Below, one piece after another: positions 1-46,834 of a stretch of DNA of 46,834 nucleotides. Location of the stretch: assembly GCF_002694385.1 (NCBI RefSeq), contig NZ_NZMB01000020.1, positions 13,577 through 60,410 on the forward strand. Reading direction: 5' to 3'. Under the pieces are notes generated by a model. The model ran no database searches and had not been told where the DNA came from. It worked only from the letters and a program-made list of their open reading frames with translations. The DNA comes from Sneathiella sp. Lineage in GTDB: Bacteria > Pseudomonadota > Alphaproteobacteria > Sneathiellales > Sneathiellaceae. A program made the position numbers and the translations under genes. Within the stretch, counting starts at the first letter, position 1. Each line of letters opens with the position of its first letter.

Positions 1-396
1 CTGCGCACCCGGACGGGGCCGAAGGACCCGGCGCTCCGCCATGCGCGGGTCTGCTACAACCATCTGGCGGGCGATCTCGGCGTGCGCATGATGGACAGCC
101 TGCTGGCGAAGAACTTCCTCACCCCGGAGAGCGAGGGCCTCGGCCTCACCCCTGCGGGCCGCGCCTTTATGACGGACTTCGCCATTGATCTCGCGCCCCT
201 CGACGCCGCGCGCCGCCCGCTCTGCAAATCCTGCCTCGATTGGAGCAACCGCCGCAGCCACCTCGCCGGCTCCCTCGGCTCCGCGCTCCTCACCCGCGTC
301 TACAGCCTCGGCTGGGCCAAACGCATCGACGGCTCCCGCATCGTCAATTTCAGCACAACGGGAGAGCGGGAGTTTTTACGGGCGTTTGCGGTTTGA
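1..396 (+). CDS. ArsR-family transcriptional regulator, C-terminal fragment (5' end outside window)
   Basis: The reading frame is open from base 1 and ends with TGA at 394-396, so the gene starts upstream of the window and only about 131 residues are seen. It carries the R-x-A-R-x-C-Y-N-H-L-A-G-D-L-G segment and, near the end, a C-x-x-C-L-D-W-S-x-R-R-x-H-L-A-G-x-L-G segment, both typical of the effector half of winged-helix ArsR/SmtB regulators of the type seen without a classical metal site. The DNA-binding helix-turn-helix lies before the window. Family knowledge makes it a small dimeric DNA-binding repressor; its ligand and target cannot be told from this fragment. The next gene begins 18 bp downstream but has very different base composition, so they need not be an operon. 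Confidence 0.8.
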   Translation: MRTRTGPKDPALRHARVCYNHLAGDLGVRMMDSLLAKNFLTPESEGLGLTPAGRAFMTDFAIDLAPLDAARRPLCKSCLDWSNRRSHLAGSLGSALLTRVYSLGWAKRIDGSRIVNFSTTGEREFLRAFAV

Positions 397-414
397 GGGG
401 TAGAGATATTTAGA

Positions 415-1023
415 ATGATTGATGCTTCCATAATTGAAGAAATAAAAGAGAATGTAAATTGGTTGGAATCTCAAATTGAAGGAATGCAAATTCCATCTAA
501 TCATAGAAATACGATAGCTGCGGCACTCTACAGTATTGCATTAGAACAAGGATCAGGAATTATCCTACTTATAGAAAATTTAAAATATGCACCTGCAAGC
601 TCGTTGTTACGAGTTACTTTTGAAAGTTTGGTTCGTGGAAAATGGATTCAGATGGCGGCAAAGCAAAACTTTGTCGAAAAAATTGACCTTAAAAAATTTC
701 CAAAGCAATATTCGCAAATTAAACAAATTGAAATCGAAAACAACGACATTGGAAAAACTATTTTAAGTTTTAAAAATAGAACTGATAATATACTGAATGA
801 TTATACACATAGTGGTCAGCGCGCTATAGTTCGCCGAATATCAGGCTCTAGAATTACCCCCAATTATGATCCTCTGGAAGTTCTTGAGATATTAAGTTTG
901 TCGCGCAGCTTTTGTTTTATTGCTGCAACATCAATATGTGATTTGGCCGACAATGAAGAAATTTCAAAAAGAATATATTTTCGTTTTAAAGATCTAATGC
1001 CAATTATAGACAGTAAGCAATAG
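415..1023 (+). CDS. DUF6988-like protein of unknown function, AT-rich, probably acquired
   Basis: A 202-residue soluble, mostly helical protein. Its recognisable pieces are I-P-S-N-H-R (residues 26-31), a long hydrophobic helix, A-S-S-L-L-R-V-x-F-E-S-L-V-R-G-x-W (61-77), D-Y-T-H-S-G (129-134), V-R-R (139-141) and P-N-Y-D (149-152). I recall this pattern from the DUF6988 family (conserved E70, R74, H132 here), whose function is unknown; the assignment is from memory. The gene is strikingly AT-rich with many AAA, AAT, ATA and TTT codons, unlike the GC-rich genes on both sides, and it sits between an ArsR gene and azlC. That points to horizontal gain. No integrase, transposase or clear target duplication is visible next to it. 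A role in defence is possible for such solitary island genes but nothing here shows it. Confidence 0.75.
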   Translation: MIDASIIEEIKENVNWLESQIEGMQIPSNHRNTIAAALYSIALEQGSGIILLIENLKYAPASSLLRVTFESLVRGKWIQMAAKQNFVEKIDLKKFPKQYSQIKQIEIENNDIGKTILSFKNRTDNILNDYTHSGQRAIVRRISGSRITPNYDPLEVLEILSLSRSFCFIAATSICDLADNEEISKRIYFRFKDLMPIIDSKQ

Positions 1024-1184
1024 TATAACCTTGTTGCATGCAATATTTTGATGCAATTAAGCTTTCAGACGTATGATCGGAGCGGGCTCCCGCCCCTCCA
1101 GCCGATTTCCTTAGATATACGCGGAACACCCCCTCCCCCAATTGTTTGCTCGCCAGCAAAGCCCGGGGGCGGTATTGTGCCCTT

Positions 1185-1874
1185 ATGAAACAGGGATTTT
1201 ACGGCATTCTGCCTTTTGCGGTTGGCGCGGCGGCCTATGGGTTTGCGTTTGGCATTCTGGCGGCGCAGTCGGGCTATCCGTGGTGGGGCGTCGCGCTGAT
1301 GAGCCTCACCGTGCATGCCGGATCGTCGCAGATTGTCGCCATCGAGCGGTTCGGCGCCGATGGTCTGGTGATCGGCGCGGCGATTGCGGGGATCGCGCTC
1401 AACCTGCGCTATCTCGGCATTATCGCGTCCTTGAGCGCCCTGTTGCAGGAAATCCCGCTGTGGCGGCGGCTCGTCGCCATTCATATCACCGGCGATGAGA
1501 ACTGGGCGCTGACTCTGGCGCGCCACGCGGCGGACCCGGCCATCGGCGCGGCCTTCCTGATCGGCTCCGGCCTCACCATGATCACGGGCTGGACGCTGTC
1601 GACAACGCTGGGTGCGCTGTTCGGCCAGTCGATGCCGGATCTCGCGAGCTACGGCCTCGGCTTCGCCTTCACCGCGGCGTTTATCGCCATGGCGCGGGCG
1701 ATGTGGCGGGGCCTGCGCAATGTCGTGCCCTGGGCGGTGACTTTCGCGGTGACGGTGCTGCTGGTCAAGGCGGGGGTGGAGAGCGCCTATGCCATCCTCC
1801 TCGCCAGCCTTGTCGGCGTCGCCATGGCGGCGCTGCTGCGGCGGCGGCAGAAGAAGCTGGAGAGCGCATCATGA
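1185..1874 (+). CDS. azlC: AzlC-family branched-chain amino acid exporter, large subunit
   Basis: A 229-residue multi-pass inner-membrane protein. The family signature is visible: G-x-x-P-F-A-V-G-A-A-A-Y-G near the start, a V-H-A-G-S-S-Q segment, L-N-L-R-Y in the middle and D-E-N-W-A after it. AzlC works with the small partner AzlD to export branched-chain or related hydrophobic amino acids. azlD overlaps it by 4 bp (ATGA), the usual arrangement. I chose the ATG at 1185 because the protein then begins with the family's K-Q-G-F-Y-G-I-L-P; a TTG at 1146 would add 13 residues with no match. No regulator of the Lrp type lies nearby, and the actual substrate is inferred from the family only. Confidence 0.9.
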   Translation: MKQGFYGILPFAVGAAAYGFAFGILAAQSGYPWWGVALMSLTVHAGSSQIVAIERFGADGLVIGAAIAGIALNLRYLGIIASLSALLQEIPLWRRLVAIHITGDENWALTLARHAADPAIGAAFLIGSGLTMITGWTLSTTLGALFGQSMPDLASYGLGFAFTAAFIAMARAMWRGLRNVVPWAVTFAVTVLLVKAGVESAYAILLASLVGVAMAALLRRRQKKLESAS

Positions 1875-2176
1875 GCCCCGATCACTGGCTGCTCATCCTC
1901 TGTCTCGCCGTCGGGGCCTATGGGCTGCGCCTCGCCGGGCTGATCGGCGGGCAGGCGATTATCCGGAATGCGCGGCTTAAAACCCTGCTCGATGATCTGC
2001 CGGGCTGCCTGATCGTCGCCCTGGTTGCCGCCTCGCTCGCCAATTCCGACCTCACCGTCTGGCTTGCCGCCCTGTTCGCGCTTGCCGTCGCGATCCTCAG
2101 CAATAACGTGGTCATCACCATGGCGCTCGGCTTCGCCGCCATGTTCGGCCTGCAATATTTCGGGGTGAGTCTGTAG
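1871..2176 (+). CDS. azlD: AzlD-family branched-chain amino acid exporter, small subunit
   Basis: A 101-residue protein with three to four hydrophobic segments and the AzlD hallmark of a short loop containing L-D-D-L-P-G-C-L (around residues 40-47), followed by L-A-N-S and a final S-N-N-V-V-I-T-M helix. Its start codon overlaps the azlC stop (ATGA at 1871-1874), which suggests translational coupling and a two-subunit exporter in the inner membrane. Length is normal for the family. Confidence 0.88.
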   Translation: MSPDHWLLILCLAVGAYGLRLAGLIGGQAIIRNARLKTLLDDLPGCLIVALVAASLANSDLTVWLAALFALAVAILSNNVVITMALGFAAMFGLQYFGVSL

Positions 2177-2215
2177 CGGATCAGCCCCCGGGTTGCGGCC
2201 TCATCGCCATTTTTC

Positions 2216-2244
2216 TTGCATAAATGGCAAATATCTTATATAAT
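2216..2244 (+). promoter_or_regulatory. Candidate sigma-70 promoter
   Basis: TTGCAT (2216-2221), a 17-bp spacer, and a perfect TATAAT (2239-2244). The -35 box matches only three of six consensus bases, but the -10 is exact, the spacing is ideal, and the spacer is AT-rich in GC-rich surroundings. It points right, away from azlCD and toward the end of the minus-strand gene at 2492, so it would transcribe an unannotated short RNA or a short ORF. Confidence 0.4.
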
Positions 2245-2253
2245 ACAGTCTTC

Positions 2254-2349
2254 ATGCGAGAGGCGATGCAGGTCTCACGTCGTATGAGCGGGGGGACTGC
2301 CCCGCCAGTCATTTCCATATATATGCGAAAAAAGGATACCCGGCGTTGA
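2254..2349 (+). CDS. Possible 31-residue small ORF behind the candidate promoter
   Basis: An ATG at 2254, about 3 bp after the expected transcription start of the 2216-2244 promoter, opens a 31-codon frame ending in TGA at 2347-2349. The peptide is basic (ends R-K-K-D-T-R-R) with a central S-G-G-T-A-P-P-V-I-S stretch. No good ribosome binding site precedes the first ATG; an internal ATG at 2284 also lacks a clear one. It could equally be a non-coding transcript. The rest of this gap (2350-2491) shows only short GC-rich inverted repeats and nothing I can name. Confidence 0.18.
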   Translation: MREAMQVSRRMSGGTAPPVISIYMRKKDTRR

Positions 2350-2491
2350 TGCGGCGCGGCCTTCGGGCGGATGTTGCGGGGGGTATCTGTTATCCGGTAA
2401 GCCGGGCGGCGTTGTCCGGGGTAAGGTCGGCCCCTTAAAGGACAGGAGCGGCCAGTCTGTCAATAATGCGCAGGCTGGCAGGGTCCTCCCT

Positions 2492-3259
2492 TCAGAGACA
2501 GCGTGACAGGATGGCCCCGGAAGTATCGGCGGTGAAATCGCCGAGACGGTTCATGGTGCCGATCATCTGCAAACGATCCGCAGAGATCAGGCTCACCATG
2601 CGTATGGAACCGTCGCTCTGGACCAGGCCGTAGCGCTGGCCGGTCTGCCAGACGGATGTCAGGGTTTCCCGGCTCTCTCCCTCCACGAGGTGCGACAGGG
2701 CGCCGGGCGCCAGGACGAGTTCCCCTCCGTCTGTATCGCAAGCCGTTCCCCACGGGCCACGCAGCCTGAGCGGAACGGTGTCCATTTCCCGTATGCGGGC
2801 ATAGGGGAGATGGGCGACCTCGCCAAAGCGCGCGCGCAAATCGACGGGCTTCGCGATGGGGGCGATCGGAGAGTGGCCGCTGGTGGCCATAGTCTCCGGT
2901 CCCTTCCCGTCCGCGGCCACAGAGGCAATGGGAAGAATAACGCTGTAAAAGATCAGGAAAATCGCCAGCATCGCGACCCCAAGGGCGGTGCTGCCGAAGA
3001 TGAATTTCGAATTCTGCCACCCGCGGGAGGCCAAGAAACGCTGCGGCGCCGCCAGGGCGATGCGGTAATAGACATTGCGGTCCTTTTCGTTTGAGAAAAA
3101 TCCGCCGAGAATGCGCACCCGCTGCGCGCCCCAGTCTTCGATCAGGGCGTGGGCGATGTCCTGTGCCGGTTTCTCGGCCGGATACCGCTCGAAGCTGCGC
3201 CATTGCGTGTCGATCAGCGTCTGCACGACGTAATGGGAATAGTTGGGGCTGTCTGTCAT
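2492..3259 (-). CDS. Hypothetical membrane-anchored protein
   Basis: A 255-residue protein I do not recognise. Residues 1-80 form a soluble N-terminal region with several aromatic residues (S-H-Y-V-V-Q, Q-W-R-S-F-E-R-Y, V-Y-Y-R-I-A-L-A). One transmembrane helix spans about residues 86-110, and residues 111-255 form a second soluble region with D-x-x-A-R-F-G-E-V and a tail rich in small residues ending in Cys-Leu. With this topology either the first or the last part is periplasmic. It is a single gene: the neighbours azlD and the acyl-CoA dehydrogenase run the other way. Codon use matches the host. No function is proposed. Confidence 0.6.
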   Translation of the reverse strand: MTDSPNYSHYVVQTLIDTQWRSFERYPAEKPAQDIAHALIEDWGAQRVRILGGFFSNEKDRNVYYRIALAAPQRFLASRGWQNSKFIFGSTALGVAMLAIFLIFYSVILPIASVAADGKGPETMATSGHSPIAPIAKPVDLRARFGEVAHLPYARIREMDTVPLRLRGPWGTACDTDGGELVLAPGALSHLVEGESRETLTSVWQTGQRYGLVQSDGSIRMVSLISADRLQMIGTMNRLGDFTADTSGAILSRCL

Positions 3260-3545
3260 TCCGTCTCAATCCGGCCAAGATGTAAAGAACCGGACCAGCA
3301 TAGGAACTCAGGATAAAGAAATGGTTAATCGCGCAGGCATAATCCCGCCTGCCGGTCGGGCGGCGCACAATGCGGGTGATGCGGCCCTTCCGCCCCGCGC
3401 GGGCATGGCTTTGGGCGGCATCGGCGGGCGCGTCGGCGGGCCAGAAAAGCCGTGCACATCCGCGCCTTTTAATTTACAAGGCGGCAGCGGCGCTTTATGA
3501 TCCCGCCGCAGAGCCCAGAAAAATGAATAAAAACACAGGACGATC

Positions 3546-4688
3546 ATGAAACGCCACATCTACGAAGAAGAACATGAACTTTTCCGCGCCTCCGCCCGCC
3601 GCTTTGTCGAGGAACGCATTGTCCCCTTCCATGCGGAATGGGAAAAGGCCGGACAGGTCAGCCGCGAAGTCTGGCGCGAAGCCGGTGAAGGCGGTTTCCT
3701 CTGCTGCGCAGTGCCGGAGGAATATGGCGGGGTTGGCGGTGATTTCCGCTTCGGCGCCGTCTTTACGGAAGAACTCGCGCGCATGGGCGCGACGGGCCCC
3801 TCCTTCCATCTGCATTCGGAAATTGTCGCCCCCTACCTCATCCATTACGGGACGGAGGAACAGAAGAAGAAATGGCTGCCGAAAATGGTCTCGGGCGAAG
3901 TGATCGCCGCCGTCGCCATGACCGAACCCGGCGCCGGCTCGGATTTGCAGAATATCCGCACCACCGCCATTGCCGATGGCGATGATTATGTCATCAACGG
4001 CCAGAAGGTGTTTATCTCGAACGGCCAGCTCGCCGATCTCGTCGTGCTCGCCTGTAAAACGGACCCGAGCGCGGGCGGACGCGGCGTCTCCCTCGTCCTC
4101 GTCGAAGGGGACCGCGAAGGCTTTACGCGCGGGCGTAATCTCGAAAAAGCGGGCTACAAGGCGCAGGATACGTCAGAACTGTTTTTCAATGACGTGCGGG
4201 TGCCGAAATCGAACCTGCTCGGCGTGGAGGGGCGAGGCTTCAAGCAGCTCATGCAGCAGCTCGCGCAGGAACGGCTTGTCATCGCCGTCCGCTCCGCCAC
4301 CAGCATTGAGGCGGCGCTTGACTGGACGGTCCAGTATACCAAGGAACGCAAGGCGTTCGGCCAGAGCATTGCCGATTTCCAGAACACCCGCTTCAAGCTC
4401 GCGGAAATACAGGCGAAAGCGGTGATGATGCGCGCCTTTGTCGATCGCTGCATCGCCGATCATGTGAAGGGCGAACTTGATGCCGTCACCGCCGCCATCG
4501 CCAAGATGGAATCGACGGAAATCCTCTGGCAGGTGCTCGACTCTTGTGTGCAGATGCATGGCGGCTATGGCTATATGTGGGAATATCCCATCTGCCGCGC
4601 CTGGGCCGACAACCGCATGTCGCGCATCGCCGGCGGCACCACGGAAGTCATGAAGGAAATCATCAGCCGCGATCTGCTGAAGGACTGA
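3546..4688 (+). CDS. Acyl-CoA dehydrogenase
   Basis: A 380-residue flavoenzyme that would oxidise an acyl-CoA thioester to the enoyl-CoA and pass electrons to ETF. The three family regions are present: helical N-domain (1-120), beta-domain with A-M-T-E-P-G-A-G-S-D (124-133) and the F-I-S-N-G segment (156-160), and C-terminal helices with E-R-K-A-F-G and H-G-G-Y-G-Y. At the place where medium-chain enzymes carry the catalytic Glu (E-G-T) this protein has G363-G-T-T-E, while E242 in Q-E-R-L occupies the alternative base position used by isovaleryl-CoA and long-chain dehydrogenases. The substrate is therefore more likely branched or long chain than simple medium chain, but that is inference. SD AGGA lies about 6 bp before the ATG. 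A strong terminator follows, so it is transcribed alone. Confidence 0.92.
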   Translation: MKRHIYEEEHELFRASARRFVEERIVPFHAEWEKAGQVSREVWREAGEGGFLCCAVPEEYGGVGGDFRFGAVFTEELARMGATGPSFHLHSEIVAPYLIHYGTEEQKKKWLPKMVSGEVIAAVAMTEPGAGSDLQNIRTTAIADGDDYVINGQKVFISNGQLADLVVLACKTDPSAGGRGVSLVLVEGDREGFTRGRNLEKAGYKAQDTSELFFNDVRVPKSNLLGVEGRGFKQLMQQLAQERLVIAVRSATSIEAALDWTVQYTKERKAFGQSIADFQNTRFKLAEIQAKAVMMRAFVDRCIADHVKGELDAVTAAIAKMESTEILWQVLDSCVQMHGGYGYMWEYPICRAWADNRMSRIAGGTTEVMKEIISRDLLKD

Positions 4689-4709
4689 TCTTTCCATCAG
4701 ACATACATG

Positions 4710-4740
4710 AAAAGCGGGCGTTTTTTCGCCCGCTTTTTTT
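4710..4740 (+). terminator. Rho-independent terminator after the acyl-CoA dehydrogenase gene
   Basis: AAAA then GCGGGCG (4714-4720), a T6 loop, CGCCCGC (4727-4733) and a run of seven T. The stem is perfect and lies 22 bp after the stop codon. Confidence 0.9.
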
Positions 4741-4792
4741 ATGCCGCCGCGCTGCCACGCCCTGTTCCCCCGCTTTTTTTATGCCGCCGCGC
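4729..4792 (+). repeat. 24-bp direct repeat, two copies 40 bp apart
   Basis: The sequence from the 3' arm of the terminator through its T-run and the following ATGCCGCCGCGC (4729-4752) is repeated exactly at 4769-4792. The second copy keeps the T-run but has no matching 5' stem arm close by, so it looks like a local duplication of the terminator tail and not a second terminator. The following bases to about 4920 are pyrimidine-rich on the plus strand with no gene I can support. Confidence 0.7.
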
Positions 4793-4928
4793 CGCGCTGT
4801 CCCGGCCTGTTCCTCCGTTTTTAGGCTGCCTTGCCCTGCGAAACCCGGCTTTCCGGCCTCCTTCCTTCCGCCTCTTTTTATTCGGCCTCCCCACCTTCTG
4901 CCGCCTCCCGCCATTGCCTCTTGCTTTC

Positions 4929-4944
4929 ATATAACATGTTATAT
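4929..4944. promoter_or_regulatory. Perfect 16-bp palindrome, probable MarR operator
   Basis: ATATAACATGTTATAT reads the same on both strands. It lies 35 bp before the start codon of the MarR-family gene at 4979, in an AT-rich island within GC-rich DNA. MarR proteins usually bind palindromes of this size that overlap their own promoter, so autorepression is the simplest reading. Confidence 0.6.
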
Positions 4945-4978
4945 ATCATGCTATGAAATAACAGGATGAGGCAGTGTC

Positions 4979-5479
4979 ATGGTTGAGGATTTTGTTCGCG
5001 GCAAGGGGTATCTCACCCTCGGCACGCGGCTCAAGCGCATTGGTGATAGGTTGCAGGCCGATGTGCAGCAGTTGATCGATGCGGACGGCATTGCCGTGCA
5101 GACGGGGCAGTATCCCCTGCTCGCCGCGCTCGATGAGCTGGGGCCGCTGACCGTTGGCGATCTCGCCGCCGCGCTCGGCGTCAGTCAGCCGGGCGTTACC
5201 CGCAGCATCGGGCAGCTCGTACGGGCGGGCGTCGTCAAGGCGGTGCGCGGACGGACGGACCAGCGCACGAAAGTCGTCACCCTCACCGCCAGGGGCCGCG
5301 CCCTGGTCGATCAGGGCAAGCACAGCCTTTGGCCGCTGATTGCTCAAACGCTCGCGGAGATATGCGGCGACAGGCGCGCGCCCCTGCTTGACCAGCTTGA
5401 TCATCTGGAAGCCGCGCTCACGGAAAAATCCCTGCTCCGGCGGGTCACGTCGCGGGATAGGGAGGGCGGCAATGAATAG
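4979..5479 (+). CDS. MarR-family transcriptional regulator
   Basis: A 166-residue winged-helix protein. The helix-turn-helix is clear at about residues 55-80 (L-T-V-G-D-L-A-A-A-L-G-V-S-Q-P-G-V-T-R-S), followed by a wing with R-x-D-Q-R-T-K-V-V-T-L-T and helical dimerisation ends, the classic MarR layout. It likely represses itself and the overlapping GNAT gene through the palindrome at 4929-4944. The stop codon overlaps the GNAT start by 8 bp, so the two are cotranscribed and translationally coupled. No redox cysteine pair is seen; the effector is unknown. Confidence 0.9.
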   Translation: MVEDFVRGKGYLTLGTRLKRIGDRLQADVQQLIDADGIAVQTGQYPLLAALDELGPLTVGDLAAALGVSQPGVTRSIGQLVRAGVVKAVRGRTDQRTKVVTLTARGRALVDQGKHSLWPLIAQTLAEICGDRRAPLLDQLDHLEAALTEKSLLRRVTSRDREGGNE

Positions 5480-6155
5480 CCATATTCTCGACCGGCCGAT
5501 CTGGAACACGCTGACCAGTTGCCACGCCCGCTTCGCCGTCGGCAATGATCGCGCCCGCCGCTTCCGGGACGGGGTCGGCATTTTCGCCGCCACACGGGAT
5601 GACAGCGCCGAAAGCCTCAAATCCCTCAGCCGCCTGACGCCGGAGGGTGGCGCGCTCTTCTTCGTTCAGGTGCCGCCGGTTGTCGTGCCGGACGGGTTTC
5701 GCAGGGTTCAGGCCGGCCGGGGGGAGCAGATGGTGCTTGAAAAGCTGACCGCCACGGCACCGCCGGACCACAGGATCGAGCGTCTCAGCGCGGCCGATGC
5801 GGACGCCATGCTGGAATTGGCGACGCTGACCAAACCTGGCCCCTACTATCGCGATACCCGCCTGCTCGGCAGTTTCTGGGGCGTGAAGGAGGACGGCAAA
5901 CTCATCGCCATGACGGGGGAACGCTTCCGCCATCCCGGCTATGCGGAGGTGAGCGGCGTCTGCACGCACCCCGATCATCTGGGCCGCGGCCTCGCCCATG
6001 CGCTCTGCGTGAAGGTGGTGGAACAGATCCTCGCGCGCGGGGAGACACCCTATCTGCAGGTCTATTCCGCGAATACACGGGCCATCCGGGTGTATGAAAA
6101 TCTCGGCTTCCGCACCCGTGAGCAGGTCCATGCGGTGATGCTGGAACGGGCGTAA
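5472..6155 (+). CDS. GNAT-family N-acetyltransferase (FR47-like)
   Basis: A 227-residue protein with the acetyl-CoA binding core in its second half: V-C-T-H-P-D-H-L-G-R-G-L-A (163-175, motif A with the pyrophosphate loop) and N-T-R-A-I-R-V-Y-E-N-L-G-F (201-213, motif B). The first 100 residues are an extra domain seen in FR47-like GNATs. The ATG at 5472 sits 8 bp inside the preceding MarR gene. The pairing suggests that MarR controls acetylation of a small molecule, perhaps a toxic amine, but the substrate cannot be read from sequence. Confidence 0.88.
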   Translation: MNSHILDRPIWNTLTSCHARFAVGNDRARRFRDGVGIFAATRDDSAESLKSLSRLTPEGGALFFVQVPPVVVPDGFRRVQAGRGEQMVLEKLTATAPPDHRIERLSAADADAMLELATLTKPGPYYRDTRLLGSFWGVKEDGKLIAMTGERFRHPGYAEVSGVCTHPDHLGRGLAHALCVKVVEQILARGETPYLQVYSANTRAIRVYENLGFRTREQVHAVMLERA

Positions 6156-6173
6156 AAAACGCGCCGAAATTCC

Positions 6174-6202
6174 TTGCCCTTTGCGAGCCGATTTATTATC
6201 TA
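6174..6202 (+). promoter_or_regulatory. Candidate promoter of the guanidine riboswitch transcript
   Basis: TTGCCC (6174-6179), a 17-bp spacer and TATCTA (6197-6202). Initiation would fall near 6208-6210, exactly at the first hairpin of the riboswitch. Consensus match is moderate, but the placement agrees well with the RNA that follows. Confidence 0.45.
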
Positions 6203-6209
6203 TGCCCGC

Positions 6210-6264
6210 GGGAGGACGACCTCCCCGTAGACGATTATCCGGGACGACCCGCCAATTGAAGGAG
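6210..6264 (+). ncRNA. Guanidine-II riboswitch (mini-ykkC)
   Basis: Two small hairpins each close an ACGA tetraloop: GGGAGG-ACGA-CCTCCC (6210-6225) and CGGG-ACGA-CCCG (6240-6251), joined by a 14-nt linker. Paired hairpins with ACGR loops are the defining pattern of mini-ykkC RNAs, known to bind free guanidinium. The ribosome binding site AAGGAG (6259-6264) follows at once, 7 nt before the start codon at 6272. CTCC in the 3' arm of hairpin 1 (6221-6224) is complementary to GGAG of the ribosome binding site (6261-6264), so guanidine binding to hairpin 1 could free the site and turn translation on. That switching model is inference; the aptamer pattern is seen directly, and the gene it controls is the expected one. 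Confidence 0.92.
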
Positions 6265-6271
6265 TTATGCA

Positions 6272-6592
6272 ATGGCCTGGGTCTATCTCATCTCAGCCAG
6301 CGTTTTCGAAATTATCTGGGCTTTTTCCATGAAGCAGTCCGATGGCTTTACCCGCCTGACGCCGAGCGTTATTACCCTCGTCGCCATGGTGATAAATTTT
6401 GTGCTGCTGGCGCTCGCCATGAAAACCCTGCCGCTTGGCACCGCCTATACCATCTGGACCGGCATCGGCGCGGTCGGCGCGTTTCTGCTCGGCATTATGG
6501 TGCTGGGCGAAGCGGCGAGCCCCATGCGCATCCTCGCGGCGGGTCTCATCATCACCGGGCTGGTGATGATGAAACTCTCGACGGATGCATAA
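6272..6592 (+). CDS. gdx: SMR-family guanidinium exporter (Gdx, formerly SugE)
   Basis: A 106-residue, four-helix dual-topology transporter that exchanges guanidinium for protons across the inner membrane. It shows the SMR proton/substrate glutamate E13, W16, the Gdx-type G-F-T-R-L-T-P-S (25-32), L-P-L-G-T-A-Y (53-59) and W62-T-G-I-G-A-V-G. This is the SugE/Gdx branch and not the EmrE drug-efflux branch, which fits the riboswitch upstream. One difference from E. coli SugE is Asn at position 42 where Ser is usual. Translation should rise when guanidine is bound. The next gene starts inside its last codons (6585). Confidence 0.93.
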   Translation: MAWVYLISASVFEIIWAFSMKQSDGFTRLTPSVITLVAMVINFVLLALAMKTLPLGTAYTIWTGIGAVGAFLLGIMVLGEAASPMRILAAGLIITGLVMMKLSTDA

Positions 6593-7253
6593 AAGCCCCA
6601 GCGAGATGCCCTACAATCCGCCGCCCGAAAGCGCGGCGGAGCTGCTGTATCAGGATGGCTGGCTGCTGGCCTTTGTGAAGGCGAGCGGCCTGCTTTCCGT
6701 CCCCGGGCGGGAGGCGCACCTCAAAGACTGCGCCGAACACCGCGCGAAGAAAATCGACCGCAACGCCCGCATCGTCCACCGGCTGGATATGGATACCTCC
6801 GGCCTGCTGCTGTTCGGCAAGGGGGCGGAGGCGCATCGGCGTTTAAGCCGCATGTTCGCCGATCGTGAAGTCGAAAAACGCTATATCGCCAGAGTGTTGG
6901 GAGAAGTTTCTGAGGAAACAGGCGAGATTACCCTCCCCCTTGCCGCCGACTGGCCGAACCGCCCGCTTCAGAAAGTGGATGAAGAGAACGGCAAGCCCGC
7001 CCGCACCCGATGGGAACGGATTGCGGTGACCGACGGCACAAGCCTTCTCGCGCTTTATCCCGAAACCGGGCGGACGCATCAGCTGCGCCTGCATTTGGCG
7101 GCCATCGGCCATCCCATCCTCGGCGATCGGTTTTACGGGACGGAGGCGGCAAGGGCCGCCGCGAGCCGCCTGCAACTCCATGCCGAACGGCTCAGCTTCG
7201 CGCATCCGGAAACGGGGGAGCCTATCACCCTCACCGCCGCGTCGCCCTTTTAA
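6585..7253 (+). CDS. RluA-family RNA pseudouridine synthase
   Basis: A 222-residue enzyme that converts a uridine in rRNA or tRNA to pseudouridine. The catalytic motif H-R-L-D-M-D-T-S-G lies at 65-73 with D68 as the nucleophile; R-x-H-Q-L-R (about 163-168) and the I-G-H-P-I-L-G-D motif follow, all RluA-type. There is no N-terminal S4 domain, as in the short RluA and YqcB/TruC branch. The start is either the ATG at 6585, which overlaps the gdx stop by 8 bp, or the ATG at 6606. Overlap means it may be cotranscribed with gdx and hence indirectly under the riboswitch; a functional link is not obvious. Exact RNA target is unknown. Confidence 0.85.
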   Translation: MHKSPSEMPYNPPPESAAELLYQDGWLLAFVKASGLLSVPGREAHLKDCAEHRAKKIDRNARIVHRLDMDTSGLLLFGKGAEAHRRLSRMFADREVEKRYIARVLGEVSEETGEITLPLAADWPNRPLQKVDEENGKPARTRWERIAVTDGTSLLALYPETGRTHQLRLHLAAIGHPILGDRFYGTEAARAAASRLQLHAERLSFAHPETGEPITLTAASPF

Positions 7254-7329
7254 GGCCACAACGGGCTTGAATTTTCCCCGCGCCCCCCGCCATACTGGGG
7301 CAAAGCCATAAGGGGGAGGTCGCGGCGTC

Positions 7330-8904
7330 ATGGGGGAAATCCGCAATATTCTGTTCATCATGTGCGATCAGTTGCGCGCCGATTACCTCGGCTGCGCCGG
7401 GCATCCGCATCTTAAAACCCCGCATATCGACGCCCTCGCCGCCGCCGGCCTGCGCTTTGCCAACGCCTTCTGCCAGGCACCGGTCTGCGGCTCGTCGCGC
7501 ATGTCCTTTTATACCGGGCGCTATGTGCAGTCCCACGGCGCGACCTATAACGGCGTGCCGCTGAAGGTGGGGGAAATGACGCTCGGCGATCATATGCGGG
7601 ACCTTGGCCTCAAGACCGGGCTGATTGGCAAGACGCATATGGCGGCGGATCTGGGCGGCATGCAGCGCCTCGGCATTGACCGGAGCAGCCTTCATGGCCT
7701 GCTCGCCGCCGAATGCGGCTTTGAGCCGTGGGAGCGCGATGACGGCCTCCACCCCGACGATTTCACCGACCCGAACCTCGCCTATAACCGTTACCTGGCG
7801 GAAAGGGGCTATGACGGCGATAACCCGTGGCATAGCCACGCCAATTCCGGTCTTGATGAGAATGGCAATGTGGCGAGCGGCTGGTATCTCAGGAATGCCC
7901 ATCTGCCCGCGCGCGTCGATAAGGCGCATTCGGAAACCGCCTATATGACGGATCGCGCCATGGCGAAAATTTCCGAGTTGGGGGAGGCTCCCTGGTGCCT
8001 GCATCTCAGCTATATCAAGCCGCACTGGCCCTATATCGCCCCCGCCCCCTATCACAATATGTATGGGCCCGATGACATCCTGCCCGCCAACCGGCAGGAG
8101 GCGGAGAAGGACACTCCGCATCCGGTGGTGAAGGCCTTCATGGGGCATGAGGAGTCGCTCAATTTCTCCATCGATTCAAAGCGCCGCCATGTCATCCCCG
8201 CCTATATGGGGCTGATCACGGAGATTGACGATCATATCGGGCGGCTGATGGCGTTTCTTGGAAAAGCCGGACGGCTTGAAGATACGCTGATCGTTTTCAC
8301 CAGCGATCATGGGGATTATCTCGGCGATCACTGGCTCGGCGAGAAAGAGCTGTTCCATGAGGAGAGCGTGAAAATCCCCCTCATCATTCGCGATCCGCGC
8401 AAAGCGGCGGACGGCGCGCGCGGGCATATTGAGGAACGGCTGGTGGAGGCCATTGACCTCATCCCCACCTTCGTTGATGTCCTTGGCGGCGGGGCGCGCC
8501 CGCATCTGCTGGAGGGGCGGTCGCTGGCCCCGCTGCTGGCCGGGGATGCGCCGGAGGAATGGCGCGATTTTGTGGTGAGCGAGGTGGATTATGCCTGGCG
8601 CGGGGCGCGTCTCGCCCTTAACCTGCCGCCCGATAAAACCCGCGGCTATATGCTGCGCGGGTCCCGCTGGAAATATATCTCCTATGATAACTTTGCGCCG
8701 CAACTCTTTGATATTGCTGATGATCCTGAGGAAATGAATGATCTCGGGCAAAGCACTGCCCATGCCGGTATCCGTGCGGAATGGGAGGGACGGCTCAATG
8801 CCTGGCTGCGGCTCCGGCGAAACCGCACCACCATGTCCCATGAAGAGATTGAGAAGCGGACGGACAGCGCGAAGACGCGCGGCATCTATTTCGGCGTCTG
8901 GTAG
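7330..8904 (+). CDS. Sulfatase / phosphonate-monoester-hydrolase superfamily enzyme
   Basis: A 524-residue hydrolase of the alkaline phosphatase fold. Metal ligands are visible: D13 in C-D-Q-L-R-A-D, and D326-H327-G-D. Further family markers are G-K-T-H (100-103) and P-H-W-P-Y (231-235). The catalytic cysteine motif reads C53-G-S-S-R57 followed by Y-T-G-R, where the standard sulfatase signature is C-x-P/A-S-R. C53 would become formylglycine if a formylglycine-generating enzyme accepts the Ser at position 3. No signal peptide is seen, so a cytoplasmic enzyme. It lies convergent to pobA with only 14 bp between the stops and no visible terminator. Substrate could be a sulfate ester or phosphonate ester; nearby nagK/nagA hint at a sulfated amino sugar, which is speculation. 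Confidence 0.88.
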   Translation: MGEIRNILFIMCDQLRADYLGCAGHPHLKTPHIDALAAAGLRFANAFCQAPVCGSSRMSFYTGRYVQSHGATYNGVPLKVGEMTLGDHMRDLGLKTGLIGKTHMAADLGGMQRLGIDRSSLHGLLAAECGFEPWERDDGLHPDDFTDPNLAYNRYLAERGYDGDNPWHSHANSGLDENGNVASGWYLRNAHLPARVDKAHSETAYMTDRAMAKISELGEAPWCLHLSYIKPHWPYIAPAPYHNMYGPDDILPANRQEAEKDTPHPVVKAFMGHEESLNFSIDSKRRHVIPAYMGLITEIDDHIGRLMAFLGKAGRLEDTLIVFTSDHGDYLGDHWLGEKELFHEESVKIPLIIRDPRKAADGARGHIEERLVEAIDLIPTFVDVLGGGARPHLLEGRSLAPLLAGDAPEEWRDFVVSEVDYAWRGARLALNLPPDKTRGYMLRGSRWKYISYDNFAPQLFDIADDPEEMNDLGQSTAHAGIRAEWEGRLNAWLRLRRNRTTMSHEEIEKRTDSAKTRGIYFGVW

Positions 8905-8918
8905 GCAAGCCCGCTGCG

Positions 8919-10139
<1,221 letters not shown>

Positions 10140-10165
10140 TCACCATACTATAGGGGCGAAAAGAC

Positions 10166-10187
10166 GTTTCAAATTTCAAATTGAAAC
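10166..10187. promoter_or_regulatory. Inverted repeat in the pobA-nagK divergent promoter region
   Basis: GTTTCAA (10166-10172) and TTGAAAC (10181-10187) flank an 8-bp AT-rich spacer. It sits 63 bp before pobA and 54 bp before nagK, so a bound regulator could control either gene. IclR- or GntR-type sites have similar sizes; the binding protein is not known. Confidence 0.45.
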
Positions 10188-10240
10188 AAAGGGGATAAGA
10201 ATTTTCTTTAAAGTTGTGAGGCGGCGAAAGGCCGATTTGC

Positions 10241-11152
10241 ATGGCGATCACGGGCGATAAACCGGTCTATCTGGCGGCGGATTGCGGCGGCAGCACCTGC
10301 CGCGTGCGGCTTTATGACCGCAATGGCCTGATGCTGGCGGAGGGGCATGGCGGGGCCGCCAATGCCGCGCGCAGCCTGGAACCGGTGATGAGCGAGATTT
10401 TCCGCGCCACCCGGCAGGCGCTCGACAAGCTGGAGGGGGAAACGATCCCCCTCTCCCGCCTGCATGCAGGATTCGCCATGGCCGGGCTGGTGGATCAGGG
10501 GCGGCGCGATGAATTTGTGAAAATGCCGCATCCCTTCGCCTCCATGACGGCGGAGACGGATGCCTTTGTCGCCCAGCTTGGCGCCTTTGCGGGCGGCGAT
10601 GGCGGCGTCCTGATCACCGGCACCGGCTCCTGCGCCTTCGGCGTCAAGGGGGCGGAGAAATTCTACATCGGCGGCTGGGGCTTTCAGATTTCCGATCAGG
10701 GCTCGGGCGCGCGGCTCGGCTATCTCGCGCTGCGCCGCGCGGTGCAGGCGGCGGACGGGATTCTGCCCACCTCCCCCTTCTGCAAGGCGCTGCTGAAAAA
10801 GGCGGGCGGATCGCCGCCGGAGGTGAGCCGCTGGGCGCTCACCGCCACGCCAGCCGACTATGGCGCCTTTGCGGGCCTCGCCTTCGATTACGCCGTGAAA
10901 CAGGATGAAGTGGCGATCAGCCTGATCAAGGGGATCGCCGCCGAGATTGACCAGCTCACCCGCGCCCTTGTCAAGCGCGGCATCAAGGAGGTGCATCATG
11001 TGGGCGGCCTTGCAAAACCGGTGCGCCCATGGCTGGATACCGCCCTCGCCCGCCATGCGGCAACGGCGGAGGGCGATGTGTTCGACGGGGCGTTGCGGCT
11101 GATCAACAACCGCACGGGGCTGATCAACAAGACGGGCACGGTGCGGGCATGA
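10241..11152 (+). CDS. nagK: N-acetylglucosamine kinase (BadF/BadG/BcrA/BcrD ATPase family)
   Basis: A 303-residue sugar kinase of the ASKHA fold. Phosphate-1 loop D-C-G-G-S-T-C (14-20), a T-G-T-G-S loop (126-130), G-G-W-G (144-147) and D-Q-G-S-G-A (152-157) match GlcNAc and glucosamine kinases of the BadF group. It would make GlcNAc-6-phosphate from free GlcNAc in the cytoplasm. The next gene, nagA, overlaps its stop by 4 bp (ATGA at 11149-11152), which strongly supports an amino-sugar role over a CoA-reductase activator role. It is the first gene of a possible operon reaching nagA and perhaps the ABC importer. Confidence 0.88.
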   Translation: MAITGDKPVYLAADCGGSTCRVRLYDRNGLMLAEGHGGAANAARSLEPVMSEIFRATRQALDKLEGETIPLSRLHAGFAMAGLVDQGRRDEFVKMPHPFASMTAETDAFVAQLGAFAGGDGGVLITGTGSCAFGVKGAEKFYIGGWGFQISDQGSGARLGYLALRRAVQAADGILPTSPFCKALLKKAGGSPPEVSRWALTATPADYGAFAGLAFDYAVKQDEVAISLIKGIAAEIDQLTRALVKRGIKEVHHVGGLAKPVRPWLDTALARHAATAEGDVFDGALRLINNRTGLINKTGTVRA

Positions 11153-12279
11153 AGCGGGCGCTGCTGGATGCGAAAATCCTCACGCCCACCGGCTGGCGCG
11201 ACGATGCGGCGCTGCTGATCCAGGGGGAGCTGATCGCGGATATCTGCCGCCCCGCGGACATTCCGGTGGGTTATGAACGGCAGGCCCTCGACGGCGATTA
11301 CCTGCTGCCGGGCTTTATTGATACGCAGGTCAATGGCGGCGGCGGGGTGATGCTGAACGGCGCGGAAAGCCTTGATGATATCCGGAAAATCGCCGCCGCC
11401 CACCGCGCCTTCGGCACCACCGGGATGCTGCCGACCCTGATCAGCGATGATTTCGCGGCGATGGAAAAGGCCGCCGATCTGATCGCGGCGGCGCTTGCGG
11501 CGGGTGTTCCCGGCATCCTCGGCCTTCATTTTGAGGGGCCGTATCTCAACCCGGACCGCAAGGGCATCCATCCGGAAGCGAAAATCCGCGAGATGGACGC
11601 GGCGTTTCTGGCCCTTGCGACGCGCGGCGATATCGGAAAAGTTCTCGTCACCCTCGCGCCGGAAGCTGTCCGCACTGATGACATCCGGGCCTTGACGGCG
11701 GCGGGCGTGCGGGTCGCGGCGGGGCACAGCGCCGCGACGTTCGATCAGATGCAGGCGGCGATCAACGCAGGCCTCACCGGCGTTACGCATCTTTATAATG
11801 CCATGCCGTCCCTGCTCTCTCGCGATCCCGGCCTGATCGGCGCAGGCCTGAATGCCCCAGATGTCTTCTGCGGGGTGATCAACGACACCTATCATGTGCA
11901 TCCGGCGACACTGAAAATCGCCCTTGCCGCGAAGGGCGCGGATCGTCTGATGCTGGTGACCGACGCTATGGGAATTGTCGGTACGGCGGCAACGGAAATG
12001 CCCTGGAATGGCGGCACCATCCGTCTTGAGGGCGGCCGCCTCACCACGGCGGACGGCACGCTCGCCGGTTCCGCCCTTGATATGGCGAGCGCGGTCAGGA
12101 ATACCGTCCGGCATCTGGATCAGCCACTGGAGACAGCCGTGGAGATGGCGAGCGCGTCGCCCGCCCGCTTCCTCGGTCTTCAGAACAGCCACGGCCATAT
12201 CGCGCCCGGATACCGCGCCGACCTGCTGCGCCTGGCGCCGGACCTCAGCGTGCGGCAAAGCTGGATTGCGGGGGAATAG
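11149..12279 (+). CDS. nagA: N-acetylglucosamine-6-phosphate deacetylase
   Basis: A 376-residue amidohydrolase that removes acetate from GlcNAc-6-phosphate to give glucosamine-6-phosphate. Like E. coli NagA it has D-T-Q-V-N-G (58-63) in place of the HxH metal pair, and keeps the single metal site: E129 in H-F-E-G-P, H193 in A-G-H-S and H214 in T-H-L-Y-N-A-M, with catalytic D272 in V-T-D-A-M-G. The ATG at 11149 overlaps nagK by 4 bp. nagB (glucosamine-6-phosphate deaminase) is not in the window. A 100-bp gap separates it from the ABC substrate-binding protein gene. Confidence 0.93.
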   Translation: MKRALLDAKILTPTGWRDDAALLIQGELIADICRPADIPVGYERQALDGDYLLPGFIDTQVNGGGGVMLNGAESLDDIRKIAAAHRAFGTTGMLPTLISDDFAAMEKAADLIAAALAAGVPGILGLHFEGPYLNPDRKGIHPEAKIREMDAAFLALATRGDIGKVLVTLAPEAVRTDDIRALTAAGVRVAAGHSAATFDQMQAAINAGLTGVTHLYNAMPSLLSRDPGLIGAGLNAPDVFCGVINDTYHVHPATLKIALAAKGADRLMLVTDAMGIVGTAATEMPWNGGTIRLEGGRLTTADGTLAGSALDMASAVRNTVRHLDQPLETAVEMASASPARFLGLQNSHGHIAPGYRADLLRLAPDLSVRQSWIAGE

Positions 12280-12379
12280 GACGCGCGGATATTCGTTTGA
12301 CTTTCCGCGCCCCATAACCTTACAAGAAAAGCCGGTATAAAAACGCGATAATTTCTTCACCTTTCGGGAGGATACTTCA

Positions 12380-13414
12380 ATGAATTCCATGACCAGACGG
12401 TCTTTCAAGAAAGCTGTCATCGGCAGCGCGCTGGCGCTTGCAACGCTCGGGGCCAGCAGCCTGCCCGCCTTCGCCGCCGACAAGATCACAGTGGGCGCAC
12501 TGCGATTCACCTCCCATGCGCCGAGCTTTGTGGCCTATGAGAAAGGCTACTTCACGGACGAGGGGCTGGAAGTCGAGTTCAAATTCTTTCAGGCGGCGCA
12601 GCCGATGGCTGTCGCCATTGCCTCCGGCGATGTGGATTTCGGCATCACGGCGATTTCCGGCGGGCTGATCAATCTCGCGGAAAAGGGCGCGGTGAAGGTG
12701 ATCGGCGGCGGGCTTCAGGAAGAGCCGGGCGTCAATGGTCAGGTGATCCTCGCCTCCAAGGGCGCCTATGACGATGGGCTGACGGATCCGTCCAAATTGA
12801 AGGGCCGCAGCTTCGGCATTACGCAGGCCGGATCGTCGTTTCATTATATGGCCGCCAAGATCGCCGAGAAGGAAGGCTTTTCAACCGCTGATATGAAGCT
12901 GGTGCCGCTGCAGAAGGTCGGCGCGATCATCGGCGCGCTCAAATCCGGGCAGGTCGACGCCTGGTCCATCGTGCCGCATATCGGCATCCCGCTCGCCAAG
13001 GGGGATGCGGTGGTGCAGATCGGCATGGTCGCCGATTATATCCCCGATTATCAGGTGACAACGGTCTTCACCTCCACCAAGAATGCGGAGGAAAAACCCG
13101 ATCTGGTGAAGCGGTTCCTGGCCGCCTTCTCCAAGGGCGCCGATGATTTCAACGCCGCGCTTGTCGATAAAACCGAAGGGGAGGACGGCGCAAATGCCAT
13201 GATCACCCTGATCCATAAATATGTCTATGCCGATCAGCCGATCGAAAAGGCCGCCCCGTCCATCCAGAATGGCGCGATGCGCATGAACAAGGGCGCGGCC
13301 CTCAACATGACCAACATCACCGACCAGCTCGACTGGTTCAAGGCGGAGGGGCTGGTCTCCAAAGACATCGCCATCGAGACGCTGGTCAACACCAGCTATG
13401 TCGAGACGTTCTGA
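12380..13414 (+). CDS. NitT/TauT-family ABC transporter substrate-binding protein
   Basis: A 344-residue periplasmic protein of the SsuA/TauA/NMT1 type. The N-terminus has T-R-R-S-F-K-K (5-11), a twin-arginine-like motif, then a hydrophobic core and an A-F-A cleavage site near residue 32, so export may use Tat. The binding fold shows F-x-x-x-x-x-A-Q-P-M-A-V-A-I-A-S-G-D-V-D-F-G, a signature-like segment of the family. Members bind sulfonates, nitrate, pyrimidine precursors or other small anions; the ligand cannot be read here. It heads a three-gene importer and is followed by a GntR gene. Presence just after nagK-nagA raises a possible amino-sugar or sulfonate link but is not proof. Confidence 0.9.
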   Translation: MNSMTRRSFKKAVIGSALALATLGASSLPAFAADKITVGALRFTSHAPSFVAYEKGYFTDEGLEVEFKFFQAAQPMAVAIASGDVDFGITAISGGLINLAEKGAVKVIGGGLQEEPGVNGQVILASKGAYDDGLTDPSKLKGRSFGITQAGSSFHYMAAKIAEKEGFSTADMKLVPLQKVGAIIGALKSGQVDAWSIVPHIGIPLAKGDAVVQIGMVADYIPDYQVTTVFTSTKNAEEKPDLVKRFLAAFSKGADDFNAALVDKTEGEDGANAMITLIHKYVYADQPIEKAAPSIQNGAMRMNKGAALNMTNITDQLDWFKAEGLVSKDIAIETLVNTSYVETF

Positions 13415-13419
13415 GTAAA

Positions 13420-14187
13420 ATGGACCTCAACCTCCGCCATATTTCCCATCATTATGATGAGGTTGAGGTCCTTCGGGATATCAATCTGGACATCCGGCGC
13501 GGCCAGATTGTCTGCCTTATCGGCCCGTCGGGCTGCGGCAAATCCACGCTTTTGCGCCTGATCGGCGGGCTGGAACGCCCAACAGGCGGGGAGGTGCTGC
13601 AATCGGGCGAAGTGCCGGAGGGATGCCTCAACCCCCTCACCTACATCTTTCAGGATTTCGCCCTGCTGCCCTGGCGCACGGTGGAGGCGAATGTCAGCCT
13701 CGTGCTGGAGGATCATGATTTAAGCGCGGCGGCGCGGGAGGCCATCATTGCCGATGTGCTGGCCCGCACGAAGCTCGCCGATTTCCGCAAAGCCTATCCG
13801 CGACAGCTATCCGGCGGCATGAAACAGCGCGTCGCCATTGCGCGGGCGCTTTCCGTGCGGCCCGCCGTGCTGCTGATGGATGAGCCGCTGTCGGCCCTCG
13901 ATTCCCAGACGCGGGAGTTGCTCATGGATGACCTCGTCGATCTGTGGGAGAAGGAGCAGTATACCGCCGCCTATGTCACCCATAACCTGAATGAGGCCGT
14001 CCGCCTCGGCCATCGCATCGTCGTGCTGTCGCGCCGTCCCGGCGAAATCCGCGAAATTGTCGAGATTGACATGCCGCTCAGCGACCGCCGCAGTGACAAT
14101 AGCGAGCTGGAGGCGATCCAGAAACGGCTGTGGAACCTGATGCGCGAGGAGGCCCTTGCCGCTGATCGGGAGTTACTCGATGTCTGA
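13420..14187 (+). CDS. NitT/TauT-family ABC transporter ATP-binding protein
   Basis: A 255-residue ATPase. Walker A G-P-S-G-C-G-K-S-T (35-43), Q-loop Q-D-F-A-L-L-P-W (88-95) with the P-W typical of the NitT/TauT/SsuB group, signature L-S-G-G-M-K-Q-R (130-137), Walker B L-L-M-D-E-P (151-156) and a switch histidine in Y-V-T-H-N. It powers the importer on the cytoplasmic side. It follows the binding-protein gene by 5 bp and overlaps the permease by 8 bp. Confidence 0.93.
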   Translation: MDLNLRHISHHYDEVEVLRDINLDIRRGQIVCLIGPSGCGKSTLLRLIGGLERPTGGEVLQSGEVPEGCLNPLTYIFQDFALLPWRTVEANVSLVLEDHDLSAAAREAIIADVLARTKLADFRKAYPRQLSGGMKQRVAIARALSVRPAVLLMDEPLSALDSQTRELLMDDLVDLWEKEQYTAAYVTHNLNEAVRLGHRIVVLSRRPGEIREIVEIDMPLSDRRSDNSELEAIQKRLWNLMREEALAADRELLDV

Positions 14188-15001
14188 CGGATTGCGGGAG
14201 AGCGAAGGGCCGGAAAGCCCGGCAAAACCCGTCCCCTTTCGCGGCGGCGGCTTCCTGCCGAAACCCCGGCGGATTGTCGCGCCGATTGTCTTTATCGCCC
14301 TGATCGCCTTCTGGGAATTTGGCTGCCGCGTCGGCTTTATCAGCCCGCTGATCCTGCCCGCCCCGTCGGAGGCGTTTGACGCCTTCATGAATCTGGTGCG
14401 CACCGGGCTGCTCTGGGATCATCTTGCGGCATCACTGCAAAGGCTGCTGATCGGCTGGTCGGCGGGCACGCTGCTCGGTATTTTTGTCGGCACGCTGATC
14501 GGGCTGTTCTCCCTCGCCCGCTCCGGCCTGCAACCGCTGGTCTCCGCCATTTTCCCGGTACCGAAAATCGCGCTGCTGCCGCTGTTCGTCATCTGGTTCG
14601 GCATCGGCGAGGGATCGAAGGTGGCGACCATCCTGTTCGGCACCTTCTTCCCGACGGTCATCGCCACCTATGGCGGCATCGACAATGTGGACAGGAACCT
14701 GATCCGCATGGGGCAGTCCTTCGGCCTGTCAAAGCTGTCCATCATCCGCAAAATCATCCTGCCCGGCGCGTTGCCCGCCATCCTGTCCGGCGCGCGCATT
14801 TCGGCGGCCATCGCCATTATCCTGCTGGTTGCGGCGGAGATGATCGCGGCGGAATATGGCGTCGGCGCCTATATTCTGCTGGCGGGCAGCCTGATGGCGA
14901 CGGACCAGCTGATCGCCGGGGTCGCCCTTCTCTCGCTGATGGGGCTTGTCTTCGCCTGGCTGATCGGACAGGCGGAGAAATATTTCCTGAAATGGCGATA
15001 A
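14180..15001 (+). CDS. NitT/TauT-family ABC transporter permease
   Basis: A 273-residue inner-membrane protein with a soluble N-tail (1-32), about six hydrophobic helices and the EAA-like loop Q-S-F-G-L-S-K-L-S-I-I-R-K-I-I-L-P-G-A-L-P split over residues 184-204, which docks on the ATPase. The ATG at 14180 overlaps the ATPase stop by 8 bp; an upstream ATG at 14156 is possible but reads into ATPase coding sequence. It forms the channel of the importer. Confidence 0.92.
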   Translation: MSDGLRESEGPESPAKPVPFRGGGFLPKPRRIVAPIVFIALIAFWEFGCRVGFISPLILPAPSEAFDAFMNLVRTGLLWDHLAASLQRLLIGWSAGTLLGIFVGTLIGLFSLARSGLQPLVSAIFPVPKIALLPLFVIWFGIGEGSKVATILFGTFFPTVIATYGGIDNVDRNLIRMGQSFGLSKLSIIRKIILPGALPAILSGARISAAIAIILLVAAEMIAAEYGVGAYILLAGSLMATDQLIAGVALLSLMGLVFAWLIGQAEKYFLKWR

Positions 15002-15087
15002 AGTCGGCGGACAAGATAAAATTCTGCGCGTAATTGCCGCTTTCCTTAACACTTTGGCAAGGATAACGGTGGCAGGATAACGCCACT

Positions 15088-15798
15088 ATGACCACAGCCC
15101 TGCAATATAAAGCGCGCCCCTCCCTGGTGCCGAAAAAACAGTCCCGCACCGAGATGGCCTATTCCGCCATCAAGGCGGAAATCAACGCGGGCAAAATCCC
15201 GCCCGGCAGCTTCATCAACATGCCCGAGATCGAACAGCAGCTCGGCATGAGCCGCACTCCGGTGCGCGAGGCGATGCTGCGGCTGCAAACGGAAAAAGTG
15301 GTGGAGATTGTGCCCAAGCGCGGCATCCGTCTGCTCGCCCTCAGCACGCGCGATCTTGCGGATTACTATCAGATCATCACCGGGCTGGAATTGCAGGCCA
15401 TCGGCAATATCTGCGCGCGCGGGCTGAGCCGCACCGACATCATGCCGATGCTCTATGCCCTGTCGGGCGAGGAAACGGCCCTGCGCAGCCATGACGAAGC
15501 CGCCTGGCAGGACGCGGACGAGAAATTCCACCGCAGCCTGTTCATCCTGAACGGCAATATGAAATTGCAGGAGGCGGGCCTCGCCTATCGCGATATTGTC
15601 CAGCGCGGGCATTTCGAAGCCATGCGCCATGTGGATGGATCCCACAAGGAACGCTGCCTGCGCGATCATAACGAGGTGAAGGAGCTGCTGCTCGCCGCCC
15701 GCGAAGATGCGGCGCGGGATATGTTTCTTCAGCATAGCAACTGGCTGCGCGACCTCATCATTGACACGCTGAAGACGGCGGGTCTCACCCGCCTGTAA
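15088..15798 (+). CDS. GntR-family (FCD) transcriptional regulator
   Basis: A 236-residue regulator. Winged helix at about 20-85 with the second helix M-S-R-T-P-V-R-E-A-M-L-R-L, then an all-helical FCD ligand domain whose metal-binding pattern is visible (D-E-K-F-H-R and two later His in H-F-E-A-M-R-H and H-S-N-W). FCD regulators sense small carboxylic acids or sugar acids. It lies 86 bp after the permease in the same direction and probably controls the importer, possibly with nagK-nagA. Confidence 0.9.
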   Translation: MTTALQYKARPSLVPKKQSRTEMAYSAIKAEINAGKIPPGSFINMPEIEQQLGMSRTPVREAMLRLQTEKVVEIVPKRGIRLLALSTRDLADYYQIITGLELQAIGNICARGLSRTDIMPMLYALSGEETALRSHDEAAWQDADEKFHRSLFILNGNMKLQEAGLAYRDIVQRGHFEAMRHVDGSHKERCLRDHNEVKELLLAAREDAARDMFLQHSNWLRDLIIDTLKTAGLTRL

Positions 15799-15904
15799 CG
15801 CCGCCCCTTCCCGGCCCTGCGCCCCGCATCGACCGGGCGGTGTTGACCATCACGGGCGGGGGCGTTGTCGGACCGGTTGCCCTTACGCCGTCGCTAAATC
15901 TCTC

Positions 15905-17689
15905 TCAGATTCCTTCCTGTGCACCGCGCGGCGCGTCCTCTTTCCGCTCCCCCCGTGGCAGGGTGACGACATTCTGCGCCTGCTGCACCAGCGGAATCCG
16001 CACCACGAAGTCGGAGCCGATCCCGGCATAGGAATTACAGATGATCTCGCCGCCGAGATGGCGCAGCGTTTCCCCCGCCGCATGCAGGCCAAGGCCGAGG
16101 CCGCCCGCCATCTGCGCCGCATTCTTCAGCCGCACGCCGCGTTCGAAAATGCGCGGGATGTCCGCCTCCTCGATGCCGATGCCGGTATCCTCCACCTTCA
16201 GGATCAGCGTCTCCTCCTCCAGCGAGGTGGAGATTTTCACCGCGCCGCCCGGCTTGGTATAGTTGATGGCGTTACTGACCAGCGTGCAGAGAATACGGTG
16301 AAGCTGCGCGGGGAAGTCGATCTCGCGCCCGTCCGGCACATGGTTGACCCAGTTGAACAGGAGCTGGCGTTCCTGCACCGGCTTGTCGAATTTTGCGAGG
16401 GCATCCGCGAGGGTTTTGCTGATTTTCTGCTTCGCCGGGCCGTTCAGCCCGACGGCCAGCCGCCCCTCGCTCATCGCCGTGGCACTATCCAGGAAATCGG
16501 CGAGATGCTGCTTGAGGGACGTGGCAATTTCTTGCGCGCGCGGGCCGAAATCCTGCCCCACAGCCTCGGCCTCACGGGTGAAGTCGCCGACCAGATCGGT
16601 CAGCTTCTGGATATCGCGGCGAATGGCGAGGCTTTCATCGATGGTGTCATTGGCAAGGCGATGCTCGGCCTCGACCAGCAGCCGCTCGCGAATGCGGATT
16701 TCGCTGCTCTGGTCAAACAGTGCGACGATGCGCATGGTGCCCGCGCGGTTGGTGGAAAAATCGGCGCGGACCGGAATTTTACGCCCGCTTTGCAGCTCGA
16801 TTTCCGTGGCAATCCGGCGCGCCCGGCCGGTTTCGAACGACATGGCCGCGTTATCGGGGATCGGCGCCTCGATAATCTGCGAGAGGCTGGCGCCGATCAG
16901 ATTCTCGGGCTTCGTCTCCAGCAGCTTCGCCGCCGCCAGATTGCAATGGCGGATGATCTTGTCCGGCCCGGCGATCAGGAAGGGCACCGTCGAATGATCG
17001 AGAAAACTGTCGAGCAGCGATTTCGTTTCGCTCCTCTCGCGCACCGCGCGGCGCTTCAGATATTCAAACCGCAGCCCCATCACCACCGCCACCGTCAGCA
17101 GCAGGCCGATGGCGAACAGCGTCGTATAGAGCGATTGCAGATTGTTGCTATCCTGCTCGATGGCCTGAACCACCTGATTGCGAAAGGCCGATTTCTGCGC
17201 CTCATAAAGTTTCAGGATATTGCCAAACGCGGCAAAGGCGGCATCGTCATTGATATTGATGGTGGCGTCGATCTCGGCGATGGACCGGCCCTCCCCGCGC
17301 AGCTGGTCAATGCGGTTGAGGCTGACGAAATAATTGCGCAAGGCGGCGTCGATGGCCGCCACATCCGCTTCCGCCGCCGCGCCGAAATGCTGGCGGATGA
17401 CGGTCAGCTCCGCGCGCGCCGCTTCGAAATGGCGGAAAAATTCCGCCTTGTCCGCCGGATCGTCGCGCAGCAGATAATCCTTGAAGTTGTGAATCATGCC
17501 ATGAAAGCCGACCAGGCTCATCACCTGTTCGCGGTTATCGGTGATATCGGCGAAGTGACGGTCCTCCTTCAGCCAGCGGGTTGGCGCATTCAGGGAATAG
17601 ACCTGATAGGTCCAGAAAAACAGCAGGGCAAAGAGCGCCGCCACAAAGGCCAGCAAAACGCCGAAATTCCGATGAAACTGTTCCGTCAC
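15905..17689 (-). CDS. Sensor histidine kinase with PAS domain and atypical phosphoacceptor region
   Basis: A 594-residue membrane kinase. TM1 at about 8-27, a helical periplasmic sensor (28-185), TM2 at about 187-207, PAS (225-330), helical dimerisation region (330-440) and an HATPase_c domain with N473/N476 in S-N-A-I-N-Y-T, D501-T-G-I-G-I and G-G-L-G-L-G-L-H (529-536). There is no H-E-x-R-T-P H-box. The best phosphoacceptor candidate is H343 in E-H-R-L-A-N, which resembles the H-R-x-x-N box of the HisKA_2/HWE groups; H395 is a second option. No response regulator is adjacent, so it is an orphan kinase here. It converges with the GntR gene. Confidence 0.85.
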   Translation of the reverse strand: MTEQFHRNFGVLLAFVAALFALLFFWTYQVYSLNAPTRWLKEDRHFADITDNREQVMSLVGFHGMIHNFKDYLLRDDPADKAEFFRHFEAARAELTVIRQHFGAAAEADVAAIDAALRNYFVSLNRIDQLRGEGRSIAEIDATININDDAAFAAFGNILKLYEAQKSAFRNQVVQAIEQDSNNLQSLYTTLFAIGLLLTVAVVMGLRFEYLKRRAVRERSETKSLLDSFLDHSTVPFLIAGPDKIIRHCNLAAAKLLETKPENLIGASLSQIIEAPIPDNAAMSFETGRARRIATEIELQSGRKIPVRADFSTNRAGTMRIVALFDQSSEIRIRERLLVEAEHRLANDTIDESLAIRRDIQKLTDLVGDFTREAEAVGQDFGPRAQEIATSLKQHLADFLDSATAMSEGRLAVGLNGPAKQKISKTLADALAKFDKPVQERQLLFNWVNHVPDGREIDFPAQLHRILCTLVSNAINYTKPGGAVKISTSLEEETLILKVEDTGIGIEEADIPRIFERGVRLKNAAQMAGGLGLGLHAAGETLRHLGGEIICNSYAGIGSDFVVRIPLVQQAQNVVTLPRGERKEDAPRGAQEGI

Positions 17690-18048
17690 GATAAAATCCT
17701 CCCACCGATACGCCGTACAAACCCGATGGATACAAAGGTCCTACGGATAGTGTCGCGGGAAAGATTTAAGATTTGGTTAATTTTGCCACGGCGGCGGAGA
17801 AAGAAATCACCCGGGGGAACAAACTGTGCTGTTTGTGTCGCATTTTGATAAAAATTTATCGAGTTTTCACAGTATGCTATACAATCATGGCGAAACTATG
17901 TCTGAATCAGTTTTTGCCGGAAGAGAGGCAACAAAACAGGGAACAGATTACAGACAGCTCACAGAACAATTCACGGGCAGGAAAGCCGCCTTACTCTGCC
18001 CCGCCGTCAGTTTTTCCGTAGTGATCCGCCGCCGCCGGGATGCTCCGT
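17690..18048. other. Intergenic region between the sensor kinase start and the hydrolase-OsmC gene end
   Basis: About 360 bp, AT-richer than its flanks between 17760 and 17960. It should hold the sensor-kinase promoter on the minus strand. A near-perfect inverted repeat GATAAA-AA-TTTATC lies at 17847-17860. A plus-strand frame from 17898 could encode 52 residues but has no ribosome binding site and runs into the hydrolase gene, so I do not call it. Confidence 0.5.
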
Positions 18049-19269
18049 TCAGGTGAGACGGGTCGAGATTTTCACCTCCGAATGCAGGGTGCGGTGAACC
18101 GGGCAGCGATCGGCGATTTCCAGCAGCCGCGCCCGCATCTCGTCATCGAGATCGCCGATCAGCTCGATCTCCCGCTCGATATGGTCGATCTTGCCCTCCT
18201 TCGTGTCGCAGTCGGCGCAATCCTCGGCGTGGATCTTGGCATGGCTGAGCCGGACCGAGACATGCCGCAGCGGCCATTTCTTGCGGTTGGCATACATGCG
18301 GATGGTCATGGAGGTGCAGGCCCCGAGGCCGCTCAGCAGCAGATCATAGGGGTTGGGGCCGCGATTTGTCCCGCCCATGGCGAAGGGTTCATCCGCAGTC
18401 AGACGATGCCCGGCGGCGGAAATATGCTGGCGAAAGCCGTCCCCCGCCTCGATCACGAAGGTATCCGTCGCCTCTCCGGTGAGACCGGTCTTCGGCTCCG
18501 TCTCCATCAGGGTGGGAATATAGCGGCGCGCCCAGCTGCCGATCATCTCCGCCGCGTAAGCGGCATCGGCGCTGCGCCGCAGAAGATGATCCGCCCGGTC
18601 GAGCGAGAGGAAGCTTTTCGGATGCCGCGCCGCGACAAAGATATTGGTGGCGTTGTTGATGCCGACGATCTGATCCAGCGGCGCATGCAGGATCAGCAGC
18701 GCCTTCTTCAGTTTCTTCAGCCGGTCGGTTTGCGCAAAATTGTCGATATCGTCGAGAAACTGGCGCTTCACCCGGAACGGGCGGCCACCGATATTCACCT
18801 CGACCGCCGTGTCGCTCGCGCGAATCTCGGCATGCTGATCCAGGAAATGCTGCCCCGCATGGGCCGGATCGAACGGCGCGCCGATGGTCGCCACGGCCTT
18901 CACATCCGGCAGCTCGACCGCCGCCGCCAGCACCGCCGCGCCGCCCAGGCTGTGCCCCACCAGCAGGCTTGGCGCCTGATAATTTTCAGCAAGAAATTCA
19001 GCGGCTTTCAGGAGATCTTGAATATTCGAGGTGAAGTTTGTATTGGCGAAATCGCCGTCGCTTTCGCCAAGCCCGGTGAAATCGAAACGCAGCGTGGCGA
19101 TGCCAAGGCCGGTCAGCGTTTCGGAAATGCGGCTGGCCGCGAAAATATCCTTCGTGCAGGTGAAGCAATGGGCGAACAGCGCATAGGTCAGCGGTTTGCC
19201 GACGGGCAGATCGAGCCTGGCCGCCAGCCGTCCATCCGTGCCCTCGAATGTGATCTCTTCCGTCTGCAT
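18049..19269 (-). CDS. Bifunctional alpha/beta hydrolase / OsmC-family protein
   Basis: A 406-residue fusion. Residues 1-250 are an alpha/beta hydrolase with nucleophile S107 in G-H-S-L-G-G, D199 in L-D-Q-I and H228 in A-D-H-L as the likely triad. Residues 270-406 are an OsmC/YhfA-like domain with the two redox cysteines C318 (L-G-A-C-T) and C389 (R-C-P-V-H) used to reduce organic hydroperoxides. This fusion is a known architecture in proteobacteria; the hydrolase may release a peroxidised acyl group for the OsmC half, which is inference. I chose the ATG at 19269 because AAGGAG lies 6 bp before it; an ATG at 19290 would add seven residues and include the ribosome binding site. Confidence 0.92.
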
Positions 19270-19389
19270 GACCCGCTCCTTCCCGTTCAATGTCTATATG
19301 CCTTCGGCAAGTTGTAGCATTTCATGGCGGGGGATGCGCCTAAAAACAGCGCACGGGCAGCGGCGCGGGCGCGGCGGACGGCGCGGCGA

Positions 19390-19929
19390 TCAGCTTTCGT
19401 CGCCGGCCAGCAGATTTTTGAATATGAAATCGAGGGCGGGGCCGCCCGGCGGCGGATAATCGCCCCCCAGCAGGGCATGGGAGACATCCGCTGTCTCTAC
19501 GGCGGCGAAGGGCGGCAGCAGCGAGGTGGCATAGTCAAGATCGGCGGGACTGTCCTCTCCCGTTGCGGTCAGGCGGATATTGTCATACAGCCGGTCAAGA
19601 TCGAGCATGTCCGTCGCCGGATCAATCAGCAACGCCGGGATATCCGGGATCGCCGCCGTCGCCGGGACAGAGCCATCATGCTCCCCGATTACCTGATCGA
19701 CATCGAAAAAGGCATCTTCCATAACGGGCGGAATATGCTCCTCCAGCAGCAGGTCATGCTCCTCTAGGCTATCGGCGAGGACAAGCTCCTCCCCCGGTGC
19801 ACCGAGCATATGATCATGCCCTTCGATCAGCGCGACAGTCGCCAGATCATACGGCAGGGTTTCGATACGCGGCCCTTCGGCCGTATCATCGATGAACAGA
19901 ATATCCTCTGTCACGTCTTCCCCGATCAT
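19390..19929 (-). CDS. Hypothetical very acidic protein
   Basis: A 179-residue protein I do not recognise. It is rich in Asp and Glu with few Lys or Arg, has no signal peptide or transmembrane helix, and shows repeated short acidic-hydrophobic patches such as I-D-D-T-A-E, L-E-E-H-D-L-L-L-E-E-H, F-F-D-V-D-Q-V and D-L-D-R-L-Y-D. The C-terminus has a proline-glycine turn followed by A-L-D-F-I-F-K-N-L-L-A-G-D. A GGAG sequence lies about 11 bp upstream of the ATG. Codon use agrees with the host on this strand. The composition recalls acidic secreted or calcium-binding proteins, but no RTX nonapeptide or other named repeat is present. Confidence 0.55.
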   Translation of the reverse strand: MIGEDVTEDILFIDDTAEGPRIETLPYDLATVALIEGHDHMLGAPGEELVLADSLEEHDLLLEEHIPPVMEDAFFDVDQVIGEHDGSVPATAAIPDIPALLIDPATDMLDLDRLYDNIRLTATGEDSPADLDYATSLLPPFAAVETADVSHALLGGDYPPPGGPALDFIFKNLLAGDES

Positions 19930-20427
19930 ATATCACCGCTCCATCCGCCTGTTCAGGCGATAAATTCCTGCGACTATATTTCACTTACGGGTAAATTAGC
20001 GAAATGATCAACACCCCGCATACCTCATTCAGGGGGTTTTCCGAAAATGCCACAATTCAGTATTTATCATTAATATCAATGGGGTACAGAATTTACGAAT
20101 AGTTAACATTAAACTTTCGTTAATTTATGCCGGTTCCGCCCCCGCTTATCCCCCAAATGACGGATAAGCGCCCGGATCTGTGTGACGGAACAGCAAAGCC
20201 TCCGCCCTCTCAGGATATGCCATTCTGGGCAACGTGAATCCGGCGGGAAAAGGCATTTTGCGGGCAATAACGGTCCGGAAATGCAATTTTTTACGCCTCC
20301 ATTGATGAAAAATGCACTTTTTTTGGCCTATAACCCTTTATTAACTTTCCTTAACAATCGTTTTTTAATACCTTCTGTCGAACATGGCCAACTGTACATT
20401 CTGATTACCCAGCCGATGAGGTTTATT
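19930..20427. promoter_or_regulatory. AT-rich divergent regulatory region with TTAA-N7-TTAA
   Basis: About 500 bp between two divergent genes. TTAA (20109-20112) and TTAA (20120-20123) are separated by 7 bp, which is the spacing of the CtrA master-regulator site of alphaproteobacteria. A second pair, TTAAC (20341-20345) and TTAAC (20351-20355), is spaced one base tighter. The area 19970-20130 and 20280-20400 is AT-rich and contains several TTAA tracts, as expected for promoters. An in-frame plus-strand extension back to 20182 exists but gives an implausible non-secretory N-terminus. No gene is supported here. Confidence 0.35.
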
Positions 20428-20838
20428 GTGAGCTCATTTTCAACTTCTCTCGCCGCCGTCAAAGCCGCCGCTGCAAAGTCGGCTCTCGCTTTCGGGGCTC
20501 TTGCCATCGGGCTTGGCGTGACCCTGTCCGCCGGCACCGCAACCGCCATGGATGACCCTGAAGATCCCGCCGTCGTCCGCGTCAATATGAAAGCGGGTGG
20601 CACGCTCAATGTCCGCAAGGATCCGTCCCTGAAGGGGCAGAAGATTGGCTCCCTGCCTGCCGAAGCGGGCGGCATTGTCAATCTCGGCTGCCATGTGGGC
20701 ATGCCCTATCTGGAATGGCGCACCTCCACCACTGCGGTGCGCAAAGTCGAAACCCGCCGCAAATGGTGCAATATCGAATATAACGGCATGACCGGCTGGA
20801 CCGCCGGGCAGTATCTGGAAGCGGATCTGAAAGACTGA
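20428..20838 (+). CDS. Secreted SH3-like domain protein
   Basis: A 136-residue protein with a signal peptide (A-F-G-A-L-A-I-G-L-G-V-T-L-S-A core, cleavage near A-T-A) and a bacterial SH3-like (SH3b) domain. The hallmarks are L-N-V-R-K-D-P-S, G-S-L-P-A, C-N-I-E-Y-N-G and G-W-T-A-G-Q-Y-L. Two cysteines (one in L-G-C-H, one in K-W-C-N) could form a disulfide in the periplasm. SH3b domains often bind peptidoglycan or partner proteins. I prefer the GTG at 20428 since GAGG (20418-20421) precedes it at a good distance; the ATG at 20416 adds four residues and lacks a ribosome binding site. It is probably monocistronic. Confidence 0.78.
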   Translation: MSSFSTSLAAVKAAAAKSALAFGALAIGLGVTLSAGTATAMDDPEDPAVVRVNMKAGGTLNVRKDPSLKGQKIGSLPAEAGGIVNLGCHVGMPYLEWRTSTTAVRKVETRRKWCNIEYNGMTGWTAGQYLEADLKD

Positions 20839-20872
20839 TCCTGCGTCCGCGATCCGGCCCGCGCCTGACCGC

Positions 20873-21313
20873 CTAGTCGATGACAAGCTGCGCTGCCTGT
20901 AGCACGAACAGGTAGCGCGCGCCCTTGCCGATGGTCACCAGCAGCAGGAAAAACCAGAAATTCACCCGGAATGTTCCGGCGACCAGCGTCAGCGCGTCGC
21001 CGATAAAGGGCGCCCAGGCGAGCAGCAGCGACCAGCGGCCATAGCGCTCATACCAGTCATGTACCCGGTTGAAGGTCTTTTCCTTGATCGGGAACCAGCG
21101 GCGGTCCCGATAGGCGGAGAAAAACCGGCCGAGCAGCCAGTTGAGAACGGACCCCAGCACATTGCCCGCCGTCGCCACCAGCAGCAACAGCAGCGGCGTC
21201 CCCTTCCCTTCATTCAGCAGCAGGACCATCGCCGCTTCGGACGTGCCGGGCAACACTGTCGCCGAGGCAAAGGCCGACAGCAACAGGCCGCCATAAACGG
21301 CGAGGCTCTCCAT
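20873..21313 (-). CDS. YqaA-family inner-membrane protein (DedA/VTT-like)
   Basis: A 146-residue membrane protein with the YqaA layout: N-terminal re-entrant helix with L-P-G-T-S-E-A, a G-N-x-L-G-S-x-x-N-W-x-L-G-R-F motif in the middle, W-Y-E-R-Y-G-R-W, and P-F-I-G-D-A-L-T-L-V-A-G near the third helix. The DedA superfamily is linked to lipid scrambling and membrane homeostasis. It is the third gene of a compact minus-strand operon, 6 bp after the GST gene. Confidence 0.88.
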   Translation of the reverse strand: MESLAVYGGLLLSAFASATVLPGTSEAAMVLLLNEGKGTPLLLLLVATAGNVLGSVLNWLLGRFFSAYRDRRWFPIKEKTFNRVHDWYERYGRWSLLLAWAPFIGDALTLVAGTFRVNFWFFLLLVTIGKGARYLFVLQAAQLVID

Positions 21314-21319
21314 ACGCGA

Positions 21320-22018
21320 TCAGCTTTGTCGGGGCACGCGCTGCGCCATCAGATTCTGCCGCGCTTCATCGCTCCATTTGCCGGTCGGTTTGCTGAGATC
21401 GCGCCCCACCTCATAGCCGCGCCGCAGCGCCGGGCGCGCCTTGCAGCGGTCATACCAGGCGCGGATGTTGGGAAATTCCGCGAGGTCGATTTCCTGCTTC
21501 TTATAGGTCAGGATCCATGGCCAGCAGGCCATATCGGCAATGGAATATTCACCGCAGATATAGTCCCGCCCGTCAAGGCGGCGATCCAGCACGTCATAAA
21601 GCCGCAGTGCCTCCGTCGAGTAGCGGTTCTGGGCATAAGGAATCTGTTCCGGCGCGTAGAATTTGAAATGGCCGTTTTGGCCGAGCATGGGGCCGAGCCC
21701 GCCCATCTGCCACATCAGCCATTCGATCACCTCATTGCGGCCGCGGATATCGGCGGGGATGAATTGCCCCGTCTTGTCCGCGAGATAGAGCAGGATCGCC
21801 CCGGTCTCGAACACAGAAATCGGCGCGCCGCCATCCGCCGGGTTCTGATCGACAATGGCGGGCATGCGGTTGTTGGGGCTGATTTTCAGGAAATCCGGCT
21901 CGAACTGCTCCCCCTTCTGGATATTGACGGGCACGACACGGTAATCGAGGCCCATTTCCTCCAGCGCGATGGAGATTTTCCAGCCATTGGGCGTCGGCCA
22001 GTAGTAAAGATCAATCAT
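21320..22018 (-). CDS. Glutathione S-transferase, Nu-class (YfcG-like)
   Basis: A 232-residue cytoplasmic protein. The N-terminal thioredoxin-fold domain begins Y-Y-W-P-T-P-N-G, placing T9 and N11 where YfcG uses Thr and Asn to hold glutathione, with no Tyr, Ser or Cys nucleophile, as in Nu-class enzymes that bind GSSG and act as disulfide reductases. N-N-R-M-P-A-I (53-59) and F-E-T-G-A-I-L-L-Y-L (69-78) are the G-site segments. C-terminal helices carry W-L-M-W-Q and S-I-A-D-M-A. It lies between the HCCA-isomerase-like gene (10 bp) and yqaA-like gene (6 bp), so these share a transcript. Confidence 0.9.
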   Translation of the reverse strand: MIDLYYWPTPNGWKISIALEEMGLDYRVVPVNIQKGEQFEPDFLKISPNNRMPAIVDQNPADGGAPISVFETGAILLYLADKTGQFIPADIRGRNEVIEWLMWQMGGLGPMLGQNGHFKFYAPEQIPYAQNRYSTEALRLYDVLDRRLDGRDYICGEYSIADMACWPWILTYKKQEIDLAEFPNIRAWYDRCKARPALRRGYEVGRDLSKPTGKWSDEARQNLMAQRVPRQS

Positions 22019-22028
22019 GACGCGTCCC

Positions 22029-22643
22029 TTATGCCTTGTTCAGCTTCGCTTCGATAAGCGGGAAGCGGTCATTGCCGAAAAACATATCCGTCTTGTTCAG
22101 GAAGATGGTCGGTGTGCCATAGCCGCCGCGCGCCATCACCTCTTCGGTATTGTCTTTGAGGGCGTCCTTGTATTTCTGGTCCTTGATCTTCTCGAAATAT
22201 TCGGTCATGTCGAGATTGACCTCGCTCACCACCTCTTTCAGCACGTCATCCTGGGAAATATCCTTGCCTTCGCTCCAGTAAATTTCGAACACCCGCCGCG
22301 CGTAAGGCACGAGCTTGCCCTGTTCATCGGCATAGATGGCGCCGCGCATGGCCTTCACGCTGTTGACGGGGAAGACCGGCAACTCCGACATATGCTTCAC
22401 CGTGATGCCGACATATTCGGCCCAGTCCTGCAAATCCTTCTTCTGGTAGCGCAGCTTTGGCTTGACCGGATTCTGCCGCGACGCATAGACGGACGGGTTG
22501 ATGGTGTTGAAAATGCCGCCGACCAGGATAGGGCGATAGCTGACCTCAAGCTTTGGATGCCGCGCGTGGAGCTGTTGCAGGCTTTCAAAGCCGAGATAGG
22601 TCCAGGGGCTGGAACAATCAAAGAAAAATTCAAGGGTCTGCAC
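22029..22643 (-). CDS. 2-hydroxychromene-2-carboxylate isomerase / kappa-class GST-like DsbA-family protein
   Basis: A 204-residue DsbA-fold enzyme. The N-terminus F-F-F-D-C-S-S-P-W-T-Y places S12 as the likely glutathione-activating serine. R-P-I-L-V-G-G-I-F follows, and the cis-Pro loop Y-G-T-P-T-I-F lies near the end, both typical of the HCCA isomerase and kappa GST group. In naphthalene pathways the enzyme isomerises a chromene carboxylate using glutathione, but no ring-cleavage genes are here, so the real substrate is open. First gene of an operon with the Nu-class GST and YqaA, suggesting glutathione-dependent detoxification near the membrane. Confidence 0.85.
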   Translation of the reverse strand: MQTLEFFFDCSSPWTYLGFESLQQLHARHPKLEVSYRPILVGGIFNTINPSVYASRQNPVKPKLRYQKKDLQDWAEYVGITVKHMSELPVFPVNSVKAMRGAIYADEQGKLVPYARRVFEIYWSEGKDISQDDVLKEVVSEVNLDMTEYFEKIKDQKYKDALKDNTEEVMARGGYGTPTIFLNKTDMFFGNDRFPLIEAKLNKA

Positions 22644-22750
22644 GGGTCGCCTCCTTTACTGTTGTTTTTTTTAACCTTCGCGCCTTGACCCTAGCATAGG
22701 ATCGGTTTTAAGAAAAATACAAGACGCTGATTTTACAAGGATAACAAAAC

Positions 22751-23743
22751 ATGCAGAAGCGACCGCTCGGGCAAAACGGGCCACAGGTGGGGGCCATCGG
22801 CCTCGGATGTATGAGTTTCGCGGGCTTTTACGGCGCGACCGATATGGCGGAAAGCCATGCGACACTCAAAAAGGCGATGGACCTCGGCGTTGATTTTCTC
22901 GACACCTCCAACATCTATGGCATGGGCAAGAGTGAGGATGTCATCGGTGCGTTCCTCAAGGACAATCCCGGCTTTTTCAAAATTGCCACCAAGGGCGGGA
23001 TCAAGCGCGATGTGAAGGCCAACACACGCAGTTTTGATAACAGTGAGGCCTATTTACGGGCGGAACTTGAAGGATCGCTGAAACGTCTCGGCGTTGATCA
23101 TGTGGCGCTTTACTATATTCACCGGCGCGATCAGTCCATCCCGATCGAGGAGGTGGTCGGCACGCTGGTCAAATTCAAGGAGGAGGGCAAGATCGGCGGT
23201 TTCGGCTTTTCGGAAATCGCCCCCGCCTCACTCCGCCGCGCCGTCGCCGTGCATCCCGTGATGGCGGTGCAGAGCGAATATTCCCTCTGGACGCGGCTGC
23301 CGGAACTTGGCATGACGCAGGCCTGCCGCGAACTCGGGACAACATTTGTTCCCTTCTCCCCGGTCGGGCGCGGGATTTTCAGCCGCACCCGGCTGGACCC
23401 GGAGATCTTCGGCAAGGCGGATTTCCGCAAAGGCAACCCGCGCTTTACCGAACCGAACTTCAGTCATAACATGAAGGCACTTCAGCCCTTCTTCACTTAC
23501 GCGGCGGACAAGGGCGTCTCTCCCGCCACGCTGGCCCTTGCCTGGGTACTGGCGCAACCGGGCGACATGATTCCCATCCCCGGCACGCGTAGCGCGGCGC
23601 ATCTGGAAGAATGCGCGGCGGCGGCGGAAATGAAATTGAGCGCGGATGAACTTGCCGAGATTGACAGGATCCTGCCCGTCGGCTTCGCCCATGGCGATCG
23701 CTATTCCGACACGCAGATTATCGGCATTGAGCGTTACTGCTGA
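22751..23743 (+). CDS. Aldo/keto reductase
   Basis: A 330-residue NADPH-dependent carbonyl reductase of the (beta/alpha)8 AKR family. The catalytic tetrad is complete: D51, Y56 (D-T-S-N-I-Y-G), K81 and H124 (Y-I-H). The C-terminal cofactor segment reads P-I-P-G-T-R-S. It belongs to the YajO/YakC type. Cytoplasmic, no signal peptide. It diverges from the HCCA-isomerase-like operon over about 107 bp and ends at a strong terminator, so it is a single-gene unit. Confidence 0.93.
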   Translation: MQKRPLGQNGPQVGAIGLGCMSFAGFYGATDMAESHATLKKAMDLGVDFLDTSNIYGMGKSEDVIGAFLKDNPGFFKIATKGGIKRDVKANTRSFDNSEAYLRAELEGSLKRLGVDHVALYYIHRRDQSIPIEEVVGTLVKFKEEGKIGGFGFSEIAPASLRRAVAVHPVMAVQSEYSLWTRLPELGMTQACRELGTTFVPFSPVGRGIFSRTRLDPEIFGKADFRKGNPRFTEPNFSHNMKALQPFFTYAADKGVSPATLALAWVLAQPGDMIPIPGTRSAAHLEECAAAAEMKLSADELAEIDRILPVGFAHGDRYSDTQIIGIERYC

Positions 23744-23768
23744 TCCTGTCCGAAAGATGAAAAGACAA

Positions 23769-23798
23769 ACGGCGCCGGATCAAGGCGCCGTTTTTTTT
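23769..23798 (+). terminator. Rho-independent terminator after the aldo/keto reductase gene
   Basis: ACGGCGCC (23769-23776), a 7-nt loop, GGCGCCGT (23784-23791) and a run of eight T. The stem is perfect. The minus-strand gene ending at 23833 meets it from the other side, though its own T-run would be poorer. Confidence 0.92.
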
Positions 23799-23832
23799 GT
23801 CACAAGGTTGCGGGGCGGATGAGGCGGCTTTT

Positions 23833-25410
23833 TCAGAAAATTTCCGCCTGCGCCTTCTGCCAGTCTTTCAGATATCCGGGCCGGATGGTGTCGGAAAGCA
23901 GCTCCCCCTCATCCAGATATTCATAGATTTCATCGGTCGTGACCTCCGTCTGGTCGGCGAGGCGCTGATGAATATGCTGCGGGCCCAGATCCTCCGGTCC
24001 GTCAAGGCCGAGCGCGCCGATCAGCTCGCGCAGGCTTTCCACCGTGGCGGCATGATAATTGGCGACATGCTGCTGCCGGGTGCCGACATTGACGGCGCGG
24101 GCGCGAATGGCGTCCTGCGTCGCGATGCCGGTCGGGCAGGTGTTGTTATGGCAGCGCAGCGACTGGATGCAGCCGAGGGCGAACATCATCGGCCGCGCCA
24201 CATTGCACATATCCGCGCCGAGAGCGAGTTTTTCCAGCATGTCGAAGCCGGAGACGATCTTGCCACTGGCGATGACGCGGATATCCTGCCGGTGGCCAAT
24301 GCCCTTGAGGCAGCTATGCACGAAGATCAGCGCCTCATCAATGGGCACGCCAAGGCGGTTGGAAAATTCGGCGGGCGCGGCGCCGGTGCCGCCTTCCGCC
24401 CCGTCGACGGTGATGAAATCGGGCAGGATGCCGGTTTTCAGCATCGCCTTGCAGATGCTCATAAACTCGCTGCGCCGCCCGATGCAGAGCTTGAATCCGA
24501 CCGGCTTGCCACCTGACAGCTCGCGTAAAGTCTGCACGAATTCCAGCAACCCTTCGGGTGTTGAAAAGGCCGGATGCGCAGGCGGGGACAGCACATCCTG
24601 CCCCATGGGCACGCCGCGAATGCGGGCGATTTCCGCATCCACCTTGGCCGCCGGCAGAACGCCGCCATGGGCCGGTTTCGCGCCCTGGCTGAGCTTCACC
24701 TCGATCATCTTCACGATGTCCTTGCCGGCATTTTCACGGAATTTGTCGGGATCGAAATTGCCATCCGCCGCGCGGCAGCCGAAATAACCGGTGCCGATCT
24801 GCCAGATAATGTCGCCGCCGCCCGCGAGATGATAAGGGCTGAGGCCCCCTTCCCCGGTATTATGGGCGAAGTTGCCGCGCCGCGCGCCCGCGTTCAGGGC
24901 ATGAATGGCGGTGGAGGACAGCGCGCCGAAACTCATGGCCGAGATATTGAGGCGGGAGGCCTGATAGGGCTGTGTGCATTGCGGTCCGCCGACGACAAGC
25001 CGCATCTTGTCCGCCGCCACATGCCGCGGGGCCAGGGAATGGCTGGCCCGCTGATAGCCCACCTCCTCGATATCCCACTGGGTACCGAAGGGCTGGCTGT
25101 CCATGGCCTTGCGGGCGCGCTGATAGACCATGTTGCGCTGCTGACGATTATAGGGACGGCCGCTTTCATTGGATTCGATGAAATACTGGTGGATTTCCGG
25201 GCTGATAAATTCCAGCGCATAGCGCATATGGCCGATGACCGGATAATTGCGCAGCACATTATGCCGCGCGAAATTCATGTCATAGAGGCCGAGCAGGATA
25301 TAGGGCACCAGCAGCCACAGCAGATAGATCACGGGCGACCAGAAAAACTGCACCAGAAAGATAAACAGCAGCCCGCCGATGGAAATGCCGAAGAAAATGT
25401 TGCGCGCCAT
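23833..25410 (-). CDS. FMN-binding glutamate-synthase-family protein with N-terminal membrane anchor
   Basis: A 525-residue protein. Two hydrophobic helices (about 8-45) precede a GltB-type FMN barrel. Family markers are M-S-F-G-A-L-S (about 162-168), G-E-G-G-L-S-P-Y-H, K-I-V-S-G-F-D, a G-A-E-G-G-T-G-A-A-P segment and C-x-x-x-x-x-C-x-x-x-x-C-P-T-G-I, whose three cysteines would hold a 3Fe-4S cluster. It lacks the amidotransferase domain and so is not a complete glutamate synthase; the true reaction of this stand-alone group is uncertain. GAGGAGG lies before the ATG. It follows mnhG by 46 bp in the same direction and may be the last gene of the antiporter transcript. Confidence 0.88.
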   Translation of the reverse strand: MARNIFFGISIGGLLFIFLVQFFWSPVIYLLWLLVPYILLGLYDMNFARHNVLRNYPVIGHMRYALEFISPEIHQYFIESNESGRPYNRQQRNMVYQRARKAMDSQPFGTQWDIEEVGYQRASHSLAPRHVAADKMRLVVGGPQCTQPYQASRLNISAMSFGALSSTAIHALNAGARRGNFAHNTGEGGLSPYHLAGGGDIIWQIGTGYFGCRAADGNFDPDKFRENAGKDIVKMIEVKLSQGAKPAHGGVLPAAKVDAEIARIRGVPMGQDVLSPPAHPAFSTPEGLLEFVQTLRELSGGKPVGFKLCIGRRSEFMSICKAMLKTGILPDFITVDGAEGGTGAAPAEFSNRLGVPIDEALIFVHSCLKGIGHRQDIRVIASGKIVSGFDMLEKLALGADMCNVARPMMFALGCIQSLRCHNNTCPTGIATQDAIRARAVNVGTRQQHVANYHAATVESLRELIGALGLDGPEDLGPQHIHQRLADQTEVTTDEIYEYLDEGELLSDTIRPGYLKDWQKAQAEIF

Positions 25411-25456
25411 GATGATCCGCTTCCTCCTCTTGCGTGATGCCGGATGCGCCGCTCCG

Positions 25457-25840
25457 CTAGTCCGACGCGGCCCGGTCCCGCGCTTCAGGCAGCGATCGCA
25501 GCTCTTCCGGCAGGTGATCCGCCTTTTCCAGCCGGTCGCGGTGCAGCGCCGCCCGGCCGAGCAGGATGAGCGTCACCGGCGTCGTAATGGTGATGAACAG
25601 CCCGAGGGCTATTTCATGAATGACCGCCCTGCCCTCGATATAGCTGCCGAACAGCATGGATGCAATGACAATCCCGGCGGTGCCCCAGCTCGTCCCCAAA
25701 GTCGGCGCATGGATGCGGTCATAGAAGCTTTTCAGGCGCACCAGCCCGATGGCGCCGAGCAGCGTCAGGGTTGAGCCGATCACCAGAAACAGGGCGATGG
25801 GCAGGATGATCCAGAGGGGGATGGTCGCAAAATCGGTCAT
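25457..25840 (-). CDS. mnhG: Mrp/Pha-type Na+(K+)/H+ antiporter subunit G
   Basis: A 127-residue subunit with three transmembrane helices. MnhG hallmarks: G[13 protein letters not shown] (about 22-35), [13 protein letters not shown] (40-53). A charged tail follows. Its ATG overlaps the mnhF stop by 4 bp. Part of a multi-subunit antiporter in the inner membrane related to complex I. Confidence 0.93.
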
Positions 25841-26118
25841 TCGATCACCTCCCCGCGATAGAGGAATTTGGCGAGTGCGACCGTCGCCACAAAGCCCATG
25901 ACGGCGATGACCATGGCGGCTTCGAAAAAGAAGATGGAGCCGAGACGCAGACCGACCACCAGGAACAGCAGCATCACCGTGACATAGAGCGTATCGAGGC
26001 CGAGGATGCGGTCCTGCGCGCGCGGGCCGATCAGGATGCGGTATCCGGCGCAGGCCGCCGCCAGCGACAGTGTGGCCTGGGCATAAAACAGGGCGGCATT
26101 CATGATCAGTTCGCTCAT
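25837..26118 (-). CDS. mnhF: Mrp/Pha-type antiporter subunit F
   Basis: A 93-residue, three-helix subunit. The MnhF signature [16 protein letters not shown] is clear in the loop after helix 1. 4-bp overlaps with mnhE before it and mnhG after it imply translational coupling and fixed stoichiometry. Confidence 0.93.
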
Positions 26119-26606
26119 TCGAAAATCTCCATCAGCAGGGATTCATAACGCCCCTTGATCTGCGCGCGCCACAGATCCTCGTCAATCAGATCAAAGACAT
26201 GCACAACCAGATGGTCCTCATCGGCGCTATATTCGATCCAGGCGGAGCCCGGCGTCGCGGTAATAATCATCGACAGCAGGGCAAGCGCCGTCGGGTCCTT
26301 CAGCTCCAGATCCAGCGGGACAAAGCCCGAATGCCGCGTGCCCCGCCGCCCGCGCGTGATAATCAGCCAGGACACCGCGAGGTTGGAGCGGATGATGTCA
26401 TAAAAGACGATGCCGAACAGCTTCGGCAGCAGGATGACGCGGCGCAGGCGCGGCGTGGCGGGTTGCAGCTTCGCCATCATGGTGCCCGCGAACAGGGCAA
26501 TTACGCCGCCAAGCAGCAGATTGCCGACCGAAAAGCTGGTCAGCACCAGCCAGAACAGCAGCAGCGCAAAAGACAGCAGCGGATGGGGGATCAGGCGGCG
26601 GATCAT
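26115..26606 (-). CDS. mnhE: Mrp/Pha-type antiporter subunit E
   Basis: A 163-residue subunit with N-terminal hydrophobic helices and a soluble C-terminal domain containing [10 protein letters not shown] (about 117-126), the MnhE signature. Overlaps mnhD and mnhF by 4 bp each. Confidence 0.92.
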
Positions 26607-28255
26607 GGCGCGCCCCTTTTCATCAGGGGCGACGGCGGCGCTTGCGGCGCCTCCACATTCGGCTCATCCAGATCGTTCGTCGGCAGCGTCGCGTCGATAT
26701 AATAGTCGGGCAATTCCAGGACCGTGACGGTCTCCGCCATATAGCGGACCACCGGCTCGGCCCCGATGCTGAGCAGGATCAGCATGAAAATCAGGAACAG
26801 GATCGGCGCCACCTCCAGCACCGGCACCTGCTGCGGCGGATCATCGGTGCCCCAGAATGTCTGGATGCCGATGCGGCCAAGGCCGATCATGGCGGCGAAA
26901 CCGGACAGGATCAGCAGGCCGACAAAACACCAGATCACCGGCGGACTGAACCCCTCCACCTCGAACGCGGCGCCAAGCATGGTCACCTTGCCGATAAATC
27001 CGGCGAACGGCGGCATCCCCGCCAGCACCAAGAGGCTGATCAGGAAGCTGAGCGCGAGCAGCGTCGTCGCGCCGCGCATGGCCCGGGCGGGCGAGACTTC
27101 GCGGGTCTCCTCCTCCTCAAAGCCATAAGTTTCCGCCGTCAGGGCGAGCATGGCCGCAAAACCGCCGTCATCGCGGTTCATTGGCTCGCTGAGCAGAAAC
27201 AGCGCCGCCAGCGCCAGCGTCGATATGGCGAGGTAATAAAGCGCCCCGGTCAGCATGGCCGCGCTCTCAACTTCCAGTGCGAAACCGATCACCGTCAGCA
27301 CCGTACCGGAGGAGACGAGCACCAGAAAGCTCGCCATGCGCGCCAGAAGCTGCGACGCCAGCACCCCGGCCATGCCGAAAGCGATGGTCACAAAGCCGCA
27401 GGCCATGATGATTTCGGCGGCGATCCCCTCCTCCGCGTCGCCGCCCGCGCCGATCACCAGCATGGCGAGACGCAGGATCACATAGACGCCGACCTTGGTC
27501 ATGATCGAAAACATCGCGCCGACCGGCGCCGCCCCCGCCATATAGGCGGCAGGCAGCCAGAAACAGAGCGGCCAGCTCCCCGCCTTGACCAGAAAAGCGA
27601 GCGAGAGGAAGGCGATGGCGGCGTAGAACAGCGGCCTGTCCCCGCCCGGCAGCACGGCGGCAACGCGGGCGATATCCGCCATATTGAGCGTGCCCGTCAC
27701 GCCATAGACAAGGCTCGCCCCGATCAGGAAAAACAGCGACGCCGTCAGATTGACCGCGATATAATGCAGCCCCGCCTTGACCCGTGTCTGGCCCGAGCCA
27801 TGCAGCAGCAATCCATAGGAAGCGGCCAGCAGCACTTCGAAAAAGACGAACAGGTTAAAGAGATCACCGGTCAGAAAGGCGCCATGCAGCCCCATCAACA
27901 GGAACTGGAACAGCGAATGGTAATTCTGCCCCTGCCGGTGCCATGCCGCCGCCGCATAGACGAGCGAGGCGAGGCCGAGCACGCTGCTGAGCAGCAGCAT
28001 CATCGCCGACAGCCGGTCGAGCACCAGCGTGATGCCAAAAGGCGCCAGCCAGTCACCCAAACGGTAGACCACCGGCAGCCCCTCCTTGGCGACGCTCACC
28101 AGCTCCACCGCCACGGCGATCTGCAAAATCACCGACACAATGCCGAGGCCGATCTTCGCCTGCCGCTGCCGGTCATCATACAGCAGCATGATCGCCCCGG
28201 TCAGGAAGGGCAGCAGGATCGGCGCCATGATCAGATGGTTGGGCAATGTGCTCAT
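26603..28255 (-). CDS. mnhD: Mrp/Pha-type antiporter subunit D
   Basis: A 550-residue ion-pumping subunit homologous to NuoN/NuoM of complex I, with about 14 transmembrane helices. F-F-E-V-L-L-A-A-S-Y (helix 5, the conserved Glu), K-A-G-S-W-P-L-C-F-W-L-P (helix 7 Lys) and F-I-G-K-V-T (helix 12 Lys) are the proton-path residues. An acidic insert and a 30-residue Pro/Ala tail extend it beyond the usual 500. Overlaps mnhC and mnhE by 4 bp each. Confidence 0.93.
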   Translation of the reverse strand: MSTLPNHLIMAPILLPFLTGAIMLLYDDRQRQAKIGLGIVSVILQIAVAVELVSVAKEGLPVVYRLGDWLAPFGITLVLDRLSAMMLLLSSVLGLASLVYAAAAWHRQGQNYHSLFQFLLMGLHGAFLTGDLFNLFVFFEVLLAASYGLLLHGSGQTRVKAGLHYIAVNLTASLFFLIGASLVYGVTGTLNMADIARVAAVLPGGDRPLFYAAIAFLSLAFLVKAGSWPLCFWLPAAYMAGAAPVGAMFSIMTKVGVYVILRLAMLVIGAGGDAEEGIAAEIIMACGFVTIAFGMAGVLASQLLARMASFLVLVSSGTVLTVIGFALEVESAAMLTGALYYLAISTLALAALFLLSEPMNRDDGGFAAMLALTAETYGFEEEETREVSPARAMRGATTLLALSFLISLLVLAGMPPFAGFIGKVTMLGAAFEVEGFSPPVIWCFVGLLILSGFAAMIGLGRIGIQTFWGTDDPPQQVPVLEVAPILFLIFMLILLSIGAEPVVRYMAETVTVLELPDYYIDATLPTNDLDEPNVEAPQAPPSPLMKRGAP

Positions 28256-28596
28256 TCGCGCGGCTCCTCCCCATCCACATGATCAGTGCCGCTCATCCCG
28301 CGGGCGGCGGTGAGGACCACGAGAAACAGCGCCGTCGTCGCGAAGCTGATGACAATGGCCGTCAGCACCAGCGCCTGCGGCAGCGGGTCGGCATATTGCG
28401 CGGGGTCAATCATCCCGTCGCGCGGCATGATCGGCGCCGCGCCGGGGCTGAGCCGCCCCATGGAGAAGATGAACAGATTGACCGCATAGGACAGCAGGCA
28501 CAGCCCGACAATCACCTGATAGGTGCGCGGGCGCAGCAGCAGCCAGACGCCGGAGCCGCACAGAATGCCAATGGCGAGGGAGAGGATCACTTCCAT
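28252..28596 (-). CDS. mnhC: Mrp/Pha-type antiporter subunit C
   Basis: A 114-residue NuoK-like subunit with three helices. The end of the last periplasmic loop, D-P-L-P-Q-A-L-V-L-T-A-I-V-I, is the MnhC/NuoK signature. Its ATG shares one base with the mnhAB stop (TGATG) and its stop overlaps mnhD by 4 bp. Confidence 0.93.
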   Translation of the reverse strand: MEVILSLAIGILCGSGVWLLLRPRTYQVIVGLCLLSYAVNLFIFSMGRLSPGAAPIMPRDGMIDPAQYADPLPQALVLTAIVISFATTALFLVVLTAARGMSGTDHVDGEEPRE

Positions 28597-31541
28597 CAGG
28601 CGGCCCCCGTCGGTTCTGCGGCCGGGGCGCGGGCCCCGGTGGGCGGTTGTTCAGCCTGCTCCGCAGCTTGTGCAGCGGCCGCTTCTTCAATATCCCGCAC
28701 ACGCGCCGCACGCAGCGTCTGGTGGGCGATGGCGATCAGCATCAGCACCGTCGCCCCGACAACGGCGGCATAAACGCCGAGATCGAAAATCAGCGCCGTC
28801 GCCGCCGGCACCCGGCCGATCAGCGGCACATCGATATATTGCGCATGCATGGTGAGAAACGGTGCGCCAAACAGCAGCGCGCCAAGACCGACCAGCCCGG
28901 CAATCAGCAGCCCGATGCCCATCCAGCGGATCGGCAGCACGGTCAGGCGGCTTTCGATCCAGCGGACATTGCTGGCGATATATTGCAGCAGGAAGCCGAT
29001 GGCGAGCGTCACCCCGGCCGAGAAGCCGCCGCCCGGCAGATCATGGCCGCGGAAAAAGAGGTAAGCGGAAATGACGATCAGCACGGGGAACATCCAGCTC
29101 ATGATGACGGAGGGGATATGCAGATAATCACGCAGCGCATTGGGCCCGGTATTGCGCTGCTGCACCGGTGCGGGCGCACTCTCGGCGGAGGGGCGGAAAC
29201 GCCGCAGCAGGGCGTAGACGGTGAGCGCCACCACGACCAGGACGGTAATCTCGCCGAAAGTGTCAAAGGCGCGGAAATCAACCAGGATGACATTCACCAC
29301 GTTGGTGCCGCCGCCTTCGTGATAGGCATTCTCCAGAAACCAGTCGCCGATGCTGGGGGTGAGCGGCCGGGTCATCATCACATAGGCAATCATGGCAAGG
29401 CCGCTGCCCGCAATCAGCGCAATGATGAAATCGCGGCCGCGGCGCAGATGCGCGACGGGCCGCTTGTCGGCGGCAATCTCCTCATCGCGCTTGGGCAGCC
29501 AGCGCAGGCCCAGCAGCAGCAGAACCGTCGTCACGATCTCCACCAGAAGCTGCGTCACCGCGAGATCGGGCGCGGAAAACCAGGCGAAGGTCAGGCAGGT
29601 GATGACCCCCGCCCCGCCCAGCATGACAAGGGCGGCCAGCCGGTGATATTTCGCCTGCCACGCCGCGCCGAGGGCGCAGGCGGCCCCGACCAGCCACATC
29701 AGGGCAAAGCCGACACTCGGCGCATTCTGCACCGGATTGTCATAGATTTTAAGGCCGCGCCACAGCGCCGCCACGGTAAAGCCGATGACCAGCACGATCA
29801 GCAGGCGGAGTTGCGGTTGCAGCTTCTCCGAGCCGATCAGCCGTTCGACGACGCGCGGCAGCTTCCAGCTAAAGGTCAGCAGCGCCCATTCATAAAGCCG
29901 CGCGATCTGGAAGCGATGCACAAGTGGCGGCCCCTCCGGTCCGCGGGCGATATAGCCGCTCAGCAGCAGGCCTGCGATGCCGCCAAGGCCAAGCGCGGCG
30001 AGGCTGATCTGCAACGCCGGGGTCAGGCCATGCCAGATGTACAGATGCGGCGCCACGAAACCGGGCCCCAGCACGGAGGTCGCGGCCAGATTGAGGATCG
30101 GCCCCAGCGTCACAGCGGGCGCGATCCCGACAATCAGGCAGACGGCGACCAGCAGTTCCACGGGCAGGCGCAAGCCATGCGCCGGTTCATGGGGCGGGCG
30201 CGGCAGATCGGTGGCGGGCGCGCCGAAAATCACCGCCTTCAAAAACCGCGTCGAATAGGCGACCGAGAAGAAGGCGGCGAGCCCCGCGCCCCATGGCAGA
30301 AGCGTGGCCAGCAGCGATCCGTCAAAAGGCTGCAGGCTCTCGGCGAGGAACATTTCCTTTGATAAAAAGCCGTTGAAGAACGGCACCCCGGCCATCGCCG
30401 CAGTCGCCAGTACCGCGAGGGCGCTGGTAATCGGCATGGCGCGATACAGCCCGCCAAGCCGCCGCATGTCGCGCGTGCCGGTCTCGTGATCAATGATGCC
30501 TGCCGTCATGAACATGGCCGCCTTGAAGGTCGCGTGATTGGCGATATGGAAGATGGCCGCGAAAATCGCGAGCGGCCCGCCCATGCCCGCCAGCGCCGTG
30601 ATCAGGCCCAAGTGGCTGATCGTCGAATAGGCGAGATAGCCTTTCATATCATGGCGGAACAGCGCCACGATCGCCCCCAGCAGGCAGGTCGCCATGCCGA
30701 CCCCGGTGACGGTGTGGAACCATAGCTCCGTCCCGCCGAGGGCGGGGGAAAAGCGGATCAGGATAAACACCCCCGCCTTTACCATGGTCGCCGAATGCAG
30801 ATAGGCGGAGACCGGCGTCGGCGCGACCATCGCCCCCTGCAACCAGAAATGAAAGGGAAGCTGCGCCGATTTGGTGAAAGCGCCCAGCAGAAACAGCGAC
30901 AGCATCACCGGATAGAGCTGATGGGCGCGGATCAGATCTCCCGACTGCAGCACCACATCCAGCGAATAGCTGTCCACCATCGCCCCCAGCAGCAGTATCG
31001 CGACCAGCAGGCAAAGCCCGCCCCCGGCGGTGACGATCAGCGCCGTGCGCGCCCCCTCACGCGCCTGCGGCCGGTCATGCCAGAAACCGATCAGCAGGAA
31101 CGACATGATCGAGGTCAGTTCCCAATAAACCACCAGCATCAGAATGTTGCCGGAAATGACAATGCCCGTCATCGCCCCGGTGAACAGCATCAGAAAGGCA
31201 TAAAAGCGCGGCATCGGGTCGCTTTTGGCCATATAGAAACGCGCATAGAGAACGATCAGCAGGCCGAGGATCAGGATCAGGGCAGAGAAGAACAGTGCAA
31301 AACCGTCGATCCGATAGGTAAGGCGGAGCCCGATGCTCGGCACCCAGTCGAGGGTGCTGAGAACCACCCCCTCGTCGATCACCCGCCGGTGCAGCCCCCA
31401 GAGAACCACAAGCGCGCTGATCAGGCTGAGCCCCGACAGCAGCGCCGCCGCATTCCGCGCCGTGCCCGGCAGGGTCGCGGCAAATACCGCGCCGATGAAG
31501 GGCAGCAGCGCGAGCAGCAGCAGCAAATTCTGTTCGATCAT
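28596..31541 (-). CDS. mnhA: Fused Mrp/Pha-type antiporter subunits A and B (PhaA-type)
   Basis: About 981 residues with some 25 transmembrane helices. Residues 1-760 match MrpA/PhaA (NuoL-like pump: Y-W-E-L-T-S-I-M-S helix 5 Glu, K-S-A-Q-L-P-F-H-F-W-L helix 7 Lys, S-A-T-M-V-K-A). Residues about 815-950 match MrpB, with F-R-G-H-D-L-P-G-G-G-F. The fusion is the arrangement of rhizobial PhaA and other alphaproteobacteria and explains why no separate mnhB exists. An Ala/Glu/Pro-rich tail of about 35 residues ends it. I prefer the ATG at 31541, which starts the protein just before helix 1; a TTG at 31595 and an ATG at 31556 are in frame but add non-membrane residues. First gene of the operon AB-C-D-E-F-G. 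Confidence 0.93.
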   Translation of the reverse strand: MIEQNLLLLLALLPFIGAVFAATLPGTARNAAALLSGLSLISALVVLWGLHRRVIDEGVVLSTLDWVPSIGLRLTYRIDGFALFFSALILILGLLIVLYARFYMAKSDPMPRFYAFLMLFTGAMTGIVISGNILMLVVYWELTSIMSFLLIGFWHDRPQAREGARTALIVTAGGGLCLLVAILLLGAMVDSYSLDVVLQSGDLIRAHQLYPVMLSLFLLGAFTKSAQLPFHFWLQGAMVAPTPVSAYLHSATMVKAGVFILIRFSPALGGTELWFHTVTGVGMATCLLGAIVALFRHDMKGYLAYSTISHLGLITALAGMGGPLAIFAAIFHIANHATFKAAMFMTAGIIDHETGTRDMRRLGGLYRAMPITSALAVLATAAMAGVPFFNGFLSKEMFLAESLQPFDGSLLATLLPWGAGLAAFFSVAYSTRFLKAVIFGAPATDLPRPPHEPAHGLRLPVELLVAVCLIVGIAPAVTLGPILNLAATSVLGPGFVAPHLYIWHGLTPALQISLAALGLGGIAGLLLSGYIARGPEGPPLVHRFQIARLYEWALLTFSWKLPRVVERLIGSEKLQPQLRLLIVLVIGFTVAALWRGLKIYDNPVQNAPSVGFALMWLVGAACALGAAWQAKYHRLAALVMLGGAGVITCLTFAWFSAPDLAVTQLLVEIVTTVLLLLGLRWLPKRDEEIAADKRPVAHLRRGRDFIIALIAGSGLAMIAYVMMTRPLTPSIGDWFLENAYHEGGGTNVVNVILVDFRAFDTFGEITVLVVVALTVYALLRRFRPSAESAPAPVQQRNTGPNALRDYLHIPSVIMSWMFPVLIVISAYLFFRGHDLPGGGFSAGVTLAIGFLLQYIASNVRWIESRLTVLPIRWMGIGLLIAGLVGLGALLFGAPFLTMHAQYIDVPLIGRVPAATALIFDLGVYAAVVGATVLMLIAIAHQTLRAARVRDIEEAAAAQAAEQAEQPPTGARAPAAEPTGAA

Positions 31542-31788
31542 TGTTGCGGGCGGCATATCCGGAACTTTCAGCTGTACTGTCGACTTCGCCCACAACTTCC
31601 CCTGCCGCTGCCGCCCTTTCAGGCAACGTCCTCAGTATGGAAGTGTCGGGAAGGCCGATTAACCGGAACAAGGTTACTGAAATAAATGCGCCAAGACAAC
31701 CGGCGTTGTCCCTGCCCCGCACCCTAAACCGCCGCGCGTGACCCAAAATCAACAGCCCTCTCAGCCCGGAAAATTTTACAGAACGGCA

Positions 31789-31847
31789 ACGTGGTTCTTG
31801 TAATGACGGGCATGACTGCCCACGTATGCGGGGCTGGCCCGGGCCCC
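31789..31847 (+). promoter_or_regulatory. Structured leader upstream of the TerC gene
   Basis: Two potential hairpins lie 100-160 bp before the TerC start. One pairs ACGT (31789-31792) with ACGT (31822-31825) around GGGCA-TGAC-TGCCC (31808-31821). The other pairs GGGGC (31830-31834) with GCCCC (31843-31847). TerC genes are often under the manganese yybP-ykoY riboswitch, but its conserved GGGGAGUAGC and CGUCA elements are absent, so I only note a structured leader. The wider gap 31542-31949 also must hold the divergent antiporter promoter; nothing else is recognised in it. Confidence 0.3.
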
Positions 31848-31949
31848 TCTGGCGATCTGTGTTATCGCGATGTCGGACCGCATTCTGCGTGCCGTGTGAC
31901 CGGGGATATTTCAGCCGCAACCACCGGCAATTCTGACGCGAGGTGTGGT

Positions 31950-32930
31950 GTGGAACTGCTTCTGATCCTGTTTCTCGGCAAGCCGCTGTGGATGTGGCTG
32001 CTGTTCATGGCCTTGATTATCGGCCTGCTGGCGTTCGATCTCGGGGTGCTGAACCGCACCGATCACGTCATCGGCATCGGCGAAAGCCTGGCGCTTTCCG
32101 CCCTGTATATCTCCCTCGGCCTCGCCTTTTCCGGCTTTATCTGGTGGCAGATGGGCGGCGCGGCGACGGCGCAATATCTGACCGCCTTCGTCGTCGAGAA
32201 GACGCTGGCGATGGATAACATTTTCGTGATTGCGCTGATCTTCAGCTATTTCGCCATCCCGCCGCAGTATCAGCACCGGGTGCTGTTCTGGGGGATTATC
32301 GGCGTCATTGTGCTGCGCGGGATCATGATCGGCCTCGGCGCCACCATCGTGGCGCATTATCACTGGGTGCTGTATCTGTTCGCCGCCTTTCTGATGGTGA
32401 CGGGGGTGAAGATGCTGTTCGCCTCCGACGAAACGCCAGATTTGTCTCGTAACCGGCTGATATCCTTCCTGAAAAACCGTCTGCCCGTGACGGACAGTTT
32501 GCACGGCCACGATTTTATTGCCCGCCTGCCCCGGGAGGAAGGAGGCAAGAAGGCGCTCTATGCGACACCGCTGCTGTTCGCGCTTGTGCTGATCGAGCTT
32601 GCCGATGTCCTCTTCGCCGTTGATTCGGTGCCCGCCGTCTTCACCATCACGACGGATCCGTTCCTCGCCTATACCTCGAACATCTTCGCCATTTTGGGCC
32701 TGCGGGCGCTGTATTTCGCGCTGTCCGCCATCCTGCGCCGCTTCGCCTATCTGAAATATGCGCTGTCGGCGCTGCTGGTTTTTATCGGCTCAAAGATTTT
32801 TATCGCCAAGGCGCTTGGCTGGCCGAAATTCCCGCCCGAATACTCACTCGCCATCACCCTCGCCATCCTCGCCACCGGCATCCTCGCCTCCCTCCTCCTG
32901 ACGCGCGAGAAGAGGAACCCGGCGGAATAA
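31950..32930 (+). CDS. TerC-family integral membrane protein (Alx-like)
   Basis: A 326-residue protein with about nine helices. TerC hallmarks: F-D-L-G-V-L-N-R (29-36), V-V-E-K-T-L-A-M-D-N-I-F-V (81-93) and A-D-V-L-F-A-V-D-S-V-P-A in the second half; the acidic residues in helices (E83, D89 and the two Asp of the second motif) likely bind Mn2+. Alx/TerC proteins are linked to manganese export and metalation of exported proteins. I chose the GTG at 31950 since the protein then begins with the family's L-L-x-x-F-L-G-K-P; the longer in-frame start at 31791 adds 53 residues that overlap the structured leader and do not look like protein. Divergent from the cation antiporter; both may answer alkaline or salt stress. 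Confidence 0.88.
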   Translation: MELLLILFLGKPLWMWLLFMALIIGLLAFDLGVLNRTDHVIGIGESLALSALYISLGLAFSGFIWWQMGGAATAQYLTAFVVEKTLAMDNIFVIALIFSYFAIPPQYQHRVLFWGIIGVIVLRGIMIGLGATIVAHYHWVLYLFAAFLMVTGVKMLFASDETPDLSRNRLISFLKNRLPVTDSLHGHDFIARLPREEGGKKALYATPLLFALVLIELADVLFAVDSVPAVFTITTDPFLAYTSNIFAILGLRALYFALSAILRRFAYLKYALSALLVFIGSKIFIAKALGWPKFPPEYSLAITLAILATGILASLLLTREKRNPAE

Positions 32931-32995
32931 TAGCGGGCCGCCTAAAATATCATCAGAAAACTGCAAAATAATTGTTCATCTTGCCTAATTATTAG

Positions 32996-34396
<1,401 letters not shown>

Positions 34397-34405
34397 GGAC
34401 AGCCT

Positions 34406-34436
34406 GAAGGGGAAGACGGCAACGCGCTTCCCCTTC
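34406..34436 (+). terminator. Inverted repeat after gdhA, possible terminator or 3'-end stabiliser
   Basis: GAAGGGGAAG (34406-34415) and CTTCCCCTTC (34427-34436) are perfectly complementary around an 11-nt loop, 10 bp after the gdhA stop. There is no T-run after it, so it may protect the mRNA end or need Rho to terminate. Confidence 0.5.
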
Positions 34437-34544
34437 CCTGCGCCCCTTGTTCTGCGGGGAAGAGAAGGGCAGCGGCGCCCGTTAATCACGCTTTATCGGC
34501 CTTTGATTGAGTGGTAAATTCCCGGCAAATTACAGGGGTTGTCC

Positions 34545-34898
34545 ATGTTTCAGCATCTTGCCTATCTCACGCCCGTCCTGCTGCTTTCCATCAGTAATAT
34601 TTTCATGACATTCGCCTGGTATGGCCATCTCAAATTTCCGCAGGCCGCGCTGTGGCTGGTGATCCTTGTCTCCTGGGGGATTGCGCTGCTGGAATATTGC
34701 TTCGCAGTGCCCGCCAACCGCCTCGGCTATGCCGTCTACAGCGCGGCGGAACTCAAAACCATTCAGGAGATCATCACCCTGATCGTTTTTGTCGGCTTTT
34801 CCGTGCTGTATCTGGGTGAGAAAATCACGCTGCACCATCTGGGCGGTTTTACGCTGATTGCGGCAGGTGCCTTCTTCATCTTCACCGCGCCGAAATAA
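34545..34898 (+). CDS. DUF486 (DMT-like) small membrane protein
   Basis: A 117-residue four-helix protein. W-Y-G-H-L-K, L-L-E-Y-C-F-A-V-P-A-N-R-L-G-Y, and S-A-A-E-L-K-T-I-Q-E are the DUF486 signature. The family is related to drug/metabolite transporters by topology; substrate unknown. I chose the ATG at 34545 with an AGGGG sequence 7 bp upstream. Convergent with the SDR gene, 8 bp between stops. Confidence 0.9.
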   Translation: MFQHLAYLTPVLLLSISNIFMTFAWYGHLKFPQAALWLVILVSWGIALLEYCFAVPANRLGYAVYSAAELKTIQEIITLIVFVGFSVLYLGEKITLHHLGGFTLIAAGAFFIFTAPK

Positions 34899-34906
34899 GC
34901 CCGCCC

Positions 34907-35668
34907 TCAGGGCCTGATCCGCTTGAGGAGCGGCAGCAGCAGCCCATAGGGCAACAGCCGCAGCAGTTTCAGCACATAAGTGAATCGCTTCGGGAAGTGG
35001 ATTTCAAAGCGCCGGGAGAGAAGACCGTCGGCAATGGCCTGCGCCGCGGCCTCCGGCTCGATCATCATCGGCATATCGAAACTGTTCTTGTCGGTCAGCG
35101 GCGTGCGGACGAAACCCGGGCTGATCAGCCGGACATCGCAGCTCTCACGGCATTCCACCCGCAGGCTTTCCGCAAGGTTGATGATGGCGGCCTTGGTCGC
35201 ACTGTAGGGCTGCCCGCCTGGCAGGCCGATATAACCGGCGACGCTGCCGCAGAGGGCGAGCTGCCCCCGCGCCGTCTGCCCCTCAAACACCGGCAGCACC
35301 GCATGGGCGACATTCAGCATGCCACTCAGATTGATATCAACCATCTGCCGCGCGACGGCCATATCCATTTCGGCAAAGCGCATCGGCGTATAAGCGGCGG
35401 CGAGGCAGACCACATGATCAATCCGCCCGAAGGCGGCCGCAATGGCGCGGGCGGTGCGGGCGACGGTTTCCGCCTCGGTGATATCGAGCGCGAACACCCG
35501 GTGCCGCCCGCGAAGGGCGGTGTTCATCATCTCCAGCTCCTCCTCACGGCGAGCGGAGAGCGCCAAGGTTGCGCCGCGCGCATCCAGCTCCCGCGCCAGC
35601 GCGCGGCCGATACCGCTGCTGGCGCCGATGATCCAGACAATGCGGTTATGATAATCGCCTGTGGTCAT
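34907..35668 (-). CDS. Short-chain dehydrogenase/reductase (lipid-modification operon)
   Basis: A 253-residue NAD(P)-dependent oxidoreductase: G-A-S-S-G-I-G (15-21) cofactor loop and the catalytic S and Y-S-A-T-K (Tyr-x-x-x-Lys) motif. After the active site the C-terminus is hydrophobic and basic (L-L-R-L-L-P-Y-G-L-L-L-P-L-L-K-R), suggesting membrane association. Last gene of a seven-gene operon with a cyclopropane-synthase-like enzyme; a role in reducing or oxidising a modified acyl chain is inferred from context. Confidence 0.9.
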   Translation of the reverse strand: MTTGDYHNRIVWIIGASSGIGRALARELDARGATLALSARREEELEMMNTALRGRHRVFALDITEAETVARTARAIAAAFGRIDHVVCLAAAYTPMRFAEMDMAVARQMVDINLSGMLNVAHAVLPVFEGQTARGQLALCGSVAGYIGLPGGQPYSATKAAIINLAESLRVECRESCDVRLISPGFVRTPLTDKNSFDMPMMIEPEAAAQAIADGLLSRRFEIHFPKRFTYVLKLLRLLPYGLLLPLLKRIRP

Positions 35669-35678
35669 AATAGTCTTC

Positions 35679-36212
35679 TTATTGTTTTTGCATGAAGATG
35701 GTCAGTTCGGACACCGTGATGCCGAATTTCTTGAGATAGGAACGGTTGATCAGCACGCCGTCATTCATCACCCACATCCAGTCATCAAATGTAAGACGAT
35801 AGGTTGTATCATCCACCGGCAGGTCCATCACATAGTTCCATCGCACCGCGCTGCCATCTGTCGCGCCGCTGGCCGTGCCGATGATGTCCGATGCCGTGCC
35901 TTCATACTGGTTGTCGGCCAGCTTGCGGATTGTCCACACGCGTTCCTGCGTCTTGCCGTCATAATAGACGAATTTTTCGCGCAGGGTACCGACATTCCCT
36001 TCCCAACTGCCGACCATTTCCACATCGAAGCGCTGCACCACGCGGCCGCGCCAGTCCTGCACAAGACCCCAGGCCTTTACAGGACCGTTGAAATAATCCT
36101 GCAAATCCGCCGTGGGCGTCGTGCCTTCATATAGGTCAAGCCTGTTTCCGCCGCAGCCGCTCAGCATGAGAAGAACTCCTGTTATTGCCATGAATTTGAA
36201 TATGTTCATCAT
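35679..36212 (-). CDS. DUF3833 lipoprotein
   Basis: A 177-residue protein with a lipoprotein signal (L-L-M-L-S-G-C-G-G, lipobox L-S-G-C at about 17-20). The mature part has D-L-x-x-Y-F-N-G-P, G-L-V-Q-D-W-R-G-R-V-V-Q-R-F and a D-D-W-M-W pattern, as in DUF3833 proteins that occur next to cfa-like genes. Function unknown; a calycin-like lipid-binding barrel is plausible. Its 5' end overlaps the MFS gene by 77 bp. It precedes the SDR gene by 10 bp. Confidence 0.85.
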   Translation of the reverse strand: MMNIFKFMAITGVLLMLSGCGGNRLDLYEGTTPTADLQDYFNGPVKAWGLVQDWRGRVVQRFDVEMVGSWEGNVGTLREKFVYYDGKTQERVWTIRKLADNQYEGTASDIIGTASGATDGSAVRWNYVMDLPVDDTTYRLTFDDWMWVMNDGVLINRSYLKKFGITVSELTIFMQKQ

Positions 36213-37479
36213 TCTGTCCCGAAGATGGTCTGATAAAGAGGAAGTAAAGCAATCCCGCCGCCAGCAGTTTGAACAGGCAGGGGATCAGCGCATAGATGAC
36301 GGAGAGGGCAAGCAACGCCCCGGCCGTATTCCCCGTTCCCGGCTGGAACCCGGCGAGATCGAGAAACGGCAGCGCCAATGCCGAGGCAAGGGCAAGGCTG
36401 CCCTTGGCGAGAAACGCCAGAAAGGCGTAATGGGTGCCGGAATAGGATTCATTCCCCGCTGCATGCACCTGATCGGCGAGCAGCGAGGGCGGTAGGCTCA
36501 AATCCGCGCCGAGGGCAAGGCCGGACAGGGTGCAGACAAGCCCGTAGAACCAGATATCCCCGGCCCCCAGAAAGAAGGCGCCGATAAACCCGGCGAGGGC
36601 GACAAGATGGGCAATGGCCCAGGCTTCATATTTGCCGAAACGGGCCGACAGCCGTTTCCAGAGCGGCATCCCGGCCATCCCGGCGAGGAAATACAGCAGC
36701 AGGAATGGACCGGTCAGCGCCTCTGCCCCCAGCAGATCCCGTACAAAGAAAATCACCAGCACCGCCGGTATGGCGGAGGCCAGCATGCTGATCCCATAGG
36801 CAAGGAATAACCGGCGGCTGGCCGATGGCAACGCTCCGATTGCAGCGCGCAATGAGCGATGTCGCATATCCCCGTCCGGTGTGCGAGGCACAGCTGCAAT
36901 GCGGGCAAACGCCGCCAGACCGGCCACCGTTAACAGGGCCAGGATGGCGCTGTAATAAAGATAAACCTGCGTCTCCGGCACCAGCCGTTGCAGCAGCGTC
37001 GGCAGCGATACCGCGAGCACCAGCCCGGCAAGGCCCACCCCTTCCCGCGCTGCGGCGATGCGGGTCTGATCCGCCTTCTCCGTGGTCCAGAGGGTCGCCC
37101 GGACGCCAAGCGCGATGGCAATCATGCTGTAGCTGGTTGTCGCCACAAATAGACAGAGAGAAAAGCGCAGCAGCGGGCTCATGGCCGTCGCGTTGAACAG
37201 CAGAAAAACGGACAGACAGAGGCATATCCCCGCCCCGATCAAAATAGGCATCAGCCGCCCCGCCAGCCGGTCGGAGATCCGACCGATCAGCGGGTCCTGC
37301 ACCGCGTCCAACAGGCGGATGACCAGCAGCGCCGCGCCCAGCGTCGCCAGCGGTACGCCATATTCCGTCGCATAGAAATCCGGCGCCAGCACATAGAGCG
37401 GAAAGCCCGCAAAAGCCAGCGGCAGGGCGATCAGCGCATATTGGGCAAGGGCGCGGCTGGTGATGGGAGTCGACTTCAT
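36136..37479 (-). CDS. GPH/MFS-family transporter (lipid-modification operon)
   Basis: A 447-residue transporter with 12 helices. D-P-L-I-G-R-I-S-D-R (about 61-70), close to the helix 2-3 loop of glycoside-pentoside-hexuronide symporters, and a second-half equivalent around G-M-P-L-W-K-R-L-S-A-R-F. GPH members of this operon type are proposed to move a lipid or its precursor. The last 30 residues are hydrophilic and encoded inside the start of the DUF3833 gene, which is unusual and suggests that the original stop lay earlier. It overlaps the chalcone-isomerase-like gene by 4 bp. Confidence 0.85.
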   Translation of the reverse strand: MKSTPITSRALAQYALIALPLAFAGFPLYVLAPDFYATEYGVPLATLGAALLVIRLLDAVQDPLIGRISDRLAGRLMPILIGAGICLCLSVFLLFNATAMSPLLRFSLCLFVATTSYSMIAIALGVRATLWTTEKADQTRIAAAREGVGLAGLVLAVSLPTLLQRLVPETQVYLYYSAILALLTVAGLAAFARIAAVPRTPDGDMRHRSLRAAIGALPSASRRLFLAYGISMLASAIPAVLVIFFVRDLLGAEALTGPFLLLYFLAGMAGMPLWKRLSARFGKYEAWAIAHLVALAGFIGAFFLGAGDIWFYGLVCTLSGLALGADLSLPPSLLADQVHAAGNESYSGTHYAFLAFLAKGSLALASALALPFLDLAGFQPGTGNTAGALLALSVIYALIPCLFKLLAAGLLYFLFIRPSSGQNDEHIQIHGNNRSSSHAERLRRKQA

Positions 37480-37994
37480 GGCATCCCCAGCAGGGCCTGC
37501 CGCAGCCCCGGTTCGGAGGTGTTCTCCGCGAGCCAGATGGCGAAAAAGCGGCGTCCGAATTCCGCATCTCGAATTGTGCCGATGGCCCTGCCATCCTGAT
37601 AGAAATCGGTTTCCGCCCCCGGCATATGAATGGCGGTGAGGCGCGTGCCCTTCTGCACATCGGGGAATATGGTCGCCATCTGCCCGTGCCAGGCGGCAAG
37701 GCGGACTTCATCGGTAAAGCCCTGATTGCGCATTTCCTGAACCGACCGGTCAGCAATCGCCCGGCCGTCAAGGGCTCGGAAATAGTCAATGGAGAGTGCG
37801 AAGGGCCGCGACGGATCCCACTTGCCGCCCGGTGCATACAGCGTCGCCTCATAGATATCCCAGAAGGCATAGCTGAGCACTCCCTGACCGACCATACGCG
37901 CATCGGGGACGGTCTGGTTAATGATATCATCAGCGCGGACAAGCCCGGCCGACAGCAGCAGCGCGACCAATGCCGCAAGAAATTTACGAGGCAT
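37476..37994 (-). CDS. Chalcone-isomerase-like periplasmic protein
   Basis: A 172-residue protein with a Sec signal peptide (M-P-R-K-F-L then A-L-V-A-L-L-L-S-A-G-L, cleavage near V-R-A) and a chalcone_3-type fold: V-G-x-G-V-L-S-Y-A-F-W-D-I-Y-E-A-T-L-Y-A-P and W-L-A-E-N-T-S-E-P-x-L-R at the end. Bacterial members probably bind fatty acids. I chose the ATG at 37994 since it gives a clean signal peptide; an earlier ATG at 38018 adds eight residues. It overlaps the methyltransferase gene by 11 bp. Confidence 0.85.
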   Translation of the reverse strand: MPRKFLAALVALLLSAGLVRADDIINQTVPDARMVGQGVLSYAFWDIYEATLYAPGGKWDPSRPFALSIDYFRALDGRAIADRSVQEMRNQGFTDEVRLAAWHGQMATIFPDVQKGTRLTAIHMPGAETDFYQDGRAIGTIRDAEFGRRFFAIWLAENTSEPGLRQALLGMP

Positions 37995-39144
37995 GACGTA
38001 ATTCCCACTGCATGACATCGGTGCGCCCGTGCCGGAAGGCGGCGATGCAGGAGGTCAGGTAAAACCGCCAGAGACGGATAAAGGGTTCGTCAAAACCAAG
38101 GGCGCGCACCTCATCAAGCTGGGCTTCGAAATTGTCCAGCCAATGTGTGAGAGTGCGGGCATAATCGGGCCCGAAGGCGAAGGCATCCGTCACCTGCAAA
38201 CCGGCCTTCGCACTCGCGGCGCGAAATTTTTCCGGCGACGGCAGCATGCCCCCGGGAAAGATAAAGGTGCGGATGGCATCCCCGCCCCGCCGATACTGAT
38301 CGAAGGCGTCATCGCTGATGGTGATGGTCTGGACAAGCGCCTTGCCCTTGCCCGCCAGCAGCGACTTCAGCTTGTCAAAGTAAAGCGGCCAGAATTTCTC
38401 GCCCACCGCCTCGAACATTTCGATGGAGACAATCTGGTCATAGCGGCCTTTCTGGTATCGGTAATCCTCAAGCGCGATGACGGCCTCCTTGCCCACGCGG
38501 TTTGAGGCAAATTCATGCTGCGCCTTTGAGATGGTCAGCCCCTTGAAATCATAATCACCCCGCTGCACAGCCCGTTCGGCAAACCCGCCCCAGCCGCAGC
38601 CGATTTCCAGCAGCCGGCCCGACGGTCCGACACGGTCGATGATCCGGTCATATTTGCGGTGCTGGGCATCGAAGAGCGTGTCCTCCCCCTCATCAAAGAG
38701 CGCAGAGGAATAAGTCATGGTCTGATCCAGCCAGAGGGCGTAGAACTCATTGCCGAGATCATAATGGGCATGGATATTCTTCTTGCTGCCGCGCACGGTG
38801 TTGCGGGTGAAAAGATAAGCCATGCGCGCGGCAATGCGGCCAAACGCCCCGCCGCAGATATAGCTATCGAGGGCGGCCTGATTCTGCATTCCGAATTCGA
38901 ACAGGCGGGTCGGATCGGGCGAATCCCAAAGCCCGTCGCGATAGCATTCCGCAAGGGCGATATCCCCGCGCCGGAGCGCCGCGCCAATGACCCGCCAGTC
39001 ATGCAGGATCAGCACCGCCTCCGCGCCCGGCTCCGGCCCTTCGAAATGCCGGATTTTGCCGTCCGGCAGGGTCACGGTCAGCGCGCCGTGGCGGATATGT
39101 TCAAGGCTTTGCAGAAACCGGGTTGTTACCTGGCGGTCAAACAT
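37984..39144 (-). CDS. Cyclopropane-fatty-acyl-phospholipid synthase-like methyltransferase
   Basis: A 386-residue SAM-dependent enzyme. H-Y-D-L-G-N-E-F-Y (127-135), M-T-Y-S-S (143-147), the SAM loop L-E-I-G-C-G-W-G-G (179-187) and C366 in S-C-I-A-A-F match E. coli Cfa, including its active-site Cys. It methylates or cyclopropanates the double bond of membrane phospholipid acyl chains on the cytoplasmic face. In this operon type the related enzyme may place a methyl branch used to make methylated or furan fatty acids; that assignment is inference. Confidence 0.9.
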   Translation of the reverse strand: MFDRQVTTRFLQSLEHIRHGALTVTLPDGKIRHFEGPEPGAEAVLILHDWRVIGAALRRGDIALAECYRDGLWDSPDPTRLFEFGMQNQAALDSYICGGAFGRIAARMAYLFTRNTVRGSKKNIHAHYDLGNEFYALWLDQTMTYSSALFDEGEDTLFDAQHRKYDRIIDRVGPSGRLLEIGCGWGGFAERAVQRGDYDFKGLTISKAQHEFASNRVGKEAVIALEDYRYQKGRYDQIVSIEMFEAVGEKFWPLYFDKLKSLLAGKGKALVQTITISDDAFDQYRRGGDAIRTFIFPGGMLPSPEKFRAASAKAGLQVTDAFAFGPDYARTLTHWLDNFEAQLDEVRALGFDEPFIRLWRFYLTSCIAAFRHGRTDVMQWELRHAS

Positions 39145-39168
39145 GATGTTCCCCTTGCGATAGCAAAA

Positions 39169-40002
39169 TTATGAGGCAATGCGCTTGTCCTCCCCTGTGT
39201 GCTTTCCCTCGCGCCCCGACTTGTCCGCCGCCGCACCGGCGGCAGTGGCTTCAAGGCCATGACTTGCGCTGATCTTCTGCGCCTGCTGCGGCGGTTTTGA
39301 CCGGACGCGGATCCCGCGCAGGAAAAGCCGCAGGGCCTGCCAATGGATCAGTCCGATAGCCTTCAACGTCACAAGCGGATGCCGCCAGAAGGCGCGGGAA
39401 AGCGTGCTTTGCGTCAGGGGCGAAAACCGCCCGTTCAATGCGGTGACAAGCTGCCGTTTTCCTTCCGCATCGTGATAGTCAATGCGGATATCGAGAGTGT
39501 CGCCGGTCAGGTCGAAGCGGAATCTGTAACGGCCGCTCCGCTCCAGAAAGGGCGAGACATGGAAGAGTTTCTCCGCCTCCAGCCAGTTATCCCCCGTGAT
39601 CGGCGCCTGATCGGGATGAGCGCAGAGATAGCTGTGCTGTTCGCCGAAGGTGTTATGCACCTCGCACAGCACGGCGCGAAGCGTCGCCGCCCCATCGAGA
39701 CAAAGATAGAAGCTGACCGGGTTGAACACATAGCCGAGCACGCGCGGCATGGTGACGAGGACAATCTCCGCCGTCTGTTCATTGAGGCCGTGATCGTTCA
39801 GGATATCGCGAACCCAGCCTTCCGGATCGCTGCCGTCCCGCCGCCCCACATCGCGGGCGTGAAAGCTGGCGAGCCAGCCCGGCACCGGCGCGGCGGGCAG
39901 CGGCAAGGCCAGATAATAAACGCCATAGGAAAAGGCGTTTTTCTTTGGGAAAAGCCGCTTGTGCATGACCGTGGCGGTATAGATTTGCGGCTTAGTCACC
40001 AT
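39169..40002 (-). CDS. DUF1365 family protein
   Basis: A 277-residue protein. DUF1365 hallmarks are visible: V-M-H-K-R-L-F-P-K-K-N-A-F-S-Y-G (12-27), L-G-Y-V-F-N-P-V-S-F-Y (89-99), V-H-N-T-F-G-E-Q-H-S-Y (115-125), and K-x-F-H-V-S-P-F near 147-154. The family nearly always sits between the FAD oxidoreductase and the cfa-like gene, as here, and its activity is not established. The last 40 residues are a charged, low-complexity tail. It overlaps the FAD gene by 7 bp. Confidence 0.9.
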   Translation of the reverse strand: MVTKPQIYTATVMHKRLFPKKNAFSYGVYYLALPLPAAPVPGWLASFHARDVGRRDGSDPEGWVRDILNDHGLNEQTAEIVLVTMPRVLGYVFNPVSFYLCLDGAATLRAVLCEVHNTFGEQHSYLCAHPDQAPITGDNWLEAEKLFHVSPFLERSGRYRFRFDLTGDTLDIRIDYHDAEGKRQLVTALNGRFSPLTQSTLSRAFWRHPLVTLKAIGLIHWQALRLFLRGIRVRSKPPQQAQKISASHGLEATAAGAAADKSGREGKHTGEDKRIAS

Positions 40003-41273
40003 GATGGCTGTATCCCCATATCCTCCGCCATGGCGACGGCGCTGGCGAGGGCATCCTCATGAAAACCATAGCGCAGCCAGGCCCCGCAGAAACGATAGCG
40101 GTCGCGCCCCTGAAGGGTCGGCATGGCCTTCTGCGCGCGCAGGGCGGCGGCGTCGAAAACGGGATGGTCAAAGAGGAAATCATCATAAACCTGCGCCGGA
40201 TCCGGCTCCCGCCCCGGATTGAGGGTGACGATCAGCGTCTGATCCGTCGGCAGGGGTTGCAGATTATTCATCCAGTAACTCAGCGATACAGCGGGGGACG
40301 TATCGGCACGTTCATCGGACAGATAAACCCAGCTTGACCAGGCCGCCCGGCGGGACGGCAGAAAGCGCGTGTCGCCATGCAGCACGGCGCGGTTCGGCTG
40401 ATAGCGGAAGGCGGACAGGATATCCCGCTCTTGCCCTGTTGCATCCGCCATCAGGCGCAGCGCCTGATCGGCATGGCAGGCGAAGACAACTTCATCATAA
40501 CGCGCCATTTCTTCGCGGCTGTCCGATATAATGACACCGCCCCCTGCCTCCTCCCGCTGGACGGCGTTAACGCCGCAGTCAAGGCGGATATTTTTCTCAA
40601 AAGGAGCGATAAGGCGGCGGACATATTCTCGGCTGCCGCCTTTGACGGTGGACCATTCGGGATGGTCATTAACGGTCAGCAGACCATGATTGTCGAAAAA
40701 ACGGATGAAGCTTTGCGCCGGAAAATCCAGCATATCCTCAACCGGCGTGCTCCAGATGGCGCCGCCCATGGCAAGCAGGTAATAATCGCGGAACCACCGC
40801 CCCATGCCCAGCTCATCAAGGCAATCACCCAGCGTGACATCGGGATCCGCCTCCAGATAGGTTCGCGCCTTGCTGTTGAAGGTGAGAATATCACGCAGCA
40901 TCCGCCAGAAAGCAGGGCGGATCAGATTGCGTTTCTGGGCGATCAGACCGCCCGCCGTGCGCGTGCCATATTCCAGCCAGCCGCCCGCGACACTCACCCC
41001 GAAGGACATATCGCTCCGGGCGACGGGCACCTCCAGATGCGCAAACAAGCGTGTCAGCAGCGGATAGTTGCGATTGTTGAAAACGATGAATCCCGTATCG
41101 ACGGGGATATCCCCCGCCTCCCCCGGCACCGTCACGGTCCGGCTGTGCCCGCCGACATAGGAATTTTTCTCATACACCGTGATGTCATGATGCGGATGCA
41201 GCAATGACGCGGCGCCGAGGCCGGAAATCCCGGTGCCGATAATTGCTATTTTCTTGCGTTCAATGCTGCTCAA
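39996..41273 (-). CDS. FAD-dependent amine-oxidase-like oxidoreductase (lipid-modification operon)
   Basis: A 425-residue flavoprotein. FAD loop G-T-G-I-S-G-L-G (13-20) with E35 at the end of the second strand, then V-G-G-H-S-R-T-V (40-47) and D-T-G-F-I-V-F-N. The family partners DUF1365 and Cfa-like enzymes; by analogy with the furan fatty acid pathway it may oxidise or desaturate a methylated acyl chain. First gene of the operon. The 71-bp gap before it follows the sensor-kinase gene on the same strand, so it can share a transcript with the two-component genes or have its own promoter. Confidence 0.9.
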   Translation of the reverse strand: MSSIERKKIAIIGTGISGLGAASLLHPHHDITVYEKNSYVGGHSRTVTVPGEAGDIPVDTGFIVFNNRNYPLLTRLFAHLEVPVARSDMSFGVSVAGGWLEYGTRTAGGLIAQKRNLIRPAFWRMLRDILTFNSKARTYLEADPDVTLGDCLDELGMGRWFRDYYLLAMGGAIWSTPVEDMLDFPAQSFIRFFDNHGLLTVNDHPEWSTVKGGSREYVRRLIAPFEKNIRLDCGVNAVQREEAGGGVIISDSREEMARYDEVVFACHADQALRLMADATGQERDILSAFRYQPNRAVLHGDTRFLPSRRAAWSSWVYLSDERADTSPAVSLSYWMNNLQPLPTDQTLIVTLNPGREPDPAQVYDDFLFDHPVFDAAALRAQKAMPTLQGRDRYRFCGAWLRYGFHEDALASAVAMAEDMGIQPSW

Positions 41274-41344
41274 GGCGTCGTCCTGCTGTTAGTGATGACG
41301 CTTATAAACCCCGCGCCTTTGCCTTCAGCTTACGCAATCCTTAA

Positions 41345-42703
41345 TTATTGGTAAGGTTGGAAAATGAGGCGAACGCGCAGGCCCGGCTCGGCATCCTCCA
41401 GCAGGATACGCGCCTGATGCAACTCGGCCACCGCCTTCACCAGGCTGAGGCCGAGGCCGTTTCCGGGGGTGCTGCGGCTGCTGTCACCGCGATAGAAATG
41501 CTTGAACACATCCGCCTTTTCACTCTCCGCAATACCGCTGCCCTGATCTTCGATACAGGTGGTGATGCGGCCTTTTTCCAGCCCGGCCGTGAGGCGGATT
41601 ACCCCTCCGGCGGGGGAAAATTTGATGGCGTTATCCAGCAGATTGGCGAACATCTGAAACAGCAGGTCGCCATCGCCCCGGAGCCGGAGCCGGGGCGGCA
41701 ACTCTGTCTCAAGACGGAGGCCCCGCTCCTCGGCCAGTGGTTCGTACAAATCCGCCACATCGGTCAGAAGGGTGCTGAGGTTAACCTCGCGAAAATATTC
41801 GGCGCGGCGGCCCTGCTCGATATTGGTGATGCGCAGCAGCGCGTGAAAAATGCCGAGAATCCGATCCGCCTCGACCAGCAGGGCGTCTATCTTCTGTTCG
41901 TCAACTGGCTGGTTTTTCAGCGCCTCGATATCGCTGCGAAGGCCGCTCAACGGCGTTCGCAGATCATGGGCGATATTATTGCTGACCTCCCGGATACCGC
42001 GCATCAGGCTCTCGATCCGCTCAAGAAAGCCGTTCAGTACCTGTGAGAGATTGCTGAGGTCATCCCATTCACTGTCGATGGACAGCCGCTGCGACAGATC
42101 GCCCGTCTCCACGATATTGCGCGCGATGGCGGCAATCCGGTTGATACGGCTGACAACAAAATAGCTGATGGCGAAGCTGACCACGATGACCGCCAGCATC
42201 AGGATCATGATCAGCGCGCTGAGCTGCCGGAGCTGATCATAGCTGGCGATCAGATCATGGACATTGCGCGCCACGATCACGCGCGATCCGTCAGCAAAGG
42301 TATGAATTTTAGCGGCGAAGTCCTGCGGTCCCGCTTCTGTCTCCAGGGGAAAGCGCAGCACCCCCTCGGTTATGCGATCCGGTCTTTCGGGCAGCGTGTC
42401 GATTGTCCCGGCCAGCCGTTCACCCGTGGCACTTTCATAGCGGAAACGCACAACGGGATCGGCGGAGGCACGCATCGTCAGATAGGGAATGAGGTTGTCC
42501 GGCCCGGTATCCGCCAGCGTCGTCATCATGCTGATCTCGATGTCGATGGCGGCCTCACTTTCGCGCAGGAAATCGCGCTTGCCAAGGTCAATGAGGAAAT
42601 AGCCGAGTATGGCCGCTGACAGGCTCAGCAGGATGGTGAACAGCAACGCCATCTTGAAGCTGGAACTTTCGAGATATCGGCGGGGCCGCGGGTCCGTCTG
42701 CAT
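41345..42703 (-). CDS. Sensor histidine kinase (HAMP, HisKA)
   Basis: A 452-residue inner-membrane kinase: TM1 about 18-40, periplasmic sensor 41-158, TM2 about 161-184, HAMP 185-238, H-box A-H-D-L-R-T-P-L with phosphoacceptor H246, then N-box L-D-N-A-I-K-F-S, D-Q-G-S-G-I and G-N-G-L-G-L-S-L. It lies 9 bp after its response regulator. Being directly upstream of the lipid operon on the same strand, it may control that operon. Confidence 0.93.
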   Translation of the reverse strand: MQTDPRPRRYLESSSFKMALLFTILLSLSAAILGYFLIDLGKRDFLRESEAAIDIEISMMTTLADTGPDNLIPYLTMRASADPVVRFRYESATGERLAGTIDTLPERPDRITEGVLRFPLETEAGPQDFAAKIHTFADGSRVIVARNVHDLIASYDQLRQLSALIMILMLAVIVVSFAISYFVVSRINRIAAIARNIVETGDLSQRLSIDSEWDDLSNLSQVLNGFLERIESLMRGIREVSNNIAHDLRTPLSGLRSDIEALKNQPVDEQKIDALLVEADRILGIFHALLRITNIEQGRRAEYFREVNLSTLLTDVADLYEPLAEERGLRLETELPPRLRLRGDGDLLFQMFANLLDNAIKFSPAGGVIRLTAGLEKGRITTCIEDQGSGIAESEKADVFKHFYRGDSSRSTPGNGLGLSLVKAVAELHQARILLEDAEPGLRVRLIFQPYQ

Positions 42704-42712
42704 CGGCGGCTC

Positions 42713-43393
42713 CTAAAATCCGTCTTCGATGATATATCCGGCGCCGCGTACCGTCTTGATCAGGCGGCTGTCCGTATCGCCGAGCTTTTTGCGCAGGCGG
42801 CTGATATGCACATCAATCACGCTGCTTTGCGGATCGAAATGATAGTCCCACACCCCTTCAAGCAGCATTGTCCGGGTAACAAGCTGCCCCTTGAATTTCA
42901 GCAGATATTCCAGCAGCCGGAATTCCCGCGCCTGTAGCTCCACCACCTTGCCGCCGCGCCTGACCTTGCGGCTCAGCAGGTCCATTTCCAGATCTCCCGC
43001 TTTGAGATGGGTCGTCTGCTTCGCCCCCGGCGCGGCCATCCGCTTGCCAAGCGCCTCGACCCGGGCCAGCAGCTCGACAAAGGCAAAGGGCTTGACCAGA
43101 TAATCATCGCCCCCGGCGCGCAGGCCCGTCACCCGGTCATCTACATCACCGAGGGAACTGAGGATAAGAACCCCCACGAGGTTGCCGCTGCCGCGCAATG
43201 TCTTGACAAGCGTCAGCCCGTCGATTTTGGGCAGCATGCGATCGACAATCAGCACATCGTATTTTTCCGTCAGCGCCAGATGCTGCCCGGTTTCACCATC
43301 TTCCGCCGCATCGGCCGTATGCCCGGCCTCCCGCAGCCCCTTGTGGATATAATCGCGGATTTTCGCATCATCTTCGATGATCAGTATTTTCAT
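42713..43393 (-). CDS. OmpR-family response regulator
   Basis: A 226-residue regulator. Receiver domain: acidic pocket D8/D9, phospho-acceptor D51 in V-D-R-M-L-P, S79/S80 and K101 in V-K-P-F. The C-terminal winged helix (about 130-226) ends in V-D-V-H-I-S-R-L-R-K-K-L and V-R-G-A-G-Y, the OmpR/PhoB type. First gene of the two-component operon; its own promoter should lie in 43394-43507. Confidence 0.94.
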   Translation of the reverse strand: MKILIIEDDAKIRDYIHKGLREAGHTADAAEDGETGQHLALTEKYDVLIVDRMLPKIDGLTLVKTLRGSGNLVGVLILSSLGDVDDRVTGLRAGGDDYLVKPFAFVELLARVEALGKRMAAPGAKQTTHLKAGDLEMDLLSRKVRRGGKVVELQAREFRLLEYLLKFKGQLVTRTMLLEGVWDYHFDPQSSVIDVHISRLRKKLGDTDSRLIKTVRGAGYIIEDGF

Positions 43394-43507
43394 ATTCTGC
43401 TATCTGGGCCCGTCCCTGTCCTGCGCTCCCGGCCATCATAGCCCGTCCCGGCCACCGCGCCTATACCCCTGGTCGCATTCTTGCGCCGGGATGCCCCGCG
43501 GTCCGCC

Positions 43508-43699
43508 TCAGCTTCGATCGATAGAACCGATAAGCTGATAGAGATTAAATAGCGTATCATTGGCCGCTTCCGCCAGTTTACGGCAGTCCGGATGATCCCT
43601 GACGAAGGCATTTTCCATCAACTGGCTTTCGACGCTTTCGGCGAGGAACAGCGCCATATGCAGGGCTTCATGTTGATGAAAGGCGTCCGGTTTTTGCAT
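43508..43699 (-). CDS. Small conserved-looking protein of unknown function
   Basis: A 63-residue, all-helical, mildly acidic protein with no membrane segment. It shows H-E-A-L-H-M-A-L-F-L-A-E-S-V-E and H-P-D-C-R-K-L-A-E-A-A-N-D-T-L-F-N-L-Y-Q-L split over two helices with a repeated hydrophobic heptad-like pattern. Such short helical proteins are seen in alphaproteobacteria, though I cannot name the family. It runs in the same direction as the response regulator 114 bp downstream. Codon use fits the host. Confidence 0.5.
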   Translation of the reverse strand: MQKPDAFHQHEALHMALFLAESVESQLMENAFVRDHPDCRKLAEAANDTLFNLYQLIGSIDRS

Positions 43700-44110
43700 T
43701 TTTTCCTCGCAGCGTATCGGGAGTTTTCAGTTTATCGCCGCAGGATAGGCGGCGCGCAACGAATAATCCAGCATCCTATGCGCAGCCATGGACGGCGGAT
43801 AAAATGTTAAATCCAAGAAGGGACGGAATATCTGCCAGGATTCGGTAAAAATTACGTAATACTGGCGAAAAAATTGGTAAATTAAGTAAAATTTCATCCT
43901 ATATTTACAGTATAAAGCCTATACAGCGAATATTAAAAACAGTTATGGGAGAAATTCGGGAAATATCAGGAAAATTGCCCACAGCGCCATCCGGGCGCTG
44001 AATATAATGGCAAGGCGGCGTCTGATCGCGTGTAACTGACATTCCTGCAAAAAACTGACAATAATGTCACAACGGCTCACATCGCCAAAAAAAGTCCGGA
44101 GTCCGTATTT
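43700..44110. other. AT-rich intergenic region upstream of the ankyrin/PDZ lipoprotein gene
   Basis: About 410 bp between divergent genes. It is AT-rich from 43800 to 43960. A hairpin CAGCGCC-ATCCG-GGCGCTG lies at 43982-44000, directly followed by TATAAT (44003-44008), a possible -10 box without a convincing -35. A small palindrome TGACA-ATAA-TGTCA (44056-44069) and GGAG (44098-44101, ribosome binding site) come next. No gene is seen. Confidence 0.4.
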
Positions 44111-46480
44111 ATGCAGATCAGCCTTCTAAACCGTGTCAGCATCCTGCGCGCCGCCGTTATCGCCAGCCTGTTATCGCTTGGCGGATGTTTCACCCCAGTA
44201 GTGACGAGCAGCGGCTCCTTTGGTGACTTCAGCCGCCTTGATCCGCAAAGCCAACGCCAGCAGGTCAAGACCAGCGAAAATCCGGATAAATTGTTCGAAG
44301 CGCTGGTTTACGGCCTGGTCTCGGACCGGACCGATCTTGTAGCGGAAGCGCTGAACGGCGGGGCGGATCCGAACCGCGGGTTGAGTTGGGAGTTCATCCG
44401 GCAAACCAGATTTATTGAATACGAAAAAGAGACCCGGGCACCGGTTACGGACAAGGTATGGGAAGATGGCGGTCCGCTGACAGCATATTCCTTTCTGCTC
44501 GGCGGATGGTGTAACGAGACGGAAAAGACCACGGGGCGTTGCGTCCTGAAAGGGCCCTGGTCAGTCTATGACGTGCCCTCAACGCTGTTTCCGGTGTTCG
44601 CCCTCGTCCGCAGCCCCGAAGCCGTTGATCTCATGCTCCGCCATGGGGCGAAAACGGATCAGGAGCTTCTGGATGGCACCTTTCACGCGGCAGCCCGTTT
44701 CGGCGAAGTGGCTCTCATGCAGCGGCTTGTGGAAATGGGCGCCCGGCCGGATGCCATGGGCGTTGACGGGATGTTTCCCCTGCACCGCGTCGCGCAATTC
44801 GGACATGCGGAGGCCATTGCCTGGCTGCTGGATCAGGGGATAGACCCGAATACCGGCAGCGCCGCGGTTGAGCCCGTTGCCGCCCCGGCAGGCGGGCGCC
44901 TGTATCTCGGCCCCGGTATCGGTCAGGCAGGCGTGACGCCGCTGCATATCGTTGCGGCCAACGGGGTACGGGACATGAAATACGACCAAAAAGACCTGCA
45001 ACCGCTGATCGGCGGCGTGGTGCCGGGTGCCCCGGGGGCGCAGGCCGGTCTTCAGGCGGGCGATGTGATCCGGGCCATTAACGGCCAGTCCATCAATTCT
45101 TTCAAGGATTTTGTCGACATTGTCCGCGCCTCTCCCGGGGTTCCGCTGTCTGTCCGGATCGAGCGGCAGGGGCAGCTCTATGATACCCGTCTCACACCGT
45201 CCGGCCCCGTGGGCGGCGCTGGCCGTGGCGCTTCCGGCGCAGTCGGGGCTTCCTCAGGAGCAATCGCCATCGGTCAGCAGACAATTGGTAAGGCATGGGT
45301 TACTGGCGAGCTATGGCGTCCGGACTGGCGCACTTATTATACCTACAACGAAGGATACCGGGAATCGCTGGAGCTTCTGATCGCGGCCGGGGCCTATATG
45401 GATGCCCGGGCAAACTGGCGCGTGATGCCGAGCTGGTGGAACGCCACCGGCAATCTCGCGGCTTTTGACCAGACGCCCCTGCATGTCGCCTATGATAAGG
45501 CTTCTTTCGATATTGTCGAAGGTCTGATTGACAATGGCGCGGATGAAGACGCGCGCCTCGCGACAGGGGAAACGCCAAAACAAAACTCAGGCAAAGAAAA
45601 CCTGGCGGTTCAGACGGAGGTCTGGCGTTATGAGCAAGAGCAGCGCATGGCACAGGTCCGGCAACGGCAGCAGGATAATGCATCAGATAACAGTTTCGCG
45701 AAGATGATTGCCCTCGGCGGGGCGGCCGCTATAACGGCCTATGGCGCCGGTCAGGGCATGGGCGCCGAATCCCTCACCATGGGTGCCGGCATGGCGGCAG
45801 ATATTCTAAGTGATGGCAAGGCAGGCGGCATTGATACCGCGCGCGATGCCTTGCAAAATCACGCCGCAACGCAGCGCCAGATGGCATCGCCCCTCACGCC
45901 CGTCATGCCGCCCGCGTCATCGCCTGTTTCCTCGGCGTCCCCGCCCGCATCATCCGGGCCCGCCGCGACCGCCACCACGCCCCTTTCCCTGCCCGGGCAG
46001 GTGGCAGGGGCCTGTGAAAACACATTATCCATCGGGTCAGTGCAGCATTCCTTCCTGCAGCTTTCCCTGCCAAGCGGCAGCCGGATTGCGGTGCAGGCCT
46101 CCGTCCATCCCGCAAAAGGCGGGCGGGCCGTGCGGCTTGAAAGTGTGGGGAGCGTCGGCAATGCCAGCCGGATTGTCGCGCAAATCCTCATTCCGGGCAA
46201 CGCTTCCGCGCCGGCTAACCTATCTGTCATGGACGATAATACAGTCCCCGGCCTTGAAAATGGCGCCGTTGGGACATTGGATGTGTATCGCGGCCGGGAA
46301 TATGCCAACTTCCGCAGCAACTTCGATTATGGCCGGAACCGCACCATGGGGTCCGTCCAACTGCTGGAGACGGGCGCGCAATTACGCGGTACGTTCAGCT
46401 TTGATGCGGTTGAGGATGGTTATCCCCGGCGCGGAAATCAATACAAGGCGGATATTGCCGGCAGTTTCTGCGTCTCCTAA
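44111..46480 (+). CDS. Ankyrin-repeat lipoprotein with an embedded PDZ domain
   Basis: A 789-residue predicted lipoprotein. Signal peptide with lipobox L-G-G-C26, followed by Phe at +2, so outer-membrane sorting is expected. Ankyrin-like repeats are seen at about 60-90, 157-185, 190-217 and 221-248. A fifth begins T-P-L-H-I-V-A-A-N-G-V (276-286), is interrupted by about 128 residues, and resumes as Y-R-E-S-L-E-L-L-I-A-A-G-A-Y-M-D-A-R (416-433). The insert holds a PDZ domain (about 298-363: G-A-Q-A-G-L-Q-A-G-D-V-I, I-N-G-Q-S-I) and a Gly/Ala linker. A sixth repeat is at 455-483. Then come a Gln/Arg-rich helix (500-525), a glycine-zipper-like segment (531-575), a Pro/Ser linker (591-628) and a beta-rich C-domain with C635 and C787. 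Function unknown; probably an envelope scaffold. GGAG lies 9 bp before the ATG. Confidence 0.85.
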   Translation: MQISLLNRVSILRAAVIASLLSLGGCFTPVVTSSGSFGDFSRLDPQSQRQQVKTSENPDKLFEALVYGLVSDRTDLVAEALNGGADPNRGLSWEFIRQTRFIEYEKETRAPVTDKVWEDGGPLTAYSFLLGGWCNETEKTTGRCVLKGPWSVYDVPSTLFPVFALVRSPEAVDLMLRHGAKTDQELLDGTFHAAARFGEVALMQRLVEMGARPDAMGVDGMFPLHRVAQFGHAEAIAWLLDQGIDPNTGSAAVEPVAAPAGGRLYLGPGIGQAGVTPLHIVAANGVRDMKYDQKDLQPLIGGVVPGAPGAQAGLQAGDVIRAINGQSINSFKDFVDIVRASPGVPLSVRIERQGQLYDTRLTPSGPVGGAGRGASGAVGASSGAIAIGQQTIGKAWVTGELWRPDWRTYYTYNEGYRESLELLIAAGAYMDARANWRVMPSWWNATGNLAAFDQTPLHVAYDKASFDIVEGLIDNGADEDARLATGETPKQNSGKENLAVQTEVWRYEQEQRMAQVRQRQQDNASDNSFAKMIALGGAAAITAYGAGQGMGAESLTMGAGMAADILSDGKAGGIDTARDALQNHAATQRQMASPLTPVMPPASSPVSSASPPASSGPAATATTPLSLPGQVAGACENTLSIGSVQHSFLQLSLPSGSRIAVQASVHPAKGGRAVRLESVGSVGNASRIVAQILIPGNASAPANLSVMDDNTVPGLENGAVGTLDVYRGREYANFRSNFDYGRNRTMGSVQLLETGAQLRGTFSFDAVEDGYPRRGNQYKADIAGSFCVS

Positions 46481-46520
46481 CGCCGCTCCGACTATTCCCC
46501 TGTCATTGATAACGACGACA

Positions 46521-46608
46521 GATGACCAGCCCCATGGCCTGGTCATCCCATACCCACATGTCATGCGGCCATCGCCCTCCCTGTCACATCCCGGCATCAA
46601 TAGCCGGG
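46521..46608 (+). repeat. Two inverted repeats downstream of the lipoprotein gene
   Basis: GATGACCAG (46521-46529) pairs perfectly with CTGGTCATC (46539-46547), and CCCGGC (46590-46595) with GCCGGG (46603-46608). Neither has a T-run, so they may act as 3'-end structures of the lipoprotein mRNA but are not typical terminators. Confidence 0.55.
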
Positions 46609-46734
46609 CTGACATCGAACAATCTATCTTTTGTGTTGCAGGGGGGATTGATTGTGTCGGCCCTGGCGGTTTTGATTTATGACGGCCTGAGCTTGCTGGA
46701 GCGGGTTTCTGCGCGCCGGATTGGCCGGAGTTAA
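46606..46734 (+). pseudogene. Possible relic of an ABC (osmoprotectant-type) permease C-terminus
   Basis: One frame reads G-L-T-S-N-N-L-S-F-V-L-Q-G-G then a hydrophobic helix with A-L-A-V-L-I-Y-D-G-L and S-L-L-E-R-V-S-A-R-R before TAA. This resembles the last helix of ProW/OpuB-type permeases (N-N, then gap, G, A-L-L-A, D, L-L-E-R), as far as I recall them. No earlier part of such a gene is present in the 240 bp before it, so it would be a decayed fragment. An alternative is a 26-residue small ORF from GTG at 46654 behind a G-run. Nothing is recognised in 46735-46834. Confidence 0.2.
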
Positions 46735-46834
46735 GGCGCGGGCCTATTTGAGTGTGGAGGACAAGGAGCCCTTTTTGCGTGCATCTGCTCTGCTTCCGGA
46801 GTTGATTTGTTGGAGAGGGCCGTTAACGCAGAAA

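Follow-up and report, generated by a model that had tools for sequence, protein, structure and literature searches.

The ankyrin-PDZ gene described here lies on the forward strand, at nucleotides 44111–46480, of a 46,834-nucleotide stretch (the window) from the Sneathiella sp. contig NZ_NZMB01000020.1 (assembly GCF_002694385.1, positions 13,577–60,410). It is a single open frame for a predicted lipoprotein of 789 residues, with a full-length homologue in Marivibrio halodurans, and all its parts given below are on the same strand. Upstream and divergent from it are a response regulator and a histidine kinase, and the gap before the gene is AT-rich (43–45% GC, compared with 60.5% for the window). 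A scan for promoters and terminators returned 4 and 4 sites against 1.9 and 3.4 expected, and nothing usable. The frame, residues and coordinates given for the protein in the earlier note are correct, residue 287 being at nucleotide 44969 and residue 414 ending at 45352.

Lipoproteins carry a signal peptide with a lipobox that ends in a cysteine. The predicted signal peptide of the window protein (44111–44188), recognised from its sequence and hydrophobicity, ends in LGGC, with lipobox SLGGC26; the homologue has SVAGC22, in each case after a hydrophobic stretch. Each protein has five cysteines and all of them match, namely the lipobox Cys26 and Cys134, Cys144, Cys635 and Cys787. Lipobox and cysteine pattern together are the basis for the assignment as a predicted lipoprotein, and suggest that the protein is exported and lipidated at Cys26. 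In the window protein the residue at lipobox position −2 is Gly, which counts against the adaptor role that we propose below.

The Pfam ankyrin model Ank passes its cut-off on the open frame (E 2.5e-15; 56.2 bits, cut-off 21.1), Ank_2 matches residues 168–248 (E 1.5e-13) and Ank_4 also gives a match. Some six repeats make up the array, and two of these are recognised only by eye. The first of these, residues 59–88 (44285–44374), has no Pfam match of its own and is a probable first repeat or N-cap. It is followed by a 66-residue loop (residues 89–154, 44375–44572) containing Cys134 and Cys144, both kept in the homologue, and no Pfam model matches in the region 89–155. Residues 155–186 (44573–44668), a probable repeat, lie partly within the Ank_2 match and have no Pfam match alone. 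Residues 187–218 (44669–44764) form a repeat within the Ank_2 and Ank_4 matches that is weak when scored alone (15.3 bits), and residues 219–250 (44765–44860) form a repeat that Ank matches at 219–247 with 25.3 bits alone. An extra loop on the hairpin side (residues 251–271, 44861–44923), seen as a 21-column gap in 14 of 14 aligned ankyrin rows, leads to the second-last repeat, which is split. Its first half, helix A, comprises residues 272–285 (44924–44965) and its second half, helix B and the start of the hairpin, residues 416–435 (45356–45415). Adjoining the split repeat is a Trp-rich finger (residues 436–452, 45416–45466; a 16-column gap in 14 of 14 ankyrin rows), and the last repeat occupies residues 453–485 (45467–45565; Ank 20.6–21.1 bits).

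Beyond the array are a Gly/Ala-rich segment (residues 529–568, 45695–45814), of which residues 541–570 are 87% identical to the homologue, and a Pro/Ser/Ala linker (residues 594–630, 45890–46000), of which residues 601–630 are 20% identical with gaps counted. The C-terminal domain (residues 631–789, 46001–46477) contains the conserved Cys635 and Cys787 and has no Pfam match over 627–789.

The segment that divides the split repeat contains a PDZ domain of the RseP type (residues 296–365, 44996–45205). Pfam PDZ_6 matches residues 300–352 with 52.1 bits (cut-off 27; E 5.5e-14), as the earlier note had anticipated in placing a PDZ fold there. The two best NCBIfam models, both for RseP proteases, are matched over no more than residues 294–379 and 295–365, with scores of 41.6–42.4 bits that are far below the cut-offs of 147.55 and 477, so that what is shared is the PDZ and not the protease. 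Likewise, the best model of the HtrA family matches only residues 297–356, with 34.3 bits against a cut-off of 416.2. In Pfam, no peptidase or other catalytic family was found in the 789-residue protein, including the metalloprotease core and the trypsin-like domain. Among PDB sequences the best match to the insert is the PDZ tandem of an Aquifex site-2 protease homologue (60 bits, E 3e-15), followed by PDZ domains of DegP/DegQ-like proteins and of RseP. The next-closest PDZ domains in the window's own genome, where the best match is in an open frame that by eye is RseP-like, and in Marivibrio are only 29–35% identical; the insert thus did not arise recently by copying of a PDZ gene already in the genome. 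The PDZ is flanked within the insert by loose-looking linkers of ∼10 and ∼50 residues. The second begins with the flexible Gly/Ala/Ser linker (residues 366–385, 45206–45265) that the earlier note had described, which is 9 residues shorter in the Marivibrio protein, and continues as an insert tail with a conserved RPDWR motif (residues 386–415, 45266–45355).

Evidence that residues 272–285 and 416–435 belong to one repeat comes from scoring them apart and joined. On Pfam ankyrin models the left half alone reaches 12.8 bits, below the cut-off, and for the right half alone no ankyrin model matched. Joined as 285|416, the two give 26.6 bits with Ank (E 6.7e-6) over profile positions 2–32 of 33, similar to intact repeats of the same protein (25.3 bits for 219–247 and 21.1 bits for the last), as expected from the proposal that the halves form a single repeat once the insert is removed. 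For the Marivibrio homologue the equivalent join scores 25.9 bits. Deletion of residues 287–414, as originally proposed, leaves a join (286|415) two residues longer that scores 22.2 bits, still above the cut-off of 21.1. As controls, a join that keeps residues 406–415, and is thus 10 residues longer, scores 20.1 bits, just under the cut-off, and one with 7 residues fewer gives no score on ankyrin models.

Many further joins were scored with a local ankyrin HMM built from 102 repeats of ankyrin proteins from viral contigs. With the right half starting at 416, the highest score among 385 left ends is that of residue 285 (32.1 bits), left ends at 286–289 give 17.6–20.5 bits, and the best unrelated left end, helix A of repeat 219–250, gives 19.3 bits. 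With the left half fixed, 416 is second of 477 right ends, the first being 465, which is helix B of the next genuine repeat (37.8 bits). The left end equivalent to 285 in Marivibrio is the best of 372 (27.9 bits), with the runner-up, four residues past it, at 21.1 bits; the corresponding right end is sixth of 452, and the five better are all joins into the genuine next repeat.

Alignment with MAFFT gives a register that varies with mode, row length and query start. For a query that starts at residue 186, aligned with 14 ankyrin rows of four repeats each, a 130-residue gap is placed at 290–419 in 14 of 14 rows, four residues later than the profile-test border. With six four-repeat rows and the query from 160, E-INS-i places a 130-residue gap at 283–412, and the --auto and L-INS-i modes join helix A to helix B of the next repeat. 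Three-repeat rows with the query from 215 have the 130-residue gap after 278 and misplace the last repeat; among the half-length rows listed, those on the left fall as expected and those on the right slide leftward. Since the best join is 285|416, we take the insert to be, on sequence grounds, residues 286–415 (130 residues, 44966–45355), with a play of ∼3 residues at the N-terminal border and ∼4 at the C-terminal one. The location proposed in the earlier note (287–414, 128 residues) is therefore retained, and its extent is revised by one residue at each end.

For structure prediction we used the alignment whose query starts at residue 186, because its register agrees with the profile test. 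AlphaFold2 was run on residues 186–500 with 16 rows, comprising the 14 ankyrin segments and the two homologues; as 14 of the 16 rows had been pre-placed across the gap by MAFFT, the model is neither blind nor independent proof. It has a mean pLDDT of 68.8 and a pTM of 0.58. The array helices are at 190–196 and 200–208, 223–229 and 233–241, 277–284 and 412–425, and 456–462 and 466–474. Residues 277–284 and 412–425 pack as the two helices of one repeat, in agreement with the original proposal, in a model that is guided by the pre-placed ankyrin rows. The ten-residue block of helix A has a mean pLDDT of 92, and helix B starts in a block of 55 and continues through blocks of 96 and 92. A short helix is also modelled at 289–291. 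PDZ-like strands and a helix are present at 319–366, bearing out the PDZ fold predicted for 298–363, with moderate block means of 75–81 for residues ∼316–365; confidence is poor at the start of the domain (∼31–43 for residues 296–315) and in parts of the linkers (24–43). Viral PDZ rows for the alignment were nearly absent, one query giving a single short match and a consensus sequence giving none, so that the modelled PDZ rests on two sequences.

Comparison with known structures by VIA-align superimposes 145–148 residues on ankyrin chains, mostly designed ones, with rmsd 1.7–2.5 Å and Z 19.4–20.1 (50 of 991 chains listed), and the aligned ranges span both sides of the insert. In Foldseek the top match is to an engineered ankyrin protein (TM 0.84 by target length, rmsd 1.8 Å), and for many of the other matches, which are to ankyrin chains of greater length, the rmsd is 13–25 Å, which we attribute to threading of the insert. 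The model is one continuous ankyrin array interrupted by the PDZ; the single-repeat arrangement is compatible with a good model, to which, as one guided by ankyrin rows, we give moderate weight. A separate AlphaFold2 run on residues 26–521, from the two homologues alone, was rejected as too poor to interpret (mean pLDDT 40.7); in it helix A (277–284) is mostly strand, which is contrary to our reading but carries no weight at such confidence.

The Marivibrio homologue (order Rhodospirillales) is the one relative returned by a pattern scan of the genome collection, a search that requires exact eight-residue patterns and so reaches close relatives only. It is 69% identical over residues 9–787, and its insert is in the same place with both flanks present; the insertion is thus conserved in the homologue, and the nesting has been kept long enough for its two carriers to reach 69% identity. 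With dS at ∼1.2, near saturation, pN/pS is 0.29 for the whole protein, 0.33 for the PDZ (69% identical), 0.33 for the ankyrin part 166–285 and 0.41 for the whole insert, and is lowest among the regions measured in the C-terminal domain (0.17; 81% identical). The insert is under purifying selection. Within it the sequence flanking the PDZ has diverged faster than the domain itself, residues 366–385 being 45% identical over 11 aligned residues and residues 386–415 being 60% identical, with pN/pS 0.50. Conservation in the array is highest at 420–462 (40 of 43 residues identical), a stretch that includes the Trp-rich finger shortly past the insert. A comparison of the two known members is too narrow to pick out conserved ligand-binding residues.

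The combination of a lipobox, four further conserved cysteines and no Pfam enzyme domain suggests an exported adaptor. Our preferred reading, which we hold with somewhat better than even confidence, is that the protein is a lipid-anchored, non-enzymatic adaptor of the envelope with two binding faces, which would be separate from one another; a scaffold or sensor role, as the earlier note had predicted, is plausible. In an ankyrin array the turn between helices A and B is found at an edge remote from the hairpin fingers, through which partners are usually bound. A PDZ of the RseP type in this turn of the second-last repeat could therefore be presented and still leave the usual ligand face of the ankyrins accessible. 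Extended on its linkers, it would bind a peptide or an exposed C-terminus, and another partner would be bound by the fingers, among them the Trp-rich finger, which is nearly invariant. As the site of ankyrin ligand binding, this finger, which adjoins the split repeat, is the strongest candidate. PDZ domains bind peptide C-termini or internal peptides, and those of the RseP and HtrA types bind exposed peptide ends in the envelope; a misfolded or tail-exposed envelope protein would thus be a reasonable ligand. The lipoprotein would then carry its PDZ ligand, which may be an envelope protein that is unfolded or has an exposed tail, to the partner bound by the ankyrin array in the periplasm.

An alternative that we regard as unlikely, while giving it some weight, is that the PDZ is a passive or structural insert at a tolerant turn, which folds by itself and adds bulk or reach with no regulated binding. 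The faster divergence of the flanks favours this, as do the tolerance of ankyrin repeats for inserts at inter-helix linkers and the share of inserts of more than 60 residues, up to 1.2% of repeats in short arrays (PMC7314423). The PDZ itself, however, has the same pN/pS as the ankyrin part 166–285 and is 69% identical, so that it has been maintained.

We consider it rather doubtful that the PDZ acts as an allosteric switch, its ligand altering the packing of the split repeat and so opening or closing the ankyrin binding face. In favour of a switch, the insert is connected to one repeat at either end and is directly followed by residues 420–462, where the array is most conserved; tight coupling is nevertheless disfavoured by the loose linkers, one of them variable in length, and by their low model confidence. 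That the protein is a natural domain-insertion switch, in which the PDZ ligand controls the ankyrin face of an envelope lipoprotein and so makes it a peptide-gated scaffold outside the cytoplasm, seems to us slightly more doubtful again.

The adaptor reading takes the two halves to be one repeat. It is improbable that they are unpaired and that nothing is nested, helix B of 272–285 having been lost or being residues 286–297, with 400–435 a separate degenerate repeat. Residues 286–289 could start a helix B, in keeping with the short modelled helix at 289–291, with the MAFFT gap four residues later than the profile test places it and with the Marivibrio runner-up (21.1 compared with 27.9 bits) displaced by the same number; two of the three MAFFT modes in the six-row set-up paired helix A with the helix B of the next repeat, and even 10 residues more before helix B left 20.1 bits. 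Against these points, the halves join in an exact 33-residue register that beats all other left ends in both proteins, unjoined they reach at most 12.8 bits on the Pfam models, and the predicted structure is one continuous array. An assembly, frameshift or annotation artefact has a negligible probability, for although the contig ends 354 bases past the gene, the frame is open over 789 codons and the same architecture in the genome of another species means that the nesting is no assembly accident.

Insertion into ankyrin repeats is not new in principle. A survey of 1.2 million ankyrin repeats gives insertions in 9% of repeats, mostly of one residue, likelier at the linkers between helices, with the A–B linker a known tolerant site; in arrays of 3 to 10 repeats, inserts longer than 60 residues are found in as many as 1.2% of repeats, and it is concluded there that a whole globular domain can be tolerated within a repeat (PMC7314423). 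The tolerance of whole-domain insertion is thus already described. The present protein shares with those ankyrin proteins the insertion within a repeat at a tolerant inter-helix linker, and is distinct in that a PDZ has been inserted, that the carrier is a predicted lipoprotein of bacteria and that two species have kept the insert. Among the matches listed in our literature search, taken as titles and openings of abstracts, none describes a PDZ nested in an ankyrin repeat. The RseP or site-2 protease PDZ is the closest type by sequence, but here there is no Pfam metalloprotease family and the PDZ lies within an ankyrin repeat. The PDZ domains of HtrA, DegP and DegQ, also of the envelope, are the next-best sequence matches; unlike in those proteins, no trypsin-like protease domain is found here.

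Scaffolds of the SHANK type, which are cytoplasmic and eukaryotic, likewise unite ankyrin repeats and a PDZ in one protein, but in tandem, whereas here they are nested and bacterial. The periplasmic AnkB of Pseudomonas is an exported ankyrin protein of a Gram-negative bacterium, as the present protein is predicted to be, and is not known to have a PDZ insert. Two of the most widely used binding modules are here nested, not arranged in tandem, within the turn of one repeat, which makes the protein a natural test of the tolerance of an ankyrin array in its A–B turn. The protein is a candidate for a new type of envelope adaptor with two known members and, given that the nearest structures are designed ankyrin proteins, a possible template for insertion-based biosensors.

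Further relatives were sought in genome sets that overlap. Full-length relatives were found in none of 94 other genomes near the window's (E ≤ 1e-10), none of 97 others near Marivibrio (E ≤ 1e-9) and none of 384 others of the class (full alignment, E ≤ 1e-15, two candidates being scored in each genome listed); this last negative is weaker than those for the C-terminal domain. Two matches in the first set and four in the second cover only query residues 281–368 and were rejected as other PDZ proteins. The C-terminal domain has no match at E ≤ 1e-4 in 397 other genomes of the phylum; a match at E 7e-4 in one of the 384 class genomes (G036), where the longest frame is an open frame of 1,080 residues on the other strand, was rejected as chance. 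There was no match in the plasmid collection, and none with full alignment in viral contigs. The gene is absent from 23 congeners and from the one other genome of the family, a distribution that may reflect either gain or repeated loss. Its GC content (61.5%) is like that of the window, and composition therefore gives no support to horizontal gain.

For the neighbouring response regulator, none of the 23 other genomes in the genus gave a match at E ≤ 1e-80. Between the window and a 14 kb Marivibrio locus the ankyrin-PDZ gene is the only one in common (tblastn, E ≤ 1e-4), so that no pathway can be read from the context. In Marivibrio its neighbours are a polysaccharide deacetylase upstream and, downstream past an open frame of 207 residues with no Pfam match, Hsp33.

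The C-terminal domain of the predicted ankyrin-PDZ lipoprotein (residues 631–789; window 46001–46477, + strand) matched no Pfam family in our search, and is 81% identical to its counterpart in the one full-length homologue found in the genomes searched, from Marivibrio halodurans, with a pN/pS of 0.17, the minimum among the regions measured. This segment is possibly a new domain.

Upstream, the gene is separated from the adjoining, divergent response regulator (window 42713–43393) by an AT-rich intergenic stretch of about 43–45% GC (window 43600–44100). This stretch is likely to be regulatory; a consensus scan for promoters and terminators picked out no clear site. At E ≤ 1e-80, none of the other 23 genomes in the genus yields a match to the response regulator itself, and the flank that carries it may therefore also be peculiar to this Sneathiella species. 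Downstream, the contig (60410 bases) stops 354 bases past the gene, the remaining stretch being window 46480–46834.

Ankyrin-like arrays are also encoded by four viral contigs (L028, L029, L034 and L038). Inspection of their translations by eye suggests a repeat length of ∼29 residues, with the turn between helices A and B apparently missing; this is the turn that carries the PDZ domain in the window protein.
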